Origin: Paludibaculum fermentans
GTDB lineage: Bacteria; Acidobacteriota; Terriglobia; Bryobacterales; Bryobacteraceae
Assembly (NCBI RefSeq): GCF_015277775.1
Contig: NZ_CP063849.1
Location: forward strand, 5,099,501 to 5,163,500
Length of the DNA stretch: 64,000 bases
Direction: 5' to 3'
Shown piece after piece: positions 1-64,000 of this stretch. The position numbers and the translations under genes are program-made. Numbering within the stretch: position 1 is the first letter of the stretch; each line of letters opens with the position of its first letter. The notes beneath the pieces are model-generated. The model was not told where the DNA came from. It was given only the letters and a program-made list of their open reading frames with translations, and made no database searches.

Positions 1-617
1 GGGCCATCAGCGGCCGCACCAGCGGTTTTCGGCCCGCCGCAGAACTCCGCGAAAGATGGGTTCCCTAACCAAGCCCTGACGCCGTCCCGATTGGCGGCTT
101 CCTGAATCTTCGGGGGATCATTCCAATTCGCCTCTCCCCGCATGACTTGCGCTCCATTGGCGTATATGTCCGGAATCGTCTGGACGTTCTCCCAGTCCCA
201 GACTGGAAGCCGGAAGTCCGGTTTCCCCAAGAGCTTCGCGAGGATACGTTCATGGAAGTGCAGGAATGCGCGATGCCATGGCAGGAAGGCCCAGTTGTCA
301 TGAACACCGAGTATTTTGCACGCGTGCCCATGGAGGGCGGCGGTGGAACAGCGGCCGCGAGCGTCCTGGCAGTCGTGCCAGCGCTGGTAGGCAGTCCGAA
401 GATCGGTCAGATACTGCTTGTCCTGATCGCCAAGCTCAGACGCGAGCCGGCGCTGAAGCACGGCGAGCTTAGGAGGCGACTTGTAGCTCCTGGCCCGGCC
501 TTCCGGCGGAGACGGCGCCAGACCAGGTTCCAGGCACACCTCTGGCGGTTTCGCCGACAGGCGCACCTGCGCCGCGGACCATGCCGCGGCGCCGAGGAAG
601 GCGCGCCGGCCGATCAC
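1..617 (-). CDS. Tyrosinase / polyphenol oxidase (Tat-exported, 3' end beyond window)
   Basis: Type-3 copper enzyme predicted to oxidise phenols to quinones outside the cytoplasm. 205 codons are present and the frame is open to the left edge. The N-terminus carries a twin-arginine signal (IGRRAFLGAAAWSAA, residues 2-16). The CuA site is clear: H96, then C100 (H-x3-C as in plant catechol oxidases, where this Cys forms a thioether bridge), H106, and the PWHR block with H115, followed by FHERIL (residues 121-126). H106 and H115 are nine residues apart, as in plant enzymes; the C100-to-H106 loop is shorter. CuB lies outside the window. The start is GTG at 617, overlapping the stop of the upstream small gene as GTGA, which implies translational coupling. 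Because it has no ATG start and no stop in the window it is easily missed. Family assignment is confident; the physiological substrate is unknown. Confidence 0.88.
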   Translation of the reverse strand, partial: MIGRRAFLGAAAWSAAQVRLSAKPPEVCLEPGLAPSPPEGRARSYKSPPKLAVLQRRLASELGDQDKQYLTDLRTAYQRWHDCQDARGRCSTAALHGHACKILGVHDNWAFLPWHRAFLHFHERILAKLLGKPDFRLPVWDWENVQTIPDIYANGAQVMRGEANWNDPPKIQEAANRDGVRAWLGNPSFAEFCGGPKTAGAAADG

Positions 618-940
618 GATGGAAGCTCCAAGGGCAAGCTATCCATGGCCTGGAGGATCAAATCGAGTTCTGCTCTCGAAGGGCAGGGGCCACCGCCATA
701 GGGCCCCATCTCGGCAGCAAAAGCCTGCCGGATCGCCTGCGGATTGGTGTTCAGTTGTCCGTGGAAGATCAACTGGTTCCAGTTCACGCCGTTGGCCTCT
801 GCCTCAGTGAGCGGTATGCGCGCCGCAACCGAATCCCTGATCTGGTCCGGTGTGGGCGCCGCGGATATAGACCGGCGCAGTTCTGAGTCGAATGCCAGCC
901 CCATGGCGATGGCCAGGGCTTTGCCTTTGCTAAGTGCCAT
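614..940 (-). CDS. Small hypothetical protein coupled to the tyrosinase
   Basis: 108-residue protein of unrecognised family. No convincing signal peptide, membrane segment or metal-binding cluster is visible. The C-terminal half has a GPYGGGPCP stretch and an acidic helix-like tail. ATG at 940 is preferred because an AGAGGTG ribosome-binding site lies just upstream; an in-frame GTG at 946 overlaps that site. The stop overlaps the GTG start of the tyrosinase by four bases, so the two are almost certainly co-translated. By position it recalls the small caddie/copper-delivery genes next to Streptomyces tyrosinases, but it lacks their His-rich composition, so a role in folding, copper loading or as a bicistronic leader is only inference. 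Confidence 0.7.
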   Translation of the reverse strand: MALSKGKALAIAMGLAFDSELRRSISAAPTPDQIRDSVAARIPLTEAEANGVNWNQLIFHGQLNTNPQAIRQAFAAEMGPYGGGPCPSRAELDLILQAMDSLPLELPS

Positions 941-976
941 ATTCACCTCTTGCGTTGTTGATTTTGAACGACGGAC

Positions 977-3961
977 TTAATCCCAGCGGGGCAGCGACGG
1001 TGCGGAGAGGCCGGTTTTGCCCCGATCACGGTCTAGAAACTCACGTGCCTGGCGCACGAAGGCGATTTCGTTGTGATCCGCGTGGAGCCAGTAGTAGGCG
1101 GGCGCCGCGGCGAGGGCGGCCACCCAGCGGCGGGCCAGTTCCAGGGCTCCGGCGCGTACGGCGATCCGTACGGCATTGGCGGGCCAGGTCCAATCCCAGG
1201 GGTCGCGCAGATTGCGGACCAGTTCGAGCGCGGCGGCGTGACTGCCGCGCGCGGAGAGGATCTCTGCCTGCAGGCAGTGGGACCGATAGAGAAACACCGG
1301 CCATTTGCCGCACTCCGGCCAGCGGGCGGCCAGGGGTGAGTCCGGCAGCGGATTCAGACAGGCCTGGGCCGCATCAGGATCGCCGGCCCGGGCGAGCACG
1401 GCGCCGAGTTCCATTCGCAATTGCTGTCCCGGCTGTTCGGCCAGGGCCTGGAGGCACAGACGGCGGGCCTCGCGGGCGTCGCCTTCAGAGAGTGACAACT
1501 CAGCCAGCTTGCGCGTTTTGCCCAGGGAGTCGTCCTGCGGACGGCCGGTGCGGCGGTCGAAGTCGAGGCCGTGCTGGAGTGCGGCGCGGGCGGACTGGAG
1601 GTCGCCTCGCTCCGCGTGGAAGCAGGCCTGGAGCGTGAAGGCCTTGCTCTGGAACTCCTCGGAGCCGGCGCTCATTCGAGCGAGCGCGGCTCGCAGGGCG
1701 GCTGCATCCTGCCGGGCGAAGGCGAGGGCCGAGGAGAGCTGATCGGTCCAATCGCGGTTGAGAATGCGGCTTCCTGCCTCATTGCCGCGCTGGGCCTCGG
1801 GGAGCCGGTTGAGGGCGAGGAGACAGATGCCGCGGCCGATCAGGTAGGCGTAGGAAGCGGGCTCGATTGCGAGGGCACGATCATAGGATTCGAGAGCCTG
1901 CGGCCTGCGGCCGAGGCGGCTGAGGGCGGCGGCGCGATAGTAGAGCGGCAGGGCGTCGTAGGGGAACTCGAGGGCGTAGCGATAGAAGGTGCGATCAGCG
2001 GCATCGTTGTTGCCGGTGTCGAGCGCGAACAGCCCGCGCATCCGGTAGGACTCGCGATCGGAGAGATTCTTCCGCGAGAAGAGTTCGGCGGCCCTCAGGT
2101 AAGCGGCCATGGCGTCGTCGCGGTGCCCTCCCGCCAGAAGGAGGTCGGCGAGGCGACCGGCGGCCAGGGCGAACTCAGGATCAGCGGCGAGGGCGGCTTC
2201 GAGGTGGGCTTGGGCGGCGGCCAGGGGGGAGCGGTCGATCACCGGGTTGCGTCCGGACCGGGCGGCGGACCAGGCGTCCTGGGCGGCCATGTATTCCGTG
2301 AGCGCATTCCAGGAAGGAGTGGTGAGTTCCTCGGGCGTGGGACGAGGGACGGCCAGATCCTCGCGGCTCTCGCGGAGAACGCTGTTGCGCACCCAGAGGG
2401 CGGCCTGGCGCGCGATGGCGGAGGGGGTGGCGTCCAGCGGAAAGGACTCTTTCCAAATACCGGCGGGGGCCTGGGGTGAAGCGCCCATCAGCTCTACTTC
2501 AACTTCGAGGATGGGCCGGCCAGTGAACGTGGTGAGGCAGCGGCCGCCCAGCAGCAGCGCGGCGCCGGCGCGCATGGCCACCTGCCGGGCCTCGGCCCGG
2601 TCGCCCGGCGCGCCAGAGAGGCCCATGCGCTGCCTGACGGAGCTCACACGCTCCGGTGGCAGCAGGCGCAGGATGGCGGAGTTGTCGAGCTGTCCGGCGA
2701 GGAACAGGTCGAGGACTTTGGCCTTGCGTGCATCGGGTGCGTCTGTGATGGGAGTGAGCATCGCCTGAGGAGCCCTGGGCACTGGTGGGCTCTTGTCCTT
2801 GTAGCGTAACCAGAGGGCAAAAGAGGACAAAATTCCAGCCGAAGCGGTGCCGAGGACGAGCTTCCTGCGGGAGAAGACGCGCGGCCGGAGCGGCGCGGCG
2901 AGGCTGGAGTTCAGGGCATGCAGAAATGCGGAGGCCGAACGGATGCGGTCAGAGGGGGTGCGGGCCAGGGTCCTGGCGAGCAGATCGTCCCAGGGACGGG
3001 CCAAGTCTGGACGGGCATCCCCCAGGCGGGGCGGAGGCTCAGTGAGCCGGCGGACCGCGGTGCGGATGAGAGATTCCGTGGGCCAGGGGCGGTGGCCGGC
3101 GAGCATCTCGAAAAGTACGATGCCCAGCGCGTAGACGTCGACGGCGGGGGTTAGGGGCGCACCGCCGAACTGCTCCGGGGCCATGTACTCCGGAGTTCCC
3201 CCGATGGATGCGTCGCGCAGGGTGGGCTCCGCCAGGTGACCGAAGGCGGTGGCCAAGCCGAAATCGGTAATGACGACGCGTTGGCGCCCGGCGGCGTCGG
3301 GGATGAGGTGGATGTTGGCGGGTTTGAGATCGCCATGAATGATGGAAGCGTTGTGCGCCGCTTCGAGCCCGGAGGCCAACTGTGCGGCGATAGCGAGGAC
3401 TTCCGGGCTGGGCAGGGCGCCGCGCTGTTTGAGGCGTTCCGCCAGGGTCTCGCCGGCCAGCAGCTCCATTGTGAAGAAGAGCAGGGGGCCTGACGGTCCC
3501 GCCGTGTGGGTGAAGACATCAAAGACCCGGCAGACATTCGGGTGGCTCACCTTGCGGGCCAACCGGATCTCCTGGCGGAAGCGCTCCACCATCTCGGGTT
3601 CCGAGCGCCAGACCGAGCGAACCAGCTTGAGGGCGACCTCTTCTTCGAGCAACTGATCGGAAGCCCGGTAGACTTCGCCCATGCCTCCGTCGGCGATGTG
3701 CGCGGTGATGCGGAACCGGTCACAGAGGAGGGATCCTGGTTCGAGCCGCGCCGCAGTGGCGAACGGCGCCGGCGAGGTCTCGAGGAAGGTGCCAAGACGG
3801 TCGAAGCCATCGAGTAGGCGGAAGACACTTTCGGCAAGGGAAGGGTCGGAGGAGCAGCGGTCGAGGACAAATTCCCGGCGAGCGCGAGGAGGCAGCTCGA
3901 TGGCTTCGCTGAAGAGAAGTTCGGCTGACTCGTTCCGGCTAAGTGGCGGCCGGGGTGCCAT
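977..3961 (-). CDS. Ser/Thr protein kinase with C-terminal TPR region
   Basis: 994-residue PknB-type membrane kinase. An N-terminal helical region (about 1-80) precedes the kinase domain (about 83-350): glycine loop ADGGMGEVYRA, catalytic Lys112 in VALKLVR, HGDLKPANI (about 209-217; Gly replaces the Arg of HRD, so a non-RD kinase), DFG at 233-235 and GGTPEYMAPEQ. One membrane segment follows (about 367-386), then a long extracytoplasmic part rich in TPR-like helical repeats. ATG at 3961 is preferred because AAAGGAG lies six bases upstream; an open frame extends to 4084 but would lie inside the sigma factor gene. It overlaps the 3' end of that gene by 23 bp, implying one transcript. Likely role: signal-responsive phosphorylation coupled to ECF-controlled expression. 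Confidence 0.9.
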   Translation of the reverse strand: MAPRPPLSRNESAELLFSEAIELPPRARREFVLDRCSSDPSLAESVFRLLDGFDRLGTFLETSPAPFATAARLEPGSLLCDRFRITAHIADGGMGEVYRASDQLLEEEVALKLVRSVWRSEPEMVERFRQEIRLARKVSHPNVCRVFDVFTHTAGPSGPLLFFTMELLAGETLAERLKQRGALPSPEVLAIAAQLASGLEAAHNASIIHGDLKPANIHLIPDAAGRQRVVITDFGLATAFGHLAEPTLRDASIGGTPEYMAPEQFGGAPLTPAVDVYALGIVLFEMLAGHRPWPTESLIRTAVRRLTEPPPRLGDARPDLARPWDDLLARTLARTPSDRIRSASAFLHALNSSLAAPLRPRVFSRRKLVLGTASAGILSSFALWLRYKDKSPPVPRAPQAMLTPITDAPDARKAKVLDLFLAGQLDNSAILRLLPPERVSSVRQRMGLSGAPGDRAEARQVAMRAGAALLLGGRCLTTFTGRPILEVEVELMGASPQAPAGIWKESFPLDATPSAIARQAALWVRNSVLRESREDLAVPRPTPEELTTPSWNALTEYMAAQDAWSAARSGRNPVIDRSPLAAAQAHLEAALAADPEFALAAGRLADLLLAGGHRDDAMAAYLRAAELFSRKNLSDRESYRMRGLFALDTGNNDAADRTFYRYALEFPYDALPLYYRAAALSRLGRRPQALESYDRALAIEPASYAYLIGRGICLLALNRLPEAQRGNEAGSRILNRDWTDQLSSALAFARQDAAALRAALARMSAGSEEFQSKAFTLQACFHAERGDLQSARAALQHGLDFDRRTGRPQDDSLGKTRKLAELSLSEGDAREARRLCLQALAEQPGQQLRMELGAVLARAGDPDAAQACLNPLPDSPLAARWPECGKWPVFLYRSHCLQAEILSARGSHAAALELVRNLRDPWDWTWPANAVRIAVRAGALELARRWVAALAAAPAYYWLHADHNEIAFVRQAREFLDRDRGKTGLSAPSLPRWD

Positions 3962-4514
3962 CGATTGCTCCTTTGAGCCGGACTCGGGCCACCTGCCACT
4001 CCCGGCGGGCGGTGCGGGAAGAGATCCCCAGGACGGCGGCGGCCTCTTCGATGCTGTAGCCGGCGAAGTAGCGCAGTTCGACAATCTGGGCCTGGCGGGG
4101 CGCGCTGGCGGAAAGTTGCTCGAGGGCGCGGTCGACGGCGAGGATCGTATCGGCGTCCTGCTGGCGGGAGATCAGATTCTCCTGCATTTCGACCTGGACC
4201 TCGTCTCCGCCTCGTTTGGCGGTGCGGCGGGCCCGGGCATGATCGACGACGATGCGGCGCATGACGCGCGCGGCGAGGGCGAGGAAATGATTGCGGTTTA
4301 CAATCTGCAATTCCGCACCAGCATTGAATCGAAGATAAGCTTCGTGAACCAGGGCGGTGGGACCGAGGGAATTGCCCGCACGTTCGGAGCGGAGGCAGGA
4401 GAGGGCGAGCTGATGGAGGCGTTTGTACAGCAGGTCGAAAAGGGTGCGCTCGGCGCTTTCGTCGCCGCGCTGCCAGTCCTGTATGAGCCGCGTGATTGCT
4501 GGATCCGACTGCAT
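3939..4514 (-). CDS. ECF-type RNA polymerase sigma factor
   Basis: 191-residue group 4 sigma factor of the type often found beside Ser/Thr kinases in Acidobacteria and Planctomycetes (TIGR02999-like by eye). Region 2 is recognisable from the LYKRLHQLA and LVHEAYLRF segments through MRRIVVDHARARR; region 4 is a helix-turn-helix ending GYSIEEAAAVLGISSRTARR. No anti-sigma factor is adjacent. Instead the 3' end overlaps the kinase gene, suggesting control through that kinase. A perfect TATAAT lies 30 bp upstream of the ATG. Its target promoters cannot be deduced from the window. Confidence 0.9.
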   Translation of the reverse strand: MQSDPAITRLIQDWQRGDESAERTLFDLLYKRLHQLALSCLRSERAGNSLGPTALVHEAYLRFNAGAELQIVNRNHFLALAARVMRRIVVDHARARRTAKRGGDEVQVEMQENLISRQQDADTILAVDRALEQLSASAPRQAQIVELRYFAGYSIEEAAAVLGISSRTARREWQVARVRLKGAIDGTPAAT

Positions 4515-4543
4515 GTTTCCGAGGCGCCCGCCGTGTGTGATCG

Positions 4544-4572
4544 ATTATAGCTAGGCCATTTGGACCGAACAA
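4544..4572 (-). promoter_or_regulatory. Probable sigma-70-like promoter of the ECF/kinase operon
   Basis: On the minus strand a perfect TATAAT (4549-4544) is preceded at 17 bp by TTGTTC. The inferred start near 4537 leaves a leader of about 20 nt. The -35 box is weak (TTG conserved only), so moderate confidence. The 199-bp gap to 4714 presumably also holds the promoter of the divergent carboxylase genes, but no clear boxes were found there. Confidence 0.5.
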
Positions 4573-4713
4573 GCGACGGGGCAGATAAATGCGGCCTGGC
4601 TGCCGCCAGGAAACTACTGATCCATCAGGGATTTCCGCCGCCAGACAGGTGCGTGCGAGGCGGCCGGGCGAGTGCGGTTCATTCGAGCTATGGTTTTGGG
4701 GGAGAATTCCTGA

Positions 4714-6246
4714 ATGGAAGATATCATTCGCCAGCTGGATCTGAAGCGGGCCGCAGCTCGGCTCGGCGGCGGCGAGGCCCGGATTGCGGCGCAACACGCC
4801 AAGGGCAAACTGACAGCACGAGAGCGGATCGAACTGCTGCTGGATCCCGATTCGTTTGAGGAGTGGGACATGTTCGTGGAGCACCGCTGCACGGACTTCG
4901 GGATGGCGGAGCAGCGTGTGCCGGGCGATGGCGTGGTGACGGGCTACGGCACGGTGAACGGGCGCGTCGTGTTCGTTTTCAGCCAGGACTTCACGGTGTT
5001 CGGCGGATCGCTGTCGGAGTCGCATGCGGAGAAGATCTGCAAGATCATGGACCACGCGATGAAGGCGGGGGCTCCGGTGATCGGGCTGAACGATTCCGGC
5101 GGGGCACGGATCCAGGAAGGCGTGGCGGCCCTGGGCGGGTATGCGGATGTCTTCCAGAAGAACGTCCTGGCATCGGGAGTGATTCCACAGATCTCGCTGA
5201 TCATGGGGCCCTGCGCGGGCGGCGCCGTGTATTCACCGGCGATCACGGATTTTCTGTTCATGGTGAAGGACAGCTCGTACATGTTCGTGACCGGGCCGGA
5301 CGTGGTGAAGACGGTGACGCACGAAGAGGTGACGGCCGAGGAACTGGGCGGGGCGGTGACGCATACGTCAAAGTCGGGTGTGGCGGACCTGGCGTTCGAG
5401 AACGATGTCGAGGCGCTGATGATGGTGCGGCGGCTGATCGGGTTCATTCCGTCGAGCAACCGGGAGAAGCCGCCGACGGTGCCGCCGTTCGATCCGACAG
5501 ACCGGGTGGACCACTCGCTGGACACGCTGGTGCCGGACAACCCGAATCAGCCTTACGACATGAAGGAACTGATCGAGAAGACGGTGGACGACGGCGACTT
5601 TTTCGAACTGCAGCCGGATCACGCGAAGAACATCATCATCTGTTTCGCGCGGATGGACGGTCAGACGGTGGGCATTGTGGCGAACCAGCCGATGGTGCTG
5701 GCGGGGTGCCTGGACATCAAGTCGTCGATCAAGGCGGCGCGGTTCATCCGGTTCTGCGACGCGTTCCAGATTCCGGTGATCACGTTTGTGGACGTGCCGG
5801 GGTTCCTGCCGGGCACGGCGCAGGAGTTCGGCGGGATTATCAAGCACGGCGCGAAGCTGCTGTATGCTTACGCGGAGTGCACGGTACCGAAGGTGACCGT
5901 GATTACGAGGAAAGCCTATGGCGGGGCGTACGACGTGATGGCATCGAAGCACCTGCGCGGGGATGTGAACTTTGCGTGGCCTTCGGCGGAGATCGCCGTG
6001 ATGGGCCCGAAAGGGGCGGTGGAGATCATCTTCCGCAAGGACATCGGCGATGCGGAGAAGATCGCGCAGAGGACGGAAGAGTATCGGGAGAAGTTCGCAA
6101 ACCCGTTCATCGCGGGGCGGCGCGGCTTCATCGACGATGTGATTATGCCGCATGAGACAAGGCGCCGCATCTGCCGGTCGCTGGCCATGCTGAAAGACAA
6201 AAAGCTGGAGAACCCGTGGCGGAAGCACGGCAACATTCCGCTGTAG
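4714..6246 (+). CDS. pccB: Acyl-CoA carboxylase, carboxyltransferase (beta) subunit
   Basis: 510-residue carboxyltransferase subunit of a biotin-dependent acyl-CoA carboxylase, most like propionyl-CoA carboxylase beta. It transfers carboxyl from carboxybiotin to the acyl-CoA, feeding methylmalonyl-CoA or branched-chain catabolism. The N-terminal crotonase-like half carries GGARIQEGV (about 130) and [12 protein letters not shown] (about 166), and the C-terminal half GTAQEFGGI (about 367); length is normal for the family. ATG at 4714 follows a GGGGGAG Shine-Dalgarno. The partner biotin carboxylase starts 20 bp downstream and is clearly co-transcribed. Substrate (propionyl, methylcrotonyl or acetyl) cannot be settled by eye; propionyl is favoured from the overall match. 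Confidence 0.9.
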
Positions 6247-6266
6247 TTGAAGGGACAGGACCAGCC

Positions 6267-8255
6267 ATGTTTACAAAGATCCTAGTAGCGAATCGCGGCG
6301 AGATTGCATGCCGCGTGATGCGGACGGCGAAGCGGATGGGCATCCGGACGGTGGCCGTCTACTCGGAGGCGGACCGGCGCGCCCTGCATGTCAAGATGGC
6401 CGACGAGGCTGTACTGATCGGGCCGGCTCCGTCGAAGCAATCGTACCTGTGCATGGACCGGATTATCGCGGCATGCAAGGCGACGGGTGCCGGGGCGGTG
6501 CATCCGGGATACGGGTTCCTTTCAGAAAACGCGGAGTTTGCGCGGCGCCTGGAGGAGGAAGGCATCGTCTTCATTGGCCCGAAGGCGTCCTCGATTGAGG
6601 CGATGGGCGACAAGATCGCTTCGAAGAAGCTGGCAATGAAGGCCGGCGTGAGTACGATTCCGGGCTATGCCGGCGTGATCCAGGATGCGGACGAAGCCGC
6701 GGCGATTGGGGAGCGGATCGGCTATCCGGTGATGATCAAGGCATCCGCCGGCGGCGGCGGCAAGGGGCTGAGGGTCGCCTGGAACGCGGAAGAGGCGCGC
6801 GACGGGTTCGTTTCGTGCACGACGGAGGCCCGGAATGCGTTTGGCGACGACCGCGTGTTCCTGGAGAAGTTCATCGAAGACCCGCGGCACATCGAGATTC
6901 AGGTGCTGGGGGATGCGCAGGGGCAACTGGTGTACCTGTGGGAGCGCGAGTGCTCGATCCAAAGAAGGCACCAGAAGCTGATTGAAGAGGCGCCTTCGCC
7001 GTTCCTGGACGCGGCTACGCGGCAGGCGATGGGCGAGCAGGCGGTGGCGTTGGCGCGAGCGGTGAACTACCAGAGCGCAGGCACGGTGGAGTTCGTGGTG
7101 GGCCGGGACCGGCAGTTCTATTTCCTGGAGATGAACACGCGGCTGCAGGTGGAGCATCCGGTGACGGAGAAGGTGACGGGGCTCGATCTGGTGGAGTGGA
7201 TGATCCGCGTGGCGGCCGGCGAGCCGCTGGGTTTCAGGCAGGACCAGATCCGGATGGATGGCTGGGCTATGGAGTGCCGGATCAATGCGGAGGACCCCTT
7301 CCGCAACTTTCTGCCGTCGGCCGGGCGGCTGGTGAAGTACAGGCCGCCGGCGGATTCAGCGGGGGGCGTGCGGGTGGATACCGGCGTCTATGAGGGCGGC
7401 GAGATTCCGGTGCACTACGACTCGATGATCGCGAAGCTGATCGTGCATGGAGCAACCCGCGCAGAGGCCGTGGGGAAGATGCGGAGCGCGCTGAACGCGT
7501 TCTACCTGAGGGGCGTGTCGACCAACATCGCGTTCCAGGCTGCATTGATGCAACATCCGCGGTTTCTGTCAGGCGACTTCCACACGGGGTTTCTGGCGGA
7601 GGAGTATCCACACGGTTTTCACGCGGCGGATGCGCGGCCCGAGGATCCCGCGTTTTTGGCGGTGATTGCAGCGGTGGCGCGGCGGCGGTACATCGACCGG
7701 GCTGTGCAGATCAGCGCCCAGACTCGCGGCCTGCAACGGCGGGTGGGCACGGATTGGGTGGTAATGATCCAGGACGAGAGCTATGCCATCCATCTGAAGC
7801 CCGTGGACGGGGGCTATGAGGGACGATACGGGGACAAGACGTATGTCGTGCTGTCGGACTGGCGCTTTGGCAGCCCCGTATTCCAGGGGATTTGCAATGA
7901 GATACCGGTGTGCCTGCAGTTGGAGCGGATCGGACTGCGATTCCACATTGCCTACAACGGGGTGGCAGTGGATGCGATTGTGATGACCGCCCGGGCGGCG
8001 CAGCTTCTGTCGTTGATGCAGGCAAAACCGAAGCCGGACTTGTCGCAGTTTCTGCTCTCACCCATGCCGGGGCTGCTGACGCACCTGGCGGTCGAGGTGG
8101 GCCAGGAGGTGAAGGCGGGCGAGCGGCTGGCCGTGATCGAGGCGATGAAGATGGAGAACGTGATCAAGGCCGAGCATGATGTGGTCGTGGACGAGATTCT
8201 GGCTCGCAGCGGTGAGAGCGTGGCCGTGGATCAGCCCATCCTGAAGTTCCGCTGA
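6267..8255 (+). CDS. pccA: Acyl-CoA carboxylase, biotin carboxylase/biotin carrier (alpha) subunit
   Basis: 662-residue fused alpha subunit. Biotin carboxylase N-terminal domain from KILVANRGEIACRV (about 4-17), ATP-grasp with glycine-rich loop ASAGGGGKGLR (about 155-165), biotin carboxylase C domain, a linker region, then a C-terminal biotinyl domain with EAMKMEN; Lys628 is the biotinylation site. It carboxylates its own biotin using ATP and bicarbonate for the preceding carboxyltransferase. ATG at 6267 is chosen over an in-frame open region to 6216 because the protein then begins exactly like the family and an AGGA box lies upstream. The size (about 660) is that of PccA/MccA rather than bacterial AccC (about 450). 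Confidence 0.93.
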   Translation: MFTKILVANRGEIACRVMRTAKRMGIRTVAVYSEADRRALHVKMADEAVLIGPAPSKQSYLCMDRIIAACKATGAGAVHPGYGFLSENAEFARRLEEEGIVFIGPKASSIEAMGDKIASKKLAMKAGVSTIPGYAGVIQDADEAAAIGERIGYPVMIKASAGGGGKGLRVAWNAEEARDGFVSCTTEARNAFGDDRVFLEKFIEDPRHIEIQVLGDAQGQLVYLWERECSIQRRHQKLIEEAPSPFLDAATRQAMGEQAVALARAVNYQSAGTVEFVVGRDRQFYFLEMNTRLQVEHPVTEKVTGLDLVEWMIRVAAGEPLGFRQDQIRMDGWAMECRINAEDPFRNFLPSAGRLVKYRPPADSAGGVRVDTGVYEGGEIPVHYDSMIAKLIVHGATRAEAVGKMRSALNAFYLRGVSTNIAFQAALMQHPRFLSGDFHTGFLAEEYPHGFHAADARPEDPAFLAVIAAVARRRYIDRAVQISAQTRGLQRRVGTDWVVMIQDESYAIHLKPVDGGYEGRYGDKTYVVLSDWRFGSPVFQGICNEIPVCLQLERIGLRFHIAYNGVAVDAIVMTARAAQLLSLMQAKPKPDLSQFLLSPMPGLLTHLAVEVGQEVKAGERLAVIEAMKMENVIKAEHDVVVDEILARSGESVAVDQPILKFR

Positions 8256-8308
8256 GAGCCCACGCGCACGATACGGCGATGGCGCGGAGGTCATGGATTT
8301 GAGATCCA

Positions 8309-8337
8309 TTGACACCGGTGCTTACTCCTGTTAGGTT
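8309..8337 (+). promoter_or_regulatory. Sigma-70-type promoter of TonB receptor gene
   Basis: Perfect TTGACA (8309-8314), 17-bp spacer, TAGGTT (8332-8337). Predicted start near 8344, leaving a leader of about 54 nt before the ATG at 8398. Confidence 0.65.
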
Positions 8338-8349
8338 CCCTGTCGGCTG

Positions 8350-8367
8350 GGTGGAGGCGACTCCACC
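8350..8367 (+). promoter_or_regulatory. 5'-proximal leader hairpin of TonB receptor mRNA
   Basis: GGTGGAG-GCGA-CTCCACC: a perfect 7-bp stem closed by a GCGA (GNRA-type) tetraloop. It lies about six nt from the predicted transcript start and well upstream of the CGGAGG ribosome-binding site. Position and form suggest a 5' mRNA stabiliser or regulatory structure rather than a terminator, as no T-tract follows. Confidence 0.5.
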
Positions 8368-8397
8368 GGCCGGGGTTCGTACGGAGGCTCATCGCTT

Positions 8398-11300
8398 ATG
8401 ACAAGTTTAAGAGGTCGTAATCTCTTAATTTTGACGCTGGCATGCCTTGTTTTGCTGCCATCCACAGCGTCCGCGCAGGTCACGGCGGGAACGATCCTAG
8501 GCGCAGTCCGGGATGGGAGCGGCGCCGCGGTACCTGGAGCGACGGTCGTCGTGAAAGAGGTATCGAAGGGCACCAGTGTTGAGTATCAGACAAATGAGGA
8601 TGGCGCCTATACGGCACCATTCCTTTCCCCTGGCACATACACAGTGAACGTGCAGAAGGCGGGTTTCAAGCCACAGGCGACGCCGCCCTTCGAACTGCAG
8701 GTGGATCAACGGGCGCGCATGGATTTCACGCTGAATGTGGGTGACGTCACAGCCACGGTGGAAGTGACCGCGGCGGCTCCGCTGGTGAAGTCGGACAGCG
8801 CCGAGTTAGGACAAGTCATCACGGAGCGCCCCATCCGGGAGCTGCCGTTAAATGGCCGCAACTTCGCGCAACTGGTGTATCTGGCACCCAACGTGACGCC
8901 GGGACAGCAGGGTGAAAACCTCTCGGGCGCGAGCTCTTTCAATCCGCGCGGCGCCTCGAACTTCAATGCACTGGGCAGCCAGGCGAACATGAACGCGTGG
9001 CTGATCGACGGTATCGACAATAACGAATACACGTTCAATACGGTGATCCTGCAGCCGTCGATTGAATCCGTCCGCGAGTTCAAAGTACTGACGGGCAGCT
9101 TCTCGGCGGAGTTTGGCCGGGGCGCCGGCGTGGTGTCGGTGTCGTCGAAATCCGGAACGAACGAACTGCACGGCAATGCCTTCGAGTTCCTGCGGAACGA
9201 TGTCCTGGATGCCCGCAATTACTTCAATCCGAAGTCGCAGCTGAAGCCGCCTTACCGGCGCAACCAGTATGGGGTGGCGGCGGGCGGCCCCATTGTCCTG
9301 CCGAAGATCTATGACGGTAAGAACCGAAGCTTCTTCTACATGGATTACTTCGGGATGAAGGAGCGCAAGGGCCTGACGTTTGTGAACACGGTACCGACAG
9401 CGGCAAATCGCACAGGCGACTTCAGCGGCTTCACGGACACGAGCGGCAACCTCATCCGGATCTATGATCCGCTGACGACCAGGCTGAATCCGGCCTACGA
9501 TTCCACCAAGCCGGTGAGCACGACAAATCCGCAGTTCCTGCGCGACGCGTTTGCCGGAAACGTCATTCCTTCGGCGCGGATCAATCCGGTGAGCGCCAAC
9601 GTGGCGAGCATATTCCCGCTGCCGAATGGCTCGGGCAATTTCAATAACTACACGTCCAGTATTCCCCGCACTGTGGACGACGACGGCTTCAACGTCCGTG
9701 TGGACCACCAGATCACGGACAAGGACAATTTCTTCGCGCGGTATAGCTATGAGACCTACCGCCTGAGTGCTCCGCAGGGGCAGGCGAACTGCTGCCTACC
9801 GACACCAGCGGCCGCGGCCAGCAAGTTTGAGCTTGGACCATACGTGGCCGGCCTGCAGGTGACGGACCTCACTACGCAGGGCATGGCGATCAACGAGACG
9901 CACGTGTTCCGGCCGAATATCGTGAACGAGTTCCGCGGCGGGTTCGCGAAGACCAATCCGTTTACGCGGCAGTCTGACTTCGGACGCAACGCGGCGACGT
10001 CGCTGGGCATCACCGGTGTGAATGTGAGTTCCTACAGCTCGGGCATTCCGAACATCAACATCACCGACTTCACCGGCCTCAGCGGCGGCCCGTCGTTCCT
10101 GCCGGCCAATCCGCGGGAGACGCACTGGCAGGCGGAAGACGGAGTTTCCTGGACTCTCGGCCACCACCAGACCAAGTTCGGCTACCGCTATGTCCGGCGC
10201 ATGACGTCGACCTATACGGGACCTTCCGGGGGCGGCCCGCGCGGCGACATGACGTTTGGAAAGAACTTCACGAACGATCCTGTTACCAATACGCAGGGCA
10301 CCGGGCTAGCCACCATGCTGGTGGGCTACATCAGCGGCGGATCAGGGCGCAGTATCCTGCTGGAGCCCTACTATGCAACGGCGCAGGATCACAGCTTCTA
10401 TTTCCAGGACGACTGGCGGATCAACTCGAGGCTGACCATCAACATGGGGTTGCGGTATGACGTCTTCGTGCCCGACGTGGAGATCCGGAACCGGCTGGTG
10501 AACTTCGACTTCACAAATTTGAAGCTGGCCTATGCAGGTGAGGATGGCATCTCCACCGCCGTCGGAAAGGTGACGCGGAAGGGCAACATTGGACCACGCA
10601 TCGGCGTGGCGTACAACCTGGGCGGCGGGAAGACCGTCATCCGGGCGGGCTTCGGACGCACGTACTTCCCTGTAAATCCGTCAGGCTCCAACATGCTGGG
10701 CGAGCAGGTGCCGTACACCATCTCACAGGCGCCGTTCGGCAACATTGCAACTAATCCGGTGGATTACACGGTGATCCCCACCATCGCCAAACCGTTCCCG
10801 GCGATCACCGTGGTCAAGCCCAAGACCACGGCAGAGCTGAATGCAGCGAATCCTGTCGTGCTGGGCCACGGCTTTGCGAATGAGACACCCTCCATGAACA
10901 CGTTTACGTTCAACATCGAGCGGCAGTTGACCAGCACGATGATGGCGGAAATGGCTTATGCCGGCAGCGTCGGCTCGCACATCACGTTCGGCTACAACGC
11001 GAACGAGATCCAGCCGGGCACCGGTTCGAACGCCTCGCGCCGGCTGCTGCAGCCGCTCTCGAACGTGGCCACGATCAGCATGTTCGACCCGCGCAACTCC
11101 TCCTCTTACAACGGAGTGTCCGGCAAGCTGGAGAAGCATTTCTCCCACGGGCTCCAGTTCCTGGCAGCGTATACGTATGCCAAGAGCCTGGACTTCGGCG
11201 GGTCGGCGGCCAGCGGCGGCGGGTCGGTGGGTGGCCCCCAGACCATCACCAATATCCGGGCCGGCCACGGTCCTTCGGGCTTCGACGTCAAGCACCGGCT

Positions 11301-11811
11301 GGTGGCGAACTATCTGTACGAACTGCCGTTCGGAAAAGGCAAGAAGTGGATCTCGAACGGGCCACTGACGTGGCTGGCCGGCGGCTGGAATCTGGCCGGC
11401 ATCACCACTATTTCGACAGGCCGTCCGTTCTCGCTGTCGCTGGCGAGCGGCGTGAATAACGGTGCACCTAGCTGGCCGAACCGCCTCGCCAGCGGCAAGC
11501 TCGACAACCCGGACCGCGCGAAGTGGTTCGATGCCACTGCCTTCGCGGCCCCTGCGCCGAACACCTATGGCAACGTGGGACGCGGCGCGCTGTATGCGCC
11601 CGGGCTCATCAACTGGGATATGTCGTTCATCAAACGCACCATGTTTAAGGAGCGTTATGGATTCACCTTCCAGCTGGATGCGTTCAACATCACCAATACG
11701 CCCGCCTTCGGCTTCCCGAATGCGAGCATCGGTTCGCCGACCGTGGCCCAGATCACGTCGACGAACTCAGACAATCGGGACTTGCAGTTCGGAGTGAAGT
11801 TCCAGTTCTAG
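8398..11811 (+). CDS. Oar-like TonB-dependent outer-membrane receptor
   Basis: 1137 residues. A signal peptide (to about residue 28, ending SASA-Q) is followed by a carboxypeptidase-regulatory-like beta-sandwich (about 30-115, GAVRDGSGAAVPGATV). Next come a plug domain (about 120-260, with LPLNGRNFAQLVYLAPN and a GAGVVSVSSKSGTNELHG segment) and a long beta-barrel ending in ...LQFGVKFQF, with the terminal aromatic expected of BAM substrates. Such proteins are expanded in Acidobacteria and are thought to import or bind large polymers. CGGAGG lies upstream of the ATG. It is monocistronic by context: own promoter, and a strong hairpin downstream. Substrate unknown. Confidence 0.9.
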   Translation: MTSLRGRNLLILTLACLVLLPSTASAQVTAGTILGAVRDGSGAAVPGATVVVKEVSKGTSVEYQTNEDGAYTAPFLSPGTYTVNVQKAGFKPQATPPFELQVDQRARMDFTLNVGDVTATVEVTAAAPLVKSDSAELGQVITERPIRELPLNGRNFAQLVYLAPNVTPGQQGENLSGASSFNPRGASNFNALGSQANMNAWLIDGIDNNEYTFNTVILQPSIESVREFKVLTGSFSAEFGRGAGVVSVSSKSGTNELHGNAFEFLRNDVLDARNYFNPKSQLKPPYRRNQYGVAAGGPIVLPKIYDGKNRSFFYMDYFGMKERKGLTFVNTVPTAANRTGDFSGFTDTSGNLIRIYDPLTTRLNPAYDSTKPVSTTNPQFLRDAFAGNVIPSARINPVSANVASIFPLPNGSGNFNNYTSSIPRTVDDDGFNVRVDHQITDKDNFFARYSYETYRLSAPQGQANCCLPTPAAAASKFELGPYVAGLQVTDLTTQGMAINETHVFRPNIVNEFRGGFAKTNPFTRQSDFGRNAATSLGITGVNVSSYSSGIPNINITDFTGLSGGPSFLPANPRETHWQAEDGVSWTLGHHQTKFGYRYVRRMTSTYTGPSGGGPRGDMTFGKNFTNDPVTNTQGTGLATMLVGYISGGSGRSILLEPYYATAQDHSFYFQDDWRINSRLTINMGLRYDVFVPDVEIRNRLVNFDFTNLKLAYAGEDGISTAVGKVTRKGNIGPRIGVAYNLGGGKTVIRAGFGRTYFPVNPSGSNMLGEQVPYTISQAPFGNIATNPVDYTVIPTIAKPFPAITVVKPKTTAELNAANPVVLGHGFANETPSMNTFTFNIERQLTSTMMAEMAYAGSVGSHITFGYNANEIQPGTGSNASRRLLQPLSNVATISMFDPRNSSSYNGVSGKLEKHFSHGLQFLAAYTYAKSLDFGGSAASGGGSVGGPQTITNIRAGHGPSGFDVKHRLVANYLYELPFGKGKKWISNGPLTWLAGGWNLAGITTISTGRPFSLSLASGVNNGAPSWPNRLASGKLDNPDRAKWFDATAFAAPAPNTYGNVGRGALYAPGLINWDMSFIKRTMFKERYGFTFQLDAFNITNTPAFGFPNASIGSPTVAQITSTNSDNRDLQFGVKFQF

Positions 11812-11819
11812 GGTCGAAT

Positions 11820-11870
11820 GGCCAGGCTCCGGAGGCGTTTCCCGAGCCTGGCCCTCTCCATTTCTCTCCC
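11820..11870 (+). terminator. Probable transcription terminator after TonB receptor
   Basis: Perfect 10-bp inverted repeat GGCCAGGCTC / GAGCCTGGCC (11820-11829 and 11844-11853) nine bp after the stop codon, followed by a pyrimidine-rich CTCTCCATTTCTCTCC run. The tract is not a pure T-run, so intrinsic strength is uncertain. Confidence 0.6.
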
Positions 11871-11932
11871 GCCTCCACCTTCCTCATTTCCCATACTTGT
11901 AAACTCTTGCCGCGGACTGCTATCCGCTGCCT

Positions 11933-11980
11933 CACCTAGAACGTCGAGTGGAGTATGCTCTCACATAGAACTTCTAGGTG
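11933..11980 (+). promoter_or_regulatory. Inverted repeat upstream of padR-type gene (candidate operator)
   Basis: CACCTAGA (11933-11940) and TCTAGGTG (11973-11980) form a perfect 8-bp inverted repeat separated by 32 bp. The right arm abuts the AAGGAG Shine-Dalgarno of the regulator gene, and a TATGCT -10-like box lies between the arms. Placement fits autoregulation by the PadR protein, but known PadR operators are shorter ATGT/ACAT palindromes, so this is only a candidate. Confidence 0.4.
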
Positions 11981-11993
11981 AAGGAGATCGCTG

Positions 11994-12377
11994 TTGTCGC
12001 AAGGTAAAAAGCCGGATAACCGGGAGATGGTACAAGGCACGCTGGATATGCTGATTCTGCGCACGCTTGTTGGTGGACGGGCGCACGGGCACACCATTGC
12101 GCAGATGATCGAGCAGTCGTCCGATGATGTGCTGCAGGTGGAACAGGGCTCCCTGTACCCTGCCCTGCACCGACTGGAGGATCGAGGCTGGGTGGCTTCG
12201 TCATGGGGAACGAGTGAGAACAACCGGACGGCACGCTTCTATGAATTGACGAAGGCCGGGCGCCAGCAACTGACGAAAGAGGCCGACCGTTGGCGCGCGA
12301 TGGCCGATGCGATTGGCCGTGTGCTGGGTGACTTCGGCCAGCGGAACCGCCGTAAGCCGACGGAGAGCGAAGGCTGA
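11994..12377 (+). CDS. PadR-family transcriptional regulator
   Basis: 127-residue winged-helix repressor. The PadR signature runs LDMLILRTL ... GHTIAQMIEQ ... VEQGSLYPALHRLEDRGWV, with the usual C-terminal helix. The start is TTG at 11994, supported by AAGGAG seven bases upstream and a protein beginning as in homologues. The stop TGA shares one base with the ATG of the permease gene (TGATG), so the two are translationally coupled. In Acidobacteria such PadR proteins pair with ADOP permeases and presumably repress their own operon until an unknown ligand binds. Confidence 0.9.
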   Translation: MSQGKKPDNREMVQGTLDMLILRTLVGGRAHGHTIAQMIEQSSDDVLQVEQGSLYPALHRLEDRGWVASSWGTSENNRTARFYELTKAGRQQLTKEADRWRAMADAIGRVLGDFGQRNRRKPTESEG

Positions 12378-15019
12378 TGTCACTGCGCCGGTTCGTGCTC
12401 CGCAGGCGCTGGGACGAGGAACGGTCGCGGGAACTTGAGGCCCACATCGACCATCTCACTGACCTGCATGAGGCCCAAGGCATGAACCGCGGCGAGGCCC
12501 GGCGGCAGGCGTATTTGCGGCTAGGCAATCCGACACGAATCAGGGAAGACCTTTACGAGATGAACACACTGACACTGCTCGACTCCCTCTGGCGCGACTT
12601 CCGCTATGCGGTGCGCACACTCTCGCGGACGCCGTTTTTCGCGGCGATCGCGATTCTGGTGATGGCGCTGGGCATTGGCGCGAACTCTTCGCTGTTTACG
12701 GTAGTCCGGTCAGTCCTGTTGAAGCCGCTGCCGTTCCCGGAGTCGGAGCGGCTGGTGTCGCTCTATGGCCGCAGCATCAAGGGAGAGACAGTTTACAACG
12801 TCGTGGCGTCCGGCGATTTCCGTTCCTGGCAGAAACAGACGCACGGCTTCGAGAGTATGGCGATCTGGAAGAACCAGCGCTTCAACCTGTCAGGCCAGGG
12901 GAACCAGATGCCCGAGGTGGTGAATGCCATCGCGAGCTCGTGGGAGTTGCTGGCAACCCTGGGTGTGCAGCCCGCCTTGGGGCGAGGCTTTACGGCGGAG
13001 GATGACCAGGTGCAGGCCGCGCCGGCGGCGATGCTGACATGGAGCCTTTTCGAGCGGCGGTTTGGCGCGGATCCCTCGATCCTGGGACGTACGGTCCTGC
13101 TGGACGCGAAGAGTTACACGGTGGTGGGTGTGCTGCCGAAGTGGCTTGCCTATCCGGATGTGCGGACGCAACTCTGGGTGCCTTACTACCACGTGGTCTC
13201 ACGAGATGACGCGGAAAGCCATGGAAACCATATGTCGTCGGTGGTGGCGCGGCTGAAGAGGGACGTGACTCCGCAGGCCGCCATCCAGGAGCTGAACGCG
13301 CTGCAGGAGCGGATCCATCAGCAGTATTTGACCATTCCCGTCTCAAACGGGGCGGATATGCGCCCGCTGTTGGAAGACCTCTCGGGGAATTTCAAGCAGC
13401 CGCTGTATGTGCTGCTGGCGGCTGTGGGCTGCGTCCTGCTGATTGCGTGCCTGAACGTGGCCAGCCTGCTGGTGGCGCGGACAGCGTCACGCCGGCGCGA
13501 GGTGGCGATCCGGGCGGCGCTGGGCGGCACACGCTGGCGTCTGCTGCGGGAACACATGATGGAGAGCCTGGTGATTTGCGGCGCGGGCGGAGCACTGGGT
13601 CTCGTTTTGGGCAGTTGGGCGACAACCTGGCTTCAATCGGAACGGAAGGATCTGCCGCAGATCAATGCCATCACGGTAGACCTTCCCGTGATCCTGTTCG
13701 TGCTGGGCATCACTGCGTTGACAGCGGGGATCGCGGGCCTGCTCCCGGCGCTTTCGGCCACCAGCGAGAAGGTGATGGATGCGTTGAAGGATGCCTCGCG
13801 CTCAATGGGCGCGAGCCGTGCGCGGACGACGCTGAGGAAGTCGCTGCTCGCCGTGGAAGTCGCGCTGACGGTGATGCTGTTGGTGGGCGCCGGCCTGTTG
13901 CTGAAGGGATTTCTGCACTTGCGCGGTGTGGACCTGGGCTGCGAAACGGACAACATCCTGACGATGCGCTACGCGCTGCCGAAGTCCGGCTATGGGGACC
14001 AGGACAGGCTTACCGCCTTTCATGCGTCCCTGCTCGGCCGGGTGCGGCAGATGCCGGGAGTCGAGTCGGCCTCACTGGTCTCCGTGGTGCCGGGCGGAGG
14101 GTACTGGGGCGACAACATGTTCGAGATTCCCGAGCATCCTCCGCTGGCGCAAGGCGATCACGTGTTTGCGCTGTTCCGCTCCATCGATCCGGCCTACTTT
14201 CGGACGATGCGGATTCCCCTCAAGAAGGGCCGTTTCTTTCGCGATGATGAACGCACCACGCACACGCGGGTGGTGATCATCAACGAACAGATGGCCAGCC
14301 AGCACTTCCCGGGTGAAGATCCCCTGGGCAAACACCTGCGCTTCCTGGACGATTCAGAACCGAACGGGCAGAAGGACTACGAGATTGTCGGTGTAGTGGG
14401 CAATACGCGGCACCGCCTGGGCGCCGACCTCAAATCGATGATGTTCTTTCCCGTGTACGCAGACACACAAGGCGACAACCGGTCAGTCACCCTGGTCATA
14501 CGGGCGAGGCATAACGTGGAAAGCCTGGCGTTACCCGTGCAGAAACTGGTGACGCAGATCGATCCAAACCTTCCGGTTTCCGACGTGCTGACGATGACGC
14601 AGATCATTGGAGAGTCGACGACCACCGCCAGCTTCAACGCCATTCTGGTGCTCGCGTTCGCGGTGCTGTCGCTGCTGCTGGCCAGCGTTGGACTGTACGG
14701 AGTGCTGTCGTATCTGGTGGCACAGCGCAGTGGCGAGATCGGGATCCGCGTCGCGCTGGGGGCCGGCCGGCAACAGGTGCTGAGCCTGGTGCTGATCGAC
14801 GGCTTGGGTCCGGCGGCCATGGGACTGGCCCTCGGCTTGGTGGGGAGCCTGGCCGGAGCACGCCTGCTGCAGTCGATGCTCTACGGCGTGAGTCCGTTCG
14901 ATTCGGCCGTCTTCGGCGGGGTAGTGCTGCTGCTGGCGATGGTCTCGTTCGCGGCAAGCGCGGCGCCTGCATGGCGGGCGTCACGGCTGGATCCGCTGAG
15001 AGCGCTGCGGATGGAGTAG
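12377..15019 (+). CDS. ADOP-family MacB/FtsX-like ABC permease
   Basis: 880-residue 'acidobacterial duplicated orphan permease'. A short cytoplasmic N-terminal helical domain (about 1-75, with GEARRQAYLRLGN) precedes a MacB periplasmic core domain and FtsX domain, then a second copy of both. About eight membrane segments are expected, including VLLAAVGCVLLIACLNVASLLVART and the C-terminal GVLSYLVAQRSGEIGIRVALGA block. No ATP-binding subunit is nearby, as is usual for this family. Function is probably mechanotransmission or efflux of an antimicrobial or lipid-like compound; the substrate is unknown. It overlaps the padR-type gene by one base. Confidence 0.9.
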   Translation: MSLRRFVLRRRWDEERSRELEAHIDHLTDLHEAQGMNRGEARRQAYLRLGNPTRIREDLYEMNTLTLLDSLWRDFRYAVRTLSRTPFFAAIAILVMALGIGANSSLFTVVRSVLLKPLPFPESERLVSLYGRSIKGETVYNVVASGDFRSWQKQTHGFESMAIWKNQRFNLSGQGNQMPEVVNAIASSWELLATLGVQPALGRGFTAEDDQVQAAPAAMLTWSLFERRFGADPSILGRTVLLDAKSYTVVGVLPKWLAYPDVRTQLWVPYYHVVSRDDAESHGNHMSSVVARLKRDVTPQAAIQELNALQERIHQQYLTIPVSNGADMRPLLEDLSGNFKQPLYVLLAAVGCVLLIACLNVASLLVARTASRRREVAIRAALGGTRWRLLREHMMESLVICGAGGALGLVLGSWATTWLQSERKDLPQINAITVDLPVILFVLGITALTAGIAGLLPALSATSEKVMDALKDASRSMGASRARTTLRKSLLAVEVALTVMLLVGAGLLLKGFLHLRGVDLGCETDNILTMRYALPKSGYGDQDRLTAFHASLLGRVRQMPGVESASLVSVVPGGGYWGDNMFEIPEHPPLAQGDHVFALFRSIDPAYFRTMRIPLKKGRFFRDDERTTHTRVVIINEQMASQHFPGEDPLGKHLRFLDDSEPNGQKDYEIVGVVGNTRHRLGADLKSMMFFPVYADTQGDNRSVTLVIRARHNVESLALPVQKLVTQIDPNLPVSDVLTMTQIIGESTTTASFNAILVLAFAVLSLLLASVGLYGVLSYLVAQRSGEIGIRVALGAGRQQVLSLVLIDGLGPAAMGLALGLVGSLAGARLLQSMLYGVSPFDSAVFGGVVLLLAMVSFAASAAPAWRASRLDPLRALRME

Positions 15020-15123
15020 GGCGGCCTGACTCATGATGGGATTGTCCTGGACCGCCGATCCTGCGATGTTCAGTAGGGCGGCCCGCGCGACAAGCGCTCT
15101 CCCGTCCCGGGAAGGCGGCTCGT

Positions 15124-16128
15124 ATGAGAGCGTTGGCGATTTTGGCGTACCTGGCAGTGACAGGCGGATTGACCGCAGCCGATTATCGAGTAGTGGATCG
15201 GATTGCCGTGGGCGGAGAGGGGAGTTGGGACTACCTCACCGTCGACCGGGATGGGCATCGATTGTTCGTCTCACACGGCACCCACGTCGCCGTGATCGAC
15301 CTGCAGACCGGCAAGCCGGTGGCGGACATCCCGAATACTCCGGGCGTCCACGGCATCACACTGGCCCAGCCGCTGCAGCGCGGGTTCATCAGTTGCGGCC
15401 GTGCGAATCACGTTCTCATTTTCGATTTGAAGACGCTGAAGCCGTTGGGTGAAGTGTCCACAGGCGAGAATCCGGACGCGATCCTCTTCGACGCGGCATC
15501 GGGACGGCTGTTCACGTTCAACGGCCGCTCAAAGGACTCGACCGTGATCGACGCAGCCAGCGGCAAGGTGCTGGCGACGATTCCCCTGGGCGGCAAGCCC
15601 GAGTTTTCCGCAGTGGATGGGCACGGGAAGTTGTGGGTGAACATCGAGGACACCCATGAGATCGTCGAGCTGAATACGGCCAAGGCGACCGTGACGCGAC
15701 GCTATCCGCTGACTGGATGCGAGGAGCCATCGGGCCTGGCGCTGGATGCGAAGAAGCTGCGGCTGTTCTCGGTGTGCGGCAACGAAGTGATGGTGGTCTC
15801 CGACATCGCAACAGGCAAAGTGATCGCCAAGTTGCCGATTGGAGAGGGTTCGGATGGTGTGGCGTTCGATGCCGAGCGCGGCATGGCCTTCAGCTCAAAT
15901 GGATCGGGCACGCTCACCGTGGTGGCGGAGGCCGGTGCAGGCTACAAGGTGGCCGCCACGTTGCCAACCGAGCGCGGCGCGCGCACGATTACACTGGATC
16001 CCGGCAGCCATAAGCTGTATTCGCCGACGGCTCAGTTCGGCCCGGTACCGGCGGCCACGGCGCAGCAGCCCCATCCCCGGCCCCCCGCGCTGCCCGGCAC
16101 GTTTCACTTGCTGGTGATCGGCCAGTAG
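15124..16128 (+). CDS. Exported YVTN/YncE-like beta-propeller protein
   Basis: 334 residues with a signal peptide (about 1-19). Repeated strands of the type SHGTHVAVIDLQTGKPVADI and GRLFTFNGRSKDSTVIDAASGKVL indicate a seven-bladed YVTN propeller filling most of the protein; the C-terminus is Pro/Ala-rich before HLLVIGQ. GGAAGG lies about eight bases before the ATG. Such proteins are periplasmic or surface binding proteins without a known common activity. It ends three bases before the converging copper-regulator gene. Confidence 0.8.
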   Translation: MRALAILAYLAVTGGLTAADYRVVDRIAVGGEGSWDYLTVDRDGHRLFVSHGTHVAVIDLQTGKPVADIPNTPGVHGITLAQPLQRGFISCGRANHVLIFDLKTLKPLGEVSTGENPDAILFDAASGRLFTFNGRSKDSTVIDAASGKVLATIPLGGKPEFSAVDGHGKLWVNIEDTHEIVELNTAKATVTRRYPLTGCEEPSGLALDAKKLRLFSVCGNEVMVVSDIATGKVIAKLPIGEGSDGVAFDAERGMAFSSNGSGTLTVVAEAGAGYKVAATLPTERGARTITLDPGSHKLYSPTAQFGPVPAATAQQPHPRPPALPGTFHLLVIGQ

Positions 16129-16131
16129 GGC

Positions 16132-16380
16132 TCAGCGCCAGTGGCGCGTGATGAGTTGCACGACCTCATCGATGGCGTTGGGGTCGTGCTGCGCGCAGTG
16201 CTGCAGATGGCTGGTCAACAGGACCTTGGAGACACCCGAGAGCGCCTGCTCGACCGAGGCCACCTGGTTGATGATTTCGGCGCAGGGCCTGTCTTCTTCC
16301 ACCATTTTCTGGAGACCGCGAACCTGGCCTTCGATGCGGCGCAGACGCTGAATGGTGGATTTCTTCGTATCGCAATTCAT
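16132..16380 (-). CDS. csoR: Copper-sensing repressor, CsoR/RcnR family
   Basis: 82-residue all-helical DUF156 repressor. The Cu(I) ligand set of CsoR is present as C33, H58 and C62 (the latter two in SHLQHC, H-x3-C). The N-terminal [19 protein letters not shown] segment is the family hallmark. It is the last gene of copZ-copA-csoR, overlapping copA by four bases (ATGA). Expected role: bind the operon promoter when copper is low and dissociate on Cu(I) binding. A matching G-tract operator lies upstream of the operon at 18776-18792. Confidence 0.9.
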
Positions 16381-18536
16381 ACAAGTTTTCTCCTGGCCAG
16401 GCGGAGGCTATTCGTCAGCACACTGACAGAGCTCAAGCTCATGGCGGCGCTGGCGAGCACCGGGTTCAAAAGACCTGCGGCGGCCACGGGAATGGAGACC
16501 GCATTGTAGACCAAGGCCCAGAACAGGTTCTGGCGCATGGTACGGACGGTGGCGCGGGCCAGCTTCAACGCGGAAGGGACCATCGCCAGGCCCTCACGCA
16601 TCAGGGTGACGTCAGCGGCCGCGATGGCGACATCGGCGCCGGAAGCCATGGCGATGCCGGTGGCGGCAGCCAAGGCGGGCGCATCGTTGATCCCATCACC
16701 CACCATGGCGACGTGGCGGCCCTCGGCGCGGAGCCGCTGCAGGACTTCCAGCTTGCCCGCGGGCAGGACCCCGGCGATCACCTCGTCGATGCCCAGTGCT
16801 GTTGCGACACCGCGGGCGGCCGGCTCCTGGTCCCCGGTGACCATGAGCAGGCGCAGCCCCATCTGCTTCAACTCAGACAGGACCGCCTTGGCTTCGGCGC
16901 GCGGCTTGTCAGCCAGGGCGAACAAGGCGGCGAAGCGGCCGTCGACCGCGGCCCAGAGCGTCGTATGTCCCAGTTTGGCGTGTTGTTCATCGGACGGAGT
17001 CTCGATGCCGCGCTCCTGCAGGAGCGATTGACGGCCGATCAGCACCTGATGACCATCGACTGTCCCTTCGGCGCCCATTCCGGGCAGGGCCTGGAAGTTG
17101 GCGACCGGAGTGGCCGATTGGCGGCCCGCCGCGAACCGGACCAGCGCTTGCGCCAGCGGGTGTTCGCTGGCATGCTCGAGTGCCGCGATCAACGGCAGCG
17201 GGTCGGGCGAAACCGCGGGTTCGTAGGAGACCACCTCAGGGTGCCCTTCGGTCAAGGTACCGGTCTTATCGAAGACGATGGTGTCGACCTTGTCGAGCCG
17301 CTCAATGGCCTCGCCGCCTTTGAACAGCAGGCCCAGGCCGGCGGCGCGGCCTGTCGCGACCATGATGGCCGCGGGTACAGCCAAGCCCATGGCGCAGGGG
17401 CAGGCGATGATCAGCACCGCTACGGCCGCCGCGAACGAACTGGCGGCAGTCTGCCCCGCGGCGAAATACCAGGCAGCCATGGTGGACAGCGCAATGAGTA
17501 CGACCACGGGCACAAAGACGGCGCTGACGCGATCGGCCAACCGCTGCATCGGCGCCTTTTCCCCTTGGGCGTCGCGCAGCAGGCGCAGCACCTGTTCCAA
17601 CACCGTCTCGGAGCCCAGGGCGGTGGCGCGATAGCGGAGCCGCCCCTGTTTGTTCAGGGTCCCGCCGATCACTTTGTCGCCAGCGGTCTTGTCGATAGGG
17701 ATCGGTTCCCCGGTGAGCATCGATTCGTCGACGCTGCTAAACCCGTCAATGATCAAGCCATCAGCGGCGATGCGCTCGCCGGGCCGTGCGATGAGAATGT
17801 CACCCTGCTCCAGATCCTCGATGGGCAGGTCCAGTTCCTGGCCGAGCCGTTCTACGCGCGCAGTGGCCGGCTGCAACTGGGCCAGAGCCTGCAGGGCGGC
17901 AGCCGTCTTGCGCTTCGCCCGGGCTTCCAGTGTGTTGCCGGCCAGGACCAGCGCCAGGATGAAGACGACCGCCTCGTAGTAGACGTCGTGCGGAGAGAAC
18001 GCGGAGTAAAGGAACGCCGAGCCCGTGCCAAGGGCGATGAGCGTATTCATGTCCGAGGTCTTGTGGCGTAGTGCGGCCCATGCCTTGCGGTAGAAGCGAT
18101 GCCCGGCCCAGATCATCACGAACAGGCTGGCGGCCATCTGGACCAGGTTCATCGCCGTGTGGGGCAGGCTGTGCAGAAACGGCATGAGGGCCATGAGCGC
18201 CGCTCCGATGCCGAGGCTGACAGCGGCGCGCAGGCGCAGGCCGCGGTACTCCTCATCGGCCTCGCGATCGCGCTCCAACTGCTCGTCCGCGATGGAGCGG
18301 CGTGCGATGGGCAGCGCCGCCTCGTAGCCCGTGTCGTTCACCGCGTCGACCAAAGCCTGGGGCGTCACCGACGCCGGGTCGAAGTCAACGGTGGCGTTGT
18401 GGAGCATCAGGTTGACGGTGGCGTCGCGCACACCCGGCTGGGCCTGCAGCGTCTTCTGGACGAACGACTGGCAGGCGGCGCAGGTCATGCCGCGCACCGG
18501 AAACGTCAGCTTGTTCTCCACCACCGCGGCCGCCAT
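16377..18536 (-). CDS. copA: Cu(I)-exporting P1B-type ATPase
   Basis: 719 residues. One N-terminal heavy-metal-associated domain (GMTCAAC, Cys19 and Cys22) precedes eight expected membrane helices. The membrane metal site is CPC (C379-P-C381), the actuator motif is TGEP, the phosphorylation site is DKTGT (Asp423), and SEHPLA and [10 protein letters not shown] complete the ATP-binding and hinge motifs. CPC with this arrangement fits the Cu(I)/Ag(I) subgroup. ATG at 18536 is preferred over an open frame to 18611 because it leaves one base after the copZ stop and starts next to the HMA domain. It exports cytoplasmic Cu(I) handed over by CopZ. Confidence 0.93.
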
Positions 18537-18537
18537 G

Positions 18538-18747
18538 TCAGTTCTGCCTGGCGTTAAAACCGATCCTGTTGACTGACTCGGCGATCTGCTCCGGCTGTGT
18601 TTTGGTTTCATCGAACTCCACCTCGGCCGAACCGATGTCGACTTGCTTCACCTCGACGCCTTCCACCTTCTTCAAGGCGTTGGTGACGCGGTTGACGCAG
18701 GAGCCGCAATGCATGCCGTCGATGGCGAGTTTGAGTGTCTGGGACAT
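18538..18747 (-). CDS. copZ: Copper chaperone (heavy-metal-associated domain)
   Basis: 69-residue single-domain metallochaperone. The Cu(I) site is GMHCGSC (C14, C17) and the ferredoxin-like beta-alpha-beta-beta-alpha-beta pattern fills the length. It is the first gene of the copper operon; its stop precedes copA by one base. Expected to shuttle Cu(I) to the CopA N-terminal domain and possibly to CsoR. Confidence 0.92.
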
Positions 18748-18768
18748 GTTGATATACCCTCTGGCCCT

Positions 18769-18797
18769 ATCCTATATACCCCCACCCCCTATGTCAA
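18769..18797 (-). promoter_or_regulatory. Promoter of copZ-copA-csoR
   Basis: Minus strand: perfect TTGACA (18797-18792), exactly 17 bp, then TAGGAT (18774-18769). Predicted start near 18762, about 15 nt before the copZ ATG. Confidence 0.75.
18776..18792 (-). promoter_or_regulatory. Candidate CsoR operator (G-tract flanked by ATA/TAT)
   Basis: On the minus strand ATAGGGGGTGGGGGTAT fills the promoter spacer from the -35 edge. CsoR/RcnR proteins bind GC-tracts flanked by short A/T inverted repeats. Here the tract lies exactly between -35 and -10, where a bound tetramer would exclude polymerase, and the csoR gene is in the controlled operon. A second GGGTATA lies near 18760-18754. Confidence 0.65.
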
Positions 18798-18827
18798 GCC
18801 CCAAACTGGTCCTCTGAACGCACGAAT

Positions 18828-18856
18828 GGCGGTGAAGCCGGGTGGGCTCCACCGCC
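18828..18856 (-). terminator. Hairpin downstream of TonB receptor (probable terminator)
   Basis: Arms GGCGGTGGAGCC (18856-18845) and GGCTTCACCGCC (18839-18828) on the minus strand pair over 12 positions with one G-U, around a 5-nt loop, 25 bp after the receptor stop codon. No T-run follows, so termination may be factor-assisted. Confidence 0.5.
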
Positions 18857-18881
18857 GTTCGATGTTCGAACTCGGATTCGA

Positions 18882-21800
18882 TTAGAAGCCGAGGCGCAGG
18901 CCGAAGCGGATCTGGCGTTCGCCAGAGGAGCTCAGGATGCGCATGAAGTTGCCGCTGGTCACGTTGCCGCTGGACACGCCACCGAAGTGGGAGGTGTTCG
19001 GCAGGTTGTAGAACTCAGCGCGGAACGCGGTGGTGATGCGCTCGGTGATCTGGAAGGTCCGGTTGACCATCAGATCGGTGTTCCACATGCCAGGAGCGCG
19101 CAGGATGTTGCGGCCCGACGTACCGAAGCGGTATACGCCGCCGGTGGTGGTAGTCGTGACGTTGGCGAAGGCCGACGTGTTGTAGTAGGTTGAGCCCGCG
19201 CCGATCGCACCAATGCGAGTAACGGAGCCAACCTGATCGGCCGTCGCGGTATTGCTGGCGGCATTCAGAGCGCCGCTGGAACCGGAGACGGTGAACGGAG
19301 TGCCCGTGTAGTTGGACATGATGCCGTTAACCGACCAGCCACCGAGGATCTTCGAGCCGATACCATTCGTGACAAACTGCTTGCCCTTGCCCATCGGCAG
19401 TTCGTAGACCCAGCCCATCTGGAGGACATGGGTGCGATCGTAGCCGGCGGCCGCGCGGTTGCGACGGAACACCGGTCCCCAGTTGAAGCCCACGCTCGCC
19501 CAGCCATCTTCGTCGGTCATGTTGATGGCCTTGGACCAGGTGTAGGCGCCCTGCAGCATCAGACCCTTGCTGAGAGACTTGCGGACGCTGGTCTGCAGCG
19601 AGTGGTAGTTGGAGCTGAGGTAGCCATCCCACATGTTGGTCGCGAGGTTGCGGCCGAACTTGGCGTAGTAGGGACGCCGCAGGGAGGCACCGGCGGAATC
19701 GCCCGGCGAACCCGCATTGATGTCACGGTCGGCCAGCAGGTGCACCGAAGAGGTGCCGACATAGGCGATCGTGGACAGGACATCCATCGGCAGCTTGCGC
19801 TCAATCGTGAAGTTCCACGACTGCGTGTAGCCGCGGTGGATCTGGCCCAGATAGGGGCTGCGCATGTCAGCATTGATCGGCAGCGGCAGGACACCGGAGG
19901 TCAGGTCCGGCAGCGGAGTGGCGGGAATGCCCTTCTCCAGCGTGCCGGCGACTTCGCTACCCTGTGCGGTCGCAGCAATGTTGATGGTCAGAGGATAGAA
20001 ACCACGCAAGGGGCGGGAGAACGGCAGCGGATCGAAGTTGATGCCGTAGCCGGTGCGGATCACCGTCTTGTCGTCGAGACGATAGGCGATGCCCAGGGTC
20101 GGGGAGATCAGCTTGTGGCTGACGGTCACACCGACGCCGGTGGGGTTGTTGCCGCGGCCGCCCATATACACGAGGTTGGTTTCGGGATCCAGCCGCTCGA
20201 TGCCCTTGCCGGTGGCGCGGGTCATCAGCGGGTACAGTTCATAACGCAGACCGAGGGTCATGGTCAGCTTGCGGCTGATCTGCCAGCGGTCCTGCGCGTA
20301 CCAGCTGAACTGGAATTCGCGCGGCGTCATGGTGATGTACTGGAAGCTCTTCTGGACGCTATTCGACTGGCCGAGCAGGAAGGAGCTATAGCCATTGAAG
20401 TTATCCGTCGAGCCACCAGCCAGCGAGGTCGGCCCGCCGGTGAAATCGAACGAACCGCGAGGACCGGCACCGAGTTCCGGCTGCCAGTGGGTCATGCGGT
20501 AGTTCACGCCGTTGAACCCAAAGCGGAAGTTGTGCTTGCCCTTGGTCCAGGTCAGGTTCGCGCTGAGAGTGTAGTTCTCCTCAACACGGGTCAGAGGCAT
20601 CCAGCCGGGAACACCAAAGCCGTCATATCCGTTGATGCTGATGTTCGGGAAGCCCTGCTGGCGAGGATCAGATCCGCCGATGCCGGGGATGCCCAGCGTC
20701 GTGGAGAAGTCCTTGCCGTAGTCCACACCACGCACGGTCTGGTCCTGGCGCTGATAACCGATCACGCCGTCGAACAGCAGGTTGGTGGTGATGACACGGT
20801 TAGTGCCGATGGACATGTTCTGCACGCGGGTGTCGCCGGTGCCGGGGTCAGCGCCGGGAGCCGGGCCAACGCCGTCGCCAAACAGGTTCTTGCCGACCAC
20901 CAGGGCCTTCATGATGCCGTAGTGACCGAAGATCTGCTGCTTGTCGCTCATGTTGTAGTTGATCTTGATGTCGTTGTAGTCGCGGTTGAAGGCGGGAACG
21001 GCTGCCGCGAAGTAGTTCGACTGGTAGCCCGACAGGTTGGTGTTGGGAGCCGGATAGTAGTTCTGAATCTTCAGAGCGGCGGGGCTCATGCGAGAAGTCG
21101 GAATCTTGTTGCCGGCAAAGGCGGTGCGGCCCGTGCCGTCCGGGGATCCGGTCAGCGGGTCGTAGATGACGGTGCTGATGGCGCTGAAGTCGCCGTTCTT
21201 CATGGCTGCAGTCGGCACGGAGTAGGTGCCCTGGTTGCCGTCACGCTGGCGGGTGCCGTCAAAGCTGTAGAAGTAGAAAAGCTTGTTCTTCTTGATCGGG
21301 CCGCCGATGGTGCCGCCGTAGTTGTTGTAAATACGGAGGGGCTTCTTGAGAGCGGAGGCAGCAGCGGGCGTCGTGGCCGTCGCCTTGGTGAAGTAGTTGA
21401 AGGCCTTCAGATTCTGGTTGTCGTGGTATTCGAACAAGCTGCCGTGAATCTGGTTCGTGCCCGACTTGGTCAGCACGGTGACGGCGGCGCCGCCGGCCAT
21501 GCCCTGATCGGAGTCGCCAGCAGCAGTGGTGACGTTAACGGTGTCGACCATTTCGGCCGGCATGACATAGCCAGCATGGTGCGGCAGCCAGAGGTTCACG
21601 CTGGCCGCGCCGTCAATACGGGTGACGTTGTTGTTCTTGTTCGTACCGTTGATGTTGGTCGCCAGCGAACGGCCGGGCGAATCGGTGATCGAATTCTGGA
21701 AGCCTGCGGGCGTCGCGCCCGGGACCAGATTGATCAAGCTCTGATAGTTGCGGAAACCAGGCAGCGGGAGATTGGCCACCTGCTTCGAGTTCAACTCGGT

Positions 21801-22214
21801 ATGCGTATCGGCCTTGTCGGTCTGCAGCGCAGTGGCCGACGCTTCGACGGTGATCTGCTCAGCAATTGCGCCAACTTCCATGCGGATGTCGGTACGGCTG
21901 ATACCCGCGGCCGAGACGCGGATGTCAGTCCGGTTCTGGGTCCGGAAACCGTTAGCGGAAACCTTCAAATCGTAGTCGCCGGGCAGGACGTTGGAGACGG
22001 TGAAACGGCCACCCTCATCTGCCTTGGCTTCGTAGACTTGACCGGTACCTTTGTTGGTCAGGGTGATTGCGGCTTGAACGATCGCGGCGCCCGAAGGATC
22101 CTCGACCTGACCGACAACCGACCCGTAAAGGGATTGGGCCCATGACGGCATGGACCAGCTGACGATCATGGCGAAAGCCAGGAGCGTCAACATAAATTTC
22201 GAAGAGTTTTTCAT
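18882..22214 (-). CDS. Oar-like TonB-dependent outer-membrane receptor
   Basis: 1110 residues. A signal peptide (about 1-27, ending PSWAQ) precedes a carboxypeptidase-regulatory-like domain (about 30-115, VGQVEDPSGAAIVQAAI). The plug (about 125-250) contains NNVTRIDGAASVNLWLP and GGAAVTVLTKSGTNQIHG, and the barrel ends ...RQIRFGLRLGF with a terminal Phe. The N-terminal part differs from the 8398 receptor, so this is a paralogue rather than a recent duplicate. It has its own promoter about 155 bp upstream. Likely cargo is a large extracellular polymer; unknown. Confidence 0.9.
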   Translation of the reverse strand: MKNSSKFMLTLLAFAMIVSWSMPSWAQSLYGSVVGQVEDPSGAAIVQAAITLTNKGTGQVYEAKADEGGRFTVSNVLPGDYDLKVSANGFRTQNRTDIRVSAAGISRTDIRMEVGAIAEQITVEASATALQTDKADTHTELNSKQVANLPLPGFRNYQSLINLVPGATPAGFQNSITDSPGRSLATNINGTNKNNNVTRIDGAASVNLWLPHHAGYVMPAEMVDTVNVTTAAGDSDQGMAGGAAVTVLTKSGTNQIHGSLFEYHDNQNLKAFNYFTKATATTPAAASALKKPLRIYNNYGGTIGGPIKKNKLFYFYSFDGTRQRDGNQGTYSVPTAAMKNGDFSAISTVIYDPLTGSPDGTGRTAFAGNKIPTSRMSPAALKIQNYYPAPNTNLSGYQSNYFAAAVPAFNRDYNDIKINYNMSDKQQIFGHYGIMKALVVGKNLFGDGVGPAPGADPGTGDTRVQNMSIGTNRVITTNLLFDGVIGYQRQDQTVRGVDYGKDFSTTLGIPGIGGSDPRQQGFPNISINGYDGFGVPGWMPLTRVEENYTLSANLTWTKGKHNFRFGFNGVNYRMTHWQPELGAGPRGSFDFTGGPTSLAGGSTDNFNGYSSFLLGQSNSVQKSFQYITMTPREFQFSWYAQDRWQISRKLTMTLGLRYELYPLMTRATGKGIERLDPETNLVYMGGRGNNPTGVGVTVSHKLISPTLGIAYRLDDKTVIRTGYGINFDPLPFSRPLRGFYPLTINIAATAQGSEVAGTLEKGIPATPLPDLTSGVLPLPINADMRSPYLGQIHRGYTQSWNFTIERKLPMDVLSTIAYVGTSSVHLLADRDINAGSPGDSAGASLRRPYYAKFGRNLATNMWDGYLSSNYHSLQTSVRKSLSKGLMLQGAYTWSKAINMTDEDGWASVGFNWGPVFRRNRAAAGYDRTHVLQMGWVYELPMGKGKQFVTNGIGSKILGGWSVNGIMSNYTGTPFTVSGSSGALNAASNTATADQVGSVTRIGAIGAGSTYYNTSAFANVTTTTTGGVYRFGTSGRNILRAPGMWNTDLMVNRTFQITERITTAFRAEFYNLPNTSHFGGVSSGNVTSGNFMRILSSSGERQIRFGLRLGF

Positions 22215-22370
22215 TCGTTACCCCCTGCTTGCCTGAACTAACTCGCCCAAGCCGGTCCCGGCAGGTCTGCAACTCGGGTAAAAGTCGCTACTGCCATGGC
22301 CGACGCGTCGTAACTCTATGTAATTGGGCCGATAGTCCAAGACCCCACTTGGTTGAAACGGAGTAGGTTT

Positions 22371-22400
22371 AATCTAAAGCCATTAGGGGGTCCATGTCAA
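22371..22400 (-). promoter_or_regulatory. Promoter of TonB receptor gene (18882-22214)
   Basis: Minus strand TTGACA (22400-22395), 17 bp, then TTAGAT (or TAGATT at 18 bp). The leader of about 150 nt carries a 5-bp hairpin CCAAG-TGGGGT-CTTGG at 22352-22337, close to the predicted start. The rest of the 276-bp gap (22215-22490) shows nothing further that I can name. Confidence 0.55.
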
Positions 22401-22490
22401 GGGGCGCGGGCCGAGGGCCTGGACAGAGAGACCCGGCGCAACCGCTTGCAAACAGGCGAGAAAACTACAGATGTAACCGTTTATTCACCG

Positions 22491-23972
22491 TCACGGTTGA
22501 GGCGGCGCAATCTCAATCTCCGCTACGGCGGTAGACTTTCGAATCTCCTGGTAGGCTTTGCGTACCGCTGCTGCCTCGCCGGCCTGTCCGGCGTCCTGAT
22601 AAGCCCTGCTTAGCTGGAAATGCAGGCTCCCGTCCGTGTCGGCAGGAAGTGCCGCCTTCAGATGCGGTATCGCTTCGTTCCCGCGACCTAACTGTAGGAA
22701 GACACGGCCCAGAACCGCATGCGCCGCCGGGTAGTCGCGCCTCAGTTGCACTGCTTTTTCCAGCGCCGGAAGCGCCTGTTCCAGGTGCTGCTGATTCACC
22801 AGCGAGTCACCCAGGATGAACTGCAGTTCCGGCACTTCGGGATCCCTCGCCAGCATGTCACGAGCATTACGTTCCGCGGCGGCGTAGTCGCGATTCACGT
22901 AAAGCGACGAGGTTACTTCCATCTCCAGGCGCGGGTCGCCGGGCGATAGGGCGAGCGCGGCCCGCCATTCGTTCAGTGAGTCGGAATTCCGGCCCTGGTT
23001 CCGGTACAGTTCAGCCAGCACCTGGTGCGACTCCACCGACGGTGGCAGCTTCTCCAGTTCGGAGAGGGACAACCGCGCCAGCTCGTTGGCCGCCTTCGAC
23101 TGCCAGTAAAGCGACTCCAGCGTCTTGCCCGCCGAGGCCAGCGCCAGGGCCTTCTCAAACCGCCCCCTGGCGAACTCGCACGCGCTGGAAGGCACCGTAC
23201 ACGCTTGAGGCGGCAGGGCTTTCTCCTTCGCCAACTCTAACTGTGCCCAGTCAGGGTGATTCGTCCGCCGGTAGACTTCGGCCAATCCTGCATGGGCGCC
23301 TCGAAGCTGGGGCTGCTTCTCGATCACGGCCTTGTAGAGGGCGTAAGCGGCGGTGTTGCGGTTCAGCTTCAGCCGGACCTCAGCCGCCAGCATCAGCCAC
23401 CAGGGCGAATCCAGCCCTTTCTTTTCAAGCTCATCGAAGGCCTGCTGGGAGACCGCTTCATACGCCTTGCCCAGGGCGTACCAGGGTTTCGGGTTCTGTG
23501 GAGTGGCGGCGGCCAGCTTGCGAAGGTGGGGAATGGCGGCCCCAAAGCGGTCGAGCATGATCAGGGCGTCCGCCAGCATGGCCCGGCCTTCCAGATCCTC
23601 CGGCGCCTGGGCCATGGCCTTCTCCAGCGGTCCGACAGCCTTGTCCGGATGGCCCAGCCGCATCTGGGAAGCACCCAGTAACATCAACGCCGGCAAGGTG
23701 TTAGGTTGCTGCTTCAGCACGAGTTCAAACTGCGGAACGGCCTTCTCGTCATTGCCCGACAAGTGTAGTGCCATGGCCAGGTTGAGGCGAAGACCGGGGT
23801 TGCCGGGCATCGCCTTCACCAGTTCTTCGTAGTACGGCACCGCGGCGCCATACCGGCCCGCGGCCATGTGGTCCCTGGCGCGGCGGGAGAGCTCGGCCGG
23901 ATCCGGCGGCTGGGCGAAGACGGAACCTGCCAGTACGACGGTGCAGCACAGAATGGCGGTCCTCAATGTCAT
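22491..23972 (-). CDS. Exported TPR-repeat protein
   Basis: 493 residues with a signal peptide (about 1-21, LRTAILCCTVVLAGSVFAQ) and at least ten tetratricopeptide repeats, for example in AAVPYYEELVKAMPGNPGLRL, AVGPLEKAMAQAPEDLEGRA and the C-terminal ALPALEKAVQLRRDYPAAHA. Two Cys in a CTVPSSACEF loop may form a disulfide. It is divergent from the CRTAC1-type gene at 24037; TPR and CRTAC1/ASPIC proteins are frequent neighbours in Acidobacteria and may act in one surface complex. The ATG at 23972 is chosen for the signal peptide, though its GGAAG lies very close; the frame is open to 24038 and in-frame GTG codons are possible starts. Confidence 0.82.
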   Translation of the reverse strand: MTLRTAILCCTVVLAGSVFAQPPDPAELSRRARDHMAAGRYGAAVPYYEELVKAMPGNPGLRLNLAMALHLSGNDEKAVPQFELVLKQQPNTLPALMLLGASQMRLGHPDKAVGPLEKAMAQAPEDLEGRAMLADALIMLDRFGAAIPHLRKLAAATPQNPKPWYALGKAYEAVSQQAFDELEKKGLDSPWWLMLAAEVRLKLNRNTAAYALYKAVIEKQPQLRGAHAGLAEVYRRTNHPDWAQLELAKEKALPPQACTVPSSACEFARGRFEKALALASAGKTLESLYWQSKAANELARLSLSELEKLPPSVESHQVLAELYRNQGRNSDSLNEWRAALALSPGDPRLEMEVTSSLYVNRDYAAAERNARDMLARDPEVPELQFILGDSLVNQQHLEQALPALEKAVQLRRDYPAAHAVLGRVFLQLGRGNEAIPHLKAALPADTDGSLHFQLSRAYQDAGQAGEAAAVRKAYQEIRKSTAVAEIEIAPPQP

Positions 23973-24036
23973 CACTTCCACAGTCGCTTTCCCTCGCGGA
24001 CAACACCAGGCAGTGATCGTGCGCGATAGTATAATC

Positions 24037-25662
24037 ATGCTACGTTCCGCTTGGGTGCTGCCGGCCTTTCTGTCGCTGGCGGCGGCTCAGGCCCCGCCCG
24101 TCCAATTCCGCAATGCGGCTGAATCCGCGGGGCTCAAGTTCGTCCTGGAGAACGCGGCTTCGCCCGAGAAGCGGATGATCGAAACCATGGCCGGCGGACT
24201 GGCCGCTTTCGACTACAACAACGACGGGCGCACGGACATCTTCTTCACCAACGGCGCGGCATACCCTTCCAACCGCAAAGCCGACCCCAAATACTTCAAC
24301 CGGATGTTCCGGAACGACGGCAACTTGAAATTTACGGATGTAACCGCGGAAACAGGTCTCGCGGGCGAAGGTTATGGGATGGGCGCCTCGGCCGCCGACT
24401 ACGACAACGACGGCTTCGTCGATCTGTTCGTCGCCAACGTGGGCAACAGCCGGCTGTACCGCAACCTCGGCAACGGCAAGTTCAAGGACGTCACCCAGGA
24501 GTCGGGCATTGTCGACAACGAGTGGGCCGTGGCCGCCGCCTGGTTCGACTACGACAACGACGGGAAGTTGGATCTGTGGGTCACCCACTACGCCAAATGG
24601 CCCCCGGCCACCGACAGGTTCTGTGGCGATTCCCAGAAGAACATCCGTGTCTACTGTCATCCGAAGTACTTTCAGGGACTGCCCAACCGGTTGTTCCACA
24701 ACCTGGGCAACGGCAAGTTCGAGGACGTGACGAAAAGCGCCGGGCTGCTGGTGTCCCCTGGGCGCGGCATGGGTGTAGCCGTGGGTGACTATGACGCCGA
24801 CGGGCGCATGGATGTCTTCGTGACCAACGACAACGAACCCAATTCGCTGTTCCACAACCTGGGCAACGGCAAATTCGAAGAGGTCGCGCTGATCGCCGGG
24901 GTCGCCATGATGGACAGCGGCAAGCCCGTGGCCAGCATGGGCGCCGACTTTCGCGACTACGACAACGACGGCTGGCCCGACATTGTCGTGGTGGATCTGT
25001 ACAACGAAACGTTCCCCCTGTTCCGCAACACCGGCAAGGGCGGCTTCCGCGATGCGACCTATGCCAGCGGCCTGGCCCGGCTGAGTTCTAAGTTCAGCGG
25101 CTGGGGTCCTGGCTTGGCGGACTTCAACCTGGACGGCTGGAAGGACCTGTTCGTCTCCAGCGCACACGTCAACGACATCGTGGAGCAGTTTGAACACACG
25201 GAATACAGGCAGCCCAACCGCATCCTTCTCAATGAGAAAGGCATCTTCCGCGATGTTTCCTCGACGGCCGGAAGCGATTTCCAGGTGGCCCGCGCACATC
25301 GCGGCCTGGCGTTCGCCGACTTCAACCAGGACGGACTGCTGGACGCCGTGGTCTCTTCGCTGAACGATCCGGCCGAACTCTGGATCAACTCCACCATCAC
25401 CGATGGCGAATGGCTGATCGTCCAACTGGAGGGCGTCAGATCGAATCGCGACGGCATCGGGGCACGCCTGCAGTGGGGCAACCAGTACAACGTCATGACC
25501 ACGGCCATGGGGTACTCATCCTCCGCGCACTTTGGCGTGCATTTCGGAGCGCCCAAAGGCCAGGCTCCGGCGGCGCTGGAGATCCTATGGCCGTCAGGCA
25601 AGCGTCAGGCTGTGGCCACTCCGAAAGCCGGGCAAGTGATCAAGGTTAAGGAAGAACAGTAA
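24037..25662 (+). CDS. CRTAC1-family protein (FG-GAP/VCBS repeats plus ASPIC/UnbV domain)
   Basis: 541 residues, signal peptide about 1-18. Successive VCBS/FG-GAP blades each carry a calcium-binding DYDNDG-type loop ([70 protein letters not shown]), building an integrin-like propeller. A C-terminal ASPIC/UnbV domain follows (about 470-535, [12 protein letters not shown] ... [14 protein letters not shown]). Expected at the cell surface, binding polymers or proteins in a Ca-dependent way. No Shine-Dalgarno is visible, so the exact start is uncertain. It is followed 41 bp later by a TonB-receptor-like gene, possibly co-transcribed. Confidence 0.88.
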
Positions 25663-25703
25663 CCACTCAGGGGCCAACCGACCCTTATACTGAGAGTTCT
25701 CCC

Positions 25704-28379
25704 TTGTCACGAATCAGAACCAATCTCCCCAGCCTCCTGCTATCCTTACCCCTTCTGTTGCCGGCGCAACAGGCGGCGCCGAAGCCGGAGACACCGGAAG
25801 CGGCACAGGCCGCGACGCCCTCCAATGGGACCGCTCCGTCCGCAGCAGCCGCGCCCGCCTCCGCGCCATCACCGGCCGACGACACCAAGCGTGTCGAGCT
25901 CAACCTGCTGGGCAAAGTGAACAGCGCCGCCGGTGAGAGCCGCCGCAACGAGAACGTCCAGTTCAACCTCGTCGACAACAACGCCCTGAAGGAGCTGAAT
26001 CTGCGGCTCGGCGTGGTCGCCACCATCGTCCAGGACTTCCGGGTCGATCGCGGCTACTTCGGCTCGGAGTTCGGCAATGCGCCGACGGCTGTCCTGCACG
26101 TCGCGCCCGCACGCTGGAACGGCTTCCACGGCAGCCTCTACTACACGCATCAGAACTCCGTCTTCAGCGCCCGCTCGTTCTTCCAGGTGGGCGGAGTGAA
26201 GCCGGCCCGCGAAAACGACTACGGCTTCCGCTTTCAGGTGCGGCCCTGGCGCGGCGGGTTTCTGCAGTTCGACGGCAGCCAGGACCGCATGCGCGGCAAT
26301 GTGAACGGCAACGTGCTGGTGCCCAAGCCGGATGAACGCACTCCGCTGGCGACCGATCCGGCGGTGCGCGCCCTGGTGGCCCGCTTCCTCAGCGCCTACC
26401 CCACGGAACTGCCGAATCGCACCGACGTGAATGCCCGGGCGCTCAACACGAATTCGCCGCAGGTGATCAACAACAACAACGGCGGCATCCGGCTGGACCA
26501 GACCCTGAATACACGCGACCGCCTGGTGGCCCTTTACCAGTTCACTTCGCAGCATGTAGAGGCGTTTGAACTCGTGGCCGGCCAGAACCCCAATACGGAC
26601 ACGAAGTCGCACCGCTCGCGGCTCACCTGGAATCGCACGTGGAGCCCCACGATGGTGACGGAACTCTCCGCCGGCTTCGACCGCATCGGCTCGCTGCTGG
26701 TACCCGAGAAGAATGCCGTCGGCGTGATGGTCTCCATCTCCGGTCTTGAGACCCTGGGTCCGCAGGGCTCCATCCCCATCGATCGCGGGAACAACATGTT
26801 CCGCTACGCCGGCGCTCTCAGGCGTACCGACGGACAGCATCAGTGGTACGCGGGCTTCGGAATTCTGCGGCGCCAGTTCAATGGCGTCGAATCCGATGCG
26901 CACCGCGGGGTCTTCTCCTTCGCGAACGATTTCGGACGCGACGCCATTACGAACCTGCGGCTGGGCATTCCCACGCAGTACATCGTGTCGATCGGCGAAG
27001 TGAACCGCGGCTTCCGCAACTGGGATCTGCAGTTCTACGCCGGCGACAACTGGAAGGTCTCGAAGACGCTCTCGCTCAACTACGGCCTGCGGTACACGCC
27101 CGCCCCGGCTCCGCATGAAGTGTTCCATCGCAACCCGGTGCCCTACTCCTGCGACTGCAACAATTTCGCGCCGGAGTTCGGGTTTGCCTGGAAGGCTCCG
27201 GGCCGCCTGGGCATCGTGCGCAGTGCCTACGCGCTGCAGTACGGCGAGATCTATCCTGTGACGTTTCAGCAGACGCGATTCAGCCCTCCGGGCAGCGAGA
27301 AGATCGTGGTGCCCTCGCCTAATCTGCTCGACCCGTTGGGCGGAGTGACTTCCGTGGGTGGCCGGCCCGATGCGCTGGGCAACCTCTACCTGCTGGCGCC
27401 GGACCTGCGGACCCCTTACTCGCATCAGTACAACTTCTCGTGGGAGCCGGAGCTGAACAGCAACTGGAAGCTGCAGTTCGGCTATGTCGGCAGCCGTTCG
27501 CACAAGCTGCTGATCATGTGGTACCTGAACCGCGGGCAAGTTGTGCCGGGCATCCCGCAGACCTCATCGACGCTGAACCAGCGCCGAGCGGATCCAACGC
27601 ATGCCGAGATCCGCTACGTCACAAACGGTTCGCGCGGCTACTACGATGCCTTCCGCGCTTCGCTCTTTGCGCCGCGTTGGCACGGCCTTTCGATGGACAT
27701 GCAGTACTGGTTCAGCAAGGCGATGGACCTGGGCGCGGCCTATTCGAATACAGCGTACGACAACGACTCGCGCATCTCCCGCAGCCAGAACGAACACGAG
27801 ACCCACGCCGATATGCGCGGCCGGAGCTCGTTCGACCAGCCGCACGCTTTCCTGTGGCGCGGCTCCTACGCCTTGCCGGGCTGGAATCAGAAGCCCCTGC
27901 TGAAGAACACCCTCGCCGGCTGGAATCTCGCGGGCGTGGTGCTGATCAAGCAGGGCACGCCGTTCACGGTAATCACGGCCGACGGTCCGGGCTTCGGGAA
28001 TGTCGATGGCAACGGCAACGACCGGCCGAACCTGGTCGACCCCAGCATCCTGGGCCGCACGGTGGGCAACCCGGACGACTCGCGCGCGCTGCTGCCGAAA
28101 TCGGCTTTCTCGTTCATCAAGCCGACCGACCCCAGCGGCAACCTGGGCCGCAATACCTTCCGCAAGGGCGTCATTCACAACGTGAATGCCAGCCTCTGGC
28201 GTTCGTGGGTGGTGACCGGCGAAAAGCGCCTCACGCTGCGCGCGGAATCAGTGAATCTGTTCAATACGCCACAGTTCGCCGATCCCGGCTTGGACGTCAC
28301 GAATGCGAACTTCGCGCAGATCACCAACACGTTGAACGACGGCCGCACTTTCCGGTTCCAGTTGCAGTTCGGCTGGTAG
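25704..28379 (+). CDS. TonB-receptor-like outer-membrane barrel lacking the N-terminal regulatory domain
   Basis: 891 residues, start TTG at 25704. A signal peptide (about 1-23) is followed by an Ala/Pro-rich linker (about 24-60) instead of the carboxypeptidase-regulatory domain of its paralogues. A reduced plug-like region ([12 protein letters not shown]-type segment, about 110-160) leads to an Oar-like barrel ending ...[11 protein letters not shown] with terminal Trp. Barrel hallmarks shared with the other receptors include [14 protein letters not shown] and [26 protein letters not shown] box lies 12 bp before the TTG and there is no Shine-Dalgarno. Proximity to the CRTAC1 gene suggests joint function at the outer membrane. 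Confidence 0.8.
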
Positions 28380-28410
28380 CCGGGCGCATGATGGAAGCAG
28401 GGAGAGGGCC

Positions 28411-29115
28411 ATGCAGCGCGAAAGCCAATTGCTGAAGCAGTTCCACTGGTCGGCGGAGATCGCCAACTACGAAGCCAAACGCCGTACGGCGGAACGCATC
28501 GCCAAGGAAGTGAAGGACGGCCAGGTGATCGGCGCCGGCAGCGGCTCTACGAGCTTTGTCGCGCTCACGACGCTAGCGGAGCGGGCTCAGCGGGAAGGGT
28601 TCCGCTTCAGCGCGATCCCAACCTCGCATGAAGTCGCGATGGCGTGCGTGGCGCTGGGCATTCCGACCCTGCGCCCCATGGATGCCGTGCCCGACTGGTA
28701 TTTCGACGGCGCGGACGAAGCGGACCCGGCCGGCAATCTGATCAAGGGCCGAGGCGGCGCCATGTATCAGGAGAAGCTGATCCTGCGCAGCAGCCCGAAG
28801 ACGTTCATCCTGGTCGACCGCTCCAAGCTGGTGGAGCGCCTGGGCACCCGCTTCCCCGTCCCCGTGGAAGTGCACCCGATGTCTGTCCGCCTGGTGGAAG
28901 CGGAGCTCCTGAGCCTGGGCGCGACCGAGATCCGCATCCGGACCGGTTCGGGCAAGGACGGACCGGTGATCACCGAGAACGGCAACATGATCTTCGACGT
29001 GCGCTTCGCGTCCATTGGCGCGGGCCTGGAGAAGGACATCAAGTCGATCACCGGCGTGCTGGAATCGGGCCTCTTCTGGGGCTATGGTGTCGAGATCGTC
29101 ACACCCGACAGCTAG
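28411..29115 (+). CDS. rpiA: Ribose-5-phosphate isomerase A
   Basis: 234 residues. It interconverts ribose-5-phosphate and ribulose-5-phosphate in the non-oxidative pentose phosphate pathway. Family motifs: GSGSTS phosphate loop (about 43-48), DGADEAD (about 98-104, catalytic Asp pair) and KGRGGAMYQEK (about 111-121, with catalytic Glu and Lys). Length is typical. GGGAGAGGG lies just before the ATG. It lies 31 bp after the receptor gene and converges on bshA, the two sharing a CTAG so that each strand's stop is the same palindrome. Confidence 0.93.
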   Translation: MQRESQLLKQFHWSAEIANYEAKRRTAERIAKEVKDGQVIGAGSGSTSFVALTTLAERAQREGFRFSAIPTSHEVAMACVALGIPTLRPMDAVPDWYFDGADEADPAGNLIKGRGGAMYQEKLILRSSPKTFILVDRSKLVERLGTRFPVPVEVHPMSVRLVEAELLSLGATEIRIRTGSGKDGPVITENGNMIFDVRFASIGAGLEKDIKSITGVLESGLFWGYGVEIVTPDS

Positions 29116-30215
29116 CGGGCCAGCACTTCCTGGTAGAACGCCTCGTACCTCGGAATGATATGCGAGGTGCAGAAGCGCGATTCGGCGGTATCGCGCGCGG
29201 CCCATTTCATGCGATTGCGCAGCTCCGGATTGGACAGCACTTCCACCACACGCTGGGCCTGCGCGGCGACGTCGGCCACCTCTTCCAGGAAGCCGTCCAC
29301 CCCGTGCGTGATCACCTCCGGCACGCCGCCGACCCGCGTAGCCACCGGAATCACGCCGCATGCCATGCCTTCCAGTGCGGCCAGTCCGAACGACTCCATG
29401 CGGCTGGGCAGCAGCATCATGTCGCACTGCGGGATCAGCCGCTCGATGTGATCCTGCTTCCCCAGGAACTCGACGTGCTCGTGGATGCCCAGCTCGAAGG
29501 CGAGGCGCTCGGCGGCTCCCCGGTCAGGCCCGTCGCCGGCCATCCAGAGTTCGCAATCCACGTGCTCACGGACCAGTTTCAGGACCCGCACGCAATCCGT
29601 GATGCGCTTCACTTCGCGGAAATTCGAGATATGCAGCAGCCGCGGCCGGCCTTCGTGCGGCGTCTTCGCCATGCGGTAGAGGTCGCAGTTCACGAAGTTG
29701 TGGATGACCCGGACCTCGTTCTTCACGCCGAACACATCGAGCGTCTGCTGCTTCAGGTGGTCACTGATGGAGGTCACGCCGTCGGACTGCTCGATGGAGA
29801 ACTTCGTGATGGGGAAGTACGAACGGTCGGTCCCCACCAGCGTGATGTCGGTGCCGTGCAGCGTGGTGATGTAGGGCAGGCGGCGCGTCGGCTGCGACAT
29901 GGCTCGCGCCAGGTAGGCGGACGCTGAGTGCGGAATGGCGTAATGAACGTGCAACAGATCGAGATTCTGCCACTCGGCAATCTCCGTCATCCGCGAAGCC
30001 AGCGCCAAGTCATAGGGCGGGTACTGGAAGAGCGGGTAGGTGGAGACTTCCACCTCGTGGTAGTGGATGCGCGGCGTGCCCGGGTCCAGCCGGATGGGAT
30101 TCGCGTAGGTGATGAAGTGGACCTCATGCCCCCGGACGGCCAGTTCCAAGCCCAACTCCGTGGCGACGATGCCCGACCCGCCGTAGGTGGGATAGCAGGT
30201 GATTCCAATCCTCAT
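29112..30215 (-). CDS. bshA: N-acetyl-alpha-D-glucosaminyl L-malate synthase (bacillithiol biosynthesis)
   Basis: 367-residue GT4 glycosyltransferase that joins GlcNAc from UDP-GlcNAc to L-malate, the first step of bacillithiol synthesis. It starts with MRIGITCYPTYGGSG, contains LHVHYAIPHS and TLHGTDITLVG typical of BshA, the acceptor-binding KQQTLDVFG area, and the GT4 nucleotide-sugar motif MESFGLAALEGMACG (EX7E). Length matches the family. A PIG-L deacetylase that could supply the second step lies at 36609, not adjacent; no BshC homologue is in the window. A lipoprotein gene begins its stop codon 10 bp upstream, so this is the end of a multigene minus-strand unit. Confidence 0.9.
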   Translation of the reverse strand: MRIGITCYPTYGGSGIVATELGLELAVRGHEVHFITYANPIRLDPGTPRIHYHEVEVSTYPLFQYPPYDLALASRMTEIAEWQNLDLLHVHYAIPHSASAYLARAMSQPTRRLPYITTLHGTDITLVGTDRSYFPITKFSIEQSDGVTSISDHLKQQTLDVFGVKNEVRVIHNFVNCDLYRMAKTPHEGRPRLLHISNFREVKRITDCVRVLKLVREHVDCELWMAGDGPDRGAAERLAFELGIHEHVEFLGKQDHIERLIPQCDMMLLPSRMESFGLAALEGMACGVIPVATRVGGVPEVITHGVDGFLEEVADVAAQAQRVVEVLSNPELRNRMKWAARDTAESRFCTSHIIPRYEAFYQEVLAR

Positions 30216-30225
30216 GACGCTCCGT

Positions 30226-31191
30226 TCAGGGCTTCCAGATTAGTTCGCCGTAGCCGAGTTGGCCGTGGACATTCTCGGCCGGGTGGGCCACATCACCGCC
30301 ACCGTACCAGACCCGGACACGGTCCGGCTCGACAATTACCGTCGGGTCGCACATCACCTTGCTGTTCCAGGGCTCGCTGCCTTCGATGACCAGGCCGGTG
30401 CGCCTCCATTGCACCCCGTCGGTCGAGCGGGCCAACCCCAGCCGCCGCACCTCGTTCCGGGCGCGGCCCGTGTAGAGCATCCAGTAGCTGCCGTGCGCCT
30501 GCCAGACGGCCGGCTCGCCGAGCCCGTTTTCGTCGAAGGCGTTTTCTTCGCCCAGCTCCAGAACCGGGCTGGAGCGCAGCTTCGTCCAGCGGGTTCCGTC
30601 ATCGCTCGCGGCAACGCCGAGGCGCTGGCGGCGCGCACGATCCTCGCCGAGATAGTACAGATAGAGGCGGTCGCCGGATATAAAGAGGTACGGGTCGGCC
30701 GTCGCGCGTTCATCCCAGGCGCCGCGCGGGCCGAAGTCGACGACCGGCGACGGGTCCTTCCGCCAGGTTTTCGCATCGTCAGATCGCGATATGCCGATGC
30801 GTGGTGGCGAGCCGGCCTGGTAGAGATACAGCAACTGGTTGCGCCAGAGGACGGCTGCTCCGTTGGCCGCGATGTAGTCCCCTTCCCAGGTCTTGGGGTC
30901 GGGCGACAGGATCCGTTGGGTGCCAGTCCAGGTCAGGCCATCGGAACTCGTGGCCGTAGCAGTGTGCCAGGTCTTGCCGTCATACACCGAGTACAGATTG
31001 AGCAGCGAGCCGTGCCACGCGAGGACACTGGGGTTGAGTGTATCGATGGCCTGTTCGCGGTAGATAGCGCCGGTGTGCGGAGACCACTCGTAATGCCCTG
31101 ATTCCACAGGCCCGGCGGGAGCGAGTTGGAAGTCGGAGTAGCGGCCGCAGGCGGCCAAACCCAGGGCGGCCAGGAGGAGGGAGCGCTTCAT
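30226..31191 (-). CDS. Lipoprotein with GH43/GH130-like five-bladed propeller
   Basis: 321 residues. A lipoprotein signal ends in LAAC with the lipidated Cys at residue 15. The rest is a beta-propeller with repeated blades of the type SSDGLTWTGTQRILS, SRSDDAKTWRKDPSPVV and ASDDGTRWTKLRSSP, each starting with an acidic strand. This resembles arabinanase/phosphorylase (GH43/GH130/DUF377) propellers; I did not identify a full catalytic triad, so enzyme activity is not asserted. The start overlaps the stop of the histidine kinase gene by four bases (ATGA). Confidence 0.75.
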   Translation of the reverse strand: MKRSLLLAALGLAACGRYSDFQLAPAGPVESGHYEWSPHTGAIYREQAIDTLNPSVLAWHGSLLNLYSVYDGKTWHTATATSSDGLTWTGTQRILSPDPKTWEGDYIAANGAAVLWRNQLLYLYQAGSPPRIGISRSDDAKTWRKDPSPVVDFGPRGAWDERATADPYLFISGDRLYLYYLGEDRARRQRLGVAASDDGTRWTKLRSSPVLELGEENAFDENGLGEPAVWQAHGSYWMLYTGRARNEVRRLGLARSTDGVQWRRTGLVIEGSEPWNSKVMCDPTVIVEPDRVRVWYGGGDVAHPAENVHGQLGYGELIWKP

Positions 31192-32345
31192 ATCGGCAGG
31201 CGGATCTTGAGTTCGGAACCACGGCCCGGGCGCGAAGAGAGAGCCAGGTCGCCCGCCAGTCCGCGGACCCGGCGCTGGATGCTAAGTGGTCCGATTCGAA
31301 GGAGTTCCAGCTCGTCCAGAGAGAACGTGCCGGCAAACGGGAAGCCGGTGCCGTCGTCCTCGACATCGATCAGCAGGGTGTTCTCGGCACGGGCCAGGCC
31401 GACGGCCACGCGCGAAGCGCCGGAGTGCTTGCGCACGTTGTTCAACGCCTCCCGCACAATCTGGACGACCTCGGTGGAGCTGTCAATGTCGTCGTGCATG
31501 GCGCCGGGATTCACCTTGAAGGTGGCCGGGATCCCGGAGTCTTTCTGGAAGAACCCAACGGTGGAACGGAGGGCGGCGGCGAGTCCGGCTCCATCGACTT
31601 CGACGGGCCGCATACTGCGTACAAAAGTACGGACTTCGGTCACCTGCTGGCCGCAGATCTCGCGCAGTTCCTTCAGCTCCGCCATGCCGGCGTCGAAGTT
31701 GCGCTCCAGCATTTTGCGGACGATCTCCAGCCGCATCTGGATGCTGATGAAGCTCTGCAGCGGGCCGTCGTGGAAGTCGGCTGCGATGCGCTCGCGTTCG
31801 GCTTCCCGCGCCTGCTGGGCCTCTTTACGATAGAGCACCGCCTGGCGCGACGTGTTCGAAAGGCGGTCGATCAGGCTCTGTTTCTGTAGCGCGACGACGC
31901 AGCCAAACATGCCTAGAATCAACAGCAAAGGCTCGAGCGTGTCGGCGTTGGGCGGCTGGGCGCTGATGACGAAGGCCAGGGACAGGACCGTGGTGAGCAG
32001 GACGTCGCGCCAATCCTGCAAGGTGGCCATGGCCAGGAACAGGTAGAGAGCGGCGACAGAGGCGAGCCACAGACTGTTGGCATCGCTCAGGGCGACACAC
32101 AACAGGAACGTCACGACATCCAGGATCAGGTTGAAAATGTCCAGCCTGTCAATGCGTTCAGGCCAGCGCCAGAAGATCGACACCAGGCTGTAGATGGTGA
32201 GAACGACGACGAAGATGACCCAGGTGCCGGTCGCGACGGCTGTCGAGGCCAGTACGACCCACAGGCAGGCCGCCCCCACCAGCGCGCGCAGAAAGCTCAG
32301 GTAGCGGCGCCAGAGGTACGGCAGGACAATCTGATCGGAAACCAC
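31188..32345 (-). CDS. Orphan sensor histidine kinase (HisKA_3 / NarL type)
   Basis: 385 residues. Five or six membrane helices occupy residues about 20-155 with almost no periplasmic domain. A short coiled coil leads to the HisKA_3 dimerisation domain with phosphoacceptor His192 in ADFHDGPLQ. The HATPase domain shows the N-box EALNNVRKHSGA and G-box DDGTGFPF. No response regulator is adjacent; it is co-transcribed with the lipoprotein propeller and bshA. The sensed signal may be membrane-associated. Confidence 0.88.
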   Translation of the reverse strand: MVSDQIVLPYLWRRYLSFLRALVGAACLWVVLASTAVATGTWVIFVVVLTIYSLVSIFWRWPERIDRLDIFNLILDVVTFLLCVALSDANSLWLASVAALYLFLAMATLQDWRDVLLTTVLSLAFVISAQPPNADTLEPLLLILGMFGCVVALQKQSLIDRLSNTSRQAVLYRKEAQQAREAERERIAADFHDGPLQSFISIQMRLEIVRKMLERNFDAGMAELKELREICGQQVTEVRTFVRSMRPVEVDGAGLAAALRSTVGFFQKDSGIPATFKVNPGAMHDDIDSSTEVVQIVREALNNVRKHSGASRVAVGLARAENTLLIDVEDDGTGFPFAGTFSLDELELLRIGPLSIQRRVRGLAGDLALSSRPGRGSELKIRLPI

Positions 32346-32367
32346 GGTAGCGAGCCTCAGCTACACC

Positions 32368-32916
32368 CTAGCGAATGTAGAGATACAACGTGTGGCTGCG
32401 GCCTTCACCGTCATCGGGGATGTGCTCTTCCTTGTCGGCCGTCCAGCCTTTGAACATGAAGTCGTGCGCGACGATCCGTGTGCCCTTCTTGAGCTGTTTC
32501 TCCAGCATCGGCCGGATCTTCTCGTTGGAATTCGGCAACAGATAGACGGTGAGGAGGTTAGCGCTGGAAAAGTCCTGCTGGGTGATGTCGCCGTTGATGA
32601 TGTGCGCGTGCTTTTCCAGGCCCAGGGACTTGATGCGGTCCGTCGACTGCTTGTAGAGATCCTGGTCGAGCTCGATGCCCGTGGCTTCCGCCTTAAACTG
32701 CTGAGCCGCCATGATCACCACGCGTCCGTCGCCAGAGCCGAGGTCGAAGATCTTCTCCCCGCGTTTCAGGCCACCGAACTTCAGCATCCGTTCCACCACG
32801 CTATCCGGCGTGGGGTAATACGGCGCCAGCTTCTCGCCCGTCGGCTTCGGCGTGGCTTCCTGGGCCGAAACTGCCAGCATGAATACGGAAAGAACAAGGG
32901 GGAGTCGGCGGATCAT
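32368..32916 (-). CDS. SAM-dependent methyltransferase with apparent signal peptide
   Basis: 182 residues. The N-terminus (MIRRLPLVLSVFMLAVSAQ) reads as a cleavable signal peptide. The remainder is a compact class I methyltransferase: motif I FDLGSGDGRVVIMAA (about 58-72), acidic loop GIELDQ, then NGDITQQD and VYLLPN. The latter parts resemble FAM173-like lysine methyltransferases (RPMLEKQLKKGTRIVAHDF). ATG at 32916 has AGGAG eight bases upstream; the frame is open to 33228 but that would invade the next gene. If the leader is real, export is hard to reconcile with SAM use, so it may instead be a membrane anchor or the protein may have another role. Confidence 0.8.
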   Translation of the reverse strand: MIRRLPLVLSVFMLAVSAQEATPKPTGEKLAPYYPTPDSVVERMLKFGGLKRGEKIFDLGSGDGRVVIMAAQQFKAEATGIELDQDLYKQSTDRIKSLGLEKHAHIINGDITQQDFSSANLLTVYLLPNSNEKIRPMLEKQLKKGTRIVAHDFMFKGWTADKEEHIPDDGEGRSHTLYLYIR

Positions 32917-32977
32917 GAGGGCTTCTCCTGATGTTATGGTACTTGCTTTCGCCTGGGGTGCGCTGCCCATTTCCGCG

Positions 32978-34897
32978 TCACTGCGCAACGTATAAGCGTA
33001 CTCGATTGCTGGCTTTACCACCGGCCTCGATGGACAACTCAGAAGAGCCGGAATCAACAAACTCCGGCAACTGCACTTCGACCAGGTAGTAGCCGATGTA
33101 GCCGGGCGCCAACGTGGCGCGAACCACGTCAAGGGAAGTGCCGTCCAGCGAGGCCTGGACCCGGGCCAGGACGCGCGGAGCGTCTTCCAGGGGCGCGGCC
33201 ATGCCGGTGGGCCAGTCAGGTTGGACACGGCCGAGGCCGCTCATCAGAACCTGGACCCGCATGCCAGGGCGTGCCGGATGCATGGCATCCAATTGAACAC
33301 CGGAATCGGCATCGATCAGAACGGGCGTGCCGTCACGGTCGACGAGCACAGCGGGCGCGGTGCTCTGCAGCGGGAGCCCAAACACGACCGGGCCTTGTGC
33401 TGCGTTTAGAATGAGTTGCAAGGTGTCGCCGGAGACTTCGTACGGCACCTGGATCTGCGATTCGGCTTCGTTTGAGGAAAGAACGGGGACGGAGGTCCGG
33501 TTCGCGGAGGCCGTGCCGACGCTGGCGCCGAGCACGCTGAGCAAAGCGCCGGGCGCGGCGGCCCGCTGGCCGTAGTCGAACGTATGCACCACCCGGGGCT
33601 GGCGCAAACGGTGGGGCGCCAGGGCCGCATAGACTCCATAGCCGTCGACCGCTGCGATCAGCAGATTGCCATCGTCGTCCAGGCGGACGTCGCGGACCGC
33701 GGCCTCGGGCAGGCCGGCGCTGAGGGGCTGCCAGGCCGTGGGCATGGCCGGGGCCCGTAAGTCGGCCATCGTGTAGTAGATACCGCGGGAAGTGGCGAGA
33801 TAGAGGGCACCGGTGGAGCGCTCGGCGGTTACGCCGTAGGCGGCGCCCTCGGCCAGATTTGCGGAGAGGTCGTCCCAGAAGCCGCCGCCGTTCAGAGTCC
33901 TCAACACGCGGGGCCCTGTGCCGGCACTGGAGAGTGCGGCCAAGGCAAACGAGCGGTCGGCGGGATCGAGCCAGACTCGCTCCACGGCGCCGGAACCAGG
34001 CAGAGCCGGAAAGAGCCGCCAGGAGCGGCCGGCGTCGAGGCTCGCCCAGAGGCGGCCGTCGGACGCGCCGGCATAGATGGCATCGCTGTAGGCGCCGGCG
34101 GCGGTGATCGTCGCGTTCAAACTGAGAGAAAGACTGCGCTTGAGCTCGGTCTCGACGGTAGCGGCGGCGTCTTTCACGGGCAGCCAGCCGCTGTTCTGGC
34201 CGGGCATCCATTCCAGGTCGCGCGGGGCGGGATCGGAGCCGGAGTCGACGGCGATGCGGACTCCACGGCTGCCGGAGGGAGCGGAGAGGATGTGGCGTAC
34301 GGGCAGGTTCGGCAGGGCTTCGTTCAATCCCTGCCAGGAAAGTCCGGCGTCAACCGTGTACCAGACACCGGTGGCGGTGGCGGCCACCAGACGCTGGTCG
34401 TCGGCCGGATCGACCGCCAGATCCTTCACCTCCGAGCCGAGAAGAGACTGGGTGCGGTATTCGGTGAGGTTGTGCCAGTTCAGGCCACCATCTTCTGAGC
34501 GCCAGGCATTGCGACCGGCGGCATACACCACGGTACGGTTTGAATTTGCGGCGACGAGACGGGCGGAGGCTTCGGGCGCAACGGCGCCGGCCGGGGCCGC
34601 TGCAAACGCGGGCGGCTGGGCTGTGTCAGGCGACCACTGCTCCAAATCGGCCGTGGCATACACCCGTCCGTTCGACAGGCGAACCAGAATGCGGCCGTCC
34701 TGGCTGAACCAGACGCGATCCGCCGCGCCGCCTGCAGGCGAAGGCAAGCCTAACAATTGGCTGGAGTTACCAATCCTGCGCCAATCTAGAAGAGAACGGG
34801 AAGATTGAGCCGCGGCGGGCCAGGCAAAGGCGGCACACGCCAGCACCGTAACGGCTGTGGCGGTTCGCTTGGTCAGAATTGTGTACCGGCGACCCAT
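32978..34897 (-). CDS. Exported BNR/sortilin-like propeller with C-terminal TIGR03437 domain
   Basis: 639 residues. Signal peptide about 1-30. Repeated Asp-box-like strands (WRSEDGGLNWHNL, WYTVDAGLSWQGL, WASLDAGRSWRLF) mark one or two BNR-type propellers over residues about 50-420. The C-terminal about 200 residues (from HTFDYGQRAAAPGALLSVLG to SNRVRLYVAQ) match the Solibacter-type uncharacterised TIGR03437 domain, with the usual QIQVPYEV and SGLGRVQPDWPTG segments. This domain is greatly expanded in Solibacter relatives and is one of the best taxonomic clues here. A TAGAAT box ends 11 bp before the ATG and no Shine-Dalgarno is evident. Confidence 0.85.
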   Translation of the reverse strand: MGRRYTILTKRTATAVTVLACAAFAWPAAAQSSRSLLDWRRIGNSSQLLGLPSPAGGAADRVWFSQDGRILVRLSNGRVYATADLEQWSPDTAQPPAFAAAPAGAVAPEASARLVAANSNRTVVYAAGRNAWRSEDGGLNWHNLTEYRTQSLLGSEVKDLAVDPADDQRLVAATATGVWYTVDAGLSWQGLNEALPNLPVRHILSAPSGSRGVRIAVDSGSDPAPRDLEWMPGQNSGWLPVKDAAATVETELKRSLSLSLNATITAAGAYSDAIYAGASDGRLWASLDAGRSWRLFPALPGSGAVERVWLDPADRSFALAALSSAGTGPRVLRTLNGGGFWDDLSANLAEGAAYGVTAERSTGALYLATSRGIYYTMADLRAPAMPTAWQPLSAGLPEAAVRDVRLDDDGNLLIAAVDGYGVYAALAPHRLRQPRVVHTFDYGQRAAAPGALLSVLGASVGTASANRTSVPVLSSNEAESQIQVPYEVSGDTLQLILNAAQGPVVFGLPLQSTAPAVLVDRDGTPVLIDADSGVQLDAMHPARPGMRVQVLMSGLGRVQPDWPTGMAAPLEDAPRVLARVQASLDGTSLDVVRATLAPGYIGYYLVEVQLPEFVDSGSSELSIEAGGKASNRVRLYVAQ

Positions 34898-35039
34898 GGC
34901 CTGCGTCTATTCTACCCTGAGAAGATCGACTACTCCTTGCAGTAAGTTCACGTACCCCGCTGATTTTTCAACTAAATTCGCAATCGGGCCACTACTTGCT
35001 TTGCATTTTTGGTGATAAAGTAGAGTCCTGTGGGTCTGT

Positions 35040-35840
35040 ATGTTCGCTCGTAGTGGGTTGAGCTTCGGCAAGGTCATCACAGCGTTACTGCTGGCAACCC
35101 TTTCTCTGCCTGTTCTCAGGGCACAATCCCTCTTCCAGACTGACACCGCCGCCAAGGCCATTACCGTACAGGGGAATGTGTCGCTGGTGCGGGATACGGA
35201 ACTCTGGGCGGTCAGCATGGGCGATTCGATCCAGGCGCGACAGGTGATTGTGACCGGCCCCGACGGGTATGCGGCATTCCGTGTGTCGGACGGCAGTACG
35301 TTCGAAGTTTTCCCCAATTCCCGGGTGACGTTCCGGGCGAATCCGGGCAACTGGCGCGACATGGTGGACGTTTGGCTGGGCCGCATCCGGGTTCACATCC
35401 AGAAACTGGGCGGGCAGCCGAATCCGAACCGGGTCCACACGCCCACGGCAGTCATTTCAGTACGCGGCACGATTTTCGACATTGTTGTAGAAGACGACGA
35501 CGAGACCACGCGGGTTGCCGTGGAAGAAGGCCTTGTGGCCGTGGAGCACCGGCTGATGCCGCGCGATGGGGATCCCCGCCTGGTGGGCGCCGGCGAGGAA
35601 CTGGTGGTCTACCGCAACGCTCCGCTAGCCGCGGAGAAGCGCCTCGACCGCGGCCGCATGATGCAGTATGTGGCTGACGCCATTTATCAGATTCTAATGC
35701 GCACGCCCCGCCTGGGTGGCAGCGGCACTGGTGGCGGAACCACTCCGCCCCCGACCTCCGGTGGTGGTGTTCCTGGCGATACAGGCGCGACTCCGCCTCC
35801 TCCTCCTCCGCCGCCCCCTCCTCCGCCTCCGGGCGATTAG
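35040..35840 (+). CDS. Exported FecR-domain protein with polyproline tail
   Basis: 266 residues. Signal peptide about 1-29. A FecR-like beta-structured domain spans about 40-190: NVSLVRDTELWAVSMGD, FEVFPNSRVTFR, then TPTAVISVRGTIFDIVVEDD ... VAVEEGLVAVEH, the core FecR signature. The C-terminus is low complexity: Gly/Thr/Ser-rich, then a run of 13 or more prolines and GD. Unlike classical FecR it has no anti-sigma N-terminal domain or membrane anchor, so it is probably a periplasmic or cell-wall binding protein. A TAGAGT box ends 13 bp before the ATG. Confidence 0.82.
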   Translation: MFARSGLSFGKVITALLLATLSLPVLRAQSLFQTDTAAKAITVQGNVSLVRDTELWAVSMGDSIQARQVIVTGPDGYAAFRVSDGSTFEVFPNSRVTFRANPGNWRDMVDVWLGRIRVHIQKLGGQPNPNRVHTPTAVISVRGTIFDIVVEDDDETTRVAVEEGLVAVEHRLMPRDGDPRLVGAGEELVVYRNAPLAAEKRLDRGRMMQYVADAIYQILMRTPRLGGSGTGGGTTPPPTSGGGVPGDTGATPPPPPPPPPPPPPGD

Positions 35841-35881
35841 CGTCGCATATTCCCACGCCAGAGTGCTGCTCCAGCTAAACT

Positions 35882-36421
35882 GTGAGTAGAGTGTCTCACG
35901 GCATAATCACGCTGCTACTTGCGCTCCAGGCTGCTGCTCCCGTGCCGAGCATCGCACCGGATTGGGATTTGAAGCCGAAAGTGCAGAAAATCGGTCCGGA
36001 GGTAGAGAAACTGCGCCCCGTCCTTGTGCAGTTGCAGCCTGAGAAGTGGACGGCCGCAGGCGCGCCTGAGGCGTACGAGAAGCAGTACAAAGATTGCCTG
36101 ACGGCGATTGGGTATGTGCAGAACGCAGCCGGGCGGCTGGCGGAACAGCCGGCCAAGCTGTCCCTGGCCGTGGAGACGCTGGTGCGCCTGGAAAGCCTCG
36201 TCCAGATGGCGTCCAGCGTGAGTCAGGCAGTGCGGCGGTACCAGAATCCGGCGATTGCCGACCTTCTGGATGGGGAGATCAGCGCGGCTGGGGCCAGCAG
36301 AGACTGGCTGCGGCAGCACGTTACCGATCTGTCCATACTGAGGGAAAAGGAGCTATCCGTGGCCGAACAAGAGGCGCAGAAATGCCGTGCACAGACGTTG
36401 CACCAGGGGAACCGGAAGTGA
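35882..36421 (+). CDS. Exported helical hypothetical protein
   Basis: 179 residues, no recognised family. Signal peptide about 1-20. The mature part is predicted helical with heptad-like spacing (KVQKIGPEVEKLRPVLVQLQ; KLSLAVETLVRLESLVQMASSVSQAV) and two Cys. GTG at 35882 is taken as start; GTG at 35891 is an alternative and neither has a strong Shine-Dalgarno. Its stop overlaps the GTG start of the Cys-rich mini-protein (GTGA), making it the first gene of a three-gene unit ending in the PIG-L deacetylase. Confidence 0.65.
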   Translation: MSRVSHGIITLLLALQAAAPVPSIAPDWDLKPKVQKIGPEVEKLRPVLVQLQPEKWTAAGAPEAYEKQYKDCLTAIGYVQNAAGRLAEQPAKLSLAVETLVRLESLVQMASSVSQAVRRYQNPAIADLLDGEISAAGASRDWLRQHVTDLSILREKELSVAEQEAQKCRAQTLHQGNRK

Positions 36422-36612
36422 GTCCACAGACCCCGACGACGACGTCGACGTCGAAGGCGCTGGCCTGCAACATCTGCAGGGAGCCTTCCCAGAGGATTTG
36501 CGTCTGGTGCACCAAGGACACCTGCAACAATCACCTGTGTGCCAAGTGCGGCCGGTGCAGCGACTGCTGCGAGTGTGAACAGATCAGGGAGCGCGGTACA
36601 AGCGAATCATGA
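36418..36612 (+). CDS. Cys-rich zinc-binding (B-box-like) mini-protein
   Basis: 64 residues from GTG at 36418. After a Thr/Ser/Pro-rich N-terminus come eleven Cys and one His within 37 residues: C17, C20, C28, C31, C36, H39, C41, C44, C47, C50, C51, C53, arranged as successive CxxC-type knuckles (CNIC, CVWC, CAKC, CSDCCEC). This looks like a B-box or treble-clef-like two-zinc module. A GGGGA box is upstream. It overlaps the preceding gene (GTGA) and the following PIG-L gene (ATGA), so all three are coupled. An ATG at 36382 in the same frame would add 12 residues. Function unknown; a zinc or redox role near the deacetylase is inference. Confidence 0.7.
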   Translation: MSPQTPTTTSTSKALACNICREPSQRICVWCTKDTCNNHLCAKCGRCSDCCECEQIRERGTSES

Positions 36613-37379
36613 AGAAGCGGATTCTTTGCCTCCATGCCCATCCGGATGATGCGGAGCTGCTGGCTGGGGGCACACTGGCGCTGCTGGCAGCGCGCGGCCA
36701 CGATGTGGTGATTGCGACGATGACGGCAGGCGATTGCGGATCAGTGGAGTACGGTCCGCAGGAGATCGCCCGCATCCGGCAGGTGGAGGCCGCCAACGCG
36801 GCGGCGATCATCGGCGCCGAGTATCAGTGGGTGGGCTTCAGCGACCTGGCGATCTTTTCCGACGATGGGTCGCGGCGGCGGGTGACGGCCGCCTTGCGGC
36901 GCCTGCGTCCCGACATTGTCCTGACCGCCTCGCCCCGCGACTACCACTGCGACCACGAGGCCACTTCGGTCCTGGTGACCGATGCCTGTTTCGGCGCATC
37001 CGCCCCGAATTACCTGACGCAGGCCTACGACCAGTCCCCGGCCCTGCCGGCGATTCCGCACCTTTATTATGTCGATCCCGCGGAAGGGATCGACCGCGAG
37101 GGCAACACGATCGCCCCTCAATTCCTGGTGAATGTGGGCGGTGTGATGGAGCCCAAGCGGAAGATGGTGGAGGCGCACGAGAGCCAGCGCAACTGGCTGC
37201 GCAAGCAGCACGGCATGGACAATTTCGTGGAGACGATGGAGACCTGGTGCCGGTCGCGCGGAGCGTTGGCGGGCATCGAGTTTGGAGAAGGCTTCCGCCA
37301 ATATGGCGGACACGCTTACCCGCGGACTCCCTTGCTGCAGGAACTGCTAGCCGACCTGGTGCTGCCCGTGCGCCGGTAG
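36609..37379 (+). CDS. PIG-L/LmbE-family N-acetylglucosaminyl deacetylase
   Basis: 256 residues. Zinc-dependent deacetylase with the AHPDDAEL motif (about 10-17; H, D, D metal/base residues) and a second metal/histidine segment RDYHCDHEA (about 110-118). Candidates for its substrate are GlcNAc-malate (bacillithiol step 2, BshB, which would fit bshA at 29112) or another N-acetylated amino sugar. BshB1 is of similar length, but gene context does not prove it. Coupled to the Cys-rich gene by ATGA; its 3' end overlaps the converging MFS gene by 33 bp. Confidence 0.85.
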   Translation: MKKRILCLHAHPDDAELLAGGTLALLAARGHDVVIATMTAGDCGSVEYGPQEIARIRQVEAANAAAIIGAEYQWVGFSDLAIFSDDGSRRRVTAALRRLRPDIVLTASPRDYHCDHEATSVLVTDACFGASAPNYLTQAYDQSPALPAIPHLYYVDPAEGIDREGNTIAPQFLVNVGGVMEPKRKMVEAHESQRNWLRKQHGMDNFVETMETWCRSRGALAGIEFGEGFRQYGGHAYPRTPLLQELLADLVLPVRR

Positions 37380-38600
37380 CGCGGCGTCGTTCGAGCCGCG
37401 ATTGATCCAGAGCCAGCCGGAGTAGCCCACCACGGGCACCAGCGTGGCGCCCAGAAATGCGGCGTCCCACGAGCGTGCGTCCATGAGGTGTCCGAACCCG
37501 GGCATGGAAAGGGCGACAAAGGCCGACCACGAACCGGCGCCCAAGCCGGCGATCAGCCCGGCATTGGCGGTGGTAAACGTATGCGTGGCATAGCTGATGG
37601 CGACGATCACGTTGCCGCCAGCCACGAACATCGTCCAGAACAGCAGGAACAGCAGCACGGGGAACGACTGGATGCGCGCCCCCAGTGCCAGCGGCAGCGT
37701 CATCACCAGGGCGGCCAGCGTGAGGGCGCGATAGACGGGCATGGGATCGGGCCTGTTCTTCCGCAGACGGTCGGCAAACCAGCCCCACAGGAAGTAGCCG
37801 CACTCCCAGCCGAGCGGCGGGATCCACAGCACGTGCCCGATCTCGACCTGCGACTTGCCAAGAGCCCGCACGAAATAGATGGGCGCCTCGTAGAGGACGA
37901 AGGCCAGCGGCAGGCAGCCCAGGGCGTAGGAAGACATGAAGCTCCAGAGGCGGGGATCGGACCATTTCATGGCGGGCCGCGAGGCCGGGCTGGGGGTGGC
38001 CGGATCCACCGGTTGCGGCTGAGTGGCGCGAAGTTCCGGGCGACGGCTGATGAACAGCCAGGCCACCAGCCAGAGCGCTCCGACGAAGCCGGTGAAGAGG
38101 AAGGCCGCGCGCCAGCCATAGGCCTGATAGATGGGCGTGACGATGAGCGGCGTGAGCACGGCGCCCAGCGATCCGCCGCTGTAGGCGAGGGCCACGCCGC
38201 GGGAGCGCAGGCGATCGGGCAGGGTTTGGACGACGGTTCGCAGACCTCCGGGGAACGTGGCGCCTTCTCCAAAGCCCAGCGCGGCGCGAGCCACGGCGAA
38301 GCCCAGGAAGCCCGAGACGAAGGCGTGCGCCGTGGACGAAAGGGTCCAGAACGCCACGGCGGCCAGCATGCCCACGCGTACCCCCCAACGATCGAGCCAG
38401 CGGCCCCACAGCGGATTGCCGAGCATGTAGGCGACCGAGAATGAGGAGATGATCCAGCCGTACTGCTCCGCTGAAAGCTGGTTGTCGCGCAGGATGGTGG
38501 GCGCCAGCAGGGCCAGCGTATTGCGGTCGATGTAGCTGATGAGAGAGACCAGCAGCATCGAGGCGGCGGGGACCCAGTGTCGCCAGGGCGTCGAAGGCAT
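37347..38600 (-). CDS. MFS transporter, anion:cation symporter-like
   Basis: 417 residues with twelve predicted membrane helices. The YIDRNTLALLAPTI segment in helix 1 and GRWLDRWGVRVGML between helices 2 and 3 fit the ACS family (hexuronate, galactonate and related organic anions). The central loop is Pro-rich. ATG at 38600 places helix 1 near the N-terminus; ATG codons upstream to 38699 are possible but would add a basic extension. An acid-sugar dehydratase-like enolase enzyme at 42066 would be a natural partner but is not adjacent. Confidence 0.85.
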   Translation of the reverse strand: MPSTPWRHWVPAASMLLVSLISYIDRNTLALLAPTILRDNQLSAEQYGWIISSFSVAYMLGNPLWGRWLDRWGVRVGMLAAVAFWTLSSTAHAFVSGFLGFAVARAALGFGEGATFPGGLRTVVQTLPDRLRSRGVALAYSGGSLGAVLTPLIVTPIYQAYGWRAAFLFTGFVGALWLVAWLFISRRPELRATQPQPVDPATPSPASRPAMKWSDPRLWSFMSSYALGCLPLAFVLYEAPIYFVRALGKSQVEIGHVLWIPPLGWECGYFLWGWFADRLRKNRPDPMPVYRALTLAALVMTLPLALGARIQSFPVLLFLLFWTMFVAGGNVIVAISYATHTFTTANAGLIAGLGAGSWSAFVALSMPGFGHLMDARSWDAAFLGATLVPVVGYSGWLWINRGSNDAALPAHGQHQVG

Positions 38601-38708
38601 TCCCCGTAGTGTATCGACTCGTCGCACCGCAGCGCCGCTTTGTCCGGTCATTCTCCGTTTCATCGGATTCCCGGTGCTTGCCGCGGCGCCACGCCGCACA
38701 CTGGACCC

Positions 38709-39425
38709 ATGAAGAAATCACTGTGGCTGACGTTTGCCGCGGGCTCGTTCGCACTGGGGTTGATGACGGCGCCCGGCCGCGGCCAGGATCCCAAACCAGA
38801 GGGACAGAAGGTCCGGTTCGATCACATCGTGAGGAACGACTTCTTCGCCGGTTTGAGCGGCGACCGGGAGGCGTTCGCGCGGGCCATGAGGGCGGCCGAG
38901 GAGACCATCAAGGAGAATCCGAAGCATGCCGAGGCGCTGGTCTGGCATGGCGCGGGGCTGTTCTCGCAATCGGGCCAGGCGTTTCAATCCGGCGATTTCC
39001 AGAGGGGGCAGGAGATGTGGGAGCAGGGTCTGGCCGAGATGGACGAAGCCGTGAAACTGCGCCCGGACACGGCGGCCACGCGAATCCCCCGGGGCTCCGC
39101 GATGCTGATGGCGTCACGCTTCGTACCGCAGGAACGCAAAGCGGCCTTGCTGGAGCGGGCCGTCGCCGATTTCTCGCATATGTACGACCTGCAGAAAGAC
39201 TCGCTGGACAAGCTCGGCACACATCCTCGCGGCGAGCTGCTGATGGGCCTGGCCGACGGCTATGACCGCAGCGGAGAGAAGGAGAAGTCCAAGGCGCTGC
39301 TGGCGAAGGTCGTGAGCGAGATGGGCGAATCGGTGTACGGCAAGCGGGCGCAGAAGTGGCTGGAAACCGGCGATCTGCCGGCGGTGCAGCGCAACTGCAT
39401 CGGCTGCCACACGGCGGGGCACTGA
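38709..39425 (+). CDS. Exported TPR-like protein with C-terminal heme c motif
   Basis: 238 residues. Signal peptide about 1-25. Helical repeats of TPR character occupy about 50-215 (AEETIKENPKHAEALVWHGAG; GLAEMDEAVKLRPDTAATRI). The last residues carry a single CIGCH, a heme c attachment site, only five residues from the C-terminus. No clear distal Met domain is present, so it is not a standard cytochrome c; it may be a heme-tagged scaffold or the motif may bind another ligand. ATG at 38709 is preferred to an open frame from 38640. The LytS-type kinase starts 30 bp downstream. Confidence 0.75.
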   Translation: MKKSLWLTFAAGSFALGLMTAPGRGQDPKPEGQKVRFDHIVRNDFFAGLSGDREAFARAMRAAEETIKENPKHAEALVWHGAGLFSQSGQAFQSGDFQRGQEMWEQGLAEMDEAVKLRPDTAATRIPRGSAMLMASRFVPQERKAALLERAVADFSHMYDLQKDSLDKLGTHPRGELLMGLADGYDRSGEKEKSKALLAKVVSEMGESVYGKRAQKWLETGDLPAVQRNCIGCHTAGH

Positions 39426-39455
39426 GCGGCGCCGTGAGTACACTGGAGTTCTGAG

Positions 39456-40538
39456 ATGCAGTGGGTTTATTCCGACAAACCGGGCCTGACCTGGCGGCAT
39501 GTAGGCATGGTGCTGCTGTTCAATGGAGCCATCGGCTTTGTGCTGTGCCTGTTGAACTTCGCCTACAATCCGCAGGCTCGCAACTCGCAGTTCGGGCTCT
39601 ACCTGCTGGCCAACATGATCTACGCGCAGCTGATCGGCTGCACGGCGGCATTCACTATCCCCTGGCTGGCCGTTCGCATCTGGCGGCTGCCTAAGCTGGC
39701 CATGTGGCTGGTGTACGTCACGTCGCTGGTGGCGATCGCGGCCATCGGCACCCTGTTGGCGGTGGGCGGATTGCTGCTGGTGGGCATCATTTCCGCCCGC
39801 GAGTTCTGGCCGCAGTTCGTGGGCAGTGTGCGGACGGCGACACTGATTACGATCATCGTCGGCATCGCCAGTTTCGTCATCGAAACCCTGCGGCACCGGG
39901 TGGAGCACACCACGCTGGAGCTGAAGCAGCAGCAACTGGAACGGGAGCGGGCCCAAAAGCTGGTGCTCGAAGCACGGCTGAGCTCGCTGCAGTCGCGGCT
40001 GCAGCCGCACTTCCTGTTCAACACCATCAATTCGATCCTCTCGATGATTCGCGACGAGCCGAAGGGCGCCGAGGAGATGCTGCAGCGCCTGGCGCGCCTG
40101 CTGCGGTATGCGCTGGACTCGCAGGACCGGTCCACCGTTTCGCTGGGCGAAGAGATGAAGCTGGTGAGCGACTATCTGGAGATCGAGCGGACGCGCTTTG
40201 GCCAGCGCCTGGCGTTCTCGATCGATATGGATCACGAGGCGATGAATTGCGAGTTGCCGCCGTATGCGCTGCAGACGCTGGTGGAGAACTCGATGAAGTA
40301 TGCCATCGCACCAAGGCGGGAGGGCGGGCGCATCGGGATCGTGGTGCAGCGCGAGAACGGCTGGCTGGAAGTGACCGTCCAGGATGACGGACCGGGGTTC
40401 AGCCATGACGACCTGAGCGAGGGGCATGGCCTGGATACGCTGCAGAAGCGGCTGGCGCTGCTCTATGGCGCGGCCGGCGCGCTTTCCATTGAAGGGAATC
40501 TCGTGCGCCTGCGAGTCCCGGTGGGGGTGCCGGCATGA
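39456..40538 (+). CDS. LytS/YehU-type sensor histidine kinase
   Basis: 360 residues. Four predicted membrane helices (about 15-145), a short coiled coil (TTLELKQQQLERERAQKLVL), then the His_kinase domain with His185 in LQPHFLFNTINS and a HATPase domain with ENSMKYAI and DDGPGFSHDD. It phosphorylates the response regulator encoded immediately downstream (four-base ATGA overlap). Members of this family sense cell-envelope state or small metabolites. Confidence 0.92.
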   Translation: MQWVYSDKPGLTWRHVGMVLLFNGAIGFVLCLLNFAYNPQARNSQFGLYLLANMIYAQLIGCTAAFTIPWLAVRIWRLPKLAMWLVYVTSLVAIAAIGTLLAVGGLLLVGIISAREFWPQFVGSVRTATLITIIVGIASFVIETLRHRVEHTTLELKQQQLERERAQKLVLEARLSSLQSRLQPHFLFNTINSILSMIRDEPKGAEEMLQRLARLLRYALDSQDRSTVSLGEEMKLVSDYLEIERTRFGQRLAFSIDMDHEAMNCELPPYALQTLVENSMKYAIAPRREGGRIGIVVQRENGWLEVTVQDDGPGFSHDDLSEGHGLDTLQKRLALLYGAAGALSIEGNLVRLRVPVGVPA

Positions 40539-41305
40539 GTTTGCGCGTCTATCTGGTCGACGACGAGGAACTGGCGGTGCGGCGCCTGGATCGTATGCTG
40601 CGGGAGACCGGCCGAGTGGAGATCGTGGGCAGCTCGACCGATTCCGTCCGCGCGCAGCAGGAGATCGAACTACTGGTACCGGATGCGCTCTTCCTGGACA
40701 TCCAGATGCCCGGCATGACGGGTTTTGACCTACTCGCCAGCCTGAGTTTCCAACCGCTGGTAGTCTTCGCCACCGCCTACGACCAGTACGCTTTGCGCGC
40801 CTTTGAGGTGAACTCGCTCGACTACTTGTTGAAGCCGGTGGAAGAGGCGCAGCTCGACCGGGCCCTGGGCAAGCTCGAACGGATGGCCGGAGGCGAGATG
40901 CCGCGGCCCGCGCTGAAGACGCTGATCGATCAAGTGCAGGCGGCGCTGCAGGGACAGGCTCGCCAGGAGGGGTTGCAGCGCATCTCCTCGCGCATCGGCG
41001 AACGGGTGCACTTCATCGAGCTGTCGCGGGTGACGCACTTCTTCGCGGAGGACAAGCTCACCTATGCCGCCACGCCGGAGAAAAACTGGGTGGTGGACAA
41101 GACGATCGCCGAGCTGGAGCAGAAGCTGGATGCGCAGCAGTTTGTGCGGGTACACCGGTCGACGCTGGTGAACCTGAGCTTTGCCGATGAACTCTATCCG
41201 TGGTTCGGGGGCAAGATGATCCTGCGGCTGAAGGATCCCAAGAAGACCGAGATCACAGTGGCTCGGGACCGGCTGAAAGAACTGAAGGACCGTTTGGGAA
41301 TCTGA
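40535..41305 (+). CDS. LytTR-family response regulator
   Basis: 256 residues. Receiver domain about 1-120 with acidic pocket DDEE and phosphoacceptor Asp55 in LFLDIQMPGM, then KPVEEAQL. A LytTR DNA-binding domain covers about 150-255 (FIELSRVTHFFAEDKLTYA ... FVRVHRSTLVNL). Paired with the LytS-type kinase. Target genes are unknown; no obvious LytTR direct repeats were found nearby. Confidence 0.92.
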   Translation: MSLRVYLVDDEELAVRRLDRMLRETGRVEIVGSSTDSVRAQQEIELLVPDALFLDIQMPGMTGFDLLASLSFQPLVVFATAYDQYALRAFEVNSLDYLLKPVEEAQLDRALGKLERMAGGEMPRPALKTLIDQVQAALQGQARQEGLQRISSRIGERVHFIELSRVTHFFAEDKLTYAATPEKNWVVDKTIAELEQKLDAQQFVRVHRSTLVNLSFADELYPWFGGKMILRLKDPKKTEITVARDRLKELKDRLGI

Positions 41306-41320
41306 GGCGCCGGCCTGGAC

Positions 41321-42040
41321 TCACTCGGCGCCGGGTGCCGCGTGCAGGTTCAGTAACTCACTGACCGTGACGAACTCATAGCCCGCCTCGGCCCACTTGG
41401 GCAGCAACTGCCGGAGCGAATCCAGGGTCGAGTCAATGTTGGGGTGATGGGTGAGTTCGCGGCCGTCGTGGAAGCAGAGAATCGCGCCGGGATGGGCGCT
41501 GGCTTCCATTCGGGTGGCCACATCGGTGGCGGACAGGCGCCAGTCGCGCGCCAGGGTGGTCCACATCACACCGAGCAGGTGCAGCCGCTTCTGGGCGGGG
41601 CGCAGCCCAAACCAGCGCGCACCGAAGGTGGGCCGCACGAGCGTGGGTGTCACGCCGCAGGTTTCGGCGATGGCCTGCTGGGCGCGCTCCAATTGCTCAA
41701 AAATAAACTGCGAAGACCGCAGGTAGAGAGCCGGGTGCGTGTCGGTGTGATTACCGATCTCGTGTCCATCGGCAACGCAGCGGAGAGCGACCCGCGGCAG
41801 GCGGCGGACGTGGTGGCCGCATTGGAAGAAGGTGGCGCGGGCGCCGTAGTCGTAGAGCAGGCTGAGGAGATCGGGGGTCGATTCACTGGGCCCGTCGTCG
41901 AAAGTCAGGGCGATGGCGCGGCGGGTGGCCGGGCCTTTCCAGATCGAGGGTCCGAACAACTGCGCCGAGCGGCCGCGCACACCGTAAGCGGTGACGCCAG
42001 CCGCCGCCAGACCCGCGGCGCCTAGGACTTCGAAGACCAT
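41321..42040 (-). CDS. Polysaccharide deacetylase (NodB/CE4 family)
   Basis: 239 residues. One N-terminal hydrophobic segment (signal anchor), then the NodB domain: motif 1 TFDDGPSES (catalytic Asp and metal Asp), motif 2 HEIGNHTDTHPAL (metal His pair, H-x3-H), motif 3 RPTFG and motif 5 CFHDG. Metal-dependent removal of N-acetyl groups from a glycan such as peptidoglycan or an exopolysaccharide, probably at the membrane. ATG at 42040 is preferred over TTG at 42058. It ends downstream of the enolase-family gene with a small gap, so the two may be co-transcribed. Confidence 0.87.
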   Translation of the reverse strand: MVFEVLGAAGLAAAGVTAYGVRGRSAQLFGPSIWKGPATRRAIALTFDDGPSESTPDLLSLLYDYGARATFFQCGHHVRRLPRVALRCVADGHEIGNHTDTHPALYLRSSQFIFEQLERAQQAIAETCGVTPTLVRPTFGARWFGLRPAQKRLHLLGVMWTTLARDWRLSATDVATRMEASAHPGAILCFHDGRELTHHPNIDSTLDSLRQLLPKWAEAGYEFVTVSELLNLHAAPGAE

Positions 42041-42065
42041 TGAAGGGGAGTGTATCAAAACGGGG

Positions 42066-43313
42066 TCAGGCGCCGGTGGACGCCCAACGCTGGCTGTGAT
42101 CCCCGGTCACGGCCCAGGTCTCGGCCGGCGAATGGAGCTTGAAGAAGGACCAGGGGCCCGGGATCCAGGGGAAGCGGTCGAGCGCCGAGAGATTGATGTC
42201 GACGCCGAAGCCCGGGCGGGTCAAATCCAGCTCCAGGACGCCTTTGCGGATGGGCAGCGGCTCGGACAGAATATCCTCGGCGAGGGGGAAGGGGTACATC
42301 CCGGGCTGGGTGATGGAGCGGTAGCAGGGATACTCCAACCACGGCACGACGGTGTCGGGCCAGCAAACGCCCAGATGGGCGGCGGCGAGGATCTCCAGAT
42401 TGGTGCCCCAGGAATGAAAGGCGAAGGAGAGGCCGGCGCGCGCGACGGAGGCGAGCAAACGCCGTCCGAGGTTGTAGCCGCCCTGGCAAACCAGGTCGGC
42501 CTGCACGTAGTCGACGCAGCGGGTGGCGATGAGGTCATCGAAGCCTGCTTCGTCGGGCTCGTGTTCTCCTGAGGCGAGCGGCACTTCGTCGAGATCCTTC
42601 AGCCGGCCGTAGGCGGCGTGGTCGTGCGGCGGCAGCGGTTCCTCAAGCCAGGTGACCTGCAGGCGGCCCATCTCCCGGGCCAGGTGATGAACGGTCTCTT
42701 CGCTGTAGCTTTGATCACCCATGCGCCACCAGGTGTGGGCGTCGACCATGATCTCAAAGCCCGGGCCGGTGGCTTCACGGATGCGGCGAATGGTCTCCAG
42801 GTCTGCCTCGGGTCCCAAGGCGGGGCGCAGCTTGTAGGCCGAGAAGCCGTGGGCCGCCAGTTGTGCGGCTTCATCGGCATAGCCCTGCGGGCTCTGATAC
42901 ATGCCGGCACTGGCGTACAGGCGGATCTCGTCCCGCACGCGGCCCCCCAGCAGGTCGCAGACGGGGACATCGAAGGTGCAGGCGGTGAGGTCAAAGAGGG
43001 CGATCTCGACCGCGTCGTAGAAGCGGGAGAGCGCGCGGGTGATGCCGGGCTGCTGGTGGAAGAGAATCCTCAGGACATCGGGGTCGAGTAGGGTGCGTCC
43101 GACGAGAAACGGCGCGATGAAATCACGAATGCCGGCCAGCGCTTCCTCGTGGGCGGGCCCCGGCGCATAGCCGCGCAGGCCGTGTTCGCCCTCGACACAG
43201 ATCAACATGGCGTCGCGCTTGACGATCGTGCGCTCGCCCCCGTGATAAGGGAGGACGAGAGGCTCCGCCAGCGGCGAGGACAGCAGGAAAGCCTGCACGG
43301 AACGAATCAGCAT
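42066..43313 (-). CDS. Enolase superfamily enzyme, mandelate racemase-like
   Basis: 415 residues. N-terminal capping domain, then the TIM barrel. Metal ligands appear as D191 (MVDAHTWW), E224 (WLEEP) and E250 (ASGEHE). The candidate bases are K161 (YKLRP) and the His300/Asp273 dyad (FAFHSWG, VQADLV), the mandelate racemase subgroup arrangement used by many acid-sugar dehydratases. ATG at 43313 has AAGG upstream. Substrate not determinable from sequence alone. Confidence 0.85.
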   Translation of the reverse strand: MLIRSVQAFLLSSPLAEPLVLPYHGGERTIVKRDAMLICVEGEHGLRGYAPGPAHEEALAGIRDFIAPFLVGRTLLDPDVLRILFHQQPGITRALSRFYDAVEIALFDLTACTFDVPVCDLLGGRVRDEIRLYASAGMYQSPQGYADEAAQLAAHGFSAYKLRPALGPEADLETIRRIREATGPGFEIMVDAHTWWRMGDQSYSEETVHHLAREMGRLQVTWLEEPLPPHDHAAYGRLKDLDEVPLASGEHEPDEAGFDDLIATRCVDYVQADLVCQGGYNLGRRLLASVARAGLSFAFHSWGTNLEILAAAHLGVCWPDTVVPWLEYPCYRSITQPGMYPFPLAEDILSEPLPIRKGVLELDLTRPGFGVDINLSALDRFPWIPGPWSFFKLHSPAETWAVTGDHSQRWASTGA

Positions 43314-43369
43314 TCGACCTTCAGGGTTCCGCAATTGCAGAGCGAAGTCAAATCACAAGGCATGCGGCG

Positions 43370-43404
43370 AAAAAAGGGGCCGGCGCTGGTCAAGCGTCCG
43401 GCCC
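43370..43404 (-). terminator. Intrinsic terminator after molybdopterin-binding protein gene
   Basis: Minus strand: GGGCCGG, bulged A, CGCT, 5-nt loop TGACC, AGCG, CCGGCCC, C, then six T (43375-43370). A GC-rich stem of 7 plus 4 pairs followed by a T-run is a textbook Rho-independent terminator. Confidence 0.85.
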
Positions 43405-43450
43405 TGAGTATTGCTTACCCGATGATGGGTAGCGTTTGGAGGAGAACGTT

Positions 43451-44422
43451 TCAGCCCAAGAGCCCGCCGTGCCCGAGGCACGCGATCTCCCAGCCGGAGA
43501 CCCGGTAGCGGGCCAGCATCGGAGGAAGTATGAGGTCGACGACGTTGCGCTTGGCCGAGCGGAAGCAGCCTGGCGCCGAGACGACAGGGATGTCGTCTTT
43601 GTAACCAAGGAGGAGGAGGTTCCCCGGCTCCACCGGCGCCAGAAATCGTTCGAGATGACAGCCGCAGTCGAGCATGGCGCGGCCGATCACATCGTCGGGG
43701 CCCGCCGGTGCGGTGGTCGAGGCCACGAGAATGGCTGTCGGATTGGCGCGCAGCAGATGGCCAAGAGCCTTAGTGACGGTCGCCTCTTCCTCGACGCAGG
43801 CCAACGAGAAGCGGCAGCTTAGCCCGAACTGATCGAGACGCTGGCGCATGACGCTTTCGAACAACTGGCGGGCGCGGTCACCGGAGCAGGGATCGGTGTA
43901 GAGCACGGCCACCGCGGGGTCGCGAATGGGCCGGGCCTGGAGAATGGGGCCGCGTTCCTTGAGGATGGAGAGCACGGCATCGAGCTGTTGCTGGGAGACG
44001 GCGAACGGAGAGCTCTTCACCGTGGCGACACGGTCTCCGGCGCGGGCGAAGCTGAAATTCTGCGTGGTGGCGATGACGACGCTGGCGGTGCAGTTGATCT
44101 GTTTCAGCAGTTCATCGTCCACCAGAATGCTGGTGTTTTCCGTGGCGATAAGATTGGCGCGGCCTCCGGCGGCCAGGCGGATCTCCAGGGAGCCGCAGCC
44201 GATGAGGGAGCCAACCTGGGCCACCGCGTCGTCCTCGCCCACCTCTCCTTCGTCCAGTTCGGTGACCCAGACCTTGCGCATGCCCTCGGTTTCCAGCAGG
44301 CGCACGTCTTCCTCGCTGATCAGGTGGCCTTTGGCCAGCAGCTTCTTGCCGCAAGGCCGGAAGATGGTGCAGCAAAGCACTCGGCCGTTGGCTTCTTGTA
44401 CGTCGATGGTCAGGGCGCGCAT
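43451..44422 (-). CDS. Molybdopterin-binding (MoCF/MoeA-like) domain protein
   Basis: 323 residues. The N-terminal region (about 1-90) carries KGHLISEEDVRLLETEG, a MoeA/SAF-like linker. The C-terminal half is a MoaB/Mog-like fold with VAVLYTDPCSGD, LLRANPTAILVASTTAPAGPDDVIGRA and the ending DLILPPMLARYRVSGWEIACLGHGGLLG. It lacks the full four-domain MoeA architecture, so it may be a sensor or a partial molybdopterin enzyme rather than the insertase. ATG at 44422 has GGAG upstream. It ends before a strong terminator and lies 140 bp downstream of argA. Confidence 0.75.
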   Translation of the reverse strand: MRALTIDVQEANGRVLCCTIFRPCGKKLLAKGHLISEEDVRLLETEGMRKVWVTELDEGEVGEDDAVAQVGSLIGCGSLEIRLAAGGRANLIATENTSILVDDELLKQINCTASVVIATTQNFSFARAGDRVATVKSSPFAVSQQQLDAVLSILKERGPILQARPIRDPAVAVLYTDPCSGDRARQLFESVMRQRLDQFGLSCRFSLACVEEEATVTKALGHLLRANPTAILVASTTAPAGPDDVIGRAMLDCGCHLERFLAPVEPGNLLLLGYKDDIPVVSAPGCFRSAKRNVVDLILPPMLARYRVSGWEIACLGHGGLLG

Positions 44423-44561
44423 GGGACTCCTATGCCAGGGAGATTTCAGTCTGGAATTCCGCAGTTCGCAGGTGGCCGGTTCGGCCCACCCGGCTGCGAT
44501 CTTCACAGGAGTAGTGCGCGGCAGGCGGAGAATCTCTCCACCGAATATTGAGATAAAAGAA

Positions 44562-45095
44562 TCAGTTGTGCCGGAAAACCGGAATCTGAATCAGCGTCTC
44601 TTCCACCACAGGCCGGCTGAGCGAGGGGAGGGAGGTTTCGGGCTTGAGCGCCTTGAAGACGGCGATTTCATCACAAGCCTGGAACTTGGGACAGCGCAGG
44701 CAGTCCTTCCAGGCCTTCAGCGGGAGCTCGCCGCGGTCGACTTCGTGATAGCCCATCTTGTCGAAGAAGCGCGGTACGTAAGTAAACGCAAATAAAGCGC
44801 CAAGGTCGTATTCCCGGGCTTCATTCTCAAGCGCGTCCATCAGGGCGCGGCCGGCTCCGGTGCCCTTGGCGTCAGGTAAGACGGCCAGCGAGCGGACCTC
44901 GGCCATGGTGGGGCCGTAAAAGTGGAGCGCGGCGCAGCCCAGCAGGCGATCGCCCTCATAGAGAACCGTGAAATCGCGGATGCCCTCCGAGAGTTCGAAT
45001 TCGTTGCGCGGCAGCATAATGCCTTGCCGGGCGTAGTCGTTAATGAGCTTCAATATGGCGGGGATATCCACCATTCTGGCTTTGCGGAGAGTCAT
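44562..45095 (-). CDS. argA: Short N-acetylglutamate synthase (GNAT-type ArgA)
   Basis: 177-residue GNAT protein. The acetyl-CoA binding signature is LPDAKGTGAGRALMDALE (about 73-90). The C-terminal part has a conserved-looking Cys cluster C132-x2-C135-x5-C141 in CLRCPKFQACDEIAVF, which could bind a metal. Being in an argC-argB operon it is best read as a short ArgA, supplying N-acetylglutamate for arginine synthesis without the kinase-like regulatory domain of classical ArgA. It overlaps argB by four bases (ATGA). Confidence 0.85.
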   Translation of the reverse strand: MTLRKARMVDIPAILKLINDYARQGIMLPRNEFELSEGIRDFTVLYEGDRLLGCAALHFYGPTMAEVRSLAVLPDAKGTGAGRALMDALENEAREYDLGALFAFTYVPRFFDKMGYHEVDRGELPLKAWKDCLRCPKFQACDEIAVFKALKPETSLPSLSRPVVEETLIQIPVFRHN

Positions 45096-45874
45096 TGTTG
45101 AGCCTCCTTTACGATCCGCGTCCCAAGCACTTCCCCATTCAGGAGCCGCTCAATCACGCGCGGCGCCGAACCGGGCGCAATGATGACTTCGCCGACGCCC
45201 TGGGCGAGTGCGGCGCAGGCAGAGTTGAGCTTGGCCTGCATGCCGCCGGTGGCCACGCCCTGGGCGATCAATTCCTGACAGCCGGCCACGTCCAGGACGG
45301 GCAAAGTGGTGCCGTCGGCCGCACGCACGCCGTCCACATCGGTAAGGAACAGCAACCGGGCCGCTTCGTAGCCTGCCGCGCAGGCGACAGCCATCTGGTC
45401 GGCGTTGACGTTGTAGATGCCGCCCTGCCGGTCGCCGGCCACGCAGGCCACCACAGGGATGAAGCCGTGCTCCACCAACGCGTTCAGCACGGCTGGGTTC
45501 GTTTGGACAATTTCGCCGACCGCGCCCAGTTCCGGGTTGAGCTGGCGCGCCTCGGCCAGGACGCCGTCGATCCCGCTCAAGCCAACGGCTGGGGCCCCGG
45601 CGGCCACGAGAGACGACACGAGCTCCTTGTTCACACTGCCGGCAAAGACCTTCAGGACCGCGTCGATCACGTCCGGCGAAGTGACGCGCAGGCCGTTCAC
45701 AAAGCGGCTTTCCACGCCGCGCTCAGTCAGAAACCGGGTCATCTGCTTGCCGCCGCCATGGACGACGACCGCCTCCACGCCAGTGGACGGCAGGGCCGCG
45801 ATCTGGGCGGCCAGTGCCGCGCGCGAATCGAGACTATCGAGTAAGGTACCGCCCAACTTGACGAGAACTCTCAT
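45092..45874 (-). CDS. argB: Acetylglutamate kinase
   Basis: 260 residues. Phosphorylates N-acetylglutamate with ATP (second step of arginine synthesis). Amino-acid-kinase fold signatures: VLVKLGGTLLD at the N-terminus, VVHGGGKQMTRFL (substrate and phosphate loop), YNVNADQMAVACA (nucleotide site) and FLTDVDGV. ATG at 45874 is chosen because it forms the ATGA overlap with argC; the longer open frame to 45964 lies inside argC. No N-terminal extension typical of arginine-inhibited hexameric forms is seen. Confidence 0.93.
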   Translation of the reverse strand: MRVLVKLGGTLLDSLDSRAALAAQIAALPSTGVEAVVVHGGGKQMTRFLTERGVESRFVNGLRVTSPDVIDAVLKVFAGSVNKELVSSLVAAGAPAVGLSGIDGVLAEARQLNPELGAVGEIVQTNPAVLNALVEHGFIPVVACVAGDRQGGIYNVNADQMAVACAAGYEAARLLFLTDVDGVRAADGTTLPVLDVAGCQELIAQGVATGGMQAKLNSACAALAQGVGEVIIAPGSAPRVIERLLNGEVLGTRIVKEAQQ

Positions 45875-46878
45875 AGCAGCCCCTCGGTTTCGTTGAACCC
45901 GAGCATCAGGTTCATATTCTGAATGGCCTGGCCGGCGGCGCCCTTGCCCAGGTTGTCGATGCACGACACCACCACGGCCCGGCCGGTCTTGGAATCCAGC
46001 CTCACTCCGATGTCGCAGAAATTGGTGCGGTTGACGCCGCGCAGGTCCGGCACGGCGCCGGCGGGGTAGAGCCGCACAAACGGCTCATTCCGATAGGCAT
46101 TCACGTATACGTCGAGCAGCTCGGCGGAGGTGGTCACGCCTTTCGCCCGGAAGTAGATGGTCTCGAGGATGCCGCGGTGGATCGGAATCAGCTGCGCCGT
46201 GAAGCTGAAGTCCTCTTCCTGGATGGCGGAGTTCATCAGAACTTCGGGCACGTGCCGGTGGTCGAGCAGGGAGTAGGCCGAGAAGTTCTCGGTCACCTCG
46301 GAGAAGGCGGTCTTGAGGCTCGCTTTGCGGCCGGCGCCGCTGACTCCGCTCTTGGCGTCGCAGACGATGCCGCGGGTGAGGTCGATCACACCGGCCTGGA
46401 CCAGCGGCCGCAGAGCCAGGTTGGCGGCGGTGGGATAGCAGCCGGGATTCGACAACAGCCGGGCCTGGGGCACAGCCGCACGGTTGAACTCGGGGAGCCC
46501 ATAAACGGCTTCGCGCAGCAGCTCCGGCTGGGTGTGGTCCGACTTATACCAGTGCTTGTAGTTCTCGGGCGTGACCAGGCGGAAGGCGCCGCTGAGGTCG
46601 ACGACACGGATGCCGGCCGACACGAAGGCCGCGGCCAGTTCCATCGAAACTTCCGGCGGGGTGGCGAGAAAGACGATCTGGATGCCGGCATCGCTGGCTG
46701 CTTCGGCGGTGCACGGGATACGCGGCGGTCCAGAATGGCCGATGGGCTGGGGCTCCTGCGTCGAATCCGCGCGATGCTCCAGCAGCCACGGGGTCACACC
46801 GGAGTGCGCCGTGAGAATCCGTTCCAACTCCATTCCGCTGTAACCGCGGAAACCGACAATTCCGACATTCGTGGTCAT
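45871..46878 (-). CDS. argC: N-acetyl-gamma-glutamyl-phosphate reductase
   Basis: 335 residues. NADPH-dependent reduction of N-acetylglutamyl phosphate to the semialdehyde. Rossmann start GIVGFRGYSGMELERIL, catalytic Cys147 in SNPGCYPTAANLALRPL, and the HRHVPE segment are family-typical. It is the first gene of argC-argB-argA; two ARG-box-like operators sit in its promoter region. Confidence 0.94.
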   Translation of the reverse strand: MTTNVGIVGFRGYSGMELERILTAHSGVTPWLLEHRADSTQEPQPIGHSGPPRIPCTAEAASDAGIQIVFLATPPEVSMELAAAFVSAGIRVVDLSGAFRLVTPENYKHWYKSDHTQPELLREAVYGLPEFNRAAVPQARLLSNPGCYPTAANLALRPLVQAGVIDLTRGIVCDAKSGVSGAGRKASLKTAFSEVTENFSAYSLLDHRHVPEVLMNSAIQEEDFSFTAQLIPIHRGILETIYFRAKGVTTSAELLDVYVNAYRNEPFVRLYPAGAVPDLRGVNRTNFCDIGVRLDSKTGRAVVVSCIDNLGKGAAGQAIQNMNLMLGFNETEGLL

Positions 46879-46898
46879 GAGTCTATCCTGGCCTCGGC

Positions 46899-46936
46899 GA
46901 TGGTTAATTATGCATCGCTATGTATAAATATACCAA
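46899..46936 (-). promoter_or_regulatory. Tandem ARG-box-like operators upstream of argC
   Basis: Two AT-rich imperfect palindromes: TGGTTAATTATGCA (46901-46914) and TGTATAAATATACC (46921-46934). Each differs at one position from the TGNATWWWWATNCA core of ArgR/AhrC boxes, and their centres are 20 bp apart, the spacing of paired ARG boxes. Such AT-richness is striking in this GC-rich window. They lie 23-56 bp upstream of the argC ATG where they would overlap the promoter, consistent with arginine repression. Confidence 0.6.
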
Positions 46937-46985
46937 AATCGCCCGGGCAAGGCGGTAGGTCTTATCTGATGGATGCGGGCTGCGG

Positions 46986-47483
46986 CTATTTCTGTTCCGA
47001 AACGCTGCGGTCGGCCAGTTCGCCCAGGATGGGCAGGCGGAAGTTGTCACCCTGGCTGGTCTTTACCATCATGAAGATCCAGGCGCCAAAGACCACGGCT
47101 TTGAGGGCCTTGGCGATGTAGTGGGGGGCTTCGATGGAGTAGGAGAACGGGGCAAAGACCCAATCCACGAACAGCCAGAGAACGAAAAGGTAGAGTCCCT
47201 GGAACGCATGGAAGCGGACCTCGCGTTCCGCACGAAACCGGTCCGAGGCCAGGATGATGATGGAGATGATCCAGCCGGCGACCGGGATGTAGCACATCAG
47301 AGAGGCGTTGCGCGAGGTCAGATTCTTTAGGAAGTCGTTGGCTGGATTGTGCGGAGGAGGGGGCGTGGCAGGGCGCGACGTGGGGCCGGGGGCGCCGGCG
47401 GCGTGCGCCTGGCGGGCTCCGCAGGAACCGCAGAAGATATCGGCCGGTTGGACTTCCGTGCCGCATTGAGTGCAAAAGGGCAT
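46986..47483 (-). CDS. Zinc-ribbon membrane protein (DUF4870/Tic20-like)
   Basis: 165 residues. An N-terminal zinc ribbon (FCTQCGTEV ... FCGSCGAR, two CxxC knuckles, about 4-23), a Pro-rich linker (about 35-47), and a C-terminal domain with three membrane helices including CYIPVAGWIISIIILASDRF and FHAFQGLYLFVLWLFVDWVF. The VRFHAFQGLYL motif is typical of DUF4870-like proteins. Function unknown; divergent from the MBL-fold gene. Confidence 0.8.
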   Translation of the reverse strand: MPFCTQCGTEVQPADIFCGSCGARQAHAAGAPGPTSRPATPPPPHNPANDFLKNLTSRNASLMCYIPVAGWIISIIILASDRFRAEREVRFHAFQGLYLFVLWLFVDWVFAPFSYSIEAPHYIAKALKAVVFGAWIFMMVKTSQGDNFRLPILGELADRSVSEQK

Positions 47484-47495
47484 TGCTGACTTCCC

Positions 47496-47509
47496 CGTAG
47501 TTTACTACG
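47496..47509. promoter_or_regulatory. Small palindrome in divergent intergenic region
   Basis: CGTAG-TTTA-CTACG, a perfect 5-bp inverted repeat in the 66-bp gap between the zinc-ribbon gene (start 47483) and the MBL gene (start 47550). Could be an operator for either gene; short, so low confidence. Confidence 0.25.
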
Positions 47510-47549
47510 ACGATTCAACACGTTCCGTTCCCTATGATAGGATCACGCC

Positions 47550-48560
47550 ATGCGCTGGACGCTTGTCTTCCTCATGGCTGCAGCTTTGTCGCTGCCGGCG
47601 GCGAACCGCAAGAACCTGGAAATCTCCTTTATCGATACGGAAGGCGGGCAGGCGACCCTGCTGGTGACGCCGTCCGGCGAGTCGTTACTGGTGGATGCCG
47701 GCTGGCCGGGCAACAACGGCCGGGACGCCGACCGGATTATCTCCGCGGCGAAGAAAGCCGGGCTGACGAAGATCGACTACCTGCTGGTCACCCACTACCA
47801 CCTGGATCATGTGGGCGGAGTGCCGGACCTGGCGGCGAAGTTTCCGGTGGGCACGGTGATCGACCACGGCGCCAACATCGAGACCGGGCGCGGCGCAGAT
47901 GCTTTGAACGCGGGCTATCAGAAAGTCCTGGCGGCCGGCACCAAGCGGCTGACGGTGAAGCCGGGCGATGTGCTGCCGCTGAAAGACCTGCGGGTGGAAG
48001 TGGTTACGGCGAATGGAGAACGGATCCCCAAGGCGCTGAAGGGCGGCGGCCAGAAGAACGCGGTGTGCGCAACCGAGAAGCGGCGCGACGATGATCCGTC
48101 GGAAAACGCGCGGTCGATCGGGGTGTTGATGACCTTTGGCAAGTTCCGGTTTGTCGACCTGGGCGACCTCACCTGGAACAAGGAATTGGACGCGGCCTGT
48201 CCCGAGCACCTGATTGGGCCGATTGACCTGTTCATCACGACGCACCACGGCCTGGACCAGTCAAACTCGGCTTCGATGGTGCACGGCCTGCACCCGCGGG
48301 TGGCGATCATGAACAATGGCGCGCGGAAGGGCGGCTCGCCCGCCGCATGGAGCATCATTTCAGCTTCACCGGGACTGCAGGATCTGTGGCAGATCCACTA
48401 CGCCGTGGCCGGCGGCAAGGACCACAACGTGGCGGAAGACCGGATCGCGAATCCGGAGGAGAAGTGCCAGGGTGTTGGACTGGAAGTATCCGCTACCAAA
48501 GGCGGTAGTTTCACGGTCACGAATCCGCGCAACGGGTTCAATAAATCGTACAAACCCTGA
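47550..48560 (+). CDS. Exported MBL-fold metallohydrolase (ComEC/Rec2-like)
   Basis: 336 residues. Signal peptide about 1-18. Metallo-beta-lactamase fold: metal motif THYHLDHVGG (about 86-95), then FVDLGDLTW and ITTHHGLDQSN (later His and Asp ligands). Most like the ComEC C-terminal-type hydrolases, whose members cut nucleic acids or other phosphoesters; substrate unknown here. A TAGGAT box ends six bases before the ATG. The MBOAT island begins 54 bp downstream with its own TATAAT, so it is probably a separate unit. Confidence 0.83.
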   Translation: MRWTLVFLMAAALSLPAANRKNLEISFIDTEGGQATLLVTPSGESLLVDAGWPGNNGRDADRIISAAKKAGLTKIDYLLVTHYHLDHVGGVPDLAAKFPVGTVIDHGANIETGRGADALNAGYQKVLAAGTKRLTVKPGDVLPLKDLRVEVVTANGERIPKALKGGGQKNAVCATEKRRDDDPSENARSIGVLMTFGKFRFVDLGDLTWNKELDAACPEHLIGPIDLFITTHHGLDQSNSASMVHGLHPRVAIMNNGARKGGSPAAWSIISASPGLQDLWQIHYAVAGGKDHNVAEDRIANPEEKCQGVGLEVSATKGGSFTVTNPRNGFNKSYKP

Positions 48561-48582
48561 GGGCGGACGCGCGCGCGGCAAG

Positions 48583-48588
48583 TATAAT
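48583..48588 (+). promoter_or_regulatory. Probable -10 box of the MBOAT island
   Basis: Perfect TATAAT in a GC-rich gap; the inferred start near 48595 leaves about 20 nt before the ATG at 48615. No good -35 is visible at the normal spacing. Confidence 0.4.
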
Positions 48589-48614
48589 GGACTTTTCGCT
48601 CCGCGTGCGCCTGC

Positions 48615-50024
48615 ATGCTCCTCTCCAGTTCTGTCTATTTCGTATTCCTGACGGGCATCTTTCTGCTCTACTGGCCGCTCCAACGCTGGCGCATGGCCGG
48701 TCTCGCTGTATTGCTGTTCGCGAACTACTACTTCTACGCGAAGTGGGATCTGTTCTATCTGGTTCTGATTCCAACCGCATCCCTGGTGGACTACCTGATT
48801 GGCCTGGGCTTGGGTGCGTGGAGCGATAAACGGGTCCGGCAGCTGCTGGTATCCACCAGCGTTCTCATGAACTTGGGCATCCTGGCGACGTTCAAGTACA
48901 TGCCGTTCTTCCTGTCCTCGTGGGCCGACTTCCGGCATGTGAAGCCGGCTGAGTGGCACTGGACCTTCCCGCTGGGCATCTCGTTCTACTGCTTCCAGTC
49001 ACTGACGTACACGATCGATCTGTACAGAAAAGACGGCAAACCGGTCAAGAGCCTGCTGGCTCACATGACGGCCGTCAGCTTCTTCCCCACCACGTTGAGC
49101 GGCCCGATCACGCGGGTGCTTTCGCTGGCTCCGCAGCTGGAGAAGAAGGACAAGCAGCTCTCGATCGACGATAGCGGCAAGGCCCTGTTCCGCATCGCTT
49201 TAGGGCTGATGAAAAAGTTCCTGATTGCCGATTACCTGGCGGAGAACCTGGTCAACCGGGTGTTCGATACACCGAACCTGTACACGGGGGTCGAGGTTCT
49301 GATCGGGGTCTATGCGTACGGGCTGCAGCTCTACTACGACTTCTCCGGCTATTCCGACCTGGCCATCGGCAGCGCGCAACTGCTGGGCCTGAAGCTGCCC
49401 GAGAACTTCAACCGGCCCTACCAGGCCTTGAATATCAGTGAGTTCTGGCGGCGCTGGCACATCTCGCTTTCCAACTGGCTGCGCGACTATCTGTACTTTT
49501 CCCTGCCCGGGCTGCGCTCGAAGTGGAAGATCTTCACGTACACGAACCTGTTCCTGACGATGCTGCTGGGCGGGCTGTGGCACGGGGCGAGCTGGAACTT
49601 CATCATTTGGGGCGCTTTACACGGCGGCGCCCTGGCGGTGCACCACGGATTCCGGACCTGGCGCGGCAACCCCAAACCCTCGACGAATCCCTGGGTGAGA
49701 ATCGCCTCGCAGCTGGCAACCGCCCATTTCGTGGTCTTTGCCTGGGTCTTCTTCCGGGCCACCACGCTGGCCAATGCGTGGGAGGTGCTGGGGCGGATCG
49801 CATCGCTGACCGCCAGCCTGGCCAACATTTCGATGCCGCTGGCCGTGGTGCTGCTGATCGGGGCCACCATGCACTATCTGCCGCGAAAGGTATACGACCT
49901 TTCCACAAAGACGTTTGTGCGGGCTCCTTTCTATGCCCAAGCTACGGCTTTGGTGCTGCTGGTGCTGGCCATCGAGTACATCGCGGTGACCGGCGCCGCA
50001 CCGTTCCTGTATACGAAGTTCTAG
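48615..50024 (+). CDS. MBOAT-family membrane O-acyltransferase (DltB/AlgI-like)
   Basis: 469 residues with about ten to twelve membrane helices. The MBOAT core is plain: LSGPITRVLSLAPQL, YDFSGYSDLAIGSAQLLG, ENFNRPYQALNISEFWRRWH, then GGLWHGASWNFIIWGALHG with the invariant catalytic His323. DltB and AlgI/PatA share this layout: the enzyme moves an acyl group across the membrane to an SGNH partner or glycan. Here the downstream carrier-protein gene favours an ACP-like thioester as donor, as in DltB. First gene of a five-gene co-directional run (gaps of 9 and 0 bp, then overlap and 8 bp). Confidence 0.93.
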   Translation: MLLSSSVYFVFLTGIFLLYWPLQRWRMAGLAVLLFANYYFYAKWDLFYLVLIPTASLVDYLIGLGLGAWSDKRVRQLLVSTSVLMNLGILATFKYMPFFLSSWADFRHVKPAEWHWTFPLGISFYCFQSLTYTIDLYRKDGKPVKSLLAHMTAVSFFPTTLSGPITRVLSLAPQLEKKDKQLSIDDSGKALFRIALGLMKKFLIADYLAENLVNRVFDTPNLYTGVEVLIGVYAYGLQLYYDFSGYSDLAIGSAQLLGLKLPENFNRPYQALNISEFWRRWHISLSNWLRDYLYFSLPGLRSKWKIFTYTNLFLTMLLGGLWHGASWNFIIWGALHGGALAVHHGFRTWRGNPKPSTNPWVRIASQLATAHFVVFAWVFFRATTLANAWEVLGRIASLTASLANISMPLAVVLLIGATMHYLPRKVYDLSTKTFVRAPFYAQATALVLLVLAIEYIAVTGAAPFLYTKF

Positions 50025-50033
50025 AGAGTCAAG

Positions 50034-51425
50034 ATGAAGTCGCCCTGGCCATTGAAACCGTTCCTCGTCATCGCGACGTTCGCGCTGGGCATCACGCTGC
50101 CGCAATACATCCCACAGTGGTACAACTGGCGGATCTACGAGTGGAGCGCGGCACCGGCGATTCTGGACTTTCAGCCCCGGTCTCGGGCAGCGGCCCCGAT
50201 GCAGGAGGAGATGGAACGGCTGCGCCCGGATACTGTCCCGGTGAAGGCGGATGATTCGAAGATCCACGATCCCGGCGGGGCGATGGACAACTTCTATGCG
50301 GCGCTATTGAAGACGGAGCGCCGGCAGGGCAATGCGGTCACGCGGATCCTGCACTATGGCGATTCGCCGACAACGGCCGATCTGATTACTGCGGACGTGC
50401 GCAATTTCCTGCAAACACGGTTTGGCGATGCCGGGCACGGCACTTACCTGATTGCGAAGCCTTGGGCCTGGTACGCGCACCGCGGCCTGGATGTCACGGC
50501 ATCGGGCTGGAAGATGGATCCGGCGACGCTGCACGGGCAGAAGGACGGGCGGTACGGGTTGGGCGGGGTGAGTTTCACGGGCAGCGCGGGCGCCGAGAGC
50601 AAGATCACGCTGCGCAATGCCGGCCATACGCGGCTGTCGCTCTCCTATTTTGCGCAACCGGATGGCGGCGAGGTCTCGATCGACGCCGGCGACGTGCACA
50701 TCACTACGCTCGATACGTCTTCACCCGAAGCGGCGGCCGTCGAGCAGACCTGGCCGATCCCGGCCGAAGCGCAGAAGTTCCAGATCAAGGTGACGCGCGG
50801 GACGGCCCGGCTGTTTGGCGTCACGTTCCGGAAGGACTCGCCGGGCGTCATGTACGACAGTATCGGCCTGAACGGCACGTGGGCGGGGGTGCTGGCGTCG
50901 CACGTGAATGGGCAGCACTGGATCGAAGAGCTGCGGATGGCGAAGCCGAATCTGGTGGTGATCAATTACGGCACGAACGAGAGCGGCTACCGGAATTACG
51001 TCGACACCACGTATCCCAAAGACGTGAAAGAGATTCTACGCCGGGTGAAGACCGCGGTGCCGGAGGCGTCGATCCTGATGATGAGCCCGATGGACCGCGG
51101 CGCGCGGGAACAGGGCGGCACGATTGGCACGATGCCGACGCTGCCGCAACTGGTCTCCGTCCAGGCGCGGCTGGCGGCCGAGAACGGCTGTGCCTTCTTC
51201 AACACCTTCCAGGCGATGGGCGGACCCGGGACTATGGGAAAGTGGTATATGGCGGAGCCGAGACTGGTGAGTGCGGACTTCATCCATCCCCTGCCCTCGG
51301 GGGCGCGCATCGTCGGAACGCTGCTGTATCAGGCACTTGTGGACGGCTACAACAGCTACAAGCTGAAGCAACTTCGCCAGAATATGGCGGCGGTGCCGAA
51401 GCAGACCGTGGGTTCGAAACCATAA
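50034..51425 (+). CDS. Membrane-anchored SGNH/GDSL-like protein 1
   Basis: 463 residues. An N-terminal hydrophobic segment (about 8-25) serves as signal anchor. SGNH blocks are all identifiable: block I HYGDSPTTAD with nucleophile Ser111, block II around GLNGTWAG (Gly/Asn), block III INYGTNESG (Asn) and block V ADFIHPLPSGARIVG with D415-x2-H418 completing the triad. A beta-sandwich-like insertion (about 155-265) separates blocks I and II. Partners of MBOAT proteins in Dlt, Alg and Pat systems are SGNH proteins that pass the acyl group to the final acceptor. ATG follows the MBOAT stop by nine bases. Confidence 0.88.
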   Translation: MKSPWPLKPFLVIATFALGITLPQYIPQWYNWRIYEWSAAPAILDFQPRSRAAAPMQEEMERLRPDTVPVKADDSKIHDPGGAMDNFYAALLKTERRQGNAVTRILHYGDSPTTADLITADVRNFLQTRFGDAGHGTYLIAKPWAWYAHRGLDVTASGWKMDPATLHGQKDGRYGLGGVSFTGSAGAESKITLRNAGHTRLSLSYFAQPDGGEVSIDAGDVHITTLDTSSPEAAAVEQTWPIPAEAQKFQIKVTRGTARLFGVTFRKDSPGVMYDSIGLNGTWAGVLASHVNGQHWIEELRMAKPNLVVINYGTNESGYRNYVDTTYPKDVKEILRRVKTAVPEASILMMSPMDRGAREQGGTIGTMPTLPQLVSVQARLAAENGCAFFNTFQAMGGPGTMGKWYMAEPRLVSADFIHPLPSGARIVGTLLYQALVDGYNSYKLKQLRQNMAAVPKQTVGSKP

Positions 51426-52790
51426 ATGAGGAATTTGGCACTTATCTTCGCGGCGGCGCTAGTCGCCCTGCCGGCATTGATGGCGGTGGCGCCGGTGCCC
51501 GCGGCCAGCGCCAAGAAGAAGGCCAAGACCTCCAGTAAGAAAACGGCCGCCAGGAAGCGGACAGTCCCCAAGCCGCCGCCGGCCAGCCCGGAGCAGAGGG
51601 CGGAGGCGACCGAAACCGTCCAGACCCACATGGCCGAGGCGGTGGACCTGGGCATCCAGAATGCCGCCGCGATGGTGCCGTTCTACGAATTGCTGTACCG
51701 CCAGCAGCAGCAACCCGGCGGTGAGCCGTTGAGAGTGCTGCACTTCGGCGATTCGCACACAGCGTCGGACGATTGGGCGGGCGAGCTCCGCGCACGGTTC
51801 CAGCAGAAGTTTGGAGACGGCGGCCCCGGCTTCGTTCAGGCAGGCCGGCCGTTCGCGGGGTTCCGCCGGTTTGATGCCAAGGCGACGATGTCGCGCAACT
51901 GGAAGCCGGAAGGCCTGCTGGCGCGCGAAGGCGACGGGCTGTACGGGCTGGCGGGCGTGAGCCTGGCCACGGCGCGGGCCAATGAAACCATCACGTTGGA
52001 AGCGGAAGGCCAGACGCTGGAGTTCTACTACCTGCAGCAGCCCGGCGGTGGCTCGTTCACGTTGGAAGACAACGACGTGGTGCTGGACACGGTTGCGACC
52101 GATGGTACGGTGGGGCCCGGCTTTTACCGCAAGGAACTGGCCGCGGGCGGGCACCACCTGGTGCTGCGGACGGTGAACAACGCTCCGGTGAGGGTGCATG
52201 GCTGGGTACTGGAGAAGCGCGGCGGCATCACGTGGGAACCGTTGGGGATCAACGGCGCGCAGGCCGATCTGCTGCTTTTGTGGGACCAGCAGGTGCTGAG
52301 GAAAGAGATTGAGCGGCGGAATCCGGCTTTGGTCGTCCTGGCTTACGGGACGAATGAGGCGCGGCGGCCGGACTGGACCAGCGAGTCGTACGCGCAGTCG
52401 CTGGGCCAGGTGGTGAAAACGATCCGGGCGGCTTCGCCGACGACGAGCATTCTGATCATTGGAGCCCCGGATCAGGCAATCTATTCACGGCGCCGTGTTG
52501 TGCCGTACGAAGCGGTTGATAAGATCTTAATAGCGCAACGCGACGCCGCACTGGCCAACGGATGCGCGTTTTGGAATTTGAGAGCGGCCATGGGCGGCAA
52601 GGGATCCATGAAACAATGGGTCCAGGCCGGCCTGGCACAAGGCGATTTCGTACATCTGACTTCGCCAGGTTACCGCCTGGTGGGGGATTCTCTATTCGAG
52701 CTCATCATGGGCCAGTACGGAGTCTTTCAAACCGTGCGACGCCAGGTTTTAGGAGCTAACGAAAATGGACCGTCGATCAAAACTCATTGA
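51426..52790 (+). CDS. Exported SGNH/GDSL-like protein 2
   Basis: 454 residues. Signal peptide about 1-29, then a Lys/Pro-rich basic linker (AKKKAKTSSKKTAARKR) that could contact the membrane or cell wall. SGNH residues: Ser110 in HFGDSHTASDD, Asn in GINGAQAD, YGTNEARRPD, and D407-x2-H410 in GDFVHLTSPGYR. Same architecture as the preceding gene, including the inserted beta domain, but only modest identity, so an old duplication with divided roles. ATG directly abuts the previous stop codon. Confidence 0.87.
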   Translation: MRNLALIFAAALVALPALMAVAPVPAASAKKKAKTSSKKTAARKRTVPKPPPASPEQRAEATETVQTHMAEAVDLGIQNAAAMVPFYELLYRQQQQPGGEPLRVLHFGDSHTASDDWAGELRARFQQKFGDGGPGFVQAGRPFAGFRRFDAKATMSRNWKPEGLLAREGDGLYGLAGVSLATARANETITLEAEGQTLEFYYLQQPGGGSFTLEDNDVVLDTVATDGTVGPGFYRKELAAGGHHLVLRTVNNAPVRVHGWVLEKRGGITWEPLGINGAQADLLLLWDQQVLRKEIERRNPALVVLAYGTNEARRPDWTSESYAQSLGQVVKTIRAASPTTSILIIGAPDQAIYSRRRVVPYEAVDKILIAQRDAALANGCAFWNLRAAMGGKGSMKQWVQAGLAQGDFVHLTSPGYRLVGDSLFELIMGQYGVFQTVRRQVLGANENGPSIKTH

Positions 52791-52998
52791 AATCCTGAAA
52801 ACGGTGACGAAACAGGACACCTTACCGGAGCCTGGCGATTCCCTGTTCGATTCCGGATTGCTCGACTCGTTCGCATTGCCGGACCTGGTGAGCGCCCTGG
52901 AACAGGAGTTCTCCATTCAGATCCCCGACGCGGACCTGAACCCTCGCAAGTTCGACTCAATCGAGCGGATCGAAGAATACCTCGACTCTAGGAATTGA
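52765..52998 (+). CDS. DltC-like acyl carrier protein
   Basis: 77-residue four-helix carrier protein. The phosphopantetheine site is Ser35 in GLLDSF, the same hexapeptide I know from DltC (D-alanyl carrier) rather than the GxDSL of fatty-acid ACP. The sequence after it (LVSALEQEFSIQIPDADLNPRKFDSIERI) also has the DltC pattern. AGGAG lies nine bases upstream of the ATG; the gene overlaps the end of the second SGNH gene by 26 bp. It probably carries the acyl group handed to the MBOAT protein. No DltA-like ligase is in the window. Confidence 0.88.
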   Translation: MDRRSKLIEILKTVTKQDTLPEPGDSLFDSGLLDSFALPDLVSALEQEFSIQIPDADLNPRKFDSIERIEEYLDSRN

Positions 52999-53006
52999 CT
53001 GGGGCA

Positions 53007-53939
53007 ATGGCATTTATCAAGGAATTCGGAAGCTGGCTGCCCGAGCGGGTGGTAACCAGCCAGGAGGCTGGCAGCTGGGTTGGCGCAGACTCCACCTGGG
53101 TGGTCAATGTCTCAGGGATTGAAGAGCGGCGGTTCGCCGTGGACGAAGATACCGTGGCCGACCTGGCCGCGCGGGCGGGCCGGGATTGCCTGGAACGCGC
53201 GGGCGTAGCTCCGGGCGACCTCGGAATGGTGATGGTGGCCAGCGGTTCGGCGGAGCGGTCGTTCCCCGGGCCGGCCTGCGTCGCGGCGCAGAAGATGGGC
53301 GCAGCCGGGGTTCCGGCCGTCGACCTGCCGATGGCGAGCGCGGGTTCACTGTTCGGCCTCTCGATGGCGGCGCGCCTTACCTCGCAGATTGGTCCGATTC
53401 TCGTGATCGGCGCCGAGAAGATGTCGCGGATTGTAGCGCGCGAGCCGCAGGAGCGCGGCGTGGCGGTACTGTTTGGCGACGGCGCGGGCGCCTGCCTGAT
53501 TACAGCCGAAAAGGGCCGGGCCGAGATCGTCGATTCCGTTTTGGGCACCGATGGCTCGTATTCCGAGGATTTGACGCTGGAAAACGGCATGCCCATAAAA
53601 ATGAATGGGCGCAGCGTGATTCTGCAGGCTTCCCGCAAGATTCCGGCCGCGATCCGGTCGCTGCTGGACCGCTATAAGATTCAGCCGCCGGATGTGCTGG
53701 CGTTCCTGATGCACCAGGCCAACCAGAACCTCATCGACCGGGTGGCCAGCACGCTGGGCGTGCCCAGCGCGAAGTTCTTTTCGAACATCCGCAAGTATGG
53801 GAACACCTCGTCGGCTTCGATGTTGATTGCGGCCTGCGAGTGGAGCCAGGACAACGACTTCGAGCCCGGCTTGCCCGTGGTCTTCGCAGCCTTCGGCGCC
53901 GGCTTCAACTGGGGCGCCCTGCTGGTTCGCGGCGTTTAG
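53007..53939 (+). CDS. 3-oxoacyl-ACP synthase III-like protein with Ser in place of catalytic Cys
   Basis: 310 residues, FabH/KASIII thiolase fold. His236 (FLMHQANQNLIDR) and Asn266 (KYGNTSSAS) of the Cys-His-Asn triad are present, but the Cys position, in a DLPMASAGSLFGL segment where FabH has AACAGF, is Ser111. Some KASIII-like enzymes such as DpsC use Ser at this place for acyl transfer or starter selection. Inferred role: move an acyl group from CoA to the neighbouring carrier protein. ATG at 53007 is preferred over TTG at 52995, which overlaps the carrier's stop. Confidence 0.88.
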   Translation: MAFIKEFGSWLPERVVTSQEAGSWVGADSTWVVNVSGIEERRFAVDEDTVADLAARAGRDCLERAGVAPGDLGMVMVASGSAERSFPGPACVAAQKMGAAGVPAVDLPMASAGSLFGLSMAARLTSQIGPILVIGAEKMSRIVAREPQERGVAVLFGDGAGACLITAEKGRAEIVDSVLGTDGSYSEDLTLENGMPIKMNGRSVILQASRKIPAAIRSLLDRYKIQPPDVLAFLMHQANQNLIDRVASTLGVPSAKFFSNIRKYGNTSSASMLIAACEWSQDNDFEPGLPVVFAAFGAGFNWGALLVRGV

Positions 53940-53962
53940 TTCACACATTCCACATTCCCGGC

Positions 53963-53977
53963 GTCTACCCTGTAGAC
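53963..53977 (+). promoter_or_regulatory. Palindrome and ECF-like -10 upstream of sigma factor gene
   Basis: GTCTAC-CCT-GTAGAC, a perfect 6-bp inverted repeat ending one base before the ATG at 53979. It includes CGTCTA (53962-53967), the -10 form preferred by many ECF sigma factors, with TTCACA 16 bp further up. This would fit an autoregulated, nearly leaderless transcript. No Shine-Dalgarno is visible. Confidence 0.4.
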
Positions 53978-53978
53978 A

Positions 53979-54518
53979 ATGGCGGAGGAGACGCAAGGGC
54001 TGGTCGAAGCCGCGCAGCGCGGCGATCGTACCGCCTTTGGTTCGCTCTACGAACGGTATGGCCGCATGGTGCATGCCGTCCTGCTGGCGCGCGTCCATCG
54101 CCAGGAGACCGACGACCTGGTCCACGAGGTCTTCCTGCAGGCATGGCGGGCCCTGCCTTCCCTGCGGGAGCCGGCCGCCTTTCCCGGCTGGCTGGCGCGC
54201 ATTGCACGAAACAAAGCCATGGATCACTACCGGCGCGGCCATGAGGAGCAGGAACTGCCCCTGACCCTGGAGGGCGGCGGGCGTCCGGGCGAAGATGGAC
54301 AGTACATCCTCGCCATGGTACGGAGCCTGCCGGAAGCTTACAGGGAAACCCTGCTCATGCGCCTGGTGGAAGGGATGACCGGGCCCGAGATTTCGGTGCT
54401 GACGGGGCTGACGCATGAATCGGTGCGGGTGAATCTGTCGCGCGGCATGAAGATGCTGCGCGAGAAACTGGCTCCAGGATCCGGTGAACCGGGCCCCGGG
54501 GCGGAGAGACAGTCATGA
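53979..54518 (+). CDS. ECF-type RNA polymerase sigma factor
   Basis: 179 residues. Region 2 (YERYGRMVHAVLLARV ... DDLVHEVFLQAWRALPSL ... ARIARNKAMDHYRR) and region 4 (LPEAYRETLLMRLVEGMTGPEISVLTGLTHESVRVNLSRGMKMLRE) are both canonical. It overlaps the FecR-like membrane protein gene by four bases (ATGA), the standard sigma/anti-sigma layout. Confidence 0.93.
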   Translation: MAEETQGLVEAAQRGDRTAFGSLYERYGRMVHAVLLARVHRQETDDLVHEVFLQAWRALPSLREPAAFPGWLARIARNKAMDHYRRGHEEQELPLTLEGGGRPGEDGQYILAMVRSLPEAYRETLLMRLVEGMTGPEISVLTGLTHESVRVNLSRGMKMLREKLAPGSGEPGPGAERQS

Positions 54519-55513
54519 GCGACTGGCACGACGACGAACTCGAGCGGATGCAGGAGGCTTTGCGGCCGCTGCGCTACCAGTCCCGGCGGGCGGAGTTGGA
54601 GGCACGCCTGGAGCCGCGTGGCCCCGTCCGCATGCCTGCCTGGAAACACTATGCCATCGCCGCCGCCGTGCTCGTCTCCGTTGGCGTTTCCGCCGCCGCG
54701 TATGTCTATCAACATTCACCGGGTTGGGCCATCGCCAGTACCGAGGGAGAGGTAAGCCTGAACTGGGGTTCGCGCTTCACGCGGGTATTGCGGTCCGGGG
54801 AAGGACTCGAGACCGCCGCGGGCCAGGTGCAGCTTCGCGTGGGCAGCATTGGGGCTCTCACCATCGGGAAGAACTCGCGGATCCGGCTGGTGGAGGCGTC
54901 GCCCAATCAGCAGACGGTCTCGCTGGAGCATGGTGAGATCCGGGCCAGCATTCTGGCTCCGCCACGCCAGTTCCAGGTATTGACCCCGGCGGCGAAGGCG
55001 GTGGACCTGGGGTGCGCGTACACGCTCAAGGTCGATCGCGACGGGAACGGACACCTGGAAGTGACCATGGGCTGGGTGAGCTTCGAGGACCGCGGCCGAC
55101 AGTCGTTTATCCCGGTCGGGGCGGCGTGCCGGACCCGCAAGGGGCTGGGACCGGGCACTCCCTACTACCTGGACGCCGAACCCGGTTTGATCAACGCCCT
55201 GGAGCAGGTGGACTTCTCCGCACAGCCCGCGGAACGGCTGGCGGCCCGGAAAACCCTGCTGCCCCTGGCGCGCCGCCGGGATGCTTTGACGCTTTGGCAC
55301 CTGCTTTCGCGAGGGACGCCAGATGAGCGGGGCATGACCGTGGACCGTCTGACCGCCCTGGCTCCGCTGCCGCCGGGCGTGACCCGCGAAGCCATACTCA
55401 GGCTGGAGCCCGACGCGCTGCAGCGGCTGTGGGACGGCATGAACCTGGGCCCCGGGGCGTGGTGGAAGCTGTGGGGCTTTACGCCGCCGCCCGCTCCTGT
55501 TGTGCGTCGCTAA
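54515..55513 (+). CDS. FecR-like membrane protein, probable anti-sigma partner
   Basis: 332 residues. A short cytoplasmic N-terminus (about 1-42) precedes one membrane helix (about 45-65) and a periplasmic FecR-like domain (about 70-200, VGSIGALTIGKNSRIRLVEA ... TVSLEHGEIRASIL ... KAVDLGCAYTLKVDRDGNG). The C-terminal about 100 residues are helical. The canonical zinc-binding anti-sigma His-Cys motif is absent, so sigma inhibition would be by another mechanism. Coupled to the ECF gene. Confidence 0.83.
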   Translation: MSDWHDDELERMQEALRPLRYQSRRAELEARLEPRGPVRMPAWKHYAIAAAVLVSVGVSAAAYVYQHSPGWAIASTEGEVSLNWGSRFTRVLRSGEGLETAAGQVQLRVGSIGALTIGKNSRIRLVEASPNQQTVSLEHGEIRASILAPPRQFQVLTPAAKAVDLGCAYTLKVDRDGNGHLEVTMGWVSFEDRGRQSFIPVGAACRTRKGLGPGTPYYLDAEPGLINALEQVDFSAQPAERLAARKTLLPLARRRDALTLWHLLSRGTPDERGMTVDRLTALAPLPPGVTREAILRLEPDALQRLWDGMNLGPGAWWKLWGFTPPPAPVVRR

Positions 55514-55581
55514 GCGGCCGAAGGGCAGGAGTGCCGGGGCAGCCTTGCTGGGGTATCCTGGGATCACAGGAGACTTTCGAT

Positions 55582-55908
55582 ATGGGATGCGGCGGTTCGA
55601 TGCCACCGAGACAAGAAGATTTGACGGGTAAGCGCACCGTGATGTGCGTGAAATTCGGGAAAGAGATGGTCGGCCTGGACGAGGCGCCTTTCGACGGGCA
55701 TCCTCTCGGCCAGCGGATCTACGAGAACGTCTCGAAAGAAGCCTGGCGTATGTGGGTGGAGCACATGAAGATGCTCATGAACGAGTACCGCCTGAATCTG
55801 GGCACCAAGGAAGCGCAGGATTTCCTGCTGGCGCAGATGGAGCAGTACTTCTTCGGCGAAGGCGCTCAGCTTCCGCCGGATTTCACCCCTCAAAAATCAA
55901 AGAGCTGA
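55582..55908 (+). CDS. YggX-like Fe(II)-trafficking / oxidative damage protection protein
   Basis: 108 residues. The core (about 22-105) follows E. coli YggX: MCVKFGKEMVGLD with the conserved Cys (iron or redox site), then LGQRIYENVSKEAWRMW and the NEYRLNL segment, ending PPDFTP. A 20-residue N-terminal extension MGCGGSMPPRQ adds one more Cys. AGGAG nine bases before the ATG supports the longer form. Family role: protect Fe-S clusters and limit Fenton damage. Confidence 0.85.
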   Translation: MGCGGSMPPRQEDLTGKRTVMCVKFGKEMVGLDEAPFDGHPLGQRIYENVSKEAWRMWVEHMKMLMNEYRLNLGTKEAQDFLLAQMEQYFFGEGAQLPPDFTPQKSKS

Positions 55909-57168
55909 GCGCTGTGGCTTTGCCATAACCGGCAGGGCCGTGGCGAATTGGAATTGCAGGCGGCTGTGGGCCTGGCGGAGCGAGGATTCGACCTCCGCCG
56001 GGCCCGGCCCCTTCGCAAATAGAAAACCCAGATAGCTGCTGCCTTCCGGCAACTGCTGAAACCGCTGCCCGGGCTGGGCTGTGATCTCCACCCCCTCCAT
56101 TCCTGCCACTGCCAACGCCGCTTCCACGCCCGAACACCCTTCATAGAGACCATTGCGCGGAATGGGGATCATCATGACTCCGGACGCGGGTCCGTCGAGC
56201 GCAAGTGCTTCCAATGGCTGGCCGAGCGCATGGCGCAGAATCACCTGCTCCAGCGGAGTGCCGCCGTTGAAAGTGAGGACGCGCGCGCATAGGCCGCCGA
56301 TGGGCCGAGCCGCGACCTCGAGCACCCAGGCTCCGCTATCGTTCCAACGCAGTTCCGAATGGATGGGCCCGTCGGTCAGCCCTAAAGCCGCCGCCGCGCT
56401 TTGAATCGCCTCGTGCATGGCGGCCTGGGCTTCCCGAGGCTCGCGGGAGGGCGTGACGTAGAGGGTCTCTTCGAAGAAGGGGCCTTCCAGCGGATCGGGC
56501 TTGTCGAAGATGGCCAGCGTCTGGAGTTTGCCGCGGGTCATCAGCCCTTCCAAGGCGAACTCGCGGCCGGGGATGTACTCCTCGATCTGAATAAAGCCGA
56601 GGGCGGGATGGCGATGGCGGAGCAACTCCGGCGCATTCAGCAAATTGCGAATTCTCTCGAAGGCGGCGACGAATTCGTCTGGATTATTGGCGCGGATTAC
56701 GCCGCGGCTGCCGGAGAGTCCGAGTGGTTTGAGGACGCAGGGCCAGGGCGCCTGGAGGCAGGCGTCGGCCGGAGCCGTCGCGAGGGGGACGCGATAGAAG
56801 GTGGGCACGGGCAGGCCGGCGGCGGCGAACCGCTCGCGAGCGAGGTACTTGTTGCCGGCGGCCTCGACGGCGTCCGGCGGATGGAAGGGCAGAGACAGGC
56901 GGGCCGCGATGTGCGCAGCGGCCACGGCTGGCAGGTCGCCCACAGCCACAATGCCTGCGATGCCAGTAATTTCGCGCGCCAGGCGCTCGGCGGAGTCGGC
57001 TGGTTGATGGAACTTCAGGGGGAAGGCGTGGTCGCCCCAGGGATCGTCGAGGGAGCCGCAGCGATCGGTGGCCAGAACGGCCTCAAGACCCAACCGGGTC
57101 GCGGCTTCCTGGAAGCTGCGAGTCTGGTAGCCGAGCTTGGAGGCGACGATGAGGATCTTCACCAACAT
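55897..57168 (-). CDS. ATP-grasp domain protein (carboxylate-amine ligase-like)
   Basis: 423 residues. An N-terminal Rossmann-like pre-ATP-grasp domain (MLVKILIVASKLGYQTR) leads to ATP-grasp with GNKYLARERFAAAGLPVP, PCVLKPLGLSGSRGV (lysine and glycine loop), IQIEEYIPGREFALEG and metal-binding LRWNDSGAWVLEVAARPIGG. The last about 90 residues form an appended domain. It resembles L-amino-acid/dipeptide ligases and carbamoyl-phosphate-like enzymes; substrate unknown. ATG at 57168 or GTG at 57162 are both possible starts. Its 3' end overlaps the converging YggX-like gene by 12 bp. Confidence 0.8.
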   Translation of the reverse strand: MLVKILIVASKLGYQTRSFQEAATRLGLEAVLATDRCGSLDDPWGDHAFPLKFHQPADSAERLAREITGIAGIVAVGDLPAVAAAHIAARLSLPFHPPDAVEAAGNKYLARERFAAAGLPVPTFYRVPLATAPADACLQAPWPCVLKPLGLSGSRGVIRANNPDEFVAAFERIRNLLNAPELLRHRHPALGFIQIEEYIPGREFALEGLMTRGKLQTLAIFDKPDPLEGPFFEETLYVTPSREPREAQAAMHEAIQSAAAALGLTDGPIHSELRWNDSGAWVLEVAARPIGGLCARVLTFNGGTPLEQVILRHALGQPLEALALDGPASGVMMIPIPRNGLYEGCSGVEAALAVAGMEGVEITAQPGQRFQQLPEGSSYLGFLFAKGPGPAEVESSLRQAHSRLQFQFATALPVMAKPQRSAL

Positions 57169-57209
57169 TAATTCTAGCTGGTGAAAAATGGGTGCGTTAT
57201 TGTAGATCC

Positions 57210-57803
57210 ATGAAGGGCCTTTTCTGTTTATTTCTCGCACTGGCGCCGCTGCAGGCGCAGTCGTGGTCAGTGGGCATTCCGGACTCCTTGATTACCTATC
57301 TCGCGTTGACGAGCAGCCAGGCAGGTCAGCTCGCGCAGAATAACAATGCCTACTCAGAGCTGGTATCCCGGAAGAATTCTCGTATTTACGAGGTGCAGAG
57401 CGAAATCGCTACAGAGACGGCCAAGGACCCTATCGATCCCAGCGCGCTAGGCGTGCGGTATATGGAGATCGAGCTGATTTGCCGCGACATCAAGAAGGCT
57501 GGAGACGACCTGCGCAAGAACAACACAGCATTGCTCACGGAGGCGCAGAAGGTCAAACTGGCGGCGCTGGAAGAGGCGATGAAGCTGGCTCCGGTGTACA
57601 CGGCGGCTCAGAACGCGAACCTGCTTGCGGGGATACGGAGCGGGGATTTCTCGGCGATCATCGGCATACCGTCCGCTGCGGTCTTCTACCAAAAATGGCC
57701 TGCTGCCTGCAACACGCCATCCGCTGTTTCCATCTACGACCCGGTGGCCATGCCAACACCGCGGCCGTGCCGGGATGCTTCCTGCGTCGACAAACAGAAG
57801 TAG
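57210..57803 (+). CDS. Exported helical hypothetical protein
   Basis: 197 residues. Signal peptide about 1-16. The mature part begins with a short ITYLALTSSQAGQL stretch reminiscent of LTxxQ repeats in Spy/CpxP-like periplasmic proteins, followed by helices rich in Lys and Glu (CRDIKKAGDDLRKNN). Five further Cys in the C-terminus (AACNT ... RPCRDASCVDK) may form disulfides. A TATTGT box ends six bases before the ATG and no Shine-Dalgarno is seen. It converges on the radical SAM gene, leaving only three bases between the stops. Confidence 0.7.
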   Translation: MKGLFCLFLALAPLQAQSWSVGIPDSLITYLALTSSQAGQLAQNNNAYSELVSRKNSRIYEVQSEIATETAKDPIDPSALGVRYMEIELICRDIKKAGDDLRKNNTALLTEAQKVKLAALEEAMKLAPVYTAAQNANLLAGIRSGDFSAIIGIPSAAVFYQKWPAACNTPSAVSIYDPVAMPTPRPCRDASCVDKQK

Positions 57804-57806
57804 AAA

Positions 57807-59162
57807 TTAGAGAAGAGCAACCTGCTCCTCAGTGGGCTCCGCTCAGCAGTACCAGGGTTCGTCCAGATAGGGCACGGCGGCGCGCGGGATGAGGTCGAAG
57901 TTCTCCGGCGGAGCTGCACCGTGGACCAGTTGCCAGATCTGGCGGAAGATCTCGTGCGGTGGATTGGCTGCTCTCTGACGGGACGCCACCAGATCGAAGA
58001 CGCCGCGGGCCAGTTCGTCCACATCCGGATCCGGATGGTGCCAGCGGTGGAGGAGTCCGGCCGGATCGAAACCTTCCAACAGCGGTTCCACCTCCGGCAG
58101 ACTCAGGATCAAGGAGTGCGCCGGGATCAGCAGCCGCAGGGCGAGTTGAATGGGCGCCACGTGGCTCGCCAGTCCGGTTTCCAGCAGCAGCGCCAGGAGG
58201 TCGCGATAGCCCTCCAATGTCGTCCAGGGGGTGAACGGCACGAAGGTCGGGTTCAGATGCAGCCCGGCTTCGCGGGCCAGAACCAGGGCGGCCAGGAAAT
58301 CGGCGCGGGTGTGGCGCTTGTCGAGCTTCTCCAGCACCAGATCCTCAGTGGATTCCACGGCCGTCGTGATCAATACGCAGCCGGTGCGAGCCAGGGCAGG
58401 CAACAGCGCACGATGTTTGAGCAGGTGCTCCACCTTGATGGTGGCGTCGTAGGTCAGTTCCGGCCATTCCTGGTGCAGCGCTTCCACAATCCGCATTGCG
58501 TGTGTGGGGCCGTTGAGGAAGTCGGGATCGCCGAAGGTGATGTGCCGGGCTCCGGCGCTGGCCTGCCGGCGAATGTCCTCCAGGACGATTTCGGCGGGGA
58601 CGACGCGGAAGACGCCGTTGTAGACCGGGACGACCGGGCAGTGCCGGCAGAGGTGCTTGCAGCCGCGGCTGGCCTCGGTGTAGCCCACGGTGCGGCGCTC
58701 GCCATTCACGTGGAGATGGGCGTAACGCTCGAGCTTGGGCAGGGTCGTGCGATCGGGCACGGCAAACGCCTGCCGTTCCAACTGGATGAGTGCGCCGGCC
58801 AGGCGTCCCTCTACCGCCTCCACCAGGCCTGATTCGAACTCACCGCCGATGATGTCGTGGACTCCGAGCTCGCGGAGGTGCTCGGCATTCAGCGGCGCGT
58901 AGAGGCCATAGGCCACCAAACGAACCGAAGGGTTGGCGTCGCGCACGCGCTCGAGCACCGGCAGGGCCATGCGAGTGGCCGTGTGCATGGGCAGGTGGAA
59001 GGCAATGCAATCCGCCTCTCGAACCGCCTTTGCCGGCAGGAGGCCGACCGTCAGATCGGCGCAGGTGACTTCGTGCCCGCGCGCCCGCAGCCAGGCCGCA
59101 GGCGAGGCCAGCCCGAAAGGTTGCCGGCCGAGTTCGTAAGTGGAGACAAGAACGACGCGCAA
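57807..59162 (-). CDS. CUAEP-tail radical SAM selenoprotein (UGA read as Sec)
   Basis: 451 residues if UGA at 57845-57843 is decoded as selenocysteine (U440); 439 if it is a stop. The N-terminal about 130 residues form a Rossmann-like, cobalamin-domain-type region without a visible DxHxxG motif. The radical SAM core has C168, C172 and C175 (GCKHLCRHC), then ITFGDPDFLNGP and the TIM-barrel helices. The C-terminus reads YLDEPWYC-U-AEPTEEQVALL, matching the CUAEP/CCAEP-tail radical SAM family, where U replaces the second Cys of the CC form. A hairpin with GGU loop 12 nt after the UGA acts as candidate SECIS. Readthrough ends at TAA 57809-57807. Substrate unknown; such tails probably bind the substrate or an auxiliary cluster. 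Confidence 0.85.
57812..57845 (-). promoter_or_regulatory. Candidate bacterial SECIS element with Sec UGA codon
   Basis: UGA at 57845-57843, then 12 nt, then GAGGAGCA-GGU-UGCUCUUC (57830-57812): eight pairs (one G-U) closing a GGU loop. In E. coli fdhF the SelB-recognised upper stem also starts about 11 nt after UGA and presents GCAGGUCUGC at its tip; here the tip is GCAGGUUGC. The element lies within the readthrough coding region. Confidence 0.75.
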
Positions 59163-59195
59163 CGGATCCGCCTGCTTTCATTATCGGATCTGGAC

Positions 59196-59239
59196 AAAAG
59201 AAAAGGCTCCGTCCGAAGCAGGGGGAATCGGACGGAGCC
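59196..59239 (-). terminator. Intrinsic terminator of TonB receptor gene
   Basis: Minus strand GGCTCCGTCCGA (59239-59228) and TCGGACGGAGCC (59216-59205) form a perfect 12-bp stem with an 11-nt loop, followed by TTTTCTTTT (59204-59196). It lies 22 bp after the receptor stop codon and separates it from the radical SAM gene. Confidence 0.9.
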
Positions 59240-59261
59240 AGCGGCGAGCGTGGCCGTCGAG

Positions 59262-62200
59262 TTAGAAGATGTACTTCAAGGCGAACTGCAGATTGCGCAT
59301 GTTGGTGCGGGTGCCGCCGATCACGCCGTAACTCCCGGCATTGGTGATGTTGCCTGCCGAGTCACGCTGGATCTGTCCGGCATTGGTATCCGGATTGCCC
59401 CAGTTGGGATGGTTCGGCAGGTTGAAGGCCTCAAAGCGGAATTGCAGGGTGTGGTTTTCCGTCTTGGGAATGCGGAAGTTCTTCAGCGCCGAGAAGTCGA
59501 CACCGACGATGGAGGGGCTGATGAGCGTGTTGCGGCCCACGTTGCCGAAGGTGCCGAAGGGCTGGAGCACGAAGGCAGCCGGGTTGTACCAGCGCTGCGG
59601 ATCGCGGTTGCTCAGGTTCGGATCGGTGCCCGAGTTGTACATGGGGCGGTCGAAGCCGGCGCCTGTATTGGACTGGTCGCGGCCGGAGGTCACGGTGAGT
59701 GGGAAGCCGGTGGAGGCGGTCACGATGGTGCCCACCTGCCAGCCGCCGATGATGGTGTCGGCGAAGCTATTCGAGACGTTCCAACCCTTGCCCTTGCCGA
59801 CCGGCAGGTCGTAGAGCAGCGAGGTGACAAAGCGATGGCGGGTGTCGAATGCCGACAGGCCGCGTTCGCAACGCATGCAATAGCTGTTCTGGGGGAAGAG
59901 GGTATCGCCGTCATTGACGCGAATGCCCGAGGTTTCGTCGATGGACTTGGACCACGTGTAGGACATCAGCGTGGAGAGGCCGCGCGAGTAGCGCTTGGTG
60001 ACCTTGACGCCCAGCGAGTTGTAGTTGCCGCGGCCGCCGTTGTCGACCAGTTGGATGCGCCCGAAGTAGGGGTAAGGCGAACGCTGGATGACGCTGCCGG
60101 TGGCTCCGGGGAGGGCTTCGTTGACGGCGCGGAGGGATTCCAGCTTACGGCTGACAGAGCCGAGGTAGCCGGCTTCGATGACGAAGTTCGACGTGAACTC
60201 GCGCTGTACGTTGAACAGGTACTGCATGGAGTAAGGGGTGCGGCGTTCATACAGATTGGCGAACGCATAAGGATTCGCGATCTGCGGGAAGGCACCCACG
60301 ATGGAGGAGAACGAGTTCGCCCACTGGCTGTCAGGCCGGTCGCTGACCGATTCCTTGCGGAAGCGGCCGGCGGTGTTGCGGGCCATGTCGAAGCGGGGAT
60401 TGCCGGTGTCCTGGGTGTAGAACATGCCGGCGCCGGTGCGGATGACCCACTTGGAGGTCGGGCTCCAGCTGATGCCGATGCGCGGGGCGAAGTCGTTCAT
60501 GTCACGGCGAACCATGGTGTTGCCGAGGCGGCCGTCCTGCGCCACATCGATGCCGGGCCAGCGGATGGCGATGCCGTCATAGGGATCCTTGCCGACGCCC
60601 TGCCGCAGGAAGATGGGGTAGCGGCTGCGGTCCTGGATCGCCGGCGTGGAATCCATGAACGGCATGTACACGGTGAACAGCCGGCCGCTGTCATCGGTCC
60701 AGGCGGGGGTGTTCTCGTAGCGCAGGCCAAGCGACAGGGTGATGTTGGAGGCGATCTTCCAGGTGTCGTCGATGTAGAACGAGAAACTGGTGGCGCGGAA
60801 GCGGGCGCTGCCGATGGCAACAGCCTGTTCCGCACGCCGCACTTCGCCCAGCAGGAAGTCGGCGAAGGCGTCGCCGCCCAGGTTCGTTCCGGTGGGCCCG
60901 CGGCGGGAAGCGTTCACTTCAAAGCCGAACGAACCGCGGGCGAACTGGTTGCCGTCCTGGTTGAACTGCTCGTTGCGCACTTCGCCGCCGAAGCGGAAGG
61001 TGTGGTGGCCGTGGATCCACGAGGTGTTGTTCAGGAACTGCATGGAGCGGTTCTTGTTCTCGTAGGGGCCCTCGGAGTCGTCGCCAAACCCGGAGTAGTT
61101 GGTGAGTCCGATGGCCGGGATGCCGTACGTGATGGGCGCTCCGCCCTTGAGTCCGGGAATGGCCAGTTCGTCCACGACATTGCGGACATTGGCGAGTTCG
61201 CGGGCCGTGGAGTTGTAGAACCGGGTGTAGCCGAAGCGGGTCTCGTTCACGATGTTGGGCGTGAGGGTGCGGGTGTTGGAGCCCATGTACTGCTCGACGT
61301 TGGTCAGTACCTGGGAGCCGTTCAACTTCAGGCCGGCATTGAGCTGGACTTCGTCGCCCCAGCTGTAGCGGCCGGCCCATTGGGATTTCGGCGATTCCAC
61401 CCAGTCGAGACGCAGGATGAACTGGTCGCGATTGATGGGGGCGCCCTGGGCCTGCTGGAAGTTGTTCACGCGCGGGGTGGAGGTGGCCAGGTTGGGCGCC
61501 GGGTAGAACTCCAGCAGTTTCTTGGAGATGCCCTCGATACGATTGGCCGGGATGATGCCGCCCGGGAACGGGGTGGAGGTGATGAGACCATCCGCGCCGA
61601 CCGTGCGGGTCTTCGGGTCGTAGATACCGCCGGCGATCTCGCTGAAGTCGCCGCCGCGCATGGCGGCGCTGGGCAGGCTGTAGAGAGACTGCGTGGAGCG
61701 GCGCTGGCGGAACGCTTCATAGTTGCCCATGAAGAAGAGCCGGTCTTTCCCGTTGAGGATTTTCGGGATCATAACCGGGCCCGACAGGGTGCCGCCGTAT
61801 TGGTTCCATTTGAAAGGATCCTTGGGTGGGCGAGCGCTGCGGAAGGCGTAGTTCTTGGCGTCGAGCTTTTCGTTGCGCAGGAACTCGAAGACGGTGCCGT
61901 GGAACTGGTTACCGCCGGATTTAGTCAGCACGTTGATCTGGGCGGTGGCGCGGCCGAACTCGGCCGGGTAGACACCGGTCTGGACCTTGAACTCCTGCAG
62001 GGCGTCGATGGAAGGCTGGATCACGAAGGTGTTGAAGTTCGGATCGGTGTTTTCCACGCCGTCGAGGGAGTAGTGGTTGAACGAACTGCGCTGTCCGGCG
62101 ACAGCGATCGACTGTTCGGAGCGGAAGCCGCCCTGCCGGGAGCGGGCCTGTCCGGCGGAAGGAAAGCCGGTGGAGGTATTCGGCGAGAGAGAGACTAACT

Positions 62201-62651
62201 GGAGGTAGTTTCTGCCGTTCAAGGGCAGTTCCACGATGCGTTTGTTCTCGACAACCGTACCCAGGGTGGAGTTTTCCGTCGTGAGCGCGCTGGCCTGCGC
62301 CGTAACTTCAATGGTTTCCGAAACGGAGCCGACGGCGAGATCCAGGTCGAGGCGAACCGTTTGCTGGACCTGGACTTCGATGTTAGTGGAGGCGGCGGCT
62401 TTGAACCCGGGCTTTTCGGCCTTGAGGTTGTATGAGCCAGGCGGGAGTGACGGGAAGCTGTAGATGCCGGCTTCGTTCGTGACGGAAGAACGAGTGGCGT
62501 TGGTGGCCAGATTCACGATGGTGACCGCAACTTCAGGCACGGGCGCGGAAGTTGTATCGCGGATCTGGCCGGTAATTTCACCCAGAGTCTGCGCAAGCAT
62601 GGGCAGGCCCAGAGCAAGCACAATACAAACGACGTAGAAGATCCTCTTCAT
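59262..62651 (-). CDS. Oar-like TonB-dependent outer-membrane receptor
   Basis: 1129 residues from ATG at 62651. Signal peptide about 1-20 (MKRIFYVVCIVLALGLPMLAQ). A carboxypeptidase-regulatory-like domain (about 22-110, GQIRDTTSAPVPEVAV) is followed by a plug with LPLNGRNYLQLVSLSPN and TAQINVLTKSGGNQFHG, and a barrel ending ...NLQFALKYIF with terminal Phe. Closest in layout to the 8398 receptor. A strong promoter lies 51 bp upstream and a strong terminator just downstream, so it is monocistronic. The ORF could extend to 62684, but that start would leave a poor signal peptide. Confidence 0.9.
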   Translation of the reverse strand: MKRIFYVVCIVLALGLPMLAQTLGEITGQIRDTTSAPVPEVAVTIVNLATNATRSSVTNEAGIYSFPSLPPGSYNLKAEKPGFKAAASTNIEVQVQQTVRLDLDLAVGSVSETIEVTAQASALTTENSTLGTVVENKRIVELPLNGRNYLQLVSLSPNTSTGFPSAGQARSRQGGFRSEQSIAVAGQRSSFNHYSLDGVENTDPNFNTFVIQPSIDALQEFKVQTGVYPAEFGRATAQINVLTKSGGNQFHGTVFEFLRNEKLDAKNYAFRSARPPKDPFKWNQYGGTLSGPVMIPKILNGKDRLFFMGNYEAFRQRRSTQSLYSLPSAAMRGGDFSEIAGGIYDPKTRTVGADGLITSTPFPGGIIPANRIEGISKKLLEFYPAPNLATSTPRVNNFQQAQGAPINRDQFILRLDWVESPKSQWAGRYSWGDEVQLNAGLKLNGSQVLTNVEQYMGSNTRTLTPNIVNETRFGYTRFYNSTARELANVRNVVDELAIPGLKGGAPITYGIPAIGLTNYSGFGDDSEGPYENKNRSMQFLNNTSWIHGHHTFRFGGEVRNEQFNQDGNQFARGSFGFEVNASRRGPTGTNLGGDAFADFLLGEVRRAEQAVAIGSARFRATSFSFYIDDTWKIASNITLSLGLRYENTPAWTDDSGRLFTVYMPFMDSTPAIQDRSRYPIFLRQGVGKDPYDGIAIRWPGIDVAQDGRLGNTMVRRDMNDFAPRIGISWSPTSKWVIRTGAGMFYTQDTGNPRFDMARNTAGRFRKESVSDRPDSQWANSFSSIVGAFPQIANPYAFANLYERRTPYSMQYLFNVQREFTSNFVIEAGYLGSVSRKLESLRAVNEALPGATGSVIQRSPYPYFGRIQLVDNGGRGNYNSLGVKVTKRYSRGLSTLMSYTWSKSIDETSGIRVNDGDTLFPQNSYCMRCERGLSAFDTRHRFVTSLLYDLPVGKGKGWNVSNSFADTIIGGWQVGTIVTASTGFPLTVTSGRDQSNTGAGFDRPMYNSGTDPNLSNRDPQRWYNPAAFVLQPFGTFGNVGRNTLISPSIVGVDFSALKNFRIPKTENHTLQFRFEAFNLPNHPNWGNPDTNAGQIQRDSAGNITNAGSYGVIGGTRTNMRNLQFALKYIF

Positions 62652-62675
62652 TGAGGCACCCCAGAGAGTGATGTA

Positions 62676-62689
62676 TCGCCACAAGGCGA
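62676..62689 (-). promoter_or_regulatory. Leader hairpin of TonB receptor mRNA
   Basis: TCGCC-TTGT-GGCGA, a 5-bp perfect stem about six nt from the predicted transcript start, mirroring the leader hairpin at 8350-8367. Confidence 0.4.
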
Positions 62690-62701
62690 AAGTGTAGGTG
62701 G

Positions 62702-62730
62702 AGCATATCAGTAGGGATTGACGATTTCAA
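62702..62730 (-). promoter_or_regulatory. Promoter of TonB receptor gene (59262-62651)
   Basis: Minus strand TTGAAA (62730-62725), 17 bp ending in TGA, then TATGCT (62707-62702); the TGA gives a TGn extended -10. Predicted start near 62695. Confidence 0.7.
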
Positions 62731-62733
62731 GTT

Positions 62734-62765
62734 CGTGAACAGAACTTATTTGCGAACGGTTCACG
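62734..62765. promoter_or_regulatory. Inverted repeat upstream of TonB receptor promoter
   Basis: CGTGAAC (62734-62740) and GTTCACG (62759-62765) form a perfect 7-bp inverted repeat with 18-bp spacing, starting four bases upstream of the -35 box. A GTTC/GAAC half-site also lies between the arms. Suited to a dimeric activator or repressor. Confidence 0.4.
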
Positions 62766-63221
62766 GAAGCGGACGTCAAACTCCAGTTTTCAGTCGAGAT
62801 TCAGGCGAAGATCGAGCACATCACGGGATAGCTAACGATGGACGGAAGGGAACGACTTCGGAGGGCTCGTCTTAAAGACGCAGGAGTGTAGCAGCGAATA
62901 CACAAGAGAGCGATGTTGAACCGCAACTAGTTGATAAGTATGAATTTATCATCTAGGCAGCAGACAGACGCTTCGCTGCCTGGGGCGACCCAGGTGTGCA
63001 GCGATTCGCGGATTCGAACACCCGTCGGCATGATCCCTGAGTGAGTATAGATTGATAGCGCCCGGCGGAGCGGTCATGGCCTGTCAGAAATTGCAGCGGT
63101 GATATGAATCAATTCACCAGCCTGGGCTCAATCTGGAATGCGTGGCTGCACGTCGGGCGGCGGGTGGAATACAGGGCGCCTCGGCGCCCGTACCCGGGAG
63201 CTTACTCGTTGGACCGCCGGC
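62766..63221. other. Intergenic stretch with overlapping hairpins, no gene seen
   Basis: No open frame here with convincing coding character. It contains an AT-rich patch (62932-62954) and two mutually exclusive hairpins, AGGCAGC/GCTGCCT (62955-62961, 62975-62981) and CCTGGG-GCGA-CCCAGG (62979-62994), which share CCT. A 6-bp GC hairpin follows the AAA gene (63174-63189). The whole may be the 3' region of the AAA gene plus upstream control of the receptor, or a small RNA. Confidence 0.4.
63174..63189 (-). terminator. Weak hairpin after AAA+ ATPase gene
   Basis: GGGCGC-CGAG-GCGCCC on the minus strand, 33 bp after the stop codon, followed by TGTATT only. Possible terminator; low confidence because no T-run follows. 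Confidence 0.3.
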
Positions 63222-64000
63222 TTAGCTGCGGGCGAAGTAGAGGTAAACCGCGCGTTCGATATCCGGCTTGTTGACCTGGAGCGGACGGTTCTCGTACTGG
63301 CTGATCGCACCGATGATGTTGATGATGTCGAGCGGATAGCAGGCACGGAGCTCTGTTCGCCCGCCGGACAGACAGAGTTTGCGCAGGTACTCACAGCTGT
63401 CGTATTCAGCCGGTACGTTCTTGGTGGAGACGACGCGCTGGAAGATCATGTCGAACACCTGAGGAGCCACCGGCTCGACTTCGATCTTGTTCTGAATACG
63501 CCGGAGAAACGCTTCGTCAGCGAGGTCCGAAGGGTCGAGGTTCGTCGAGAATACGACCATCAATTCGAATGGAATCTGGAACTTAACACCATAGCGGAGG
63601 GTGAGGTAGTCGACACGGCGGTCGAGCGGCACAATCCAGCGGTTCAGCAGGTCGCGCGGGCTCATCAACTGGCGGCCAAAGTCGTCAATGATGAAGATGC
63701 CGTTATTGGCCTTCATCTGGAGGGGCGCGGCGTAAATGCCGGACGCCTCATCCAGGCGCAGTTCGAGCATCGAAGGAATGAGTTCGCCGCCCACGACGAT
63801 GCAGGGGCGCTTGCACATCACCCAACGCGGATCGATGTCAGGATCGTCGAGTTCCAGCCGCGTGTGAACCACGGGGTCATACAAGCTGAGGATCTGGTTG
63901 TCGACTTCCACCGCGTAGGGAATGAGAACAGCGTCCTGATAGACGCGCAGCATGCGCTCCGCAATGGAGGTTTTGCCATTGCCGGAAGGGCCGTACAAGA
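63222..64000 (-). CDS. AAA+ ATPase (5' end beyond window)
   Basis: The last about 259 residues are present; the frame is open to the right edge, just upstream of the Walker A. Walker A GPSGNGKTS, Walker B GIFIIDDFG, sensor-1 VVFSTNLDPSD and arginine-finger/sensor-2 region DEAFLRRIQNKIEV are clear. The C-terminal helical lid ends DIERAVYLYFARS. MoxR-like and related AAA+ proteins share these features; the specific partner is unknown because upstream neighbours are outside the window. Confidence 0.85.
   Translation of the reverse strand, partial: LYGPSGNGKTSIAERMLRVYQDAVLIPYAVEVDNQILSLYDPVVHTRLELDDPDIDPRWVMCKRPCIVVGGELIPSMLELRLDEASGIYAAPLQMKANNGIFIIDDFGRQLMSPRDLLNRWIVPLDRRVDYLTLRYGVKFQIPFELMVVFSTNLDPSDLADEAFLRRIQNKIEVEPVAPQVFDMIFQRVVSTKNVPAEYDSCEYLRKLCLSGGRTELRACYPLDIINIIGAISQYENRPLQVNKPDIERAVYLYFARS

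Follow-up and report, generated by a model that had tools for sequence, protein, structure and literature searches.

The five genes described here are best explained, with a probability that we put at roughly 0.6, as encoding a carrier-dependent MBOAT-SGNH machine for envelope acylation, in which a KASIII-fold acyltransferase loads the carrier. The analysis establishes composition, linkage, co-inheritance, active-site residues and SGNH folds; every catalytic step, the acyl group and the acceptor are inferred from these, with no biochemistry. An MBOAT acyltransferase, two SGNH proteins, a DltC-type carrier and a FabH-fold protein were all recovered as the first-pass annotation had placed them, tightly packed and co-directional in the window (the whole 64,000-nucleotide stretch of DNA analyzed), with successive 5′ to 3′ gaps of 9, 0, −26 and −4 nt when the TTG at 52995 is taken as the KASIII start.

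Table 1. Features of the acylation module and its flanks (positions in the window).
Feature	Position	Strand	Evidence or remark
Metallo-beta-lactamase-fold protein, upstream flanking gene	47550-48560	+	PF00753
MBOAT acyltransferase (DltB/PatA type)	48615-50024	+	PF03062, E 2e-28
FLYTKF, MBOAT C-terminus with proposed acyl-Tyr	50004-50021	+	FxYxxF motif
SGNH1, membrane-anchored Ape1-fold SGNH protein	50034-51425	+	PF13472
SGNH1 catalytic residues Ser111, Asn315, Asp415, His418	in 50034-51425	+	invariant in 15 sequences
SGNH2, secreted Ape1-fold SGNH protein	51426-52790	+	PF13472
SGNH2 catalytic residues Ser110, Asn310, Asp407, His410	in 51426-52790	+	invariant in alignment
Acyl carrier protein, DltC-like	52765-52998	+	PF00550; nearest NCBIfam model DltC
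Phosphopantetheine site LLDSF, Ser35 of carrier	Ser codon 52867-52869	+	PF00550 match
KASIII-fold protein	52995-53939	+	PF08541/PF08545; start TTG 52995 or ATG 53007
KASIII active-site residues	Ser 53337-53339, His 53712-53714, Asn 53802-53804	+	alignment to 2ebd and other FabH
ECF sigma factor and FecR-domain protein, downstream	53979-55513	+	Pfam

Neither flank was retained as part of the module. The metallo-beta-lactamase gene, which of ten relatives' loci was seen in L021 and L023 alone, is kept only in near relatives and lies outside the module; the ECF sigma factor and FecR were rejected because they are missing from all ten. Scanning the locus for consensus promoters gave no match.

The MBOAT was matched to DltB structures 6bug and 8jem (E 3.5e-30), DltB being its only PDB match, with the invariant MBOAT histidine (His336) aligned, and it scored 192 bits against the DltB family model TIGR04091, for which the cut-off is 375. 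At its C-terminus lies the F-x-Y-x-x-F motif, present in all 15 aligned MBOATs as well as in all 28 of the MBOAT tree, and known as the acyl-tyrosine shuttle of PatA and DltX (PMC12148441). The separate DltX peptide carrying this motif that would mark a Dlt system was not found, the motif being fused to the MBOAT, while the combination looked for in a PatA-type protein, a C-terminal FxYxxF plus the MBOAT histidine, is present; with its fused motif, the module MBOAT is PatA-like. The FLYTKF C-terminus had been missed at first reading.

Both SGNH proteins gave profile matches to the Ape1 structure 4k3u (SGNH1, E 2e-29; SGNH2, E 9.5e-55), and their predicted models (pLDDT 83 and 85) agreed: SGNH1 matched 4k3u in Foldseek with a TMt of 0.89, and every one of the top five SGNH2 hits was Ape1. 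These folds fit Ape1, a peptidoglycan O-acetylesterase, far better than any other solved structure; no PatB entry was named among the hits, and PatB was not compared directly. This Ape1 fold had likewise escaped the first reading. We propose that SGNH1 is the acyltransferase acting onto the polymer and SGNH2 an esterase or second transferase, both activities being inferred. Given the FxYxxF terminus of the MBOAT and the Ape1 fold of the two SGNH proteins, peptidoglycan would be the first-choice and most likely acceptor, likelier than an unspecified surface polymer, on fold similarity alone. In one relative (G187) a bacterial SH3 protein lies directly 3′ of SGNH2, which we counted for the best explanation. 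An exopolysaccharide or lipopolysaccharide acceptor, with the same charging chemistry and the SGNH pair acting like AlgJ and AlgX, is possible and yet rather unlikely: Acidobacteriota do make exopolysaccharides, and one membrane-anchored plus one secreted SGNH protein resembles the AlgJ/AlgX pair, but Ape1 is by far the best structural match, and no obvious polysaccharide synthesis genes were seen beside the module within the window.

The best PDB matches of the carrier, by single sequence and by profile, are D-alanyl carrier proteins, its DSF site is invariant in 21 carrier sequences, and it reached 41 bits against the DltC model NF003464 (cut-off 68). An ordinary fatty-acid ACP, which would have refuted the original interpretation, was rejected on this closeness to DltC and the invariant DSF; further carrier-protein matches are present elsewhere in the genome. 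A second refutation foreseen, a co-occurring dltA-like ligase, also fell away: no DltA above cut-off was found in the genome, where the best TIGR01734 match was 231 bits vs a cut-off of 560, and no AMP-binding enzyme is among the module genes. In two Bacteroidota loci (L159 and L161), a fatty-acyl-AMP ligase (FAAL) and a carrier accompany the same MBOAT-SGNH1 chassis, which in Bacteroidota also occurs without a carrier, so the charging enzymes appear exchangeable.

Many loci in Acidobacteriota, and two genomes from a second phylum, carry the gene set, and the conservation in relatives on which the first-pass proposal depended was thereby upheld. The carrier and KASIII genes were same-strand neighbors in each of the 20 relatives whose examined sequence contains the two, separated by no more than 9 nt in 17 and by 78, 185 and 448 nt in the other three. 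Taking a strong SGNH1 match as 471 bits or more, the carrier and KASIII were present in 12 of 12 such genomes (10 Acidobacteriota and two from the phylum of the Syntrophobacteraceae genome), adjacent in 11; G187 has its two halves on separate contigs. A second case of a carrier-KASIII pair unlinked from the MBOAT is L028/G1235. No KASIII was found in six weak-SGNH1 loci within the stretch read. No SGNH1 match was obtained under strict limits in the 240 and 249 genomes sampled from Verrucomicrobiota and Gemmatimonadota, the phyla of centre loci L035 and L080, which does not demonstrate absence. The module MBOATs formed one clade (98/94) that left out the long-branched G100 copy, and their tree matches that of the KASIIIs at the level of the main branches; together with the recurrence of the gene set, this makes the association more than chance.

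This co-inheritance bears on a reading in which the MBOAT and SGNH proteins draw on acyl-CoA as PatA does, and carrier and KASIII, though often linked to them, separately supply acyl-carrier to a different pathway, for example sugar N-acylation or lipid synthesis. The pair can occur outside the MBOAT-SGNH chassis: in G100 it sits inside a nonulosonic-acid-type sugar cluster, beside a hexapeptide acyltransferase and without SGNH1. In G187 and L028 it is separated from the MBOAT, and acyl-CoA is what other MBOAT-SGNH systems use (PMC12148441). We nevertheless consider this improbable, given that co-occurrence persists where the genes are unlinked (G187, G1235), that the carrier resembles DltC, that the two trees agree in their main branches, and that a ligase and carrier occupy the same chassis elsewhere.

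The KASIII protein has a Ser-His-Asn triad in place of the Cys-His-Asn of condensing FabH. Serine replaces the catalytic cysteine in all 24 members of one KASIII clade (22 aligned loci plus L157 and L158), while the cysteine was found in 67 of 67 ordinary FabH-type comparison loci. The exchange had not been noticed at first reading. All module KASIIIs formed one clade (support 99/98), within which the Ser types were a single sub-clade (100/96) with the Cys types as its sister branch. Two module members (G075 and G063) retain the cysteine, so that serine is not strictly needed, and we rejected the exchange as a hallmark of every member. A housekeeping FabH identity was also rejected, as a separate Cys-type FabH is encoded at C1:4446521 and the module KASIIIs have their own clade. 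The nearest functional parallel is DpsC, the daunorubicin priming enzyme, which shares the KASIII fold, the Ser nucleophile and an adjoining carrier, and which self-acylates and then hands the acyl group to its carrier (PMC12664062). It differs in its third residue, being Ser-His-Asp (PMC12664062), and the module KASIII lies outside any polyketide cluster; because the module Ser clade is sister to Cys-type members, the exchange was probably independent of that in DpsC. Least likely is that the KASIII is a condensing enzyme, joining acyl-CoA to a malonyl-carrier so that the MBOAT exports a 3-oxoacyl (or, after reduction, 3-hydroxyacyl) group, for which the KASIII fold with retained His and Asn, the two Cys-bearing members and a review's wording that DpsC-like enzymes "also can" transfer directly, leaving condensation by Ser types possible (PMC12664062), can be cited, but the catalytic Cys is gone in 24 of 26 clade members and the module has neither ketoreductase nor malonyltransferase. 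The suggestion that the KASIII loads the carrier has gained support from the Cys-to-Ser exchange, and from the sister loci in which the same chassis has a FAAL next to its carrier, with catalysis still inferred.

Under the preferred reading, the KASIII would take an acyl group from acyl-CoA onto its own Ser111 and transfer it to the carrier's phosphopantetheine, an ATP-free counterpart of the ATP-dependent loading by DltA. The MBOAT would receive the docking acyl-carrier on its cytoplasmic side and convey the acyl group through the membrane to the FLYTKF Tyr; membrane-anchored SGNH1 would then take it onto its own Ser and esterify a periplasmic glycan, most likely peptidoglycan, and secreted SGNH2 may remove or redistribute acyl groups. 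A short chain is favored for the exported group; this and the division of labor between the SGNH proteins are inferred. Acyl export from CoA via carrier and MBOAT to a surface polymer, as first proposed, is therefore supported as a reading, with the acceptor refined to likely peptidoglycan, but no catalytic step, acyl group or acceptor has been demonstrated.

Compared with Dlt (DltA, DltB, DltC, DltD, DltX), the module shares a DltB-like MBOAT, a DltC-like carrier, a membrane-anchored SGNH protein and, as proposed, the acyl route from carrier to MBOAT to Tyr to SGNH. It differs in having KASIII for the DltA ligase, the Tyr motif fused to the MBOAT rather than on DltX, and two Ape1-fold SGNH proteins for DltD, and neither teichoic acid nor an amino acid is expected. 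With PatA/PatB/Ape1, which O-acetylates peptidoglycan in Gram-negatives, it has in common an MBOAT with fused FxYxxF, two SGNH proteins, the Ape1 fold and peptidoglycan as likely acceptor. However, both module SGNH proteins are Ape1-like, and the module has a carrier and KASIII whereas PatA takes acetyl-CoA directly (PMC12148441); the absence of a carrier expected of that system was not met, a carrier being linked or co-occurring in all strong-match genomes. The Bacteroidota FAAL loci share the MBOAT-SGNH1 chassis and a carrier, presumably charged there by the ligase rather than by KASIII.

The contrast drawn at the outset between Dlt and other MBOAT-SGNH systems is correct: Dlt uses a carrier, and the others use acyl-CoA directly without one (PMC12148441). 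As carrier-less MBOATs do so, the need for a carrier here is not proved. Within the set of papers searched, we found no described system of this composition, and the module family is at odds with the field's statement that non-Dlt MBOAT/SGNH systems lack a carrier (PMC12148441). More broadly, and with the case for and against evenly balanced, bacterial MBOAT-SGNH export machines may be a common chassis with exchangeable front-ends: none, with acyl-CoA used directly; an AMP ligase and carrier, as in Dlt and the FAAL form; and, newly, a KASIII turned acyl-CoA:carrier acyltransferase, mostly by Cys-to-Ser exchange, enabling Gram-negatives to place CoA-derived non-acetate acyl groups on peptidoglycan. 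The module family provides a natural example of a ketosynthase that has, it appears, taken the place of an ATP-dependent ligase, and it makes testable why a cell would route acyl groups through a carrier on their way from CoA to the MBOAT, the obvious guess being choice of acyl group. It also suggests that Acidobacteriota, an abundant soil phylum, have an envelope modification not yet described.

The first-pass annotation had claimed a five-gene island at 48615-53939, and its positions were confirmed by both the ORF listing and Pfam/NCBIfam matches, with successive forward-strand genes spaced by 9, 0, -26, and -4 nt. The genome comprises 9.5 Mb in two contigs, and the closest kin of the window KASIII came from Bryobacterales and Solibacter, in the phylum Acidobacteriota. 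Upstream of the module, at 47550-48560, is a metallo-beta-lactamase-fold protein, also present in the nearest relatives (L021, L023).

Genes of the module in the window and related loci in other genomes
Feature	Coordinates	Source or genome
MBOAT	48615-50024	ORF listing + Pfam/NCBIfam
SGNH1	50034-51425	ORF listing + Pfam/NCBIfam
SGNH2	51426-52790	ORF listing + Pfam/NCBIfam
Carrier	52765-52998	ORF listing + Pfam/NCBIfam
KASIII	52995-53939	ORF listing + Pfam/NCBIfam
Carrier and Ser KASIII in nonulosonic-acid-type sugar cluster, next to hexapeptide acyltransferase; divergent MBOAT	L019:3942-19287	G100
SGNH1-like protein, fatty-acyl-AMP ligase, carrier, MBOAT (ending FIYFQF), one tight run	L159:4091-9090	G928, Bacteroidota
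SGNH1-like protein, fatty-acyl-AMP ligase, carrier, MBOAT (ending FIYFQF), one tight run	L161:3101-7997	G956, Bacteroidota

The KASIII aligned over its full length with solved FabH proteins (top match 2ebd, E 3e-53) and had a serine in the column of the FabH catalytic cysteine (Ser111 from ATG 53007, Ser115 from TTG 52995), with His236 and Asn266 retained. Serine occupied this position in all 22 loci checked, the window included, with both AGY and TCN codons used among the relatives, and in two further KASIIIs from another phylum. In the same collection scan, the 67 loci that ranked lower were ordinary FabH types and all had cysteine, as did the window genome's own FabH (C1:4446521) and, in an ACCN context, the module KASIIIs of genomes G075 and G063. 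Cysteine-keeping module forms are located at L138:10356-11360 and L139:11474-12478; ACCN is unusual, FabH having AC(S/A/T)G. In the maximum-likelihood tree, the module KASIIIs formed one group (99/98), in which 24 serine forms made up a single sub-group (100/96) sister to the two cysteine forms, so that the simplest reading is a single recruitment followed by a single Cys-to-Ser exchange. DpsC, the Ser-type daunorubicin priming enzyme, is known to acylate itself and to hand the acyl group on to its carrier (PMC12664062). The likeness to it is one of chemistry and not of membership, since the third residue is Asn rather than the Asp of DpsC. The column corresponding to the pocket-cap residue Phe87 of E. 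coli FabH held Phe in most module KASIIIs; in several loci of the Acidobacteriaceae type it held Cys, Ser, or Thr instead. Because this residue predicts chain length poorly (PMC12664062), we only lean towards a short-chain acyl group. The genome also encodes, at G000:C1:5586982-5589724 (L110, L117), a KASIII-like protein that is highly divergent, has Gly in the catalytic column, and lies close to another small carrier match.

The carrier had DltC as its top NCBIfam model, scoring under the cut-off, and D-alanyl carrier proteins as its top solved structures in single-sequence and profile searches; its DSF site was present in 21/21 sequences. DltB was the sole solved relative found for the MBOAT, which ends in FLYTKF, and F-x-Y-x-x-F was invariant across module MBOATs and throughout the 28-member MBOAT tree. 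The Tyr of this motif receives the acyl group in PatA, while in Dlt the motif is located on DltX (PMC12148441). The top profile match of both SGNH proteins was the peptidoglycan O-acetylesterase Ape1 (4k3u; E 2e-29 for SGNH1, 1e-54 for SGNH2). Foldseek searches with their predicted models (pLDDT 83 and 85, respectively) returned Ape1 of Neisseria or Campylobacter as the top five matches (TM 0.78-0.89 by target length), below which scores fell steeply. Catalytic Ser, Asn, Asp, and His were invariant in both. From sequence, SGNH1 has an N-terminal helix and was read as membrane-anchored, and SGNH2 has a signal-peptide-like start. We infer that SGNH1 is the transferase, because its type is retained in ligase-type loci, and that SGNH2, nearer Ape1, may be an esterase. 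In genome G187, the gene immediately after SGNH2 (L140:2340-3488) encodes a bacterial SH3-domain protein, which fits a cell-wall role.

The conserved neighborhood that the first-pass annotation had proposed looking for recurs in Acidobacteriota and, as a whole module, in two genomes from the same phylum as a Syntrophobacteraceae genome; the KASIIIs of these two nest beside Holophagaceae, suggesting transfer between phyla. The window gene order was kept in Terriglobia; more distant families had SGNH2-MBOAT-SGNH1, with carrier-KASIII alongside on either strand. Wherever the sequence examined included both genes (20 relatives), the carrier came first and KASIII followed it on the same strand. The main branches of the KASIII and MBOAT trees were congruent. 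The module is accessory, occurring in about 1 in 20 sampled Acidobacteriota genomes. Of the 247 sampled, 10 matched SGNH1 strongly (at least 471 bits), and nine of these had adjoining carrier-KASIII. The tenth, G187, had carrier-KASIII on contig 4 and MBOAT-SGNH1-SGNH2 on contig 54; the genome of L028 showed a similar split. Neighbors of the unlinked G187 pair (L013:5054-10729) are purF and genes resembling FliW and flagellin, all identified from sequence alone.

Weaker SGNH1 matches (~150-190 bits) revealed the same chassis of MBOAT and SGNH with different front-ends, carrier or KASIII absence being judged solely within the 12-20 kb stretches read. Among five Bacteroidota loci, three lacked a carrier and two (L159, L161) had a ligase and carrier; this ligase-type relative may itself be undescribed. 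Within the stretch read, the Acidobacteriota locus of G008 had an MBOAT and two SGNH proteins and no carrier. If ligase and KASIII both serve to load the carrier, one would expect each to accompany a carrier in its own branch, as seen here, and this comparison bears most strongly on mechanism. On the 55-kb second contig of the window genome (C2:14071-15776 and 36279-36962; L020, L102, L118), a carrier adjoins an AMP-ligase, and there are also a polysaccharide deacetylase and another MBOAT, which ends in FLYFQF.

No SGNH1 match was found in G100 or the genome of L033, though both carry a Ser KASIII; the carrier adjoins it in G100, and L033 ends at a contig edge. The G100 cluster also encodes a UDP-GlcNAc 2-epimerase, a cytidylyltransferase, a CBS-linked nucleotidyltransferase, and a DegT aminotransferase. 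Because that pair sits in a sugar cluster, the carrier-KASIII pair probably supplies acyl-carrier to more than one glycan acyltransferase, with no catalytic step shown.

In the proposed mechanism, KASIII would charge the carrier with an acyl group, which would reach peptidoglycan via the MBOAT and then SGNH1. None of the family's proteins has had a catalytic step demonstrated. We give the complete chain a probability of roughly 0.62, hold carrier loading by KASIII somewhat more firmly, and regard peptidoglycan as acceptor with less assurance than the whole. The proposed likeness is to Dlt up to the carrier and to PatA from the membrane outward; the module belongs to neither, and we classify it as a new form of MBOAT-SGNH envelope acylation, outside both.

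What the first reader, a model, noticed from the sequence alone, without database searches (positions are those of the whole stretch)
57807..59162. Radical SAM gene is a selenoprotein: UGA inside a CUAEP tail
The apparent C-terminus ...EPWYC is followed by UGA, then Ala-Glu-Pro and eight more codons to a TAA. CUAEP is the tail of a radical SAM family (CUAEP/CCAEP-tail, as I recall the name) where U is selenocysteine and the sister form has CC. Readthrough adds exactly this signature and stops three bases before the converging gene. Standard gene callers would truncate it. It implies a Sec decoding system in the genome.
Basis: partly seen in the sequence, partly recalled or inferred. Interest (0 to 1): 0.88.

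Follow-up and report, generated by a model that had tools for sequence, protein, structure and literature searches.

The report
Selenoprotein radical SAM with dipeptide-ligase partner
This soil-bacterium gene almost certainly reads an internal stop codon as selenocysteine, making a known but biochemically uncharacterised radical SAM selenoprotein, and it occurs together with a peptide-bond-forming type of ligase in every family-positive genome checked, which gives a concrete lead to what it makes.

Summary
Observation confirmed. On the minus strand (59162-57807) a radical SAM gene runs to ...EPWYC, then UGA (57845-57843), then AEPTEEQVALL and TAA. It matches NCBIfam NF040546 (CUAEP/CCAEP-tail radical SAM (seleno)protein) at 674 bits against a cut-off of 500. 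The genome has tRNA-Sec (anticodon TCA), SelA, SelB and a SelD with its own in-frame UGA. Of 127 resolved homologues, 105 have TGA at that codon, 22 TGC, none TAA or TAG. A hairpin 15-33 nt after the UGA's U is kept by compensatory changes in Sec forms and decayed in Cys forms: a bacterial SECIS. Selenocysteine reading is near certain, but the family is already named, so this is a new member of a known kind. New here, and not found in the papers searched: the gene has an apparently obligate partner, an ATP-grasp L-amino-acid ligase (window 57168-55897), found at high score in 49 of 49 family-positive genomes and 0 of 31 family-negative Acidobacteriota. The nearest characterised relative of the radical SAM protein is ArsL (arsinothricin), whose clusters also often carry an ATP-grasp gene. 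Best guess: the pair makes a SAM-derived unusual amino acid and joins it to another amino acid. The chemistry is untested.

The parts
57807..59162 (-). CUAEP-tail radical SAM selenoprotein gene, 451 residues, TTG start, TAA stop at 57809-57807
   Evidence: translation with TGA=U; NF040546 673.9 bits, cut-off 500
57843..57845 (-). UGA codon read as selenocysteine (residue 440)
   Evidence: aligned codon TGA 105, TGC 22, no other among 127 homologues
57812..57830 (-). SECIS-type hairpin GAGGAGCA-GGU-UGCUCUUC, 15-33 nt after the U of UGA, inside the codons of the tail
   Evidence: compensatory changes; decayed in Cys forms
58815..59153 (-). B12-binding-like N-terminal domain (residues 4-116)
   Evidence: PF02310 34.9 bits, gathering 32.1
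58236..58670 (-). Radical SAM domain (residues 165-309)
   Evidence: PF04055 51.4 bits
58638..58661 (-). CxxxCxxC motif (C168, C172, C175) for the [4Fe-4S] cluster
   Evidence: invariant in 49 aligned members
55897..57168 (-). ATP-grasp L-amino-acid-ligase-like gene, the apparently obligate partner (ORF open from 57240; likely ATG start at 57168)
   Evidence: PF13535 109 bits and PF18603 LAL_C2 52 bits; co-occurrence 49/49 vs 0/31; BL00235 ligase 242 bits to the family profile
57192..57803 (+). Hypothetical gene lying between the two partners in this lineage; converges on the radical SAM stop
   Evidence: no Pfam match; partners directly adjacent in relatives L111 and L115
55633..55890 (+). 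YggX-type Fe(2+)-trafficking protein domain, frequent neighbour of the ligase gene but not an obligate partner
   Evidence: PF04362 113 bits; neighbour in many loci; co-occurrence not obligate

Best explanation
The gene encodes a radical SAM selenoprotein of family NF040546. SelB, carrying Sec-tRNA-Sec, reads the UGA at 57845-57843 as selenocysteine with the help of the SECIS hairpin coded by the tail itself, giving a C-terminal Cys-Sec pair in CUAEP (Sec decoding: about 0.97). The enzyme works in one pathway with the neighbouring ATP-grasp L-amino-acid ligase (about 0.9). Inferred chemistry (about 0.35): like its relative ArsL, the radical SAM enzyme cleaves SAM and adds a SAM-derived carbon unit, perhaps 3-amino-3-carboxypropyl, to an acceptor held or activated by the soft Cys-Sec pair, making an unusual amino acid, which the ligase then joins to another amino acid. 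The acceptor is unknown. Shown by computation: UGA, hairpin, Sec machinery, partner co-occurrence. Inferred: radical chemistry, role of the Cys-Sec pair, dipeptide product. The confidence below is for decoding plus partnership.
For: Family 673.9 bits against a cut-off of 500. tRNA-Sec 68.8 bits, confirmed as tRNA-SeC(tca); SelB 358 bits; SelA 490; SelD 353 with one in-frame TGA. Codon TGA 105 / TGC 22 / other 0. Hairpin: 89.8% paired, covariation 0.604 against 0.229 +/- 0.034 in shuffles and at most 0.272 when slid; Sec forms keep 6.1 of 7 pairs, Cys forms 2.9, Mann-Whitney p 3e-13. All but two of 103 Sec tails have at least 8 residues after AEP, room for the hairpin, and one of those two (UAEPLGEPGALV) is a counting artefact; Cys tails shrink to 3-4. 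SelB in 36 of 39 Sec-form genomes, two of the three misses 75% complete. Partner profile at 380 bits or more in 49/49 family-positive genomes, at most 83 bits in 31 negatives; overlaps of 1 or 4 nt in several loci. Nearest solved relative of the partner is L-amino acid ligase BL00235. [quoted passage not shown] ArsL loci in Priestia, Alicyclobacillus and Pantoea carry an ATP-grasp gene.
Against: No experiment. No arsenic genes lie near CUAEP loci, so the acceptor need not be arsenite. ArsL is only about 33% identical and lacks the AEP tail. ArsL-cluster ligases score 90-137 bits with the partner profile, below BL00235 at 242, so they are not its closest relatives. The fold is nearest to AprD4 and OxsB, which do other chemistry. 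Five Cys-form genomes keep SelB, so SelB presence alone does not predict the form.
Confidence: 0.9

Rival explanations
1. Selenoprotein, but the Cys-Sec tail serves redox: it re-reduces an active-site thiol or the cluster, or quenches an intermediate, and the enzyme does ordinary 5'-deoxyadenosyl chemistry (dehydration, epimerisation, methylation) on a substrate that the ligase then conjugates.
For: Closest folds are AprD4 (Z 28.2), OxsB (Z 25.9) and MgmA (Z 25.7); a B12-binding-like domain is present; Fe-S or iron-handling neighbours NfuA and YggX are frequent; Cys and Sec interchange at least 10 times on the tree, as expected of a redox residue.
Against: Closest characterised family by sequence is ArsL, with a vicinal-Cys tail; NfuA and YggX are not obligate.
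Confidence: 0.4
2. The UGA is a plain stop; AEP and the hairpin are chance or a terminator.
For: The window hairpin is not more stable than shuffles (z -0.62); the protein up to Cys439 already holds the complete radical SAM domain.
Against: 105 TGA, 22 TGC, 0 TAA/TAG among homologues; compensatory pairing; AEP (once SEP) coded after it in all of these; full Sec machinery.
Confidence: 0.01
3. An arsinothricin-type arsenic pathway: the acceptor is arsenite and the product is an organoarsenical.
For: ArsL is the nearest characterised family; vicinal Cys/Sec could bind As(III) (established knowledge of vicinal thiols).
Against: ArsL score 263 is below its cut-off of 450; no convincing ArsR, ArsM, ArsB/ACR or aquaporin relatives near 131 CUAEP loci; the RCCLKC tail is absent.
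Confidence: 0.08

Closest known systems
NCBIfam NF040546, CUAEP/CCAEP-tail radical SAM (seleno)protein
   Same: Score 673.9 over the cut-off of 500, full length, same tail. RefSeq already uses the name.
   Different: Nothing in kind: this is a member. The SECIS covariation, tail-length logic and ligase partner are added here; no paper in the library searched mentions CUAEP or CCAEP, and a 2026 review of prokaryotic selenoproteins does not mention NF040546.
ArsL, RCCLKC-tail radical SAM protein of arsinothricin biosynthesis (NF040542)
   Same: Radical SAM with similar N-terminal domain, CxxxCxxC, C-terminal vicinal Cys pair, ATP-grasp gene in several clusters.
   Different: 263.5 bits is below its cut-off of 450; no AEP tail, no Sec, shorter tail region; arsenic genes beside ArsL but not beside CUAEP.
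L-amino acid ligase BL00235 and BacD (ATP-grasp), for the partner gene
   Same: Profile of the partner matches 3vot at 242 bits over nearly full length and BacD at about 103 bits; LAL_C2 domain present.
   Different: The partner forms its own tight family tied to the CUAEP gene; substrate unknown.
Other radical SAM selenoproteins (TIGR04167, TrsS NF045646)
   Same: Radical SAM proteins with Sec (PMC13188914).
   Different: Different families and Sec motifs; neither was among the NCBIfam matches of this protein.

Membership tests
NF040546 CUAEP/CCAEP-tail radical SAM (seleno)protein | Score over the curated cut-off of 500 bits | tested here: met
   673.9 bits
NF040546 CUAEP/CCAEP-tail radical SAM (seleno)protein | C-terminal C(U/C)AEP | tested here: met
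   CUAEP; C439 C440 A441 E442 P443 invariant in 49 aligned members, with TGA read as C
NF040546 CUAEP/CCAEP-tail radical SAM (seleno)protein | CxxxCxxC cluster motif | tested here: met
   C168, C172, C175
Bacterial selenoprotein | In-frame UGA aligned with Cys in homologues | tested here: met
   105 TGA, 22 TGC
Bacterial selenoprotein | SECIS hairpin just downstream of UGA | tested here: met
   Sec against Cys forms
Bacterial selenoprotein | SelA, SelB, SelC, SelD in genome | tested here: met
Bacterial selenoprotein | Selenium in the purified protein | not testable with these tools
   needs 75Se or mass spectrometry
NF040542 ArsL | Score over the cut-off of 450 bits | tested here: not met
   263.5 bits
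NF040542 ArsL | RCCLKC tail | tested here: not met
   tail is CUAEPTEEQVALL
NF040542 ArsL | Arsenic genes nearby | tested here: not met
   no convincing tblastn match near 131 loci
ATP-grasp L-amino acid ligase (partner gene) | ATP-grasp_4 and LAL_C2 domains over gathering | tested here: met
   109.1 and 52.3 bits
ATP-grasp L-amino acid ligase (partner gene) | Peptide-bond formation | not testable with these tools
   enzyme assay needed
Cobalamin-dependent radical SAM | B12-binding fold | tested here: met
   PF02310 34.9 bits over 32.1; fold match to OxsB
Cobalamin-dependent radical SAM | Bound cobalamin | not testable with these tools
   AprD4, the closest fold, is to my recollection not a cobalamin enzyme; a DxHxxG motif is not seen in the N-terminal domain by eye

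The most novel reading that the evidence does not exclude
The CUAEP radical SAM protein and its ATP-grasp partner are the two-gene core of an undescribed pathway, widespread in soil Acidobacteriota and scattered in other phyla, in which a cysteine-selenocysteine pair presents a heteroatom acceptor for C-heteroatom bond formation from SAM and the product is capped as a dipeptide-like metabolite.
Probability: 0.3. Interest if true: 0.8.

Novelty: new member of a known kind. Interest (0 to 1): 0.5.

Why it matters
The Sec call itself is textbook and the family is named, so that part is ordinary. What matters is that an orphan selenoprotein family now has a strict genetic partner with a predictable activity, so its function can be tested with two genes in one host. 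If the product is a SAM-derived heteroatom amino acid in a dipeptide, it would be a second ArsL-like chemistry and a rare case of Sec serving radical SAM catalysis. It also shows that public annotation can still truncate these proteins at the UGA.

Tried and rejected
Folding energy of the single hairpin: not significant, so comparative evidence was used. Arsenic context: no convincing match of ArsR, ArsM, ArsB/ACR or aquaporin near CUAEP loci. YggX as third partner: rejected, present in 20 of 31 family-negative genomes and missing from many positives. NfuA as partner: only near a minority of loci (19 of 100 with long flanks). TonB-type outer-membrane protein upstream: seen at the window and its nearest relative L108, otherwise weak. 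Formate dehydrogenase as the reason for Sec in this genome: its FDH-like matches have no in-frame TGA. Papers: no hit for CUAEP or CCAEP; Haft 2023 and 2025 are not held, so the partner may be mentioned there unseen. Whether the tail docks at the active site could not be measured because model coordinates are not given.

Full report
What is there. The finding lies on the minus strand. From TTG at 59162 the frame runs to Cys439 (TGC, 57848-57846), UGA at 57845-57843, Ala-Glu-Pro, eight more codons (TEEQVALL) and TAA at 57809-57807. The extended protein is 451 residues and scores 673.9 bits with NCBIfam NF040546, 'CUAEP/CCAEP-tail radical SAM (seleno)protein', cut-off 500, matching positions 1-467 of 468. 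Pfam finds a B12-binding-like and a Radical SAM domain.

Can the cell decode it? Yes. The window belongs to a 9.53 Mb genome; its nearest relatives in the tree are Bryobacterales and other Acidobacteriota MAGs, Paludibaculum among them. It holds tRNA-Sec (68.8 bits; ARAGORN calls it tRNA-SeC, anticodon TCA), SelB (358 bits), SelA (490 bits, about 20 kb from tRNA-Sec) and SelD (353 bits), the last with an in-frame TGA of its own.

Is the UGA conserved? The family was sampled in 297 genomes of the phylum, 48 of which have it over the cut-off, and by a scan of 84,980 species genomes, where 518 stretches encode relatives and the best 80 were kept. In 127 homologues with a resolved tail the codon is TGA in 105, TGC in 22, and never TAA or TAG. 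One apparent exception, G001, carries UGA-AEP in a shifted frame, as by an assembly frameshift. Sec and Cys forms interchange at least 10 times on the tree.

Is there a SECIS? In the window GAGGAGCA-GGU-UGCUCUUC sits 15-33 nt after the U of UGA. Its energy alone is unremarkable. Across 28 Sec forms 89.8% of pair cells are standard pairs, 46 cells have changed on both sides (shuffles 15.6 +/- 4.5), and covariation is 0.604 against 0.229 +/- 0.034 in shuffles and at most 0.272 for slid versions. The 28 were chosen from 38 Sec forms and leave out a few that pair poorly (L085, L091, L092 and L096, the first two with 2 and 1 of 8 pairs); over all 103 Sec forms the mean is 6.1 of 7 pairs, against 2.9 in 22 Cys forms (p 3e-13). 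All but two of the 103 Sec tails have at least eight residues after AEP, enough to code the hairpin; of the two, one is a counting artefact (UAEPLGEPGALV) and one (L092, USEPL) ends early at a UAG. Cys tails go down to CCAEPLPV. So, by inference, the residues after AEP are there largely for the RNA. SelB is over cut-off in 36 of 39 Sec-form genomes (two of the three misses are 75% complete), 5 of 8 Cys-form and 21 of 31 family-negative genomes; Fisher p is 0.013 for Sec against negative.

Partner. In 61 of 100 loci with long flanks an ATP-grasp gene lies near the radical SAM gene, on the same strand with overlaps of 1 or 4 nt in several cases, on the opposite strand in others. In the window it is at 57168-55897, separated by a plus-strand gene; in relatives L111 and L115 the two are 15 and 30 nt apart. 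A profile of the partner (A2) finds it at 380 bits or more in 49 of 49 family-positive genomes, including about fifteen where the genes are unlinked or on separate contigs, and nothing above 83 bits in 31 family-negative genomes. A2 was built from genes of some of these genomes, which match by construction, but the absence from negatives and the unlinked cases are not circular. The negative set is not balanced by family, so shared descent may inflate the contrast. The nearest solved structure by sequence is L-amino acid ligase BL00235 (3vot, 242 bits), then BacD. From memory BL00235 favours methionine-like first amino acids; not tested.

What it may do. AlphaFold2 with 49 sequences gave pLDDT 93.4. 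Best folds are AprD4 (Z 28.2), OxsB (25.9) and MgmA (25.7). By sequence the nearest characterised family is ArsL (263 bits), shown in cells to make hydroxyarsinothricin from As(III) and predicted to transfer 3-amino-3-carboxypropyl from SAM (PMC8552651); a later review describes that transfer as catalysed by a radical SAM enzyme (PMC12159101). Both families end in a vicinal Cys-Cys or Cys-Sec pair. Annotated ArsL loci in Priestia, Alicyclobacillus and Pantoea also carry an ATP-grasp gene, though these ligases (90-137 bits) are not the closest relatives of the partner. No arsenic genes were found near CUAEP loci. I therefore propose, at about 0.35, an ArsL-like transfer to an unknown acceptor followed by ligation, with redox use of the Sec as the main rival.

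Known or new. The family and its selenoprotein status are curated at NCBI, and RefSeq uses the name. I found no paper in the library naming it, and a 2026 review lists other radical SAM selenoproteins but not NF040546; two Haft papers could not be read. The obligate ligase partner may be new. In T. roseum the RefSeq protein of this family ends exactly at the UGA.

Noticed in passing
L103 (G000:C1:9301580-9302485): SelD of this genome has an in-frame TGA itself, so it is probably also a selenoprotein.
   Followed up: no
L188:7935-9420: Thermomicrobium roseum megaplasmid CUAEP protein WP_012643191.1 is annotated to end at the UGA; the next codons give AEPLEDPSGPV and a hairpin GGACCC-GUC-GGGUCC (read by eye).
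   Followed up: partly
L189, L205, L206, L207: ArsL (RCCLKC-tail) loci on Priestia, Alicyclobacillus and Pantoea plasmids all hold an ATP-grasp gene, and ArsM or ArsN1 in three of the four, suggesting that arsinothricin may be conjugated to another amino acid.
   Followed up: partly
L077, L078, L082, L083, L088, L089, L093, L094, upstream of the radical SAM gene: A peptide-transporter-like (POT, by eye) or sodium-symporter-like (SSS, by eye) gene often lies just upstream of the radical SAM gene in some lineages.
   Followed up: partly
L054, L055, L057, L059-L063, L067, L069 and L092, upstream: In the EPWFC/ESWFC clade a NifU-domain (NfuA-like) gene lies about 70-200 nt upstream of the radical SAM gene.
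   Followed up: partly
L092, end of the radical SAM gene (about 9340-9420): One homologue reads WFC-UGA-Ser-Glu-Pro-Leu then UAG, with a poor hairpin; possibly a decayed gene or a sequencing error.
   Followed up: no
L210, L211 (own genome): Formate-dehydrogenase-like matches in the own genome have no in-frame TGA, so the usual Sec user does not explain the Sec system here.
   Followed up: partly
window 53979-55513: ECF-type sigma factor followed by a FecR-domain gene, next to a KAS III-like gene at 52995-53939; not part of the finding.
   Followed up: no
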